A stretch of 35,287 nucleotides of DNA from Bacillota bacterium (GTDB lineage: Bacteria > Bacillota > Sulfobacillia > UBA8153): assembly GCA_007130145.1 (NCBI GenBank), contig SLSY01000062.1:1-35287 (forward strand). The letters are read 5' to 3'. Below, piece after piece: positions 1 through 35,287 of the stretch; position 1 is the stretch's first letter; each line of letters opens with the position of its first letter. The notes below the pieces were generated by a model. It saw nothing but the letters and a program-made list of their open reading frames with translations, did no database searches and was not told the DNA's origin. Position numbers and translations under genes: made by a program.

Positions 1-20
1 AAAGAGAGAGGGGTATCGGG

Positions 21-1094
21 ATGGAAGTATTCGCGTCAATGAAGGAATACGGACACGAGCAAGTCGTCTTTTGCTACGACAAGACCTCGGGTTTGCGAGC
101 CATCATCGCCGTGCACGACACCACCTTGGGTCCGGCACTGGGAGGCACGCGTATGTGGCCCTATGCTACCGAGGAGGAAGCACTCACCGACGTATTGCGT
201 CTTTCCCAGGGCATGACGCTTAAGAATGCTGCTATGGGTCTCAACTTCGGTGGTGGCAAGGCGGTGATTTTGGGTGACGCCCGCCAGGACAAGAGTGAGG
301 TGCTATTTAGGGCGTTCGGTCGCTTCGTGCAGTCCTTGGGGGGACGCTATATCACAGCTGAAGATGTGGGCATCAGCGCCGCTGATATGGCCCTTGTGCG
401 CAATGAGACACCTTATGTAGGCGGACTCTTCGAAACCAGTGGCAATCCCTCGCCGGCTACGGCCTTCGGTGTATATCGGGGCATTAAGGCTTCAGCCCAG
501 CGCGCTCTGGGCAGCGAGAATCTCAAAGATCTTGTCGTGGCCATGCAAGGTCTAGGTAGTGTGGGCATGCAAGTAGCAAACCACCTGCATGAGGAGGGAG
601 CACACCTGGTTGTGAGCGACATCTACCCTGATTGCATCGATGAAGCGAAGACGAAGTTCGGGGCCAAGGCGGTTGAGCCTGATGCCATCTATGATGTGGA
701 CTGCGATATCTTTTCACCTAACGCTCTGGGAGCCATTCTCAATGATGACACCATTCCCCGGTTGCGCTGCAAGGTGGTAGCAGGAGCGGCCAATAATCAG
801 CTGGCCGAGGCCCGCCACGGTGACATGTTGCAAGAAAAGGGCATTCTCTACGCCCCCGACTTTGTCATCAACGGAGGCGGCGTAACCAATGTAGCTGATG
901 AGTTTGCCGCGGGCGGCTACAACAGCGATAGAGCCTATGCTCGTATTGGTGAGATCTATGACAAATTGCTGGCGATCTTCGCCATATGTGATAGGGACAA
1001 GGTGGTACCGCAAGAAGCAGCGGTGATTATGGCCAAGGAGCGTTTGGAGATGGCAGCGGCCATCAAACGCATTCATGTAGCTCAGCCTCGCTAG
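21..1094 (+). CDS. bcd: Leucine (branched-chain amino acid) dehydrogenase
   Basis: A 357-aa Glu/Leu/Phe/Val dehydrogenase that oxidatively deaminates Leu, Val or Ile to the 2-oxoacid with NAD+. It is close to Bacillus leucine dehydrogenase over its whole length: the N-terminal block HDTTLGPALGGTRMW, Lys68 and Lys80 (LKNA and GGGK) at the substrate and catalytic positions, a Rossmann motif GLGSVG at 177-182, and the C-terminal block APDFVINGGGVTNVADE. The ATG at 21 follows a purine-rich GAGAGAGGGG ribosome site, and its product begins MEVF like its homologues. The gene is 11 bp from butyrate kinase and is the first visible gene of a branched-chain catabolic operon that may start upstream of the window. 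Family assignment is very secure; preference for Leu over Val/Ile is inferred from similarity. Confidence 0.95.
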   Translation: MEVFASMKEYGHEQVVFCYDKTSGLRAIIAVHDTTLGPALGGTRMWPYATEEEALTDVLRLSQGMTLKNAAMGLNFGGGKAVILGDARQDKSEVLFRAFGRFVQSLGGRYITAEDVGISAADMALVRNETPYVGGLFETSGNPSPATAFGVYRGIKASAQRALGSENLKDLVVAMQGLGSVGMQVANHLHEEGAHLVVSDIYPDCIDEAKTKFGAKAVEPDAIYDVDCDIFSPNALGAILNDDTIPRLRCKVVAGAANNQLAEARHGDMLQEKGILYAPDFVINGGGVTNVADEFAAGGYNSDRAYARIGEIYDKLLAIFAICDRDKVVPQEAAVIMAKERLEMAAAIKRIHVAQPR

Positions 1095-1105
1095 GGGGTC
1101 TTTAG

Positions 1106-2185
1106 GTGAACCGGACCAAGCAAGTGGTGCTGGCCATCAATCCGGGTTCTACCAGTACCAAGATAGCCCTTTTCAGCCCAACTCAGTTGGTGTGGCAAGA
1201 GCAACGCGACCATACGGCAGAGGACATCTCATCGTTCGCGAACGTAGCCTCCCAGTTTGGTATGCGGCTATCGCATCTGGATGCTCTATTGACACGGGCA
1301 CCTCAGGAGGTTGAGTTCCAGGGAGTGGTAGGGAGGGGAGGCTTGCTCCAACCCCTTGCCAGCGGCACGTATGCCGTCAATCGGAGAATGTTGGACGAGC
1401 TAAGAGAAGCTCGTTGGGGCGAGCATGCCTCAAACCTGGGAGCGCTGTTAGCCCATGACATTGCTCTGCGTTTTGGCGTCCCCAGTTTCATCGTGGACCC
1501 AGTGGTGGTGGATGAACTGGAAGAATACGCCCGGCTATCGGGATGGCCCGATATAGAGCGCCGCAGCATCTTCCACGCCCTCAACCATAAGGCTGTGGGA
1601 AGGCGAGCAGCTCTGGAACTAGGCCGTTCCTATCCTGAGCTCGCGTTGGTCGTGGCACATCTTGGTGGTGGCATTACGGTAGGTGCTCATCGGTACGGAC
1701 GCGTCATAGATGTCAACAATGGCTTGGACGGGGAAGGGCCCTTCTCACCCGAACGCTGTGGGGGACTACCTCTCAGCGGACTCATTGCCTATGCTGCCCG
1801 CCACGGTGACAAGGCTGAGGCCCTTGCTTCTCGCATCGCTGGCCGTGGCGGGCTAGTGGATCACTTAGGCACCAACGATGCGCGTGAAGTGGAGAAACAC
1901 ATTGCCGCGGGAAACCAGAAATTCCGGCTGGTGTATGAGGCCATGGCGTATCAGATCGCCAAGGAAATCGGTCGTTGCGTGGGCGCCCTCGGTTGCCGCC
2001 CCCATGCTATTGTCCTCACAGGCGGACTGGCTTTTTCCACCTGGCTGGTTGAGCGTATTCAAAAGAAGACCGAGAGTATGGCGCATCGCTTTTTGGTATA
2101 TCCGGGGGAGGACGAGTTGTCCGCTTTGGCCGAAGGGGCGTGGCGGGTGCTGGATGGACTGGAAGAAGCACGAGAGTACAGTTGA
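1106..2185 (+). CDS. buk: Butyrate / branched-chain fatty acid kinase
   Basis: A 359-aa acetokinase-family enzyme that makes ATP and a carboxylate from an acyl phosphate (butyryl-P, isobutyryl-P, isovaleryl-P). The phosphate-binding signature NPGSTSTK lies at residues 12-19, with AHLGGGITVGAH mid-protein and the nucleotide-binding TGGLAFSTWL near the C-terminus; length matches the Buk family. The start is GTG at 1106, about 6 nt after AGGGGGT. Position between leucine dehydrogenase and a 2-oxoacid:ferredoxin oxidoreductase suggests branched acyl-P as the physiological substrate, as in the Bacillus bkd operon. The partner phosphotransacylase (Ptb) is not seen here and may lie just upstream. 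A strong hairpin follows the stop codon. Confidence 0.93.
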   Translation: MNRTKQVVLAINPGSTSTKIALFSPTQLVWQEQRDHTAEDISSFANVASQFGMRLSHLDALLTRAPQEVEFQGVVGRGGLLQPLASGTYAVNRRMLDELREARWGEHASNLGALLAHDIALRFGVPSFIVDPVVVDELEEYARLSGWPDIERRSIFHALNHKAVGRRAALELGRSYPELALVVAHLGGGITVGAHRYGRVIDVNNGLDGEGPFSPERCGGLPLSGLIAYAARHGDKAEALASRIAGRGGLVDHLGTNDAREVEKHIAAGNQKFRLVYEAMAYQIAKEIGRCVGALGCRPHAIVLTGGLAFSTWLVERIQKKTESMAHRFLVYPGEDELSALAEGAWRVLDGLEEAREYS

Positions 2186-2197
2186 TCACCAATGAGA

Positions 2198-2224
2198 ACC
2201 GGGAGTGGCTGGCGCCACACCGGT
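2198..2224 (+). other. Intercistronic hairpin after buk
   Basis: The arms ACCGG (2198-2202) and GTGGC (2205-2209) pair with GCCAC (2214-2218) and CCGGT (2220-2224), leaving a TGGC loop and a small internal bulge. There is no T-run after it, so it is not a standard intrinsic terminator. It lies in the 169-bp gap between buk and the ferredoxin gene and could be an mRNA processing or stabilising element. The rest of the gap shows no convincing gene. Confidence 0.4.
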
Positions 2225-2354
2225 CGCCAACGATGTTTGCCGTCGCTACCAAGCAGGTATAGGTGCCGGGTTTAGAGAAGTGGCTAAGGACGGCTCGCCC
2301 ATAGAACCGGGTGCCAAACCATCACAGTGCAAGGTGCGTGAGGAGGAGTCAGAT

Positions 2355-2573
2355 TTGTCCAAGACGGTTTTTCGGGAAGACAGCTGCAAGAGTTGTGAAC
2401 TGTGTCTGGCTGTATGCCCGCAAAAGATAATCTATATCACCGACCGCATGAACCGCCAAGGTTACAAGTCGGCCGGGATCAAGGAAGAAGACATGGAGAA
2501 ATGTCTCGGTTGTGCAGTGTGCGCGCGCATCTGCCCCGATACGGTCATCGAAGTATACAAAGAGGCAAAATGA
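2355..2573 (+). CDS. 2-oxoacid:ferredoxin oxidoreductase, ferredoxin-like (delta) subunit
   Basis: A 72-aa 2x[4Fe-4S] protein that passes electrons from the catalytic subunits to ferredoxin. Two CxxCxxCxxxCP clusters are visible: SCKSCELCLAVCP and KCLGCAVCARICP. The start is taken as TTG at 2355, 6 nt after an excellent GAGGAGGAG ribosome site at 2340-2348. The frame stays open upstream to a GTG at 2205, but that extension has no ferredoxin features and no good ribosome site. The stop is 15 bp before the alpha-subunit start, and the ribosome site for the next gene overlaps this stop. Delta, alpha, beta, gamma is a standard gene order for four-subunit Kor/Vor-type enzymes. Confidence 0.9.
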   Translation: MSKTVFREDSCKSCELCLAVCPQKIIYITDRMNRQGYKSAGIKEEDMEKCLGCAVCARICPDTVIEVYKEAK

Positions 2574-2588
2574 GGAGGGGGAATCAGC

Positions 2589-3662
2589 TTGTCACAGCCC
2601 ATTTTGATGAAGGGCAATGAGGCGATTGCGGAAGCCGCCATTCGGGCCGGGTGCCGGTTTTTTGCCGGCTATCCCATCACGCCTCAAAACGAAATACCCG
2701 AGTATATGTCGCGCCGGTTGCCCGAGGTCGGGGGCGCTTTTGTACAGGCAGAAAGTGAAGTAGCCGCCATTAACATGCTGTATGGCGCAGCGGGTGCGGG
2801 GGCACGCTGCATGACTTCATCATCGAGTCCTGGTATCAGCCTCAAACAAGAGGGCATCTCTTATATGGCGGGATCGGAGCTTCCCGGTCTCATTGTCAAC
2901 ATTGTGCGTGGAGGCCCTGGTCTAGGCACTATTCAACCAGCTCAATCTGACTATTTTCAGGCCACCAAGGGTGGGGGCCATGGCGATTACCGCCTTGTTG
3001 TGTATGGTCCTGACACTCTGCAGGAAGCCGTTGATATGGTCTTTGAAGCGTTTCGGGTCAGTGATGCTTACCGTAACCCGGTCATGATCCTGGGCGATGG
3101 AGTTTTGGGACAGATGATGGAACCGGTACGTTTCCCGCCCGAGGACGCGGACGTCCACAAGGTGGAAAAACCCTGGGCCACGACGGGAGCAGGAGACGGA
3201 GACACCCGTTTGATCTGTTCGATTCACTTGGAAGCCGAAGAACTCAACGCCCATAACATGCACTTGCACGAGAAGTATCAGGCTATCAAGGAGAACGAAA
3301 CTCTTTATGAAGAGGTTGAGATGGAAGATGCCCAGCTATGCCTCGTGGCTTACGGCACCACCTCCCGCATCTGTCGGGCCGTCATTGAACAATGCCGGTC
3401 TGAGGGCATGAAGGTGGGCATGATCCGGCCTATTACCCTGTGGCCCTTCCCTGATAAACCCATATCGGAGGCGGCCAAGAAGGTCGATGCCTTCCTGGCC
3501 GTTGAAATGAGTTTGGGCCAGATGGTAGAGGATGTACGCTTGGCGGTCAACGGGCGTGTGCCGGTCGGTTTCTTTGGTCGTACCGGAGGGCTCATCCCCA
3601 CCCCGGATGAGATTGTTGCTGCCCTCAAACGCCTGGTGGAAGAGGAAGGGGTGACGTCATGA
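2589..3662 (+). CDS. vorB: 2-oxoacid:ferredoxin oxidoreductase alpha subunit (VorB type)
   Basis: The 357-aa alpha subunit of a CoA-acylating 2-oxoacid:ferredoxin oxidoreductase, which oxidatively decarboxylates a 2-oxoacid to acyl-CoA. The N-terminal pyrimidine-binding domain carries AGYPITPQNEIPEYM and QAESEVAAINMLYGAAGAGA; the transketolase C-terminal-like domain carries VAYGTTSRI and GMIRPITLWPFP. The start is TTG at 2589, 6 nt after AGGAGGGGG. The beta-subunit ATG overlaps its stop by 4 bp. I infer 3-methyl-2-oxobutanoate and its Leu/Ile equivalents as substrates because leucine dehydrogenase and butyrate kinase are in the same operon; the sequence alone does not exclude 2-oxoglutarate (KorA). 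Confidence 0.9.
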   Translation: MSQPILMKGNEAIAEAAIRAGCRFFAGYPITPQNEIPEYMSRRLPEVGGAFVQAESEVAAINMLYGAAGAGARCMTSSSSPGISLKQEGISYMAGSELPGLIVNIVRGGPGLGTIQPAQSDYFQATKGGGHGDYRLVVYGPDTLQEAVDMVFEAFRVSDAYRNPVMILGDGVLGQMMEPVRFPPEDADVHKVEKPWATTGAGDGDTRLICSIHLEAEELNAHNMHLHEKYQAIKENETLYEEVEMEDAQLCLVAYGTTSRICRAVIEQCRSEGMKVGMIRPITLWPFPDKPISEAAKKVDAFLAVEMSLGQMVEDVRLAVNGRVPVGFFGRTGGLIPTPDEIVAALKRLVEEEGVTS

Positions 3663-4414
3663 AGAAGGTCTTTTCCCGCCCAGATGCCCTAAAGGATGTT
3701 ACCATGCATTACTGCCCCGGCTGTACTCACGGCATCGCTCACCGCTTGATCGCTCAAGCCATCGATGAGCTGGGCATCCGCGGAAAGAGTGTAGGCATCG
3801 CCTCGGTTGGCTGCAGTGTATTCAGCTACAAGTATATAGATGTCGATTTCCAACAGGCAGCGCATGGCCGCGCACCAGCTGTCGCTACGGGCATCAAGCG
3901 TACGAATCCGGACACAGTAGTCTTTACCTACCAGGGTGATGGCGATTTGGCCTCCATCGGGACGGCCGAGCTGATTCACGCCGCCGCTCGAAGCGAAAAC
4001 ATCAGCATCTTTTTCATCAACAACGCTATCTACGGTATGACGGGTGGTCAGATGGCTCCCACAACGTTGCCCGGCCAAGTCACCACCACCTCCCCGCGCG
4101 GAAGGGACATCCCATCATACGGAAATCCCATCAAAGTCTCGGAGATGCTGGCTACCATCGAGGGGGCCGCTTACATTGAACGGGTATCTTTGCACACACC
4201 AGCAGCAGTAGCGAAGGCACGTAAGGCTGTCGTCAAGTCGCTGCGTTACCAAATGGAAGGGAAGGGATTTTCCCTTATAGAAATGCTCTCCACCTGCCCC
4301 ACCAACTGGGGGGTATCTCCCCTTAAAGCCATGGAATGGCTAAAAGAGAATATGTTGCCAGCCTATCCCTTGGGCGTATTCAAAGATCGGGAGAAGGTGA
4401 ACGCCAATGAGTAA
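3659..4414 (+). CDS. 2-oxoacid:ferredoxin oxidoreductase beta subunit (TPP-binding)
   Basis: The 251-aa thiamine-diphosphate subunit of the complex. The Cys-containing motif HYCPGCTHG (17-25), the TPP/Mg signature GDGD at 93-96 followed by NNAIYGMTGGQ (121-131), and the conserved C-terminal STCPTNWG are all present. ATG at 3659 overlaps the alpha-subunit stop (ATGA arrangement), indicating translational coupling. The length is typical of Kor/Vor beta subunits, so the enzyme should be a complete heterotetramer with the ferredoxin-like and gamma subunits. Confidence 0.92.
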   Translation: MKKVFSRPDALKDVTMHYCPGCTHGIAHRLIAQAIDELGIRGKSVGIASVGCSVFSYKYIDVDFQQAAHGRAPAVATGIKRTNPDTVVFTYQGDGDLASIGTAELIHAAARSENISIFFINNAIYGMTGGQMAPTTLPGQVTTTSPRGRDIPSYGNPIKVSEMLATIEGAAYIERVSLHTPAAVAKARKAVVKSLRYQMEGKGFSLIEMLSTCPTNWGVSPLKAMEWLKENMLPAYPLGVFKDREKVNANE

Positions 4415-4967
4415 GCACGACATCATTATGGCAGGGTTTGGAGGACAAGGGGTCATGTCCATGGGCACCTTACTAACCTACGCTGGGATGATTGAAGGAA
4501 AGAACGTATCTTGGATCCCCTCTTATGGTCCAGAAATGCGGGGGGGGACAGCCAACTGCTCAGTGGTTATATCCGACTCACCCATTGCATCGCCTTTGGT
4601 CACGAAGCCGACGGCAGTGATCGCCATGAATCTTCCCTCGCTGGATAAGTTTGAGTCATGGCTGGAGCCCGGTGGCGTGTTGATCATTAATTCTTCGATG
4701 GTTAACCGCAAGGCACAACGTGACGATATAATAGTAGTGGAAGTGCCAGCCAATGAGGTGGCGCAGGAACTGGGTTCAAGTCGGATAGCCAACATGGTCG
4801 CGTTGGGGGCTTATGTGACGGCAACGGGGGCGGTGAAGGCCGAGTCAGTGCTCGACTCCCTGAAGGAAGCCTTGCCAGCCCACCGACACAATCTAATACC
4901 ACTAAATAAGGAAGCTTTGGAAAGAGGCGGTGCCTTTGCCCAACAAGACAGATCCTCCGGGCGGTAA
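4407..4967 (+). CDS. 2-oxoacid:ferredoxin oxidoreductase gamma subunit
   Basis: A 186-aa catalytic-domain/gamma subunit with the family's N-terminal GFGGQG (10-15) and PSYGPEMRGG (38-47) motifs. The ATG at 4407 lies within the end of the beta-subunit gene (8-bp overlap) behind GGAGAAGG. It completes the complex. The C-terminal tail of about 15 residues is low in hydrophobic content and overlaps the next reading frame by 38 bp. Confidence 0.92.
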   Translation: MSKHDIIMAGFGGQGVMSMGTLLTYAGMIEGKNVSWIPSYGPEMRGGTANCSVVISDSPIASPLVTKPTAVIAMNLPSLDKFESWLEPGGVLIINSSMVNRKAQRDDIIVVEVPANEVAQELGSSRIANMVALGAYVTATGAVKAESVLDSLKEALPAHRHNLIPLNKEALERGGAFAQQDRSSGR

Positions 4968-5643
4968 GGAAACGCTCATTGATGCCCCGGTGACGATCGA
5001 GGAGATTGAGCATCTCCTGGGTCGGCTCAGTGGCGTGCTGTCAGCGCGTTTGGTCATCAATGATTGGGGGGCAATTGAAGAGATCCACATATTGGCGTCT
5101 TCTCAGCGTGCACCTAAACAGGTGGTTCGCGACGTGGAAAGCACTTTGGCCGCACGATGGGGCCTCAATGTGGACCACAAGAAAATTAGCGTAGCTCAGC
5201 TCACTGGCCAGGCCTTGCCCATGCCCCCGCTCAGGGTTAAATTGCTGAACGTGCAGGTAACAGTGGATAGTCGTAGCGGACATACCCAGGCTCTGGTCAA
5301 ATTGGGACGGTCTGACGCCGACGATGATGTCCATGAGGGAACAGCTGATGGAAATGCTTCACGCACGGGTTTTCTCCGTAGTGTAGTAGGAGCAACCCTG
5401 GTCAGCCTCAACCAAATGGTGGAGCACCCGGGGCTGTTTGCTCTCGATGACGTGATTACCTTGACCTTAAGCGGCCGGGAGTTAGTTGTTGTTACCTTGA
5501 TTCTATATTCTCCCCGGCGCTATGAAGAGTGTCTAGTAGGAGCAGTGGCTGTAAAGGGTGATCTGGCGAATTCTGTGGTTAAGGCCACTCTTGATGCGGC
5601 CAACCGACGCCTGCCTAAGGTCGCCAGGCGTCTGGGCAACTAG
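4930..5643 (+). CDS. Conserved protein of unknown function downstream of the oxidoreductase
   Basis: A 237-aa protein with no transmembrane segment or signal peptide. Its N-terminal third contains a run I recognise from uncharacterised anaerobe proteins: a strand ending IEEIHILAS, then PKQVVRDVES, then VDHKKISVAQL. The C-terminal half (residues ~100-230) looks like a separate alpha/beta region. The annotated start is GTG at 4930, which overlaps the gamma-subunit gene by 38 bp; a shorter product from GTG 4990 is possible. It is the last gene of the operon, followed by a terminator, so a role linked to branched-chain acyl metabolism is a guess from position only. Confidence 0.75.
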   Translation: MPLPNKTDPPGGKETLIDAPVTIEEIEHLLGRLSGVLSARLVINDWGAIEEIHILASSQRAPKQVVRDVESTLAARWGLNVDHKKISVAQLTGQALPMPPLRVKLLNVQVTVDSRSGHTQALVKLGRSDADDDVHEGTADGNASRTGFLRSVVGATLVSLNQMVEHPGLFALDDVITLTLSGRELVVVTLILYSPRRYEECLVGAVAVKGDLANSVVKATLDAANRRLPKVARRLGN

Positions 5644-5665
5644 CTACTCTCCCACCGAGTGCGTC

Positions 5666-5704
5666 AACGAGGCTGCCAAAAACGCAGCCTCGTTCCTCTT
5701 GTTG
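5666..5704 (+). terminator. Intrinsic terminator after the branched-chain catabolic operon
   Basis: A perfect 11-bp stem, AACGAGGCTGC (5666-5676) with GCAGCCTCGTT (5684-5694), a 7-nt loop, then a T-rich but interrupted tract. It lies 23 bp after the stop of the last operon gene and separates that operon from the DUF3866 gene. Confidence 0.75.
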
Positions 5705-5730
5705 TGCATACTATCAACGGGAGGGATACT

Positions 5731-6876
5731 ATGAGCCAAACCCGCCTCCGATCTGCTGTGGTGGTCGCCATCAAGGAGGAGTCTTTGTGTCATCAGGAGG
5801 TAAGAGTGAAGACACAAGATAACGAAGTGGCGGTGGCCATGTGTTATTCAGATTTGACGGGGCGCCTATCCATAGGGGATCGCGTCATCATCAATACCGC
5901 TGCTGTGGCACTCGACCTGGGCACAGGAGGTTATCACTTCGTCCTCGCCCGGCAAGATTCGCCTCAGACCGGACTGAACTCAGACGGTCATGCTATGAAA
6001 TTGCGCTACACTCCACTGCAGTTCTGCTGCTCTCTCATCGAAGAACAGATGGGGCATTCTCTCGGCCCCAACCCTTTGAGCGGAATGCCCGTTGCAATCT
6101 GTGAGCTTCACAGCCAGCTTCCACTGGTTTTGGCCGGAATTCGCGCACGACTGCCACACGCGCGACTGGCCTACGTGTTAACGGAGGGTGGAGCGCTCCC
6201 GGCATCTTTTAGTCACTTACTCAGACACCTCAAGAGCAGCGGCCTGGTGGATGTGGTCCTGTCTAGCGGACAGGCGTTTGGCGGTGACCATGAAGCAGTC
6301 AATGTCTACTCAGCACTCGTAGCCTCTCGCTCTGTGGCAGAGTGTGATGCAGCTGTGGTGGGCATGGGCCCGGGCCAGCTTGGCAGTGGTACTCCCCTGG
6401 GCTTTTCCGGCACCGAGCAGGCTGACAGTCTAAATCGCGTGTCCAGCCTTGGAGGTATTCCCATTGCTGTCCTGCGCCTATCCGGTCACGACCCCCGGAA
6501 CCGGCATCACGGCGTGAGCCATCACACACTAACCATCTTAAACCGGCTTACTCTGGCTCGCTGTTTCTATGCATTCCCTCGTGAGTTGAGAAAGGATGTG
6601 TACTGGCAAGGTCAGCGTGCCCGCATCCATGACCAACATTGGAGCTGGGAGGTTCGCGGCACCCCCGCCGTCGAATACCTGAGACGATACGGGTTGGCCG
6701 TGGAGACAATGGGCCGGCCTTACCAAACGGATCCAGTCTTCTTCCTGGCGGCTGGCGCCGCCGGGGGACTGGTAGCGCAATTTCTTAAGTGTAAGGTGCG
6801 CCGGGCCAAGTACACAGCCAGGGGTTCGCGCCGACAAGACCCGAGAAAGGCCAGGATCTCGCTGGCTCTACCCTGA
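5731..6876 (+). CDS. DUF3866 family protein
   Basis: A 381-aa protein matching the DUF3866 family, which is largely confined to Bacillota and often adjoins the nudF-spoIIM region. Recognisable parts are the N-terminal GDRVIINTAAVALDLGTGGYHFV, shown here only by its core VALDLGTGG, a central PVAICELHSQLP, and MGPGQLGSGTPLGFSG. No function is established. ATG 5731 is chosen because GGGAGGG lies about 5 nt upstream; an in-frame extension to 5659 would run through the preceding terminator. It is 94 bp upstream of the Nudix gene. Confidence 0.85.
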   Translation: MSQTRLRSAVVVAIKEESLCHQEVRVKTQDNEVAVAMCYSDLTGRLSIGDRVIINTAAVALDLGTGGYHFVLARQDSPQTGLNSDGHAMKLRYTPLQFCCSLIEEQMGHSLGPNPLSGMPVAICELHSQLPLVLAGIRARLPHARLAYVLTEGGALPASFSHLLRHLKSSGLVDVVLSSGQAFGGDHEAVNVYSALVASRSVAECDAAVVGMGPGQLGSGTPLGFSGTEQADSLNRVSSLGGIPIAVLRLSGHDPRNRHHGVSHHTLTILNRLTLARCFYAFPRELRKDVYWQGQRARIHDQHWSWEVRGTPAVEYLRRYGLAVETMGRPYQTDPVFFLAAGAAGGLVAQFLKCKVRRAKYTARGSRRQDPRKARISLALP

Positions 6877-6970
6877 AGATACAAACGCTGTGAAGTGCAA
6901 ACAATGAGCAAGTGCAACACCTCCTTTGCGCGCCGTTTCACTGACATTATGACAGGAAAGGGGCTTGGCT

Positions 6971-7534
6971 ATGCGTGAAACTATGCGAACGTCCCGGCAA
7001 ATATACGCCGGACGCGTGGTCACACTGAGAGTCGATGAAGTCTGCCTCGCTAACGGCAGGACCAGTCAGCGAGAAGTGGTCTCACATCCGGGCGCGGTAG
7101 CTGTGGTGGCCTGTCCGGACAATGAACACATCGTTCTGGTTAAACAATACCGTTACGCGGCGGGAGAGACCATGTGGGAACTCCCCGCCGGACTCATTGA
7201 GCAAGACGAGGAACCTCAAAACACGGCCATCCGTGAGTTGGAGGAGGAGACAGGGTTTCGAACAGGGCGAATGACGCATCTTCTCAGTTTCTACTCGTCG
7301 CCCGGTTTTTGTGATGAGATGATCCATGTTTATCATGCCACAGCACTTTCTCGCACCGGCCAGAAGAACTTCGATGTGGATGAATGCCTGTGCGCCCATA
7401 CCTTCTCGCTTTCCGATGTCAAAGAGATGATGAGACGAGGTGACATTGTCGATGCCAAGACCGTGGCTGGAATCCTCGCTTACATGGCGTCACTTCCGGG
7501 TCGATCTCCACATTCACCTGGGGAAGACACCTGA
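6971..7534 (+). CDS. nudF: Nudix hydrolase, ADP-ribose pyrophosphatase type
   Basis: A 187-aa Nudix enzyme expected to hydrolyse ADP-ribose to AMP and ribose 5-phosphate. The Nudix box is complete: G74, E80, R88-E89-L90, E92-E93 and G95 fit GX5EX7REUXEEXGU. The upstream LVKQYRYAAGETMWELPAG is typical of the ADP-ribose branch. ATG 6971 is preferred over the in-frame TTG at 6965 because AGGAAAGGGG ends about 7 nt before it. Position directly ahead of the PHP protein and spoIIM is the same as nudF (yqkG) in Bacillus. Confidence 0.9.
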   Translation: MRETMRTSRQIYAGRVVTLRVDEVCLANGRTSQREVVSHPGAVAVVACPDNEHIVLVKQYRYAAGETMWELPAGLIEQDEEPQNTAIRELEEETGFRTGRMTHLLSFYSSPGFCDEMIHVYHATALSRTGQKNFDVDECLCAHTFSLSDVKEMMRRGDIVDAKTVAGILAYMASLPGRSPHSPGEDT

Positions 7535-8636
7535 TGACAACTGGGCGAAAATACCTGCTGCTCGCGATCTAACCCTCTCTACCATCCCCGATTTTGCCCG
7601 TCGGGTCAAGGGTCTGCATGCGGTCGGCATCGTGGACATCCACATACAGTCTACCCAGCGCTGGCTTGCACGGCAACTGGAGTCTGGAGCTTGTGATGAA
7701 GAACCTGGGGGAGGGTATCGGTTTTCGTGTGGCCTGGTCGTTATCCTGGGATGTGAGATGGAGGTGAGGGGACCCCGGGGTAGCTTTCATATCGTAGCGT
7801 ACTTGCCACATCTTGATGACATGCGTTCATTCACTGACTGGTTGCGCCCGCACGTAAACAATCCCCAAATGTCCAGTCCCATGGTGAAGTCATCACCAGG
7901 CGAAATCTGTGCGGTCACCAGACGTCTTGGTGGCAAAGTGGTGATAGCGCACGCCTTCACACCTCACAAGGGCTTCTATGGCACGCATGAAAGCATACAC
8001 CAGCTGATCTTGGACTCATCCTCCTTTTCCGGGGTTGAGCTTGGACTCTCGAGCGATACATCCATGGCCCGTCCCTTTGCGGAGCTGGAACCATTTCCCT
8101 TCATCACCTCCTCTGACGCTCATTCCCTCGAACGCATAGGCCGGGAATTCACGCTCATCGAGGCTCTCAAAGACGACTATCAGGGCATATTCGAGGCTCT
8201 GGGCAAAAACAAGGGCAGGATTGTGGCCAACTACGGACTCTATCCGTCCTTGGGGAAGTATTATCGCACCGAATGCCCCACCTGCGGGGGACCGGCCCAG
8301 AACACGTGCTATGCCCAAAGACACCGGGTAGTCAAGGGTGTGACCCAGCGCCTAGAGGAGTTGGTTTCTTCTACTCCCCAGGCCAAGACAATGCCACGGC
8401 CGCCGTACATCCACCAGCTACCTTTGCCCGACCATCACGGCATGGGAAAACGCAGGCTACAAGAGGCCCGTCGTTGTCTCGGTCACGACCACTACATACT
8501 GCATGAGGCAGCCCCCTCCTTGCTTGCCCAAGCATTGCCGAAACCATTGGTGCGGTCCATCATGCGGGCGCGTCAAGGCCAGTTGACGATTCTCCCCGGT
8601 GGCGGCGGGCGCTACGGTCGCGTCCAGCTGTCATAA
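7452..8636 (+). CDS. EndoQ-type PHP-domain nuclease (YqxK-like)
   Basis: A 394-aa PHP-domain protein of the TIGR00375/endonuclease Q type. The first metal motif DLHIHLG is near residue 18, and ITSSDAHSLERIG lies around 217-229. A zinc-knuckle region with C275, C278 and a later Cys precedes GVTQRLEELV. EndoQ enzymes cut DNA 5' of deaminated bases (uracil, hypoxanthine) and abasic sites, fitting a role in lesion repair; that is family knowledge. The start is uncertain: ATG 7452 lies 83 bp inside the Nudix gene, about 10 nt after GAGGTG; TTG 7446 and GTG 7440 are also in frame. No ATG/GTG/TTG lies closer to the PHP motif. Confidence 0.85.
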   Translation: MPRPWLESSLTWRHFRVDLHIHLGKTPDDNWAKIPAARDLTLSTIPDFARRVKGLHAVGIVDIHIQSTQRWLARQLESGACDEEPGGGYRFSCGLVVILGCEMEVRGPRGSFHIVAYLPHLDDMRSFTDWLRPHVNNPQMSSPMVKSSPGEICAVTRRLGGKVVIAHAFTPHKGFYGTHESIHQLILDSSSFSGVELGLSSDTSMARPFAELEPFPFITSSDAHSLERIGREFTLIEALKDDYQGIFEALGKNKGRIVANYGLYPSLGKYYRTECPTCGGPAQNTCYAQRHRVVKGVTQRLEELVSSTPQAKTMPRPPYIHQLPLPDHHGMGKRRLQEARRCLGHDHYILHEAAPSLLAQALPKPLVRSIMRARQGQLTILPGGGGRYGRVQLS

Positions 8637-8659
8637 TTGCAGTGGACAGGACATAAGCT
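8630..8659 (+). promoter_or_regulatory. Candidate SigE promoter of spoIIM
   Basis: A -35-like GTCATAATT (8630-8638) and a -10-like CATAAGCT (8652-8659) are 13 bp apart, close to the mother-cell SigE pattern (ATA-containing -35, CATANANT -10, one mismatch). It overlaps the end of the upstream gene. The predicted start of transcription, near 8666, falls just before the spoIIM ribosome site. In B. subtilis spoIIM is SigE-dependent. Confidence 0.45.
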
Positions 8660-8690
8660 GCGGTGATGAATCGTGGGAGGAGGCCGGGAT

Positions 8691-9323
8691 GTGGCCCGCT
8701 TGCTCAAGTTTCACCACCGTCCACTATGGCACATGCCACCGGGCACCACCACGCTGATGGTCGTCTTCTTGGTTGCTGGCATCGTTGTCGGCGCCTTGTT
8801 GGTGCGCGTGGTCGACGCCCATCAGAAGCAGGAGCTCATCGGTCATCTCGAAGGTTTTGTGCAAGGCTTGAGGCAGCAATCCCCCCTTCCCGACAGCGGC
8901 ATGGTCTGGCAGATTTCAGCCTGGCAACATTTGCGCATGGCTGGTATGCTTTGGTTCTTAGGACTGACAGTGATCGGCCTTCCCCTTATTTGTGCTTTGG
9001 TTTTCGTGCGAGGCTTGCTCATGGGGTTTACCGTCGGGTTCTTCGTCCAGGAACTCGGTTATCACGGTGTGGTGTTGTCCGTGGCCGGGGTCTTGCCTCA
9101 TCATCTACTGGGCATACCTGTCTTCATGTTCTTGGCCACTTATGTGGGACATTTCTCTTTCACCCTGCATCAACAACGTTCCCTGCGCCGGGAACTAGCG
9201 GTGCGCATAGCCCTTTACACCCTTGTTTGCATTGGTCTCACCTTGCTGCTTCTGGGAGCCAGTCTCATTGAAGCCCACGTGTCACCCTGGCTCATGCTCT
9301 TGGCTCTGCGCTGGCTGAGTTAG
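8691..9323 (+). CDS. spoIIM: Stage II sporulation protein M
   Basis: A 210-aa integral membrane protein of the mother-cell DMP complex (SpoIID-M-P), which drives septal peptidoglycan thinning and engulfment of the forespore. About five hydrophobic segments are visible: ~25-45, 90-115, 120-145, 148-165 and 175-205. The conserved N-terminal VFLVAGIVVGAL and central FVRGLLMGFTVGF are present. I choose GTG 8691 because GGAGGAGG ends 7 nt upstream; the in-frame GTG at 8673 would lie ahead of that ribosome site. The neighbourhood (Nudix, PHP, then SpoIIM) is the conserved one. Confidence 0.9.
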   Translation: MARLLKFHHRPLWHMPPGTTTLMVVFLVAGIVVGALLVRVVDAHQKQELIGHLEGFVQGLRQQSPLPDSGMVWQISAWQHLRMAGMLWFLGLTVIGLPLICALVFVRGLLMGFTVGFFVQELGYHGVVLSVAGVLPHHLLGIPVFMFLATYVGHFSFTLHQQRSLRRELAVRIALYTLVCIGLTLLLLGASLIEAHVSPWLMLLALRWLS

Positions 9324-9408
9324 AAGCAATGACGCAACTTAAAGAAGGACTCCCTACGTATGACTAGAAACATATTCAGTACATAATATTGGCGACAAGA
9401 GGGGTGTT

Positions 9409-10536
9409 TTGCACATCATGCGCATTGGTGTACCGAAGGAAATAAAGACCGACGAAAATCGCGTTGCTCTGACACCGGCTGGAGCCGCCACCCTCATCGG
9501 GGCGGGACATGAAGTTTGGATGCAAAGAGACGCGGGCACCGGTAGTGGCTTCACTAACGAGGACTATCAGGCTGCGGGTGCACGTATCGTGGACGCAGTG
9601 GCACAAATTTTTGACGAATCCGATATGATTATGAAGGTAAAGGAACCACTGCCCCCTGAGTATGACCTCTTCCGCCCCGGACAGATTCTTTTCACCTACC
9701 TGCATTTGGCCGCGGAGCCGGAACTGACTCGTTCTCTTGTCAAGAATCGTGTGGTATCCATTGCCTACGAAACCGTGGAGGCGCCGGATCGTTCTCTCCC
9801 CTTGCTTACACCCATGAGCGAAGTGGCAGGTAAGATGGCCACACAGATCGGCTCTCACCTTCTGGAGCGACGGCAGGGGGGCCGCGGCGTGCTCATGGGT
9901 GGGATTCCCGGCGTGCCCCGGGCGGAGGTCGTCATCATCGGTGGCGGTGTGGTGGGTACCAGCGCCGCCAAGATAGCAATGGGTATGGGTGCCCGTGTCG
10001 TAATTTTTGACATCAATCTCGACCGTTTGCGTTACCTCGACGATGTGTTTGGAACCAGAATGCAGACCATGGCCTCCAACCCCTACAGCATTGCTAATGC
10101 CGTGCGGCAAGCAGACTTACTCATCGGTGCGGTCCTTATACCTGGCGCTCGCTGTCCCAAGCTGGTCTCTGAGGACATGGTTCGGGAGATGAAGGAAGGC
10201 GCTGTCATCGTGGATGTCGCTATCGATCAGGGCGGTTCGGTAGAAACGATTGATCGCGTCACCACCCACTCTGAGCCAACCTATGTCAAACACGGAGTAG
10301 TTCATTACTCGGTGGCCAATATGCCCGGAGCCGTGCCGCGCACCTCCACTCTCGGCCTGACCAACGCCACGTTGCCCTATGCCGTGCGCCTTGCCAACAT
10401 GGGTTGGCTGCAAGCGATCAAGAACGATCCGTTACTGGCCTTGGGCGTCAATGTGGTCAACGGTCAGGTTGTATACGAAGCCGTGGCCAAAGCCCATGAT
10501 TTGCCTTACGTAGGGCTCGCAGAGGCTATTGGCTAG
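9409..10536 (+). CDS. ald: Alanine dehydrogenase
   Basis: A 375-aa NAD-dependent alanine dehydrogenase converting L-alanine to pyruvate, ammonia and NADH. Visible are the N-terminal [19 protein letters not shown], the substrate lysine in MKVKEP, the active-site histidine in YLHLAAE, the Rossmann glycine motif [18 protein letters not shown], and the catalytic aspartate in [12 protein letters not shown] 9409 has the better ribosome spacing (AGAGGGG, 5 nt), whereas ATG 9418 gives the family-standard MRIGVP start; either is possible. Alanine dehydrogenase supports sporulation in Bacillus. Its position between spoIIM and xerD is not part of the usual backbone, and its own terminator marks it as a separate unit. 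Confidence 0.95.
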
Positions 10537-10555
10537 TCCTCAAGGAAAAGTGACC

Positions 10556-10586
10556 GAGAGCGGAAGGCATCCTTCCGCTCTCTTTT
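10556..10586 (+). terminator. Strong intrinsic terminator after ald
   Basis: A perfect 12-bp stem, GAGAGCGGAAGG (10556-10567) with CCTTCCGCTCTC (10571-10582), a 3-nt CAT loop, and TTTT directly after. It begins 20 bp after the ald stop codon. This is the clearest terminator in the window. Confidence 0.93.
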
Positions 10587-10612
10587 GATCCCACCGCCTT
10601 TTCCGTTATAAA
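10585..10612 (+). promoter_or_regulatory. Weak candidate SigA promoter for the micro-ORF/xerD unit
   Basis: TTGATC (10585-10590) and TATAAA (10607-10612) are 16 bp apart, immediately after the ald terminator and about 50 bp before the micro-ORF. A consensus TTGACA at 10623 has no matching -10 box. A promoter is expected here because ald ends in a strong terminator, but the match is modest. Confidence 0.3.
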
Positions 10613-10665
10613 TCAGAGACAATTGACATATTGCTTATAAGACGGACGTGGCGAGGAGGATGAAT

Positions 10666-10797
10666 ATGTACGTCATTCATCTACCCATCTGGTTACGCAA
10701 TGCAGCCATACTCACGCGCATCGGACTGTTGTTGATCCTGGTGGGTTTGGCCGTACCCCGTCTTGCTGTCTTAATTGTCCAGTTGATCTCACGATGA
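10666..10797 (+). CDS. Predicted 43-aa membrane micro-protein upstream of xerD
   Basis: A short ORF with a near-ideal ribosome site, GAGGAGG at 10653-10659, 6 nt before ATG 10666 (an ATG at 10660 abuts the ribosome site). The product begins MYVIHLPIWLRN and then has one hydrophobic stretch of about 25 residues (GLLLILVGLAVPRLAVLIV is its core), ending in Ser-Arg. It resembles a single-pass membrane peptide with a short basic head. I do not recognise a family. It sits where Bacillus has the unrelated small YqzK ahead of xerD. No other gene is visible in the 123 bp between it and xerD. Confidence 0.55.
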   Translation: MYVIHLPIWLRNAAILTRIGLLLILVGLAVPRLAVLIVQLISR

Positions 10798-10920
10798 AGA
10801 CGGTAGGCAATTCTTTGCAGAAGTGTCCGGCATTCACTTGATGACCGGAAGGATTTTCCGTCAACCATGCAGAAAATAGACACTTGCGTTGCATGGGAAC
10901 TCTTGAGGGGGGATGGGTGA

Positions 10921-11811
10921 GTGATGAAGCAGCTAATAGATAGTTTCATCGACTACTTGGGCCAAGAACGCGGCCTGGCTTCCAATACGCTGGATTCCTA
11001 CAGCCGCGATTTACGCCAGTACGGCCTCTACCTCGAGCAGGCAGGTTCGAACGCTCCCGAGAAGGCATCTCGGGCAACGGTCCTCGCTTACCTAATGGAC
11101 CTGCAAAAACAGGGCAAAGCAACCGCCACCATCGCTCGACGCTTGGCGGCTTTGCGCGCCTTCTATCAGTATCTTCTCAGGGAACAACGGGTCCAGCAGG
11201 ATCCCACAGCCAACCTTGAGTCGCCCCGACTGGAACGGCGCTTACCCAAGGTATTGACCGTCAAGGAAGTCGAGCAGCTGCTCAAACAACCTCGTACCGA
11301 CACCGCGGCCGGATTGCGCGACAGGGCCATGTTGGAACTGCTTTATGCCAGCGGGATGCGAGTGTCCGAGTTAATCGCTCTTGAGCTTGCCGATATCAAC
11401 TTGGATTTGGGCTATATCCGCTGCGAGGGTAAGGGCTCTCGAGAACGTGTGGTACCGGTTGGTTCGATATCCATCGAGTCATTGCGCGAATACTTGCGTC
11501 ATGGTAGGGGCGAGTTGAGTCCCGGTGCCGAGGAACGCAGCCTCTTTCTGAATCACCATGGGCGCAGGCTTACGCGGCAGGGGTTTTGGAAGATCGTGAA
11601 GAAGCACGCGCGCGATGCACGTGTTAGCAAAGAAATCACGCCGCATACCCTCCGTCATTCCTTCGCTACACATCTTTTGGAAAACGGGGCAGACCTTCGT
11701 TCAGTCCAAGAAATGCTCGGTCATGCCGACATCTCCACCACCCAAATCTATACTCATGTGACCAAAGGCCGCCTCAAAGAGGTGTATGCCCGTGCTCATC
11801 CGCGCGCGTGA
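10921..11811 (+). CDS. xerD: Site-specific tyrosine recombinase XerD
   Basis: A 296-aa tyrosine recombinase that resolves chromosome dimers at dif with XerC. The N-terminal SAM-like core-binding domain spans ~1-95 and the catalytic domain ~110-290. The catalytic residues are all present: R147, K171, H242 and R245 (HTLRHSFATH), H268 (LGHADISTT) and nucleophile Y277 (IYTHV). Length and synteny (before deoB) match the chromosomal XerD rather than a phage integrase. GTG 10921 and ATG 10924 are adjacent candidate starts behind GAGGGGGG. Confidence 0.93.
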   Translation: MMKQLIDSFIDYLGQERGLASNTLDSYSRDLRQYGLYLEQAGSNAPEKASRATVLAYLMDLQKQGKATATIARRLAALRAFYQYLLREQRVQQDPTANLESPRLERRLPKVLTVKEVEQLLKQPRTDTAAGLRDRAMLELLYASGMRVSELIALELADINLDLGYIRCEGKGSRERVVPVGSISIESLREYLRHGRGELSPGAEERSLFLNHHGRRLTRQGFWKIVKKHARDARVSKEITPHTLRHSFATHLLENGADLRSVQEMLGHADISTTQIYTHVTKGRLKEVYARAHPRA

Positions 11812-11862
11812 CACCAATATACCCGTCCCACCGATCGCATAGAGGAGGTTCGTGTCATCTCC

Positions 11863-13026
11863 ATTCGTCGCAGTTTTATCATTGTAATGGACGGCGTGGG
11901 CATTGGTTCACTGCCGGATGCAGAGCGTTTCGGCGATGATGGTGCCAATACCCTGGGACATATTTTGCAAGCTTGTCCCGAACTATCGTTACCGACACTT
12001 GCTAGTCTGGGACTGGGTGCTGTGACCCAGCAGGTAAACCTGCCTCATTCCACCCGTGGGATCGCCTACACCCGCAGTGCTTTCCGCAACCCGGCCAAGG
12101 ACACCATCACCGGGCACTGGGAACTGTGTGGGGCCATCCAGCCGCAACCGTTTCCCACCTATCCGAACGGTTTTCCCTCCTCGGTCATCCAGTCTTTCTC
12201 TCAAGCCATTGGGCGACCGGTGCTAGGTAACGTAGTAGCCAGTGGTACCGAGATTTTGGAGAAGCTCGGCCAAGAGAGCCGGATCACCGGCAAACCCATC
12301 GTCTATACCTCGGTGGATAGCGTCTTTCAGGTGGCCGCCCATGAGGAAGCAGTACACCGCAAGGTCCTCTACACTTGGTGCCGTAGGGCCCGCAAGCTCC
12401 TGCAGGGCGAGCACGCTGTAGGCCGGGTCATTGCCCGCCCCTTCAGGGGTAGGCCCGGCCGCTTCATCCGCACCGAGGGACGCCGCGACTTCACCCTTCC
12501 CGTGCCCGGCAAGAGCCTCCTCGATCTCGCATGTGAGCAAGGCCACCCGGTACACGCCATTGGCAAGATCAACGATGTGTTTTCCGGCCGTGGCATTGAA
12601 AAGCATTGGCCGGCGGGAAACAATGAAGCCATCATGGCGGCATTTGACCAGTTGCAAACCCATCTGGACACAGGGATCGTCATCGGCACGCTCGTGGACT
12701 TTGACACTCTCTACGGTCACCGCAACCTAGTGAAGGAATTTGCCCGGGCTCTGCAGGAATTCGACAGGTGGTTGCATGACTGGCTGTCCCGCTGCGCGGC
12801 GGGGGACCTGGTGGTCGTTACGGCCGATCACGGGTGCGATCCCACCTGGCCTACTACTGACCATACCCGCGAGTGGGTTCCGGTTCTGTTCAAGACTCCC
12901 TCTCTCTCGGGACCCATGCGTCTACCTGACCTTGATACGCTCTCTGATGTGGGGGCCACCATTGCCGAGGCCATGGGTATTGCTGGCATGACACAGGGGC
13001 GTTCTTTTTGGAGGCTCATCACATGA
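11863..13026 (+). CDS. deoB: Phosphopentomutase, start codon non-standard or frame-disrupted
   Basis: An alkaline-phosphatase-superfamily enzyme interconverting (deoxy)ribose 1- and 5-phosphate in nucleoside salvage. Visible are DGVGIGSLPDA (metal site), the active-site KDTITGHWELCG, the DFDTLYGHRN block and TADHGCDPTWPTTDHTRE. The conserved first strand, expected as a start such as MKRAFLIVLDSVGIG, is encoded here as RRSFIIVMDGVGIG, but no ATG, GTG or TTG precedes it in frame. The coordinates use ATT 11863; ATC 11857 has better spacing from GAGGAGG (11842-11848). A GTG at 11852 is one frame off, and deleting one base of the TCTCC after it would restore a normal start. ATG 11887 would lose the strand. 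About 387 aa; the 3' end overlaps pdp. Confidence 0.85.
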   Translation: MRRSFIIVMDGVGIGSLPDAERFGDDGANTLGHILQACPELSLPTLASLGLGAVTQQVNLPHSTRGIAYTRSAFRNPAKDTITGHWELCGAIQPQPFPTYPNGFPSSVIQSFSQAIGRPVLGNVVASGTEILEKLGQESRITGKPIVYTSVDSVFQVAAHEEAVHRKVLYTWCRRARKLLQGEHAVGRVIARPFRGRPGRFIRTEGRRDFTLPVPGKSLLDLACEQGHPVHAIGKINDVFSGRGIEKHWPAGNNEAIMAAFDQLQTHLDTGIVIGTLVDFDTLYGHRNLVKEFARALQEFDRWLHDWLSRCAAGDLVVVTADHGCDPTWPTTDHTREWVPVLFKTPSLSGPMRLPDLDTLSDVGATIAEAMGIAGMTQGRSFWRLIT

Positions 13027-14324
13027 CAGCCACAGCATTCATTGCCAAAAAGAAGCGGGGAGAGGCCCATACACCCGAGGAAATGGAGCGGTTTATCCAA
13101 GAGTTCTTGGACGGGCATATCGCTGACTACCAGGTAGCCGCTTGGCTGATGGCTGTTTGTCTCCAAGGCATGGAACCCGAGGAGACCTGGCATTTCACCA
13201 GGGTTCTTGCTGCCAGTGGCCGCCGTTTTGCCCCCGATGAAGGCAGCAGGCTTTTGGACAAACACAGCACTGGTGGAGTAGGGGATACCACGACCCTCAT
13301 CGTCGTCCCCATTGTCACCTCACTGGGCCTGCCCATGGTGAAGCTATCCGGCCGGGGACTGGGACATACCGGCGGAACAATAGATAAACTTGCAGCTATA
13401 CCAGGCCTCAAAACCCAGCTCACCATGGACGAGATCCACCGCGTTCTGACAGCCACGGGGATGGTGATCGGGGGGCAAAGCGAGGACTTGGCTACAGCCG
13501 ACGGGCTGCTGTATCAATTGAGGGATGTAACGGCCACTGTGGACAGCATCCCCCTCATTGCCGCCAGCATCATGTCCAAGAAACTGGCTCTGGGGGCAAA
13601 GGCACTGGTGCTGGACGTGAAAACAGGGCGCGGGGCTCTCATGCCCACACGAAAGCAGGCTCGCGAGCTGGCCGATACCATGCTCCACATTGCCTCGCGG
13701 TCTGGATTATCTTCATGTGCCCTCATAACCGACATGAACCAGCCTCTCAGTGTAAAGGTGGGCAATGCGCTCGAGGTAGAAGCGGCCTTGGAGGTCCTTG
13801 CCGGTGCATCCTGCGGTCGGCTCTACCGTTTGTCTTTGCATCTGGCTGCCCGGCTACTCGAGTTGGGGAACGTGGTGAGCAGCTGGGAGGAAGGGTACGC
13901 CAAGGCTCAGAGGCAGCTGGACAGCGGCGCTGCACTGGAGCAATTTACCCACTGGGTTGTTGAACAAGGGGGTAAACCCAACTGGCAACCAGGACAGTTC
14001 CGGCTGCCCCGGGCCCCCGAAACCGCTGTAGTGCATGCATCCTCTAGCGGCTTTGTCCGCTCTGTAGATGCCAGATTCGTGGGCGAGGCAACAGCCCGAC
14101 TGGGAGCCGGTCGTCAGCGCAAAGAGGACGTCGTTGATCCCGGCGCCGGGCTCATCCTCAAGGTAGAGATAGGGAGCGAAGTAGAGGCTGGGACACCGCT
14201 GGCCTTGATGTTTAGCTCGAGTCAACAGCGTCTTGACGCAGCGTATGACCTATTGGAACAAGCCTTCATCATCGAGGAGGAGAGAGTCACCCCACCTCGA
14301 CTGGTCCTGGAACAGCGCCCGTGA
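13023..14324 (+). CDS. pdp: Pyrimidine-nucleoside phosphorylase
   Basis: A 433-aa enzyme cleaving uridine, deoxyuridine or thymidine with phosphate to base and (deoxy)ribose 1-phosphate, which the preceding phosphopentomutase then isomerises. The family signature KHSTGGVGDTTTL (phosphate-binding, from ~residue 80), KLSGRGLGHTGGTIDKL, and the C-terminal barrel-sandwich domain with DPGAGLILKVEIGSEVEAG are clear. The length equals Bacillus Pdp. ATG 13023 overlaps the deoB stop (ATGA). The purine nucleoside phosphorylase gene (pupG) found here in Bacillus is absent. Confidence 0.93.
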   Translation: MTATAFIAKKKRGEAHTPEEMERFIQEFLDGHIADYQVAAWLMAVCLQGMEPEETWHFTRVLAASGRRFAPDEGSRLLDKHSTGGVGDTTTLIVVPIVTSLGLPMVKLSGRGLGHTGGTIDKLAAIPGLKTQLTMDEIHRVLTATGMVIGGQSEDLATADGLLYQLRDVTATVDSIPLIAASIMSKKLALGAKALVLDVKTGRGALMPTRKQARELADTMLHIASRSGLSSCALITDMNQPLSVKVGNALEVEAALEVLAGASCGRLYRLSLHLAARLLELGNVVSSWEEGYAKAQRQLDSGAALEQFTHWVVEQGGKPNWQPGQFRLPRAPETAVVHASSSGFVRSVDARFVGEATARLGAGRQRKEDVVDPGAGLILKVEIGSEVEAGTPLALMFSSSQQRLDAAYDLLEQAFIIEEERVTPPRLVLEQRP

Positions 14325-14372
14325 TATTTTCCCTTTCTTTCGGGCAATCTCCCTCACAAAAGGAGGGATCAG

Positions 14373-15536
14373 TTGCTCATGTTGCAGCAAAAATGCCTGG
14401 CATTATTGCTTGCCGTTCTTCTACTCACCCCACCGCTTCTGGTAACCACAGCCTCAGCTGCGGTCACCGCTGCCACCGTTAGCGTTGACTCTCCCCATGC
14501 GGTGTTATTGGATGCCTTGTCCGGCGAAGTATTGTACGCTCAAGACGCCGAAGAAAAGGTCTACCCGGCCAGTACTACCAAGATCATGACCCTTGTCCTA
14601 GCGCTGGAAGCCGTGGCCTCAGGCCGCGTGAACTTGGATGATTCGGTGACAGCCACTGAAAATGCTTGCCGTCTCGGTGGCACCCAGGTCTATGCCAGCC
14701 CCGGCGAAACACACTCCCTCAAGGACTGGCTGGTAGCCGTAGCCGTGGGGTCAGCCAATGACGGCAGCGTAGTTGTGGCCGAACACATCGCCGGCAGCGA
14801 AGAACGTTTTGCTGAAATGATGAACGACAAGGCACAAGAACTATCCATGGTCAACAGTCATTTTGTGAATCCTCATGGTCTTCACGATGATGAACACTAT
14901 ACGACAGCGCTGGACATGGCTCGGCTGGCGCGCCACGCCGTGACTGTACCCGGTTTGCTGGACATCACGGGCATCTATCGTACTAGCTTTCGGGAGGGAA
15001 CCTTCGGTCTGGATAACTACAATCGACTGGTCCACACCTACAAAGGCTGTGATGGGCTAAAGACCGGACACACCAGCCTTGCGGGCTTCTGTTTGGTGGC
15101 AACGGCCGAGCGTGAACGCTCACGCTTTATCGCTGTGACCATGGCTTCATCTTCGGCAACCGAGCGCAACAGCGATATTGTCCGCATGCTTGATTATGCC
15201 TTCGCCAACTACCGTTCAATTGGTGTGGCCCATAAGGGGGAACACTTGGGGACAGCACGGGTTTTAAAAGGCCTGGTAGAACAAGTCCATGTCATCTCGC
15301 CCTTCCAGTACGGATTGACGGTAGACAAAGGTGAAGAGGAAGGGATTGAAAGACAGGTCATCATCCATACTCTCATAGCACCCGTGGTCATGGGACAACC
15401 AGCCGGAGAGATACGCCTGCTGCGAGGCGATGAAGTCCTTCACTCGTTCGATTTGGTGGCAAAAGAGGATGTGCCTCGTGCCAGTTTTTTGCACATGTGG
15501 AGAAAGCTCCTGAGCATCCTACTTTCGGGTCGCTAA
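14373..15536 (+). CDS. dacF: D-alanyl-D-alanine carboxypeptidase (DacF)
   Basis: A 387-aa low-molecular-mass penicillin-binding protein trimming the terminal D-Ala of peptidoglycan. It has a signal peptide (hydrophobic run to about residue 27, ending TTASAA), the active-site SxxK as STTK at 67-70, SAN as the SxN motif, and KTG in GLKTGHTS. A C-terminal PBP5-like beta domain follows. TTG 14373 lies 4 nt and ATG 14379 10 nt after AAGGAGGG; either is possible. Position directly before spoIIAA identifies it as DacF, which shapes the spore cortex in Bacillus. It ends in its own terminator. Confidence 0.92.
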   Translation: MLMLQQKCLALLLAVLLLTPPLLVTTASAAVTAATVSVDSPHAVLLDALSGEVLYAQDAEEKVYPASTTKIMTLVLALEAVASGRVNLDDSVTATENACRLGGTQVYASPGETHSLKDWLVAVAVGSANDGSVVVAEHIAGSEERFAEMMNDKAQELSMVNSHFVNPHGLHDDEHYTTALDMARLARHAVTVPGLLDITGIYRTSFREGTFGLDNYNRLVHTYKGCDGLKTGHTSLAGFCLVATAERERSRFIAVTMASSSATERNSDIVRMLDYAFANYRSIGVAHKGEHLGTARVLKGLVEQVHVISPFQYGLTVDKGEEEGIERQVIIHTLIAPVVMGQPAGEIRLLRGDEVLHSFDLVAKEDVPRASFLHMWRKLLSILLSGR

Positions 15537-15560
15537 CTGTGGGATAGCTAGGACACACGG

Positions 15561-15593
15561 GGACGGGTCCTTTGCGATCCGTCCTTTCTTTTT
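15561..15593 (+). terminator. Intrinsic terminator between dacF and spoIIAA
   Basis: A 9-bp stem with one G-T pair, GGACGGGTC (15561-15569) with GATCCGTCC (15576-15584), a 6-nt loop, then TTTCTTTTT. It should separate dacF transcription from the spoIIA genes, at least partly. Confidence 0.85.
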
Positions 15594-15619
15594 GTGTCTT
15601 CACAAACTGAGAAAAAACA

Positions 15620-15648
15620 GAAGGAAAATTAAGGAAGCCCGCGAAGTG
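15620..15648 (+). promoter_or_regulatory. Candidate SigH promoter of the spoIIA operon
   Basis: GAAGGAAAA (15620-15628) fits the SigH -35 pattern RnAGGAWWW. With an 11-bp spacer it is followed by CGCGAAGTG, close to the RnnGAAT -10 pattern (R and final T differ). The predicted transcript start near 15655 precedes the spoIIAA ribosome site at about 15671. The spoIIA operon is SigH-dependent in Bacillus. Confidence 0.45.
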
Positions 15649-15683
15649 TAGTCCTATCTTGAGAAGGGTTCGAGGGAGGACGT

Positions 15684-16034
15684 ATGTTCAGAGTTAAGTG
15701 CACCCACAGGAAGGGATGGTTGAGGGTTCAGCCTAGCGGCGAGCTGGACCTGCAATCCTCCCATGCTTTTCAGACGGCATTGCAGGATGCGGTGAAGAAG
15801 CACCAAGCATACCGCGTGGTACTAGATCTGTCCGATCTTAGCTTCATTGACTCAGCTGGCGTCGGGGCGATACTGAGTTCCTATCGCTTCATCACTTCGC
15901 TCAATGGGGAGATGAGGCTGGGGCCGATCGCCAGCCGAGTACGACCGGTTGTACAGCTGGCCCAGCTGGACCGGCTACTGGAACCGGCTACCGTGCATCG
16001 ACCAACAGGGCGGGGGAGAGAGAAGAATGCATAA
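15684..16034 (+). CDS. spoIIAA: Anti-sigma-F factor antagonist SpoIIAA
   Basis: A 116-aa STAS-domain protein. Unphosphorylated SpoIIAA binds SpoIIAB and frees SigF in the forespore; SpoIIAB phosphorylates it and SpoIIE dephosphorylates it. The phosphorylated serine is S57 in FIDSAGVGA, and the N-terminal GELDLQSS strand-turn is standard. The ATG has GAGGGAGG about 5 nt upstream. The stop overlaps spoIIAB by 8 bp. The last ~10 residues (RPTGRGREKNA) form a basic tail. Confidence 0.95.
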   Translation: MFRVKCTHRKGWLRVQPSGELDLQSSHAFQTALQDAVKKHQAYRVVLDLSDLSFIDSAGVGAILSSYRFITSLNGEMRLGPIASRVRPVVQLAQLDRLLEPATVHRPTGRGREKNA

Positions 16035-16461
16035 TCGCAATGATTACATGGTGCTGGAAGTGCCCAGCCTTCGAGAGAACGTGGCATTGGTGCGAGTGAC
16101 GGTAGCAGCTTTTGCAGCCCGCCTCCCTTTCACTATTGCCGAGCTCGAGGAACTCAAAGTCGCTGTCTCGGAGGCAGTGACCAACGCCATCGTCCACGCC
16201 TATCCTGCCACGACCGGGTGCATCCGCATTGAAGCGGTCATCATCGATGGCGGTGTGAAGGTGAGTGTGATTGATGACGGGCGCGGTCTCGTCGCCGCCA
16301 AGAGCAAAATTACAGACGAGGGGGAGGAGCAGCGCACGGGGATGGGATTCTCCTTTATGGAGTCTTTTACCGACGATCTCTCGGTCACTTCTCCCGCCCA
16401 GGGCGGCACCGCCGTGCATATGATTAAGCGCCCCGCCCGGCAGCGTGAAGAACATGAGTAG
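16027..16461 (+). CDS. spoIIAB: Anti-sigma-F factor / serine kinase SpoIIAB
   Basis: A 144-aa GHKL-fold kinase that binds and inhibits SigF and phosphorylates SpoIIAA. The N box is EAVTNA at 49-54, the G1 box DDGRG at 83-87, and the G2 region GMGFSFMESF at ~105-114. ATG 16027 is used; it is behind GGGGGAGAGAAG and overlaps spoIIAA. The end overlaps sigF. All three switch proteins are intact, so the forespore sigma switch should be functional. Confidence 0.95.
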   Translation: MHNRNDYMVLEVPSLRENVALVRVTVAAFAARLPFTIAELEELKVAVSEAVTNAIVHAYPATTGCIRIEAVIIDGGVKVSVIDDGRGLVAAKSKITDEGEEQRTGMGFSFMESFTDDLSVTSPAQGGTAVHMIKRPARQREEHE

Positions 16462-17194
16462 CCCCACCCAACCTGAGGAGAGCGATCTTCTCCCACGGGC
16501 CCAGGCCGGTGATACATCGGCTCGTGAAGAACTAGTACGCCAGCACAGCGGCTTGGTCTGGAGTGCAGTGAGGCGCTTCTCCCGCTGTGGCGAGGATTCA
16601 GAAGATCTCTTTCAGATCGGCGCACTGGGCCTGCTCAAGGCCATCGACCGCTTCGACCCCAGCTATAAGGTGCAATTCTCTACGTATGCCGTTCCTTTGA
16701 TCGTGGGCGAAATCCGTCGTTACCTGCGCGACCAGGGCCCGATGCGAGTAGCGCGCTCACTCAAGTCTCTTATCAGTCACATCGCCCGCATACGCCAAAA
16801 ACTCATGTCCAGTTTAGGGTATGAACCCTCGGTCTACGAAATTGCTCATGAGCTGGACGTATCCCCGGCTGATGTAGCGGCAGCCCTCGATGCCAACCGT
16901 CCTTTGCTGCATCTAGAAGAGCAGATCGGTGGAGACACAAAGGATCCAGTATACCTGCAAGACCGCATCGCCCAAGGGGGAGCTAGCGAAAAGGAGTGGG
17001 TGGACAGCGTCATGCTCCGTCAAAGTCTTGAACAACTCGACCCCCGACTGCGACACATCATGTTTTTGCGCTTCTTCGCCGACCGCACTCAGGCCGAGAT
17101 CGCCCGCGAAGTGGGCGTATCACAGGCTCAAGTCTCGCGGTTGGAGCAGCGCGGGCTGGCGCTGATGCGACGCTTCCTGGGCGACGGAACCTGA
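16454..17194 (+). CDS. sigF: RNA polymerase sigma-F factor
   Basis: The 246-aa first forespore-specific sigma factor. Region 2 contains DLFQIGALGLLKAIDRFDPSYKV in two recognisable blocks (DLFQIG and FSTYAVPLIVGEIRRYLRD). Region 4 ends with a helix-turn-helix, RTQAEIAREVGVSQAQVSRLE. ATG 16454 lies inside the end of spoIIAB with no strong ribosome site, implying translational coupling; an in-frame GTG lies at 16445. The 132-bp stretch after it holds the promoter of the MATE gene. Confidence 0.95.
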   Translation: MSSPTQPEESDLLPRAQAGDTSAREELVRQHSGLVWSAVRRFSRCGEDSEDLFQIGALGLLKAIDRFDPSYKVQFSTYAVPLIVGEIRRYLRDQGPMRVARSLKSLISHIARIRQKLMSSLGYEPSVYEIAHELDVSPADVAAALDANRPLLHLEEQIGGDTKDPVYLQDRIAQGGASEKEWVDSVMLRQSLEQLDPRLRHIMFLRFFADRTQAEIAREVGVSQAQVSRLEQRGLALMRRFLGDGT

Positions 17195-17261
17195 GAACAA
17201 AGTGTCGTTGGAAGCAAGGCATCAGCAGCAACGAGTTTGCGGTGCGTTCTTGACCCACGTG

Positions 17262-17270
17262 TGCTATAAT
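17262..17270 (+). promoter_or_regulatory. Extended -10 promoter of the MATE gene
   Basis: TGCTATAAT is a perfect extended -10 element (TGnTATAAT), 57 bp before the GTG start at 17327. No -35 box has correct spacing (TTGACC at 17250 is only 9 bp away), which is tolerated by extended -10 promoters. Confidence 0.6.
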
Positions 17271-17326
17271 CAAGAGCAAATGAACAATTAGATTAGCTAA
17301 ATACAGCAAGAAAAGGGGAGCATGCT

Positions 17327-18811
17327 GTGGGCCAAGCCTTGACCAAATCTTCGGGCGTTCGAGATCTAACAACCGGCAGCATACCTAGACACTTGGTGAC
17401 GTTCGCCGTTCCCATGCTCATAGGTAACATGCTGCAGGCTCTCTACAACACCGTAGACGCCATTTGGGTGGGACGTTTTTTGGGACCTCAAGCACTGGCT
17501 GCCGTATCCGTCAGCTTCCCTATCATATTCGTCCTGATCACATTGCTCATGGGCGTAACCATGGCAACCACGGTGATGGTTGCCCAGTATGCCGGAGCCA
17601 AGCAGACCGAAATGGTGAAAAGGACCGTCAATAACTCCATGCTGCTCTTGCTGGGCGGTGGGGTGATCGCGTCGGTGCTTGGAATCCTTCTCCGCAAGCC
17701 CCTGCTTCGCCTCATCCACACGCCGCCTGAGATCTTGGACGATGCTGCCGCCTATATGATGGTGTTCATGGGTGGTCTGGTCTTCATGTTTGGTTCGCAT
17801 GTCTTTGGCGCCATCCTGCGCGGCCTGGGCGATTCGCGGACGCCTCTTGTGTTTCTCACCTACGCCACCATTACCAATATCATCTTAGACCCCATCCTCA
17901 TTTTTGGACTGGGCCCCATCCCGAGCATGGGCATCCAGGGAGCGGCCTTGGCCACGGTATTGGCCCAAGCACTGGCCACCGGCATAGCGATTCGCCACCT
18001 TAACCGCCGCAATCAGCTGGTGATATTCGATCCAAGACAGCTTCGCTTTGATGTTGAATTGACCAAATCAGTGATACGCATTGGCCTTCCCGCCGGCATT
18101 CAGCAAGTAGCCGTCTCCATGGGAAGCTTGGTCTTGATCTCCATCGTAAATCGCTTCGGGCACGTGATGACCGCTGCCTACGGAGCTGGGATACGACTGG
18201 ACGGGTTCGCCCTCATGCCTCTCATGTCACTGGGCATGGCCGTTTCAGCCATGGTGGGGCAAAATCTGGGCGCTGGCTACCATCACCGGGTTAAGGAGAT
18301 CGTGCGCTGGGGCGTTATCATGTCGTCGTCGCTTGCGGTGTTCTTCACCGTCCTTATGGTGGCGTTCCCCGGTGTGTTCATGTCCATTTTCACCGCTGAT
18401 GCTAAAGTATTGGCCGCCGGAGTCGAGTTCTTGCGTATCGTCAGCCTCTCCTTCCTCGGCATCGCCGTCCTGTTCACGTTCGGGGGAGCCTTGCGGGGGG
18501 CCGGCGATACTGTGCCGACCATGCTCATATCCACCGCTGCCCTTTGGTTACTTCGCATTCCGCTGGCAGCCTATCTTTCCTCCACTGCCTTGGGTGCACG
18601 CGGCATCTGGCTGGCCATGTTCATCAGCCCCTTCTTCGGTGGCGGGCTCAGCGTGGCGTATTATCTGACCGGACGCTGGCGCCAAAAGGTCGTGGTCAAA
18701 GGGTCTGACCCGACAACAAATCCAAAACCACAAGGCGACAACGAACGGGCCGAAACACCCCTGGTCGAAGGCCACGCCAGTGCATCCGGTCCCTCTGACA
18801 CACCTTCATAA
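17327..18811 (+). CDS. MATE family efflux transporter
   Basis: A 494-aa, about 12-segment membrane protein of the MATE (NorM/DinF-like) family, exporting drugs or metabolites in exchange for Na+ or H+. Typical blocks are FAVPMLIGNMLQALYNTVD near the N-terminus, IWVGRFLGPQALAAVSVSFP, and a duplicated second half starting near residue 240 (IRIGLPAGIQQVAVSMGSLV). A hydrophilic tail of about 45 residues rich in Pro, Ser and charged residues ends the protein. GTG 17327 follows AGGGGAG by 6 nt; the ATG at 17322 is out of frame and stops at once. It has its own promoter and breaks the usual sigF-spoVA adjacency. The substrate is unknown. Confidence 0.92.
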   Translation: MGQALTKSSGVRDLTTGSIPRHLVTFAVPMLIGNMLQALYNTVDAIWVGRFLGPQALAAVSVSFPIIFVLITLLMGVTMATTVMVAQYAGAKQTEMVKRTVNNSMLLLLGGGVIASVLGILLRKPLLRLIHTPPEILDDAAAYMMVFMGGLVFMFGSHVFGAILRGLGDSRTPLVFLTYATITNIILDPILIFGLGPIPSMGIQGAALATVLAQALATGIAIRHLNRRNQLVIFDPRQLRFDVELTKSVIRIGLPAGIQQVAVSMGSLVLISIVNRFGHVMTAAYGAGIRLDGFALMPLMSLGMAVSAMVGQNLGAGYHHRVKEIVRWGVIMSSSLAVFFTVLMVAFPGVFMSIFTADAKVLAAGVEFLRIVSLSFLGIAVLFTFGGALRGAGDTVPTMLISTAALWLLRIPLAAYLSSTALGARGIWLAMFISPFFGGGLSVAYYLTGRWRQKVVVKGSDPTTNPKPQGDNERAETPLVEGHASASGPSDTPS

Positions 18812-18851
18812 GGCAAATCCTCCAACTGCCGGATCCTGATGGTTTCATGCT

Positions 18852-18882
18852 TGCATATTGCTGGCGTGGCCCTGAGATACTA
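18852..18882 (+). promoter_or_regulatory. Candidate SigG (or SigF) promoter of the spoVA operon
   Basis: TGCATA (18852-18857) and GATACTA (18876-18882), with an 18-bp spacer, match the forespore SigG pattern TGAATA / CATACTA at 5 of 6 and 6 of 7 positions. Transcription would start near 18889, one base before the GGAGGGAG ribosome site. spoVA is SigG-controlled in Bacillus. Confidence 0.55.
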
Positions 18883-18897
18883 GGCATGTGGAGGGAG

Positions 18898-19491
18898 ATG
18901 TCTGAAATCAACGGAGAACTCTTTGTCATCGTACGCAATCAGGTCAATGCGGCTCCAGGGCAGTCTCTCACCCTCGCTGATCTGGCTGAACTCGGGGGTG
19001 ACCAGGAGGTCATTGGCAAGATCAGCGGCATCGAAGCTATTGCCCATGCCCGAATGCATCAAGCCGTGTCCGCGCTGACCTTGGTACGGGCCATTCGTGC
19101 CGTAGCACCAAAGGTCAAGATTCACCTCATGGGTGCAACGCGGACGGTGGTGGAACCGATCATATCCGCCCCCAAGAGACTGCTTTGGCTGCGCACCGCC
19201 CTGGCCGCTGCGTTGTTATTTGTGGGTTCGGGGTTAGCCATCATGAATTTTCACGCAGACGTGGACATGCCCACGGTGCAAAGAGCGATTTACCAAGTGG
19301 TTGTGGGGGAGAGCCCCGAAAGGCTGGCCGTGATGCAGATCCCCTACTCGCTAGGAATTGGAGCGGGTATACTGCTCTTCTTCCGCGGAGCGGGTCGCGT
19401 GCGCGAACCCGGTCCATTGCAGTTGGAAACTGATGCCTACCAGCGTCGCATTATCCAGCATTACCAACGGCATGAGGAACGCGACGAGTGA
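18898..19491 (+). CDS. spoVAA: Stage V sporulation protein AA
   Basis: A 197-aa member of the SpoVA complex, which moves Ca-dipicolinic acid into the developing spore and out at germination. The soluble N-terminal part has the SpoVAA pattern (VIVRNQVNAAPGQSLTLADLA, seen as FVIVRNQVNAAPGQ then LTLADLAEL). Two hydrophobic segments follow at about 103-120 and 150-165. ATG 18898 is chosen because GGAGGGAG lies directly upstream; in-frame starts at 18847 and 18886 lie before the predicted transcription start. The stop overlaps spoVAB (GTGA). Confidence 0.88.
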   Translation: MSEINGELFVIVRNQVNAAPGQSLTLADLAELGGDQEVIGKISGIEAIAHARMHQAVSALTLVRAIRAVAPKVKIHLMGATRTVVEPIISAPKRLLWLRTALAAALLFVGSGLAIMNFHADVDMPTVQRAIYQVVVGESPERLAVMQIPYSLGIGAGILLFFRGAGRVREPGPLQLETDAYQRRIIQHYQRHEERDE

Positions 19492-19922
19492 CTTGGCATC
19501 ACTTCCTGCGACAGGCGACCGTCATGTTTGTCTGCCTAGGGAGCGGAACCGTCATCGGTATGGCCCTGATCGCATTCTTCACAGCGTTGGGGGTCATCAC
19601 CCGCCTGACGGAGGTGAGCCGTACCTACCGGCGAGAGGCTCTGTATGGATGGTGTGTGCTAGGCGGTGCCGTTCTCGGTAGCATCATGGCACAAAGCCAG
19701 GTCTCGCTGCGTGCCCCGGCGCCTCTCACGGCTTTTCTGGGTCTGTTCATGGGCATATTTGTGGGGATGATAGCCGCGGCTCTAACCGAAGTCATCAGTG
19801 TCATGCCGGTAGTTGGCAGGCGGCTTGAACTCGGTACCTACATTAAGTGGTTGGTCATCGTGTTTGCTCTGGGTAAGACCACAGGGTCTATCATCTACTG
19901 GCTCTTGGGGGTCTTCCCATAA
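19488..19922 (+). CDS. spoVAB: Stage V sporulation protein AB
   Basis: A 144-aa integral membrane protein with about four hydrophobic segments (~12-36, 53-68, 78-102, 118-142), characteristic of SpoVAB. Its GTG start overlaps the spoVAA stop by 4 bp, a coupled pair as in Bacillus. The conserved central block PAPLTAFLGLFMGIFVGM and the C-terminal FALGKTTGSIIYW support the call. It probably forms part of the inner-membrane dipicolinate channel; its own activity is not established. Confidence 0.88.
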   Translation: MTWHHFLRQATVMFVCLGSGTVIGMALIAFFTALGVITRLTEVSRTYRREALYGWCVLGGAVLGSIMAQSQVSLRAPAPLTAFLGLFMGIFVGMIAAALTEVISVMPVVGRRLELGTYIKWLVIVFALGKTTGSIIYWLLGVFP

Positions 19923-19947
19923 CCTTAGCGGAGGAAGGAGGATGAAT

Positions 19948-20145
19948 ATGTCTACCGTACACGTCATGGAATTGGTGGGCGAATCAGAGCGCAGCTGGGA
20001 ATCGGCTGCTACTAGTGCGGTAAGCCAAGCGGCCCACCGTGTGAACAACATCACTGGTGTGGAAATACTCAACTGGACCGCTGATATACGTGATGGTCGC
20101 GTGGTGAAATACAAGGCCAACGTCAAGATAGCCTACGTAGAGTAA
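19948..20145 (+). CDS. Dodecin family flavin-binding protein
   Basis: A 65-aa protein matching dodecin end to end: VMELVGESERSWESAA, a long helix AVSQAAHRVNNITGVE, then strands with the Trp of ILNWTADI and the ending VKYKANVKIAYVE. Dodecins are hollow dodecamers that bind flavins (riboflavin, FMN, FAD), each pair of isoalloxazine rings stacked between symmetry-related tryptophans; the Trp is present. ATG 19948 is 6 nt after AAGGAGG; the ATG at 19942 abuts the ribosome site. The gene lies 25 bp after spoVAB and 13 bp before spoVAC on the same strand, so it should be co-transcribed. Dodecin is not a known spoVA member. Confidence 0.9.
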   Translation: MSTVHVMELVGESERSWESAATSAVSQAAHRVNNITGVEILNWTADIRDGRVVKYKANVKIAYVE

Positions 20146-20158
20146 GGAGGAACATGAC

Positions 20159-20614
20159 ATGCCCAAGGCTACCGGCCGGGAAACCGCCGCTTATCAAAGG
20201 ATGATTGTGGCGAGCAAACCCAAGCGTCCCCTCGCCGAAAACCTCGTATGGGCCTTTGTGGTCGGAGGAGCCATCTGTCTGGTCGGTCAGGGCGTCAAGA
20301 ATATCATCATGAAGGCCGAGGGGCTCACGCCCACAGAGGCGGGACCGCCGACAGTGGGGGTTATGATCTTTTTGGGGGCCTTGTTCACCGGTCTGGGCGT
20401 ATATGACCGACTGGCACGCTTTGGCGGCATGGGAGCAAACCTTCCCATCACCGGTTTTGCCAATGCCATCGTGGCTCCGGCCATGGAGTATCAACGCGAA
20501 GGCTTAGTTCTCGGGGTGTCGGCTCGCATGTTCACCGTAGCCGGCCCTGTCATTGTCCATGCCGTGGTGGTTGCGGTCATTGTGGGAACCCTCTCCCATT
20601 TCGTAGGTAAGTAG
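20159..20614 (+). CDS. spoVAC: Stage V sporulation protein AC
   Basis: A 151-aa membrane protein with the SpoVAC pattern: a basic N-terminus, then four or five hydrophobic segments. The conserved blocks are NLVWAFVVGGAICLVGQG, GVMIFLGALFTGLGVYDRL, and GANLPITGFANAIVAPAMEY. SpoVAC of Bacillus behaves as a mechanosensitive channel for dipicolinate release. ATG 20159 follows AAGGAGG by 8 nt, and spoVAD begins immediately at its stop codon. Confidence 0.95.
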   Translation: MPKATGRETAAYQRMIVASKPKRPLAENLVWAFVVGGAICLVGQGVKNIIMKAEGLTPTEAGPPTVGVMIFLGALFTGLGVYDRLARFGGMGANLPITGFANAIVAPAMEYQREGLVLGVSARMFTVAGPVIVHAVVVAVIVGTLSHFVGK

Positions 20615-21658
20615 GTGGCAGACATCAAGGAGTTATCCCCAAAGCGAATGGGGGAGCACACTCTCTGCTTTCCCACCCGGCCTGCGATCCTGTCCACAGC
20701 CAGCATCGCGGGACCCCAGGAAGGTGATGGTCCCTTCGGTGATATGTTTGATGTGGTCAAAGCCGACACCCTTCTGGGTGAAAAGACCTGGGAGAAGGCA
20801 GAGGTTCGCATGTTGCAGGAAGCGCTGGAATTATGTGTATACAAGGCGGGATGGGGCTTGAGTGACGTGCAGATGCTGTTTTGTGGTGATTTGCTAAACC
20901 AGCTGTCTGCGTCCCATTACGCTGTGCGTGATTTCCCGGTGCCGTTCTTTGGACTCTACGGTGCATGCTCCACCTTTGTTGAAGGCCTTATCTTGGGCGC
21001 TCTTGCCGTGGACGGAGGATACGCCAGCCATCTTGTGGTAGGGTCATCATCTCACCACGACACGGCCGAACGGCAGTATCGCTATCCTACCGAGTTTGGC
21101 CACCAAAGGCCCACCACGGCCCAATGGACAGTTTGCGGAGCCGGTGCCGCAGCGCTGGGACAGGGTCAGGGTCCCCTCATTACCCATGCCACGCCGGGGC
21201 GCATTGTGGACCCAGGTATCAAGGATGTGAATGATATGGGTTCGGCCATGGCGCCCGCAGCCGCAGACACATTCATCACGCACCTTGCCGATACCGGTCG
21301 CACGGTCGATGATTACGATCTCATCGTCACGGGCGACTTGGGGCGGATGGGCAAGTCTTTGCTTGTGACCTTACTCAAGCACAAGAACGTTGATCTGTCC
21401 CAGCGGTTGCTTGACTGCGGCAGCATTTTGTATGACCACACCGCCGAAGTCATGAGCGGCGCTTCGGGCTGTGGGTGTATCGCCATCATGTTTGCTGGCT
21501 ACTTGTTTGCAGAGATGCAAGCAGGGCGCGCCCAGCGCATATTGCTTCTAGCCAATGGGAGCCTGCACAGTCCCGACACCATACAACAGGGAGAAACCCT
21601 TCCCGGTATTGCCCATGCTGTGGCTCTGGAAAACTCTCGTGGAGGGGATGCAGAATGA
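20615..21658 (+). CDS. spoVAD: Stage V sporulation protein AD
   Basis: A 347-aa soluble SpoVA component with a thiolase-like fold that binds dipicolinic acid on the outer face of the spore inner membrane. Visible conserved blocks are CFPTRPAILSTASIAGPQEG, FFGLYGACSTFVEGL with C118, FGHQRPTTAQWTVCGAGAA, and SGASGCGCIAIMFAGY. The GTG start directly follows the spoVAC stop, and the 3' end overlaps the spoVAE ATG. The length is typical. Confidence 0.96.
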   Translation: MADIKELSPKRMGEHTLCFPTRPAILSTASIAGPQEGDGPFGDMFDVVKADTLLGEKTWEKAEVRMLQEALELCVYKAGWGLSDVQMLFCGDLLNQLSASHYAVRDFPVPFFGLYGACSTFVEGLILGALAVDGGYASHLVVGSSSHHDTAERQYRYPTEFGHQRPTTAQWTVCGAGAAALGQGQGPLITHATPGRIVDPGIKDVNDMGSAMAPAAADTFITHLADTGRTVDDYDLIVTGDLGRMGKSLLVTLLKHKNVDLSQRLLDCGSILYDHTAEVMSGASGCGCIAIMFAGYLFAEMQAGRAQRILLLANGSLHSPDTIQQGETLPGIAHAVALENSRGGDAE

Positions 21659-22008
21659 TGGACTTCGCACTTGCTTTCGTCGTCGGGGGACTCATGTGTA
21701 TGCTTGCCCAACTCGCCCTGGATCTGACGGAAATGAACCCGGCCATGTTGATGGTGGTCTTCGTGTCACTGGGTGCGGTGGCCAGCGGTCTGGGACTCTA
21801 CGCCCCATTGGTAGAAATCGCCGGAGCCGGGGCCAGCATACCCTTGCCAGCCTTCGGTCATGCCCTGGTGGAGGGCATCGGGCAGGACGTAGACCAATAC
21901 GGTCCACTCGGCATTCTGTCCGGCGGTCTGCGGGCAACGGCGGTGGGTTTGACGGTGGCCATACTCTCCGGATATCTCATGGCCATCGTCTTCACCCCCA
22001 AGGGATGA
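21655..22008 (+). CDS. spoVAE: Stage V sporulation protein AE (AEb type)
   Basis: A 117-aa membrane protein homologous to SpoVAC in its repeated topology, with LAFVVGGLMCMLAQLALDL, GLGLYAPLVEIAGAGASIPL and GFGHALVEG-like (here AFGHALVEGIGQ) blocks. ATG 21655 is 7 nt after GGAGGGG and overlaps the spoVAD stop; the same frame is open far upstream but only as an overlap with spoVAD. Together C, D and E are the minimal conserved SpoVA set of spore formers. Confidence 0.94.
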   Translation: MMDFALAFVVGGLMCMLAQLALDLTEMNPAMLMVVFVSLGAVASGLGLYAPLVEIAGAGASIPLPAFGHALVEGIGQDVDQYGPLGILSGGLRATAVGLTVAILSGYLMAIVFTPKG

Positions 22009-22017
22009 AGAGGCATC

Positions 22018-22402
22018 GTGGTGCCAACCCTTGATCTGGCAGGATTGGCACTGACGTGGTGGGTAGGAGTTCCCCGCTACCCGCACTAGTTATGTTAGCC
22101 GCTGTTATGCAAGAAGCGGGACGGATCCTCGTGATAAACGCGTGGGGTGAGACAATGGTCGCCGTAAACGCCGGGCCTGGAATGGGTCGATCTTGTCAAT
22201 GGACACGCCAACGTACTGCTTGGGGGAATGGGCAGGGCCTTATTGCTTATCCTTTTGGGATGGACCATATGTGCCCAAAAAGGCCAACTGCTATCACCTC
22301 TTAGCGATATGGCAGTCCATCCCCGCGCCTTTGGGTGTGGTTTTCCTGCGCGTGGCCCTGGGAAACGTGATCTGGCTCATGGCAGCAAGAATCTGGTCCT
22401 AA
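22018..22402 (+). pseudogene. Degenerate hydrophobic-protein gene between spoVAE and spoVAF
   Basis: The 406 bp between spoVAE and spoVAF has no intact long frame but carries protein-like pieces in succession. Frame 1 has PTLDLAGLALTWWVGVP (22018-22089, ends TAG). The next frame has LPALVMLAAVMQEAGRI then INAWGETMVAVNAG (about 22074-22170). Frame 1 resumes with LEWVDLVNGHANVLLGG then GRALLLILLGWT (about 22174-22310). A third frame ends with LGVVFLRVALGNVIWLMAAR (to 22402, TAA). Joined, they would make a membrane protein of about 125 aa. Three frameshifts are needed, so this is either a decayed spoVA-linked gene or a locus with sequence errors. The identity is unknown; it does not resemble the soluble SpoVAEa that I would expect here in Bacillus. 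Confidence 0.4.
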
Positions 22403-22414
22403 TAAGGAGTTAGC

Positions 22415-23884
22415 ATGGACAAAGAGCGCAAGTGGGCGTTGCGACGGAAACTCGACGAAAACCTGGCTATCCTTGAGAAGGAACTGGGGGTTGGTGAGAG
22501 TTTCGATGTTATCGTGCGAAAATTCACCATTGGCGGTCGCAAGGCAGCTTTGGTATTCTTGGATGGCTTCGCCAAAGATTTGGTCATGCAAGGAGTAACC
22601 GAGTTCTTGCTCAAGACACAGAGATCCCAGGTCGTCCCCCACGTCATCCGCGACCTCATCGAAAAACGTCTGACCTTTATCGAAGCGGGAACCGTCAATG
22701 ACATCAACGAGCTCATTGACGAAGTTCTGGCCGGGCCGCTGGCCCTGCTGGTTGATGGGGAGAAGGAGGCCATCCTCATCGATGCCCGGGAGTATCCGGG
22801 TCGCAATCCGGATGAGCCAGACCTGGAACGAGTTCTGCGAGGTTCCCGCGACGGATTCGTGGAGACGCTGATCTTTAACGTCTCGCTGGTGCGCCGTCGC
22901 ATTCGTGACCGCTTCCTACGAACCGAGGTGCTTAGCATCGGCTCGCGTTCTAAGACGGATGTGTGCTTTATGTATATAAAGGACATCGCCAATCCCACTC
23001 TGGTACAAGAGATCCGCGATCGCCTTGCCAACATTGTAGTAGATGCCATTCCCATGGCTGAAAAGACGGTAGAGGAGTTCATCGTGGACAAGTACGACTG
23101 GTGGAATCCCTTTCCCATTGTCCGCTATACCGAACGGCCAGATGTGGTCGCGGTTCATCTATTGGAAGGGCATGTCGCCATCATGGTGGACACCTCGCCG
23201 GGTTGCTTGATCCTTCCCGCTACACTGTTTCACCACGTTCAGCATGCGGAGGAATTCCGGGATAATGTTGCCATCGGTGCCTATATGCGCTGGGTACGCT
23301 TCTTGGGGCTGCTTTTTGCCTGGTTTGGAACGCCTCTTTGGCTGCTCCTTGCCACCAACCGCGCCCTCGTACCCCCCTTTTTAGCGTTCATTGGACCTCA
23401 ACAGCCAACCGCTCTGCCCCTCGGTATGCAGTTCATCATCGCCGAGGTGGCCGTGGATCTGATTCGCATTGCCCTCATTCACACGCCCAATGCTCTGGCC
23501 ACTTCTTTGGGATTCATCGGCGCCTTGCTACTGGGAGAGATGGCCATTGAGATTGGACTGTTTGCAGCCGAAACCGTCATTTATGTGGCCGTAGCAGCCA
23601 TCGGTACCTTTGCCTCACCCAGTATGGAGTTTGGTCAGGCCATCCGGTTGTTTCGCTTGCTCTTTATCATCTTAGTCTTTGCCTTCGGCCCGGCGGGTCT
23701 CGCGGTAGGCCTAATCTTCAATGCGGCTCTGCTGCTGCTGACCAAATCCTTTTCCGTCCCGTACCTATGGCCCTTGTTACCTTTTGACTGGCGAGGGATG
23801 AAAGCGATTCTGGTGCGCCAACCCGTGCCGGTGCAGCATGTCCGCCTGGGCATTCTCAGACCCCAAAAGCGACGCAAGCGGTGA
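22415..23884 (+). CDS. spoVAF: Stage V sporulation protein AF (GerA family)
   Basis: A 489-aa protein of the GerA/SpoVAF family related to germinant-receptor A subunits. The N-terminal soluble half (~1-280) contains the conserved IEAGTVNDINELIDEVLAGP and DTSPGCLILPATLFHHVQHAEE-type core (here VDTSPGCLILPATLF). The C-terminal half has about five membrane segments from ~290 to 450 and a basic tail KRRKR. AAGGAG lies about 10 nt before ATG. SpoVAF forms a channel with FigP in Bacillus that amplifies germination; that is family knowledge. The last gene of the operon; no clear terminator follows. Confidence 0.95.
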   Translation: MDKERKWALRRKLDENLAILEKELGVGESFDVIVRKFTIGGRKAALVFLDGFAKDLVMQGVTEFLLKTQRSQVVPHVIRDLIEKRLTFIEAGTVNDINELIDEVLAGPLALLVDGEKEAILIDAREYPGRNPDEPDLERVLRGSRDGFVETLIFNVSLVRRRIRDRFLRTEVLSIGSRSKTDVCFMYIKDIANPTLVQEIRDRLANIVVDAIPMAEKTVEEFIVDKYDWWNPFPIVRYTERPDVVAVHLLEGHVAIMVDTSPGCLILPATLFHHVQHAEEFRDNVAIGAYMRWVRFLGLLFAWFGTPLWLLLATNRALVPPFLAFIGPQQPTALPLGMQFIIAEVAVDLIRIALIHTPNALATSLGFIGALLLGEMAIEIGLFAAETVIYVAVAAIGTFASPSMEFGQAIRLFRLLFIILVFAFGPAGLAVGLIFNAALLLLTKSFSVPYLWPLLPFDWRGMKAILVRQPVPVQHVRLGILRPQKRRKR

Positions 23885-24249
23885 GTTCCTTGGGCCTCGA
23901 GTCCCGACCGCACACGGCAATCAGCTCCTTTCAATGCTTGACAGCGTTTCAACCGTGCTCTCGTATCCACAAGCGCATAGCGTGGGGACGTGTGTCGAAG
24001 CTCAAACTCGCTGATATCCCGGCTGTCTTTTGCCGCGGTACTCACTGTCACCCCCTGGCGTGCCCTTACCACTGCCGTCCTCTCCGGGTAGAGCTATGCT
24101 GATGTGGTCGGCAGTGAAGACATCCCGAACCATGGGTCAGCCCGCATACGCAGACGGCAGCGTCCGAGCGACTCTGGCGAATTGGGTACGACGGTGACAG
24201 CTGCGGAGAAAGCCGCCTTGTCGCTAGCTTTTCCCATCAGCGGTATTTC
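23885..24249 (+). other. Intergenic stretch with an 8-bp inverted repeat
   Basis: The gap between spoVAF and the M50 protease gene is about 400 bp and holds no convincing gene. An ORF of 73 codons starting at 23881 has no ribosome site and no recognisable pattern. CACTGCCG at 24070-24077 and CGGCAGTG at 24109-24116 form a perfect inverted repeat with a 31-nt loop and no T-run. In Bacillus lysA follows spoVAF; I could not trace any piece of lysA here. The downstream end carries the promoter listed separately. Confidence 0.4.
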
Positions 24250-24258
24250 TGATATAAT
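24250..24258 (+). promoter_or_regulatory. Extended -10 promoter of the M50 protease gene
   Basis: TGATATAAT is a perfect extended -10 element (TGnTATAAT), 35 bp before the preferred ATG. Only a poor -35 (TTTCCC at 24230) is at 17-bp spacing. It is likely the vegetative promoter of the protease-trpS-scp group. Confidence 0.6.
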
Positions 24259-24293
24259 GGGGCGGTAGGATCAGTCCTGAGGAGATGAAGCGT

Positions 24294-24932
24294 ATGCTCT
24301 TTTCCCTGCAAACCATGATATACAGTGTACCAGGCCTCATCGTGGCCTTGAGCTTTCATGAGTTTGCCCATGCCCTCGTCGCCGATCGGCTCGGCGATCC
24401 CACGCCGCGGCGTTTTGGTCGTTTAACGCTCGAGCCCTGGGTTCATTTGGATCCCGTGGGCACTCTTGTGCTCCTATTCTATCGTTTTGGTTGGGCTAAA
24501 CCTGTACCTGTCAACCCGCAGTATTTTCGCCGCCCGCGCCAGGATATGGTGCTGGTGGCTCTGGCGGGTCCTGTGACCAATTTTATCATTGCCTTTGTAT
24601 TGTCCCTCGTCCTGGTCGCGATGATCTTTTCATCCCCTTACGGAGCGCCGCAAACCGCCATTGAGATTCTCCGGGCCGGGGTGTTTATCAATCTAGCTCT
24701 GGGTGTCTTTAACCTGCTTCCGGTACCCCCGCTGGACGGATCCAAGGTCCTTTCTGGCCTTTTACCTTTGAAAACGGCCCGGGTCTTTCACCAGTATGAG
24801 CATCTGGGCCCCATCATGCTCTTGCTGCTCTTGGTGAGCGGGGCAGGCGGCCGTATCATCGGACCACTGGTCGTGCAGATGAACCAGTGGTGGATGCAGC
24901 TCTCCGTACGCATCATGGCACTCTTTTACTGA
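24294..24932 (+). CDS. Site-2 protease family (M50) zinc metalloprotease, YwhC-like
   Basis: A 212-aa polytopic intramembrane protease of the short M50 group that lacks a PDZ domain. The zinc-binding HEFAH is at 22-26 in the first hydrophobic segment, and NLLPVPPLDGSKVL, containing the third zinc ligand Asp, lies around 142-155. Five or six hydrophobic segments are visible. ATG 24294 is preferred since GAGGAG ends about 9 nt before it; the ATG at 24285 abuts the ribosome site. The gene commonly stands before trpS and scpAB in Clostridia. Its substrate is unknown. Confidence 0.9.
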   Translation: MLFSLQTMIYSVPGLIVALSFHEFAHALVADRLGDPTPRRFGRLTLEPWVHLDPVGTLVLLFYRFGWAKPVPVNPQYFRRPRQDMVLVALAGPVTNFIIAFVLSLVLVAMIFSSPYGAPQTAIEILRAGVFINLALGVFNLLPVPPLDGSKVLSGLLPLKTARVFHQYEHLGPIMLLLLLVSGAGGRIIGPLVVQMNQWWMQLSVRIMALFY

Positions 24933-24988
24933 AACCACCATCCACCGGGATGATACCGTTACTCTGAGGAAACTGAGGGAGGAACAAG

Positions 24989-25975
24989 ATGAGCCAAAGA
25001 CAGCACAGAGTGGTGAGCGGAGCCCGCATCAGCGGGCGTCTCCACGTGGGCAACTTCCTGGGGGCGATTGCCAATTGGGTCCGCCTGCAGGACAGCTATG
25101 AGTGTTTCTTTTTCTGTGCCGACTGGCATGGGTTAACCACGGGATACGAGGATACCGAAGCCTTTATGCAACAGAAGGAAGAAACCTTTTTGGATATCTT
25201 AGCCTGTGGCCTCGATCCCGAACGGTGCGTGTTTTTCGTACAATCGGATGTGAAGGAGCATGCCGAGCTCTATCTCTTGTTATCATTGATCACCCCTTTG
25301 GGCTGGTTGGAACGGGTTCCGACCTATAAGGAGCAGCTACAACAGATGACCGGGCGTGAGATCACCACCCACGGCTTTTTGGGGTATCCGGTATTGCAGT
25401 CGGCTGATGTCCTCCTTTACGGTGGAGAGCTGGTCCCGGTGGGTGAAGACCAACTGCCGCACCTGGAGCTATGCCGGGAGATATCGCGGCGTTTCAACCA
25501 TCTGTACCGCCCCATACTGCCCGAGCCTCAGGCTTTACTTACCAAGACACCCAACCTCGTGGGTATCGATGGTCGCAAGATGAGCAAGAGTTATGGCAAC
25601 GAGATTCCCGTGGGCGCCAGCGCCGACGAAATCAAGCAAAGAGTATCCATGATGGTAACTGACCCGCAACGAGTGCGCCGAACCGATCCGGGGGATCCTG
25701 ACGTGTGCACTGTCCATCGTTTCCACGGCTTCTTTGGCTCCGAGCAAGCGACAGTGGCCCAGGGGTGTCGTGAGGCATCGATTGGCTGTGTGGAATGCAA
25801 AAAACGACTCGCAGCCGCTCTCTGGGAGTATTTGGCCCCGATCTGGGAACGAAAGCAAGACCTTCGAGAAAACCCCCAACGCCTGCAGGATATTCGACAA
25901 GAAGGGGCCACGAAGGCCCGCCAGGTTGCTCAGGACATGCTCGTTGAAGTGCGCTCGGCCATGCGCATTGGTTGA
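24989..25975 (+). CDS. trpS: Tryptophanyl-tRNA synthetase
   Basis: A 328-aa class Ic aminoacyl-tRNA synthetase charging tRNA-Trp. The N-terminal SGARISGRLHVGN carries the HIGH-equivalent HVGN (19-22). The KMSKS loop is at 197-201 within GIDGRKMSKSYGN. The conserved EDQLPHLELCREISRRFN block and a C-terminal helical domain complete the match. The family's usual first-motif PTG is ISG here, a minor deviation. A GAGGGAGGAAC ribosome site precedes ATG. The 56-bp upstream gap is too short for a T-box leader. The stop is 11 bp from scpA. Confidence 0.95.
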   Translation: MSQRQHRVVSGARISGRLHVGNFLGAIANWVRLQDSYECFFFCADWHGLTTGYEDTEAFMQQKEETFLDILACGLDPERCVFFVQSDVKEHAELYLLLSLITPLGWLERVPTYKEQLQQMTGREITTHGFLGYPVLQSADVLLYGGELVPVGEDQLPHLELCREISRRFNHLYRPILPEPQALLTKTPNLVGIDGRKMSKSYGNEIPVGASADEIKQRVSMMVTDPQRVRRTDPGDPDVCTVHRFHGFFGSEQATVAQGCREASIGCVECKKRLAAALWEYLAPIWERKQDLRENPQRLQDIRQEGATKARQVAQDMLVEVRSAMRIG

Positions 25976-25986
25976 AGGAGGAACAG

Positions 25987-26730
25987 ATGGTGCGTGAGGC
26001 GCCCCGCTTGGTATTGGAAGCATTTGAAGGTCCTTTGCAGCTGCTCTGGCACCTTATCGATCGCGATCAGCTGAATATTTACGATATACCTATCGCTCAT
26101 ATCACCGAGCAATATATGCAATACTTGCAGGAAATGGAGTGGCAAGAGATCGACATCGCCGGTGATTTTATCCTCATGGCCACTCAGTTGGTGCAGCTGA
26201 AGTTGCGTATGCTGCTTCCCAAACCGGTGCGCGATTCTGACCAGGAGGACGGAGAAGACCCGCGGCAGGAGTTAGTGGACCGTCTCTTGGGATATCGGGC
26301 TGTGCAAACGCTTGCCGGGCAGCTCGAAGAACGCGCCTCGCAACATAGCGTCCATTTCGGTCGGGCCGTTGAACGGGGCGATTACACCGTCCGCGCTCCC
26401 ATTGACTGCAATGCTGCTCAGCTGGCGCACTTGATGGGGAAGGTACTAACCCGCGCCATTCCCACTCATGCCCACATCTCGCGCCAGCAGGTGACGATAG
26501 GACAGTGCATGCGACGTTTACTGGTCAGATTGAACAATGCCTGGCGCCGCATCCGCCAGGGTGCTTCGTTCTCGCAATTGGTGGGTCCTGCATCCCGACA
26601 AGAGTGGGTCATGAACTTCATCTCCCTTCTGGAACTCATTCGCCGCAAGAAGGTGCGCGCGGAGCAAGCCGAACCCCTCACCGACATCCAAATCTATCCG
26701 TACCGGGCACGCAGGGGGATTTCAGCATGA
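25987..26730 (+). CDS. scpA: Segregation and condensation protein A
   Basis: The 247-aa kleisin subunit of the SMC-ScpAB complex, bridging SMC heads to compact and segregate the chromosome. The N-terminal FEGPLQLLWHLIDRDQLNIYDIPIAHIT block (shown as EAFEGPLQLLWHLI) and DFILMATQLVQLKLRMLLPKP are diagnostic, with a C-terminal winged-helix region ending LELIRRKKVRAEQ. ATG 25987 follows AAGGAGGA; an in-frame TTG at 25972 would include the ribosome site itself. The stop overlaps scpB by 4 bp. Confidence 0.95.
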   Translation: MVREAPRLVLEAFEGPLQLLWHLIDRDQLNIYDIPIAHITEQYMQYLQEMEWQEIDIAGDFILMATQLVQLKLRMLLPKPVRDSDQEDGEDPRQELVDRLLGYRAVQTLAGQLEERASQHSVHFGRAVERGDYTVRAPIDCNAAQLAHLMGKVLTRAIPTHAHISRQQVTIGQCMRRLLVRLNNAWRRIRQGASFSQLVGPASRQEWVMNFISLLELIRRKKVRAEQAEPLTDIQIYPYRARRGISA

Positions 26731-27272
26731 GCGACGAGAGAGAGCTCGGTCAGCTGGCCAAGGCAGCAGTGGAAGCCATGCTCTTCGCCGCGCCTCAACC
26801 GCTGACCCTCGCTGACATGGCCCGCGCTTCGGGCATGCCGGAATCACAGGTGCACTCGGCATTGCGCTCGTTGCAAGAAGAATATGCGAAACAAGAGCGA
26901 GGGATCCTACTGCAGTACGTGGGGCAGGGATACCAACTATTCAGTCGCCCTGAATTCTCCACCATGATCCAAGAATTGGGTCGCCAACGCCAAGTGCCGG
27001 CCCTGTCTCGAGCAGCTCTGGAGACTCTAAGCGTCGTAGCGTACCGGCAACCCATTACTCGGGCTGAGGTGGAATCGTTGCGCGGCGTCCGTTCCGATGG
27101 AACCTTGACCACGCTCTCAGAACGTGGTCTCATTGCCGAAGGGGGCCGCAAGGATACCGTGGGCCGGCCCATACTCTACGTCACCACCCAGCAGTTCTTA
27201 GTAGAGTTTGGCCTGGGTGATCTGGAAGATTTGCCACCGCTTCCTGAGGATCCGGGGCCAGACGAAGCATAA
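26727..27272 (+). CDS. scpB: Segregation and condensation protein B
   Basis: The 181-aa tandem winged-helix partner of ScpA. Typical ScpB blocks are AVEAMLFAAPQPLTLADMA, SRAALETLSVVAYRQPITRAE, VRSDGTLTTLSERGLI and GRPILYVTTQQFLVEFGL. ATG 26727 overlaps the scpA stop (ATGA). The frame is open upstream of the ATG, but only inside scpA. The acidic, Pro-rich C-terminus (LPPLPEDPGPDEA) is usual in the family. Confidence 0.95.
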   Translation: MSDERELGQLAKAAVEAMLFAAPQPLTLADMARASGMPESQVHSALRSLQEEYAKQERGILLQYVGQGYQLFSRPEFSTMIQELGRQRQVPALSRAALETLSVVAYRQPITRAEVESLRGVRSDGTLTTLSERGLIAEGGRKDTVGRPILYVTTQQFLVEFGLGDLEDLPPLPEDPGPDEA

Positions 27273-27315
27273 TCCCATCGCAAGTGGGGAAAAAGCTCTG
27301 TCAAGGACGGAGCTG

Positions 27316-27915
27316 ATGTGTATGGCCTTGATGGCGGCGATTTCCAGCGGCCTTTTGATCTTGTTCCTCGCTGGTCTGGGTATCTATTTTCTTCCACTGA
27401 GGCTCGACCTTTCGTACCATAGGCAAGGGGGACAGCACACCGCCAGAGGCGGCGTAACGTTGGGAGGCCACCTACATCTGGCCGCTGGGCTCTTGCCTGC
27501 GCCCCCCCGGCCCGAACCAGCGGCAAAGCGAATGTTAACCGAGGCAGACAGCGAATCAGCCGGACTTATCTTAGCCTTACGCACCGCCCGTCGCCTAGAG
27601 CGAGCATGGCGGCGAACTGTGGAGAAGATGAGCGGCCACGCCCGCTTCACGCGTATAGAATGGACCAGTACCATCGGCCTATCCGACGCCGCGTCCACGG
27701 CACTTTCTACCGGATCGCTTTGGGCCCTCAAGGGCCTCTTCGTTGGTAAATGGCAGCACCATATGCACCCTGCAGTGCCCACGCTACACGTGAACGTAAC
27801 CCCCAATTTCACCTCATGTCAAAGCCAAACCCATTTTCACTGCATAGCCGAGCTACGCTGTGGCCACATTATTAAGGCAAGTTGTCCACTGCTTGGCGAA
27901 TTCCGAGAAAACTGA
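27316..27915 (+). CDS. DUF2953 domain-containing protein
   Basis: A 199-aa protein with one N-terminal transmembrane segment (about residues 5-25) and a C-terminal DUF2953 core: RIEWTSTIGLSDAASTALST, then GSLWALKGLFVG, and a PTLHVNVTPNF strand. DUF2953 genes are commonly found between scpB and ytfJ in spore-forming Clostridia, as here. The function is unknown. ATG 27316 is chosen by the AAGGA/GGAG sequence upstream and because it places the membrane segment at the N-terminus; the frame is open further upstream inside scpB. Confidence 0.82.
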   Translation: MCMALMAAISSGLLILFLAGLGIYFLPLRLDLSYHRQGGQHTARGGVTLGGHLHLAAGLLPAPPRPEPAAKRMLTEADSESAGLILALRTARRLERAWRRTVEKMSGHARFTRIEWTSTIGLSDAASTALSTGSLWALKGLFVGKWQHHMHPAVPTLHVNVTPNFTSCQSQTHFHCIAELRCGHIIKASCPLLGEFREN

Positions 27916-27929
27916 GGTGAGTTGTAGTC

Positions 27930-28379
27930 ATGCAAGAAGAGCATCCAATCCAAGGACTAATGAAAACAGCCATGGAAAGCATCAAAGAAATGGTAGATGT
28001 CAACACGGTGGTAGGCGATGCCGTGGAGAGCCCCGACGGCAGCGTCATTATCCCCATTTCTCGTGTCATGTTTGGTTTTGCCGCGGGCGGGGGCGAATAT
28101 GACCTGGCCTCCGGCAAGACATCACCCCCAGCTGTACCCCAACTGCCGTTTGCCGGTGGAAGTGGCGCCGGGGTAACCGTTCAGCCCGTGGGCTTCTTGG
28201 TGGTGGGTCAAGGTACGGTACGACTGTTGCCGGTGGACGGAGGCGCGGTATTCGATCGGCTCATTGATCTGGCTCCCCAGCTCGTCACTCAGCTGCAGGC
28301 CATGATGGGGCGAAAAGGCGGCACAAACCAGCAAAATGGCGCGATCAATAACAACAGCCCGGACAGAACCATCAAGTGA
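27930..28379 (+). CDS. ytfJ: Sporulation protein YtfJ / GerW
   Basis: A 149-aa GerW-family protein. Diagnostic blocks are VDVNTVVGDAVESPDGSVIIP-type (seen as VGDAVESPDGSVIIPISRV), GFAAGGGEYDL, and QPVGFLVVGQGTVRLLPVDG. In Bacillus YtfJ is forespore-expressed and required for normal germination; the mechanism is unclear. The ribosome site GAGGTGAG is modest. The stop codon overlaps the Ku GTG (GTGA), coupling the two genes. The C-terminus is polar and Asn/Gln-rich. Confidence 0.92.
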   Translation: MQEEHPIQGLMKTAMESIKEMVDVNTVVGDAVESPDGSVIIPISRVMFGFAAGGGEYDLASGKTSPPAVPQLPFAGGSGAGVTVQPVGFLVVGQGTVRLLPVDGGAVFDRLIDLAPQLVTQLQAMMGRKGGTNQQNGAINNNSPDRTIK

Positions 28380-29164
28380 GAGCTCTTTGGAAGGGCTCGG
28401 TCTCTTTCGGTCTGGTGAGCATTCCCGTGCGCTTGTATGCAGCCACAGAACGCAAACACCCCAAGTTCAACTACCTGCACGCAAAGTGTCACGGACCGAT
28501 TCGATACCGCAAATGGTGCCCCCACTGTCAGCAGGAGGTCAGCCAGGATGAGATCGTCCGGGGCTACCAGTACGATAAGGGCGAGTACGTAGTCCTGGAA
28601 GAGGGAGATATTCCCACGGTCAATCATGGGCACCGGCGCTCGGTAACCATCATCGACTTTGTCAGGCAACAGGACATTGATCCGATCTACTACGACCGCA
28701 GCTACTACCTAGAACCGGCCGAGGGAGGAGCCAAAGCGTATGCCTTGCTGTGTGCGGGCATGAAGAAGAGCCAAAGAGTGGCTCTGGCTCTGGTAGCTTT
28801 GCGCGAGCGGGAAACGCTGGCTGCCGTTCGCATGCTCGACCATGATGTCCTGGCCATGGAGACCATGTTTTACCCCGACGAGGTCCGCTCCGTGTCACAG
28901 CTTTCGGGCATCGAGCAAGATTTGGAGTTTGATGACAGGGAACTGAAGATGGCTCATACCCTCATCGACAGTCTCAGCACGGATTTTGAACCGTCCAAGT
29001 ACCGGAGTGAATACCGCGACGCATTGCTTGCTACCATCCATGCGAAGGTGGAGAGGGAAGAGGTGCATGTGGCAGGTAAACCAGAGGACGGCAAAGTCAT
29101 AGACCTCATGCAGGCCTTGAAGGAAAGCATTGCTCAGGCCCAGCAAGAGCGGCCCCATGGTTGA
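28376..29164 (+). CDS. ku: Ku homologue, non-homologous end joining protein
   Basis: A 262-aa bacterial Ku: a homodimeric ring that binds DNA double-strand ends and recruits LigD. The start RALWKGSVSFGLVSIPVRLY, the KCHGPIRYRKWCPHC segment, GYQYDKGEYVVLEEGD, and DPIYYDRSYYLEP are diagnostic. The C-terminus is short, ending with a segment VIDLMQALKESI that resembles the LigD-interacting tail. GTG 28376 overlaps the ytfJ stop and lacks its own strong ribosome site. In Bacillus, ku (ykoV) and ligD (ykoU) are SigG-controlled and protect spores. Confidence 0.95.
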   Translation: MRALWKGSVSFGLVSIPVRLYAATERKHPKFNYLHAKCHGPIRYRKWCPHCQQEVSQDEIVRGYQYDKGEYVVLEEGDIPTVNHGHRRSVTIIDFVRQQDIDPIYYDRSYYLEPAEGGAKAYALLCAGMKKSQRVALALVALRERETLAAVRMLDHDVLAMETMFYPDEVRSVSQLSGIEQDLEFDDRELKMAHTLIDSLSTDFEPSKYRSEYRDALLATIHAKVEREEVHVAGKPEDGKVIDLMQALKESIAQAQQERPHG

Positions 29165-30125
29165 GTTCGGTGACCTTAGACCCATGCTCGCCCAACGGCT
29201 CCGCTCTCCTTTCAATTCACCCGACCACATGTTTGAGGTAAAGTGGGACGGGTATCGAGCCTTGGCATATGTGACCCCAAGGGGGGTGCGCTACCAGAGT
29301 CGGCAAGGAAAGGACCTGTCGGAATCGTTCCCTTCCTTGAGCCGGTGCCCGGTGGGATTCCCCGCTCATGGTGCGGTGGTAGATGGTGAGATTGTGAGTA
29401 TGGTAGGTCAGCGCTCGAGTTTCCATCACCTTCGCCAGGGCCGTGGTCACCTTGTCTACGTGGCCTTTGACTTATTGCTGGCTGGCGACGGGCTATCCCT
29501 CATGGATAGACCCTGGCATGAACGAAGGCGACATCTTGAAGACGGATGGGTAGAATCACCTGCTTGGTCCTTATCTCCGGTGGTTGCAGAGCAAGGAGAG
29601 TGGCTGTGGCAAATCATAACCCAGCAGGGCCTGGAAGGCATGGTAGCTAAGACAAAGTCCGGCCCCTACCTGGCTGGACAGCGTTCAGGGCACTGGGTCA
29701 AAGTCAGCCACCGTAAGACGCTCGACTGCGTCATCGTTAGCGTGCTCGTTGCGGGCTCGGGACGGATTTCTTCGGTTGGGGTCGCCGTGTATGATGCCAA
29801 GAGACTTCACTACTTGGGACAGGTCGGGAGTGGCCTATCCCAGCAAACGCTGCGGCGCATCAGGGATCAGCTGAAGACCACCCCCGAAGCAATGGTGAGT
29901 AACCCCCCAGATGATGCCTTGTTGTGGACCGTGCCCACCTTAGTGTGCACGGTGGAGTATCTGGAGATCACGCCCCGGGGAAGACTCCGGCATCCGGTGT
30001 TCTGCCGCCTCCGCCCCGAGCTGTCTCCCTCTGACTGTCACTGGCCCAAAGGAGGGACTTGGGATAAAGACAAAGTATCTGGTCAAGATCGACCAGCGCA
30101 GCTTCCACCTGACCAATGTCCATAA
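29157..30125 (+). CDS. ligD: ATP-dependent DNA ligase domain of LigD
   Basis: A 322-aa ligase that seals DNA ends in Ku-dependent repair. Motif I is KWDGYR with adenylated Lys29. Motif III includes YVAFDLL, motif IV is EGMVAK (160-165), and motif V is WVKV (180-183). An OB-fold follows and ends with LRHPVFCRLRPEL, the usual LigD ligase C-terminus. ATG 29157 overlaps the ku stop by 8 bp. After residue ~300 the frame continues for about 25 unlike-family codons into the polymerase region, which is read in another frame. Ancestrally the two were probably one protein, ligase then polymerase, as in Bacillus YkoU. Confidence 0.92.
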   Translation: MVEFGDLRPMLAQRLRSPFNSPDHMFEVKWDGYRALAYVTPRGVRYQSRQGKDLSESFPSLSRCPVGFPAHGAVVDGEIVSMVGQRSSFHHLRQGRGHLVYVAFDLLLAGDGLSLMDRPWHERRRHLEDGWVESPAWSLSPVVAEQGEWLWQIITQQGLEGMVAKTKSGPYLAGQRSGHWVKVSHRKTLDCVIVSVLVAGSGRISSVGVAVYDAKRLHYLGQVGSGLSQQTLRRIRDQLKTTPEAMVSNPPDDALLWTVPTLVCTVEYLEITPRGRLRHPVFCRLRPELSPSDCHWPKGGTWDKDKVSGQDRPAQLPPDQCP

Positions 30126-30954
30126 GATCCTGTGGCCCGAACTGGGACTCACCAAGGGCGACCTCATCGCCTACTACGTACAGGTAGCCCCCTTCATGAA
30201 GAAGTGTTTGGACGGACGCTACCTGGTCTTCACTCGCTATCCTGATGGCATTGATGGGAAATGGTTCTACCAAAAGGACTGCCCTGCCCATGCCCCATCC
30301 TGGATCAAGACCCAAGCCCATGTGAGCCAGGGAGGGAAGCGGACCATAAACTATGTAACCGGTGCCGACGCCGCCACTCTGGCTTGGCTGGGAAACCAAG
30401 CCTGCATTGAAGTGCACAGCTGGCTGTCCCGGACCCGAAACCTTTTGCATCCGGACTGGGCCGTCTTCGATCTGGATCCGGCACCACCGGCCGGATTTGC
30501 CGAGGCGGTACACACGGCCTGGCTCCTTAAAGACCTCCTGGATGACCTGAACCTTTCCTCCTGTGTGAAGACCTCAGGAGGCGCAGGACTGCACGTGTAC
30601 GTTCCAGTAAGGCCCATCTATACCTACCAACAGACGCGGGACTTCGTACACGCTATAGGAAGGATTTTGCAAAAGCGGCACCCCGACCATATCACACTGC
30701 AGCGACCGGTGGCCCAGCGCACGGGCAAGGTATACATTGATTATCTGCAAAACGGTGCAGGAAAGACCATGGCCGCCCCCTACAGTCCTCGCCCCCTTGC
30801 GCGCGCCCCCGTATCGGTGCCTTTGACATGGTCTATGCTGACATCCCACAAGACAGTATACGGGATCACCAACGTGGAGGAATGGCTGGGAAGGGGTGAT
30901 GAAGCCTTCTGGTCTGTGCTGTGCTCGCGCCAAGTCTTGCCCGCCTTACGGTGA
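30064..30954 (+). CDS. LigD primase-polymerase domain (LigD-Pol), start codon unclear
   Basis: An archaeo-eukaryotic primase-type polymerase that fills ends during NHEJ. The core runs from KYLVKIDQRSFHLTN through LWPELGLTKGDLIAYYVQVAPF. Metal-binding Asp136 and Asp138 are in VFDLDPAP, Asp226 is in YIDYLQN, and KTSGGAGLHVYVP is conserved. From ATA 30064 the product is 296 aa, the normal domain size. AAAGGAGGG (30048-30056) sits 7 nt before this ATA, but no ATG, GTG or TTG lies in frame between the upstream stop at 29941 and ATG 30196, which would lose the N-terminal strand-helix. Either ATA initiates, the frame was shifted from a fused LigD, or a base is wrong. Confidence 0.85.
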   Translation: MKTKYLVKIDQRSFHLTNVHKILWPELGLTKGDLIAYYVQVAPFMKKCLDGRYLVFTRYPDGIDGKWFYQKDCPAHAPSWIKTQAHVSQGGKRTINYVTGADAATLAWLGNQACIEVHSWLSRTRNLLHPDWAVFDLDPAPPAGFAEAVHTAWLLKDLLDDLNLSSCVKTSGGAGLHVYVPVRPIYTYQQTRDFVHAIGRILQKRHPDHITLQRPVAQRTGKVYIDYLQNGAGKTMAAPYSPRPLARAPVSVPLTWSMLTSHKTVYGITNVEEWLGRGDEAFWSVLCSRQVLPALR

Positions 30955-30962
30955 CGCGACGT

Positions 30963-32060
30963 CTAAGGAGTGAAGAAATAGTTTGAGCGCAGATAGATAA
31001 GGATGTGCTGAACGGTGATTTTCAGGATGACGAAGGTAGGGAGGGCCAAGATCATACCGATGAGGCCGGCCATTCTCCCTGACACCAGCACCAATAGAAG
31101 GACGGTGAGGGGGCCAATGGCCAATTTGCGGCTCATGACTTGTGGGGATATCAAGAGGCTTTCCACCTGCTGCACCACGACAATCACCGCAATGACTTTG
31201 AGGGCCATCAGAGGTGAGTGAATGATACCAATGATCACTGCAGGGATACTACCGATGATAGGACCCAGAAAAGGAATGACGTTGGTAATCATGCTAAAGA
31301 ACGCCAACAAGAGGGGATAGTCCAGACCGATGATTCGGTATCCGACATATACCAGTACGCCGACACTGAGGCAGATGAGAACGATTCCCTGAATGTAAGC
31401 GCTCACGCCCCACTTCACATCCATCATCACCGTGGAAGCCTCGCTACGGTGTCTTTCCGGAACAGCCTGCAGCAAGGCTCGGGGCCAACGCCTCCCATCC
31501 TTGAGCATATAAAAGAGAATGAAAGGAATGGCTACCATGACCAGGAAGGCTTCAGCGGCCGAACCGAAAAGACGTCCGGCTCCTCCCGCCATACTAGTGA
31601 TGAGGCGCTCCAGGTAATCGGTCAGCTGATCGGCATACTTATCGATGAGCTGAGGTTCTTGCGTCAAAAGATGACTGACGAAGGGGTTTTCCTGCAAGGT
31701 GGCGATGAGGTGTTGGGCCTGCTCCATCTGGCGGGGTATGTCGCGGATGAGCCGCTCAACTTCGCGAAACAGTGCCGCTCCCATGGTAGTAAACAAGAAA
31801 TAGAGCATGAGGGCGATGAGTACGTACAGAAGAAGAATGGACACCCAGCGGGGCAGTCTATACTCCTCCAACCAATCCACGACAGGATCAATCAGAAAGA
31901 AAAGAAAGCCTGAAATAAGAAACGGGAAAAACAAGGTGTTGAAGATCACGACCAACGGTTGAAATATGAACGAGATCTGTCTTCCCACCAGGATGATCAA
32001 AAAGATGAGGAGAATTCCGAGCCCGGCCTGAAACAGGCGAGAATGGACAATTTTTGGCAC
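30963..32060 (-). CDS. AI-2E family transporter / YtvI-type permease
   Basis: A 365-aa polytopic membrane protein of the AI-2E transporter (UPF0118, PF01594) family with about eight segments. Typical features are paired N-terminal helices (GILLIFLIILVGRQISFIF), a soluble helical region ~85-150, and the conserved GLDYPLLLAFFSMITNVIPF with FLGPIIGSIPAVIIGI. The C-terminus has QVESLLISPQVMSRKL. YtvI of Bacillus sits near spore genes; its function is not firmly known, and some members are Na+/H+ antiporters. GTG start at 32060, behind GGTGAG on the minus strand. It is the only minus-strand gene and converges on the LigD polymerase gene with 8 bp between stop codons. Confidence 0.9.
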   Translation of the reverse strand: MPKIVHSRLFQAGLGILLIFLIILVGRQISFIFQPLVVIFNTLFFPFLISGFLFFLIDPVVDWLEEYRLPRWVSILLLYVLIALMLYFLFTTMGAALFREVERLIRDIPRQMEQAQHLIATLQENPFVSHLLTQEPQLIDKYADQLTDYLERLITSMAGGAGRLFGSAAEAFLVMVAIPFILFYMLKDGRRWPRALLQAVPERHRSEASTVMMDVKWGVSAYIQGIVLICLSVGVLVYVGYRIIGLDYPLLLAFFSMITNVIPFLGPIIGSIPAVIIGIIHSPLMALKVIAVIVVVQQVESLLISPQVMSRKLAIGPLTVLLLVLVSGRMAGLIGMILALPTFVILKITVQHILIYLRSNYFFTP

Positions 32061-32249
32061 GCTTCGCTCTCACCACCAACGCCCATGATATCACTACATT
32101 TCGCGTTCATAGCGGGGAATCCCTGCCCGGCTGGCTTGATCCGCCGGCCACAAGAATGGTGAATGGCCGAGTCTTCGTCCATATTATGCCGCGTTATTCG
32201 CGTCTATGCCAGGGAAACATAAGAGATGGCTACGCGAAGGGGGATGGCA

Positions 32250-32531
32250 ATGGGTCAGCGTTCATCACGAGGAGGCCTTGATCTCTTCAAGCACGAGATC
32301 GCTCAAGAACTGGGCCTTGTTTCTACCAATGAGGACTTTAAGCAGGCCATGGACCGCCATAAGTATGAGGCAGCCCATGAACTGGGTCTACTGGACAAGC
32401 TGCAAACGGTCGGATGGGGCGAGATGACGAGCCGCGAATGCGGCGCCATCGGTGGCCGCCTGGGCGGACGCATCGGGGGTCAGATGGTTAAACGCATGGT
32501 CCAATTTGCAGAGAATCAGCTCATGCAGTAG
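32250..32531 (+). CDS. Small acid-soluble spore protein, alpha/beta type, extended
   Basis: A 93-aa alpha/beta-type SASP, which coats spore DNA and makes it UV-resistant. The C-terminal signature MTSRECGAIGG (59-69) and MVKRMVQFAENQL (79-91) is typical. Two versions of the first SASP helix are present: KHEIAQELGL (14-23) and KYEAAHELGL (38-47), each with a plausible GPR protease site after the Glu. A second Gly-rich step GGRLGGRIGGQ (68-78) lengthens the loop. ATG 32250 is 7 nt after GAAGGGGG; ATG 32244 and 32226 are also in frame. It is longer than the usual 60-70 aa. Confidence 0.85.
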   Translation: MGQRSSRGGLDLFKHEIAQELGLVSTNEDFKQAMDRHKYEAAHELGLLDKLQTVGWGEMTSRECGAIGGRLGGRIGGQMVKRMVQFAENQLMQ

Positions 32532-32539
32532 CCAAGTGC

Positions 32540-32561
32540 GGGCAGGGGGAGACCTCTGCCC
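32540..32561 (+). terminator. Weak hairpin after the SASP gene
   Basis: GGGCAG (32540-32545) pairs with CTGCCC (32556-32561), with two more pairs possible beyond a mismatch. It lies 9 bp after the SASP stop, but only TATTCT follows instead of a T-run. It may be a weak terminator or a 3'-stabilising hairpin. Confidence 0.4.
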
Positions 32562-32585
32562 CTATTCTAAAGGAGTATCTGAACA

Positions 32586-32593
32586 CATAGAAT
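32586..32593 (+). promoter_or_regulatory. Candidate SigE -10 box of spmA
   Basis: CATAGAAT fits the SigE -10 pattern CATANANT at every fixed position. No good -35 is visible about 14 bp upstream. Transcription would start near 32600, just before the ribosome site AGGAGG (32603-32608). spmAB is SigE-controlled in Bacillus. Confidence 0.35.
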
Positions 32594-32607
32594 CTCCTGA
32601 ACAGGAG
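32594..32607 (+). promoter_or_regulatory. Hairpin that would mask the spmA ribosome site
   Basis: CTCCTG (32594-32599) is the exact complement of CAGGAG (32602-32607), which forms most of the spmA ribosome site (AGGAGG, 7 nt before ATG 32616). A longer transcript starting upstream of 32594, for example from the SASP promoter, would have its ribosome site paired; a transcript starting at about 32600 would not. Confidence 0.35.
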
Positions 32608-32615
32608 GTTTTGTC

Positions 32616-33194
32616 ATGATAAGCCTCATTTGGGTGCTGTTGGTTGTGATAGGAGTAGGCTATGCGGCCGGGACCGGCCGCATTGACGGGGTGACTACCC
32701 AGGCACTGGCGGCAGCCAACAATGCGGTGGAAATGGTACTGGGTCTGGTAGGCGTCATCTGCCTTTGGCTGGGACTGATGAAAATCGCCGAAAAGTCAGG
32801 TCTGCTGGATCAGGTGGCCCGGCTTGTGGCACCGGTGGTGCGCATTCTCTTTCCCGACATCCCGTCCGGTCATCCCGCCATGGGGGCCATGGTGATGAAC
32901 ATCGGGGGAAACCTCTTGGGGATGGGTAGCGCGAGCATCCCCTTTGGTCTCAAGGCCATGGCCGCATTGCAGGATATCAACCAGGGCAAGACAGTGGCGT
33001 CCGGTGCCATGTGCCGGTTGGTCATACTCAACACCTCAGGCTTGACCATCATTCCGGCCTCGGTCATAGGTCTTCGCGCTAGCTTAGGGGCCACCGACCC
33101 AACTGAGATCGCGGCAACCGTCTTTATGGCTACCACCGCGTCGACAGTGGCTGCTCTCAGTGCAGATTGGCTCCTAAAGCAGAGGAGACTCTAA
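32616..33194 (+). CDS. spmA: Spore maturation protein A
   Basis: A 192-aa membrane protein with nucleoside-transporter Gate-domain architecture. Diagnostic is NIGGNLLGMGSASIPFGLKAM (seen as NLLGMGSASIPFGLKAM), and also EKSGLLDQVARLVAPVVRILFP and VILNTSGLTIIPASVIGLR-type blocks. In Bacillus SpmA and SpmB are needed for full dehydration of the spore core. ATG 32616 follows AGGAGG by 7 nt; spmB starts 1 bp after the stop. Confidence 0.95.
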   Translation: MISLIWVLLVVIGVGYAAGTGRIDGVTTQALAAANNAVEMVLGLVGVICLWLGLMKIAEKSGLLDQVARLVAPVVRILFPDIPSGHPAMGAMVMNIGGNLLGMGSASIPFGLKAMAALQDINQGKTVASGAMCRLVILNTSGLTIIPASVIGLRASLGATDPTEIAATVFMATTASTVAALSADWLLKQRRL

Positions 33195-33195
33195 C

Positions 33196-33729
33196 ATGAT
33201 GGAGATTCTCACAACGTTTTCACGCTGGGCCCTGCCGGTCATGATGATGTGTATTCCCCTTTATGGTATGCTCAAGGGCATTGACGTCTACGAAGCCTTT
33301 GTGGAAGGTGCACAGGAAGGGTTGCGTATCGCGGTCCGCATCCTCCCCTACGTACTGGCCATCTTCTTTGCCTTCTCTGTGTTTCGCCACTCCGGTGCGC
33401 TGCAAGCTGTTACCCAGCCATTGGCCCCCGTCGTGCGTGCGCTGGGCATTCCCAGTGAAGTGTTGCCCATGCTCGTGGTCCGGCCTTTGTCCGGAGGGGC
33501 ATCCTTCGGGCTCTTGGCCGAGCTCCTGCAGCAACACGGTCCGGACTCGCTGGTGGGACGCATGGCCGCCACCATGCAGGGTGCTACCGACACGACGTTT
33601 TACATCATCTCGTTGTATTTTGGCTCTGTTGGTATCAAGCACCTGCGCCACGTGGTTCCCGCCGCCCTGATCGGTGACTTGTGCGGCTTTCTCATGGCCG
33701 CTTACATCTGTCGTGTCATGTTCGTCTGA
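33196..33729 (+). CDS. spmB: Spore maturation protein B
   Basis: A 177-aa Gate-domain membrane protein, partner of SpmA. Characteristic blocks are YVLAIFFAFSVFRHSGAL, MLVVRPLSGGASFGLLAEL, and ATMQGATDTTFYIISLYFG followed by GIKHLRH. It starts with ATGATG one base after the spmA stop and is certainly co-transcribed with it. The length is typical. Confidence 0.95.
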   Translation: MMEILTTFSRWALPVMMMCIPLYGMLKGIDVYEAFVEGAQEGLRIAVRILPYVLAIFFAFSVFRHSGALQAVTQPLAPVVRALGIPSEVLPMLVVRPLSGGASFGLLAELLQQHGPDSLVGRMAATMQGATDTTFYIISLYFGSVGIKHLRHVVPAALIGDLCGFLMAAYICRVMFV

Positions 33730-33812
33730 GAGCAGGAACCCCTTGGCTCCTGTCGAAAGCTTGAAAGCATAGCGAACCGGTAAGGTGACACACTACGAAT
33801 GGAGGAACAACG

Positions 33813-34277
33813 ATGGATTTTGATGCACGTTTGCACGAGCTGGGCATCACGTTGCCAGAACCTGCTCAACCTCTGGCCGCCTATGTGCCTGCGTTGGTCG
33901 TAGGCAACTGGGCATTTGTCTCAGGTCAATTGCCCGTTGAGAATGGCCAGCTGCTCTATGGGGGCAAGATGAGCGATAACGAGGATACACAAAAGGGCTA
34001 CCAAGCCGCCCGGCTCTGTGCCATTAACTGCCTCGCTGCTCTGCGCCAGGCCACGGGTGGACTTGACCGTGTGGTTCAGGTGGTCAAGCTCACAGGCTAT
34101 GTAGCATCGGCTGACGGTTTCACAGCTCAGCCTGCCGTGCTCAACGGAGCATCGGAACTCATGGAGGCCGTTTTCGGTGAAGCCGGCCGGCACGCCCGCG
34201 CTGCGGTGGGGGTTAGCCAGCTCCCCTTGGGTGCTCTGGTGGAAATTGAAATGATGGTCAAACTGACCGCGGAATAG
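33813..34277 (+). CDS. RidA family (YjgF/YER057c/UK114) protein
   Basis: A 154-aa protein of the longer RidA subfamily: NWAFVSGQLPVENGQLLYGG, then VVQVVKLTGYVASADGF, and ARAAVGVSQLPLGALVEIEM, containing the family's C-terminal Arg and Glu. RidA proper deaminates reactive enamines/imines from amino-acid metabolism; this subgroup, with ~150 aa and a preceding ELGITLPEPAQPLA, is less studied, so the activity is uncertain. ATG 33813 follows GGAGGAAC. It is 83 bp after spmB; a small imperfect hairpin without T-run lies in the gap. Confidence 0.9.
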   Translation: MDFDARLHELGITLPEPAQPLAAYVPALVVGNWAFVSGQLPVENGQLLYGGKMSDNEDTQKGYQAARLCAINCLAALRQATGGLDRVVQVVKLTGYVASADGFTAQPAVLNGASELMEAVFGEAGRHARAAVGVSQLPLGALVEIEMMVKLTAE

Positions 34278-34295
34278 GAGCGAGCACACCAACAC

Positions 34296-35287
34296 GTGAG
34301 ATATCGCTTTGAACTATATGATCAACTCAAGCAGCAAAAGGACCACATTTTGGCCGAGGCCCGTGCCGCCGGCCGCGAATTGGGTTTGCTCGAACAACAA
34401 GCCCCGGTCAACTTGGGAGCTGGTCGGCTGTTCGGCGAACAAGTAGGAGCGGAGACCGGGTTTTCCACCAGTATGCGGCGATACGTTAAGTCATCATGCG
34501 GCGACGGTTATAACGGGGCTTTCGTACCCACGGGAGGCGGATGGCTCCGCTCATTGCTGGGTACAGGGGGACGGTGTCTGGTACCCTACGAAAAGGACAT
34601 GCGGTACCTAGAGTGGATGGGCAGCGCCTTCCCGCCTCATATTGCAGCCGCCAGACCTTGGGCGACGCTGGTATCAGATGACGCTTTGCAGGCGCTGGTG
34701 GTCCCGCTAAGGGGCGCTCGCTATGAATGCCACGGTCTGCATGGCCAGCCAGTGCCTTTGCTCTTGAGCACAGAACCGGTTGCTTCCTGCGAGGCCATGG
34801 CCGAAAAGGCAGCAGACCACGCCGGTACATTGACTGGTTTTCTCAGCCTCGCTGCCGATACTGTGGGCTACGGGTACGGCCTGAAAAACGAAGCGGGGGC
34901 GCCGCTGTTGGCAGTCTACCTAGGTGAGTTGGCGCGCGACATGCAACTACCCTACATTCTGGACAACCGGCAGGGATGGCCCTTGGCGAGTCTTGACTTG
35001 GCGCAGCTGGGGGCACAAGCCATGGTCCATTCTTCTCCACTGGCCGGCACCGATTTTCTTGTGGCCCAGGAGGATATCATCTATGTGTTGCAAGAAGATG
35101 GACATGTCGTCAAACATCCTGAGGCTGAAACTTTGCTGCTGGCCCACCTCGGTGCCCCGAGAAGCTTTGCCGAGCAACATCAAGAGGCTTTGGATGACGT
35201 GTATGAACTCATTGTTAAAGAGGCCCGCTCCTTGTCCAGCTGGCTCGTGCAGCGGCTGCGGCTGACCAAGTCATGGAACTTCTTCGC
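34296..35287 (+). CDS. Protein of unknown function, truncated by the window end
   Basis: An open frame of 330 codons continuing past the window edge. It starts at GTG 34296, 18 bp after the RidA stop and about 10 nt beyond AGGAGCGAG. The product begins MRYRFELYDQLKQQKDHILA, a charged helix, then LGLLEQQAPVNLGAGRLFGE and a Gly-rich segment. No signal peptide, membrane helix or familiar motif is visible up to residue 330; the composition is that of a soluble alpha/beta protein. Codon usage matches the neighbours, so it is very likely a real gene. I do not recognise the family. Confidence 0.65.
   Translation, partial: MRYRFELYDQLKQQKDHILAEARAAGRELGLLEQQAPVNLGAGRLFGEQVGAETGFSTSMRRYVKSSCGDGYNGAFVPTGGGWLRSLLGTGGRCLVPYEKDMRYLEWMGSAFPPHIAAARPWATLVSDDALQALVVPLRGARYECHGLHGQPVPLLLSTEPVASCEAMAEKAADHAGTLTGFLSLAADTVGYGYGLKNEAGAPLLAVYLGELARDMQLPYILDNRQGWPLASLDLAQLGAQAMVHSSPLAGTDFLVAQEDIIYVLQEDGHVVKHPEAETLLLAHLGAPRSFAEQHQEALDDVYELIVKEARSLSSWLVQRLRLTKSWNFF

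Follow-up and report, generated by a model that had tools for sequence, protein, structure and literature searches.

A Dodecin Gene of the sigF-spoVA Cluster in Bacillota, Probably Expressed in the Forespore and with a Pocket Probably Rebuilt for a Ligand Other than Flavin

Gene Content of the Locus

In the window, the whole 35,287-nucleotide stretch of DNA that was analyzed, sigF, a MATE transporter gene, spoVAA, spoVAB, a dodecin gene, spoVAC, spoVAD, spoVAE, and a GerA/SpoVAF gene are all encoded on the + strand, and the operon begins at spoVAA (Table 1). The position of the dodecin gene between spoVAB and spoVAC, with flanking gaps of 25 and 13 bp, had been proposed from a sequence-only reading of the window and was borne out by the Pfam matches and the sequence. 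These gaps apply if translation starts at 19948, the second ATG, which is the better start because the ribosome-binding site GGAGGAAGGAGG ends 6 nt upstream of it. The presence of this site agrees with the perfect ribosome-binding site described in that reading. A scan of the window for sigma-70-like promoters and for terminators found none on the + strand between spoVAA and spoVAC, also in line with that reading. The ribosome-binding site of spoVAC overlaps the dodecin stop codon, suggesting that translation of the two genes is coupled. The dodecin gene is single-copy in the 2.4-Mb genome assembly. The MATE transporter gene between sigF and spoVAA is a feature of this genome and is not found at that place in most relatives.

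Table 1. Features of the sigF-spoVA region of the window, with the evidence used to name them.
Feature	Position	Strand	Evidence and remarks
spoIIAA/spoIIAB-like pair		+	Named from position and size
sigF (spoIIAC), forespore sigma factor	16445..17194	+	NCBIfam TIGR02885 spore_sigF, 266.7 bits; best hit, below the strict cut-off of the model
MATE-family transporter	17327..18811	+	Pfam MatE, 229.9 bits
Candidate sigma-G-like forespore promoter before spoVAA, GCATA-N18-GATACTA	18853..18882	+	8/9 consensus positions
spoVAA	18898..19491	+	Pfam SporV_AA, 32.3 bits; GGAGGGAG precedes start 18898; other ORF start 18847
spoVAB	19488..19922	+	Pfam SpoVAB, 104.2 bits; 4-nt overlap with spoVAA
Dodecin ribosome-binding site GGAGGAAGGAGG	19930..19941	+	Sequence
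Spore-type dodecin, 65 aa	19948..20145	+	Pfam PF07311, 72.7 bits; alternative start 19942 gives 67 aa
Gly39 codon (numbered from ATG 19942), at the stacking Trp position of flavin dodecins	20056..20058	+	Profile alignment
spoVAC ribosome-binding site AAGGAGG	20144..20150	+	Sequence; overlaps the dodecin stop codon
spoVAC	20159..20614	+	Pfam SpoVAC_SpoVAEB, 127.1 bits
spoVAD	20615..21658	+	Pfam SpoVAD, 439.5 bits
spoVAE (spoVAEb)	21655..22008	+	Pfam, 97.2 bits; TIGR02839, 123.6 bits
spoVAF/GerA-type protein	22415..23884	+	Pfam GerA, 500.5 bits; 406-bp gap before the gene

The Encoded Protein Has a Dodecin Fold

The protein belongs to the PF07311 family (72.7 bits against a cut-off of 22.5) and has its beta-alpha-beta-beta fold; its scores against the stricter dodecin equivalogs of NCBIfam were below their cut-offs. 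The AlphaFold2 model of the monomer reached a pLDDT of 96.6, and Foldseek superposed it on the dodecin of H. halophila (2vxa) with a TM score of 0.92 and an rmsd of 0.8. The best fold matches in the PDB were all dodecins, with TM scores of 0.81-0.92 to solved members of the family. The spore type thus shares the family, fold, length, and ungapped core of the dodecins of T. thermophilus (TTHA1431, 2cz8), H. halophila (2vxa), and M. tuberculosis (Rv1498A, 3oqt). One spore-type dodecin (L024:1495-1830) carries a long Gln/Gly/Ser repeat tail (QGQGQSQS...).

Linkage with sigF and spoVA Genes Is Conserved

A dodecin was present in 34/41 genomes of the class, and was encoded directly 5′ of spoVAC in 28 of the 30 loci fetched from it. 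A signature scan for this dodecin type across 84,980 species genomes returned 190 confirmed dodecins, and the same gene cluster surrounded most of the best 80, to which the analysis was restricted. Cultured organisms were among them, with dodecin-spoVAC-spoVAD in the record of Syntrophomonas palmitatica, sigF-dodecin-spoVAC-AD-AE in that of a Tepidanaerobacter sp., and sigF-dodecin at a contig end in that of Carboxydothermus islandicus. In 110 neighborhoods, those of the better-scoring dodecins of a 399-genome sample of the phylum, sigF and/or spoVAC/AD/AF adjoined the dodecin gene on the same strand in 100 cases (sigma/spoVA genes on both sides in 79, on one side in 21, and on neither in 10). 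Over the 239 fetched loci, which partly overlap, spoVAC was downstream in 188 and sigF upstream in 176. Many relatives lack spoVAA and spoVAB beside the dodecin gene, and the usual order is therefore sigF-dodecin-spoVAC-spoVAD-spoVAE. Where spoVAC does not adjoin the dodecin gene, a GerA/SpoVAF gene often does. A survey for other spore formers with a dodecin gene by spoVA had been named beforehand as the way to recognize a chance insertion; the arrangement is widespread, and this recurrent same-strand linkage across genera excludes that explanation.

The spoVA operons of B. subtilis and Clostridioides difficile, which are transcribed in the forespore, have the same SpoVAC-SpoVAD-SpoVAE core as the window, but no dodecin. 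Some dodecin copies of Bacillota, such as those of the Moorella group, are unlinked to sigF or spoVA, and they were scattered in a single-gene tree. This tree, built on 70 columns, was poorly resolved and did not reject a single spore-type clade (p-AU 0.958), so that it gives only weak grounds for regarding the linkage as ancestral, which it probably is. Among the viral contigs searched, no confirmed dodecin copy was found.

Several individual loci were also recorded. In Moorella stamsii (L137) and in L217, the unlinked spore-type dodecin gene adjoins nadA, an oppositely oriented gene for quinolinate synthase. Quinolinate and dipicolinate are isomers, but the link may be due to chance. In L209, a CotJB gene was observed nearby.

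Dodecin Co-Occurs with SpoVAD

The phylum sample, composed of 399 evenly drawn genomes, contained 221 genomes with a dodecin and 344 with a SpoVAD over the cut-off. Dodecins were nearly restricted to spore formers, being found in 218/344 genomes with SpoVAD and in 3/55 without it (Fisher p = 3e-17, uncorrected for shared ancestry), and two of these three exceptions encode a dodecin of another type, similar to SecE2. Such SecE2-like proteins, of the RVAEV type, were observed in two Bacillota lacking SpoVAD (G219 and G370; loci L179, L226, and L227), one of which (G370) has a second dodecin.

About a third of the sampled genomes with SpoVAD (126/344) had no dodecin, and B. subtilis had no PF07311 match over the cut-off, indicating that spores can generally be formed without dodecin. 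We also considered dodecin as a replacement for SpoVAEa. The two were not mutually exclusive, SpoVAEa being found in 58/218 genomes with dodecin and in 41/126 without it among those with SpoVAD (p = 0.27), and this possibility was rejected.

Forespore-Type Promoter Sequences Are Enriched before Dodecin Genes

The 300 nt located 5′ of the dodecin genes, after the sigF stop codon, were scanned with sigma-G-like (GNATA-N17-19-CATNNTA) and sigma-F-like (GNATA-N14-16-GGNNANNNTA) patterns, the consensus patterns of B. subtilis. Sites of these types were strongly enriched compared to dinucleotide shuffles and to the reverse strand, and no enrichment was seen in the same regions for sigma-A, -E, and -H patterns. 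Perfect sites preceded 20 of the 111 non-redundant dodecin genes, where shuffled sequences gave 0.8 and the reverse strand gave 0, and sites matching at 8/9 or better preceded 71/111, against 10.7 expected in shuffles. Most perfect sites were located 22-58 nt before the dodecin start, so that in many loci no other gene separates dodecin from the promoter. In the Moorella group, the unlinked copies were preceded by the sigma-F-like sequence GGATT-N14-GGGAATAATA or by close variants of it; the copies that share this site are close relatives of each other. In the window itself, 25 sites matched at 8/9 over both strands, and the one preceding spoVAA therefore proves little alone and is only suggestive.

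These results, together with the conserved linkage, strongly suggest that dodecin is transcribed in the forespore with the genes of the dipicolinate (DPA) channel, as had been supposed from the operon in the window, the enriched consensus and predicted sites pointing to control by sigma-F/G.

The Ligand Pocket Differs from That of Flavin Dodecins

In dodecin, flavin is described as being sandwiched between Trp residues (PMC7414021), Trp39 in the case of M. tuberculosis Rv1498A (PMC8044443), and PDB entries name the Thermus dodecin mutants W38F, R45A, and R65A. A profile alignment to solved dodecins (2vxa, 6r1e, and others) was ungapped through the ligand strand. At the stacking position, the 125 non-redundant spore-type sequences had Gly (122) or Ala (3) and never Trp. 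The protein of the window has Gly39, contrary to the earlier statement that it keeps the stacking Trp; this statement probably referred to Trp45, a residue located six positions further that is not conserved, most relatives having Leu, Met, or Phe there. Other positions also differ from the bacterial flavin dodecins, next to which the spore type is further set apart by its place in a sigF-spoVA cluster with forespore-type promoters. In the numbering of T. thermophilus, Glu44 is replaced by Asn in 121/125 sequences, Arg45 by Thr in 123/125 (Thr46 in the window), and Gln57 by Lys or Arg in 125/125 (Lys58 in the window). Gly39, Asn44, Thr46, and Lys58 were among the 14 most conserved of the 67 positions and, with Asn60, form a conserved pocket set (all numbered from ATG 19942). 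A pocket that is altered yet constant points to another ligand rather than to decay, and these residues suggest that it has probably been rebuilt for a ligand other than flavin.

The calcium dodecin of M. tuberculosis (SecE2/Rv0379, 3onr) was the sole PDB match in a single-sequence search. It has the SWExA helix start of the spore type and likewise lacks the flavin Trp, but its strand reads RVARV where the spore type has TGVEI, its Glu and Asp correspond to Asn and Thr, and the fold of the spore type is less close to it (TM 0.83) than to 2vxa (TM 0.92).

Gly-type dodecins of haloarchaea were 53.8% (Haladaptatus) and 46.4% (Halobaculum) identical to one spore-type relative (L007). They share the Gly at the Trp position and the Thr at the Arg position, but have Asp or Gly in place of Asn44, no spore genes nearby, and universal stress or CBS-domain neighbors. 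Two haloarchaeal plasmids (L240 and L241) encode such proteins, and the gene of L240 has two universal stress protein genes next to it. A record labeled as an archaeon (L126) has a close Gly-type dodecin (GVHVVGFTAKV); its neighbor is a GH57-like protein, and sigF and spoVA are absent. Trp-less dodecins also occur without spores in Meiothermus, Microvirga, and others. Since those of haloarchaea and Meiothermus are far from spore genes, loss of the flavin site is not by itself a sign of a role in spores, and the spore type appears to belong, as one branch, to a broader set of non-flavin dodecins.

Possible Roles of the Spore-Type Dodecin

The reading that we prefer, with a probability of about 0.6, is that of a spore-type dodecin made in the forespore with the Ca-dipicolinate channel genes and buffering a small anionic or metal ligand. 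As a conserved and probably ancestral member of the sigF-spoVA cluster in many Bacillota, it would be transcribed in the forespore together with these genes and would probably assemble there, in the future spore core, into the usual hollow dodecamer. The cage may then buffer or store its ligand during loading of the core and let it go at germination. The fold family, the linkage, the co-occurrence with SpoVAD, and the pocket residues were observed directly, and from there we infer the dodecamer, its location in the spore core, its ligand, and its role. Ca2+ or dipicolinate comes first as a candidate ligand because the partner genes move Ca-DPA; this is a guess from gene partnership, as is a spore-core Ca2+/DPA buffer, proposed from expression with the channel genes and from the conserved Lys and Asn of the pocket. 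It is unlikely that the cage carries Ca2+ and/or dipicolinate in the forespore or nucleates them there, representing a third kind of dodecin beside the flavin and calcium kinds that was lost in the model organisms used to study sporulation.

Flavin was the ligand first proposed for this protein, loaded into the core as a reserve for germination, with a dipicolinate-like aromatic ligand as an alternative that may hold; a dodecin could also quench the flavin against light damage. Flavin binding is described for characterized dodecins from Mycobacterium, Thermus, Streptomyces, and Halobacterium (PMC8044443, PMC7414021), which have the same fold. However, none of the 125 sequences has the stacking Trp, and other residues replace the Arg and Gln that contact flavin, so that loading by the known mode is unlikely; in addition, dodecins of the T. 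thermophilus type seem absent from the phylum sample, in which the best matches had 42-43% identity and were of the Gly type where read. A flavin store is thus very improbable.

The stress genes beside the haloarchaeal cousins and the unlinked copies of Bacillota would fit a general stress or metal-buffering dodecin, also expressed in vegetative cells and located beside sigF through an old chance linkage, but the near-restriction to genomes with SpoVAD and the forespore-type promoters directly upstream, those of some unlinked copies included, make this distinctly unlikely. It is also quite doubtful that dodecin has a structural or regulatory part in the SpoVA channel, be it as a soluble plug or an accessory similar to SpoVAD or SpoVAEa, with no ligand store. 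Such a partner would account for the tight place in the operon before spoVAC, with its overlapping ribosome-binding site, and for the GerA/SpoVAF-type gene that can stand in for spoVAC as a neighbor, but SpoVAEa is neither excluded by dodecin nor associated with it, and we know of no dodecin that acts as a channel partner.

The association of dodecin with spoVA was not found in the literature searched, which misses most subscription papers, and the few papers joining dodecin with spores or sporulation look unrelated from their titles and abstracts. The sporulation gene survey PMC3533761 includes SpoVAC-SpoVAD-SpoVAE in its core list, and it contains no occurrence of dodecin. A spore-operon dodecin is therefore likely undescribed so far, and was apparently overlooked because sporulation gene lists draw on B. 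subtilis and a small number of clostridia, all without dodecin.

Well over half of the sampled genomes bearing SpoVAD encode this apparently overlooked dodecin. It would offer a soluble and readily purified handle on other cargo of the spore core that is packed or released beside Ca-DPA, and it would define a branch of the dodecins with a non-flavin ligand.
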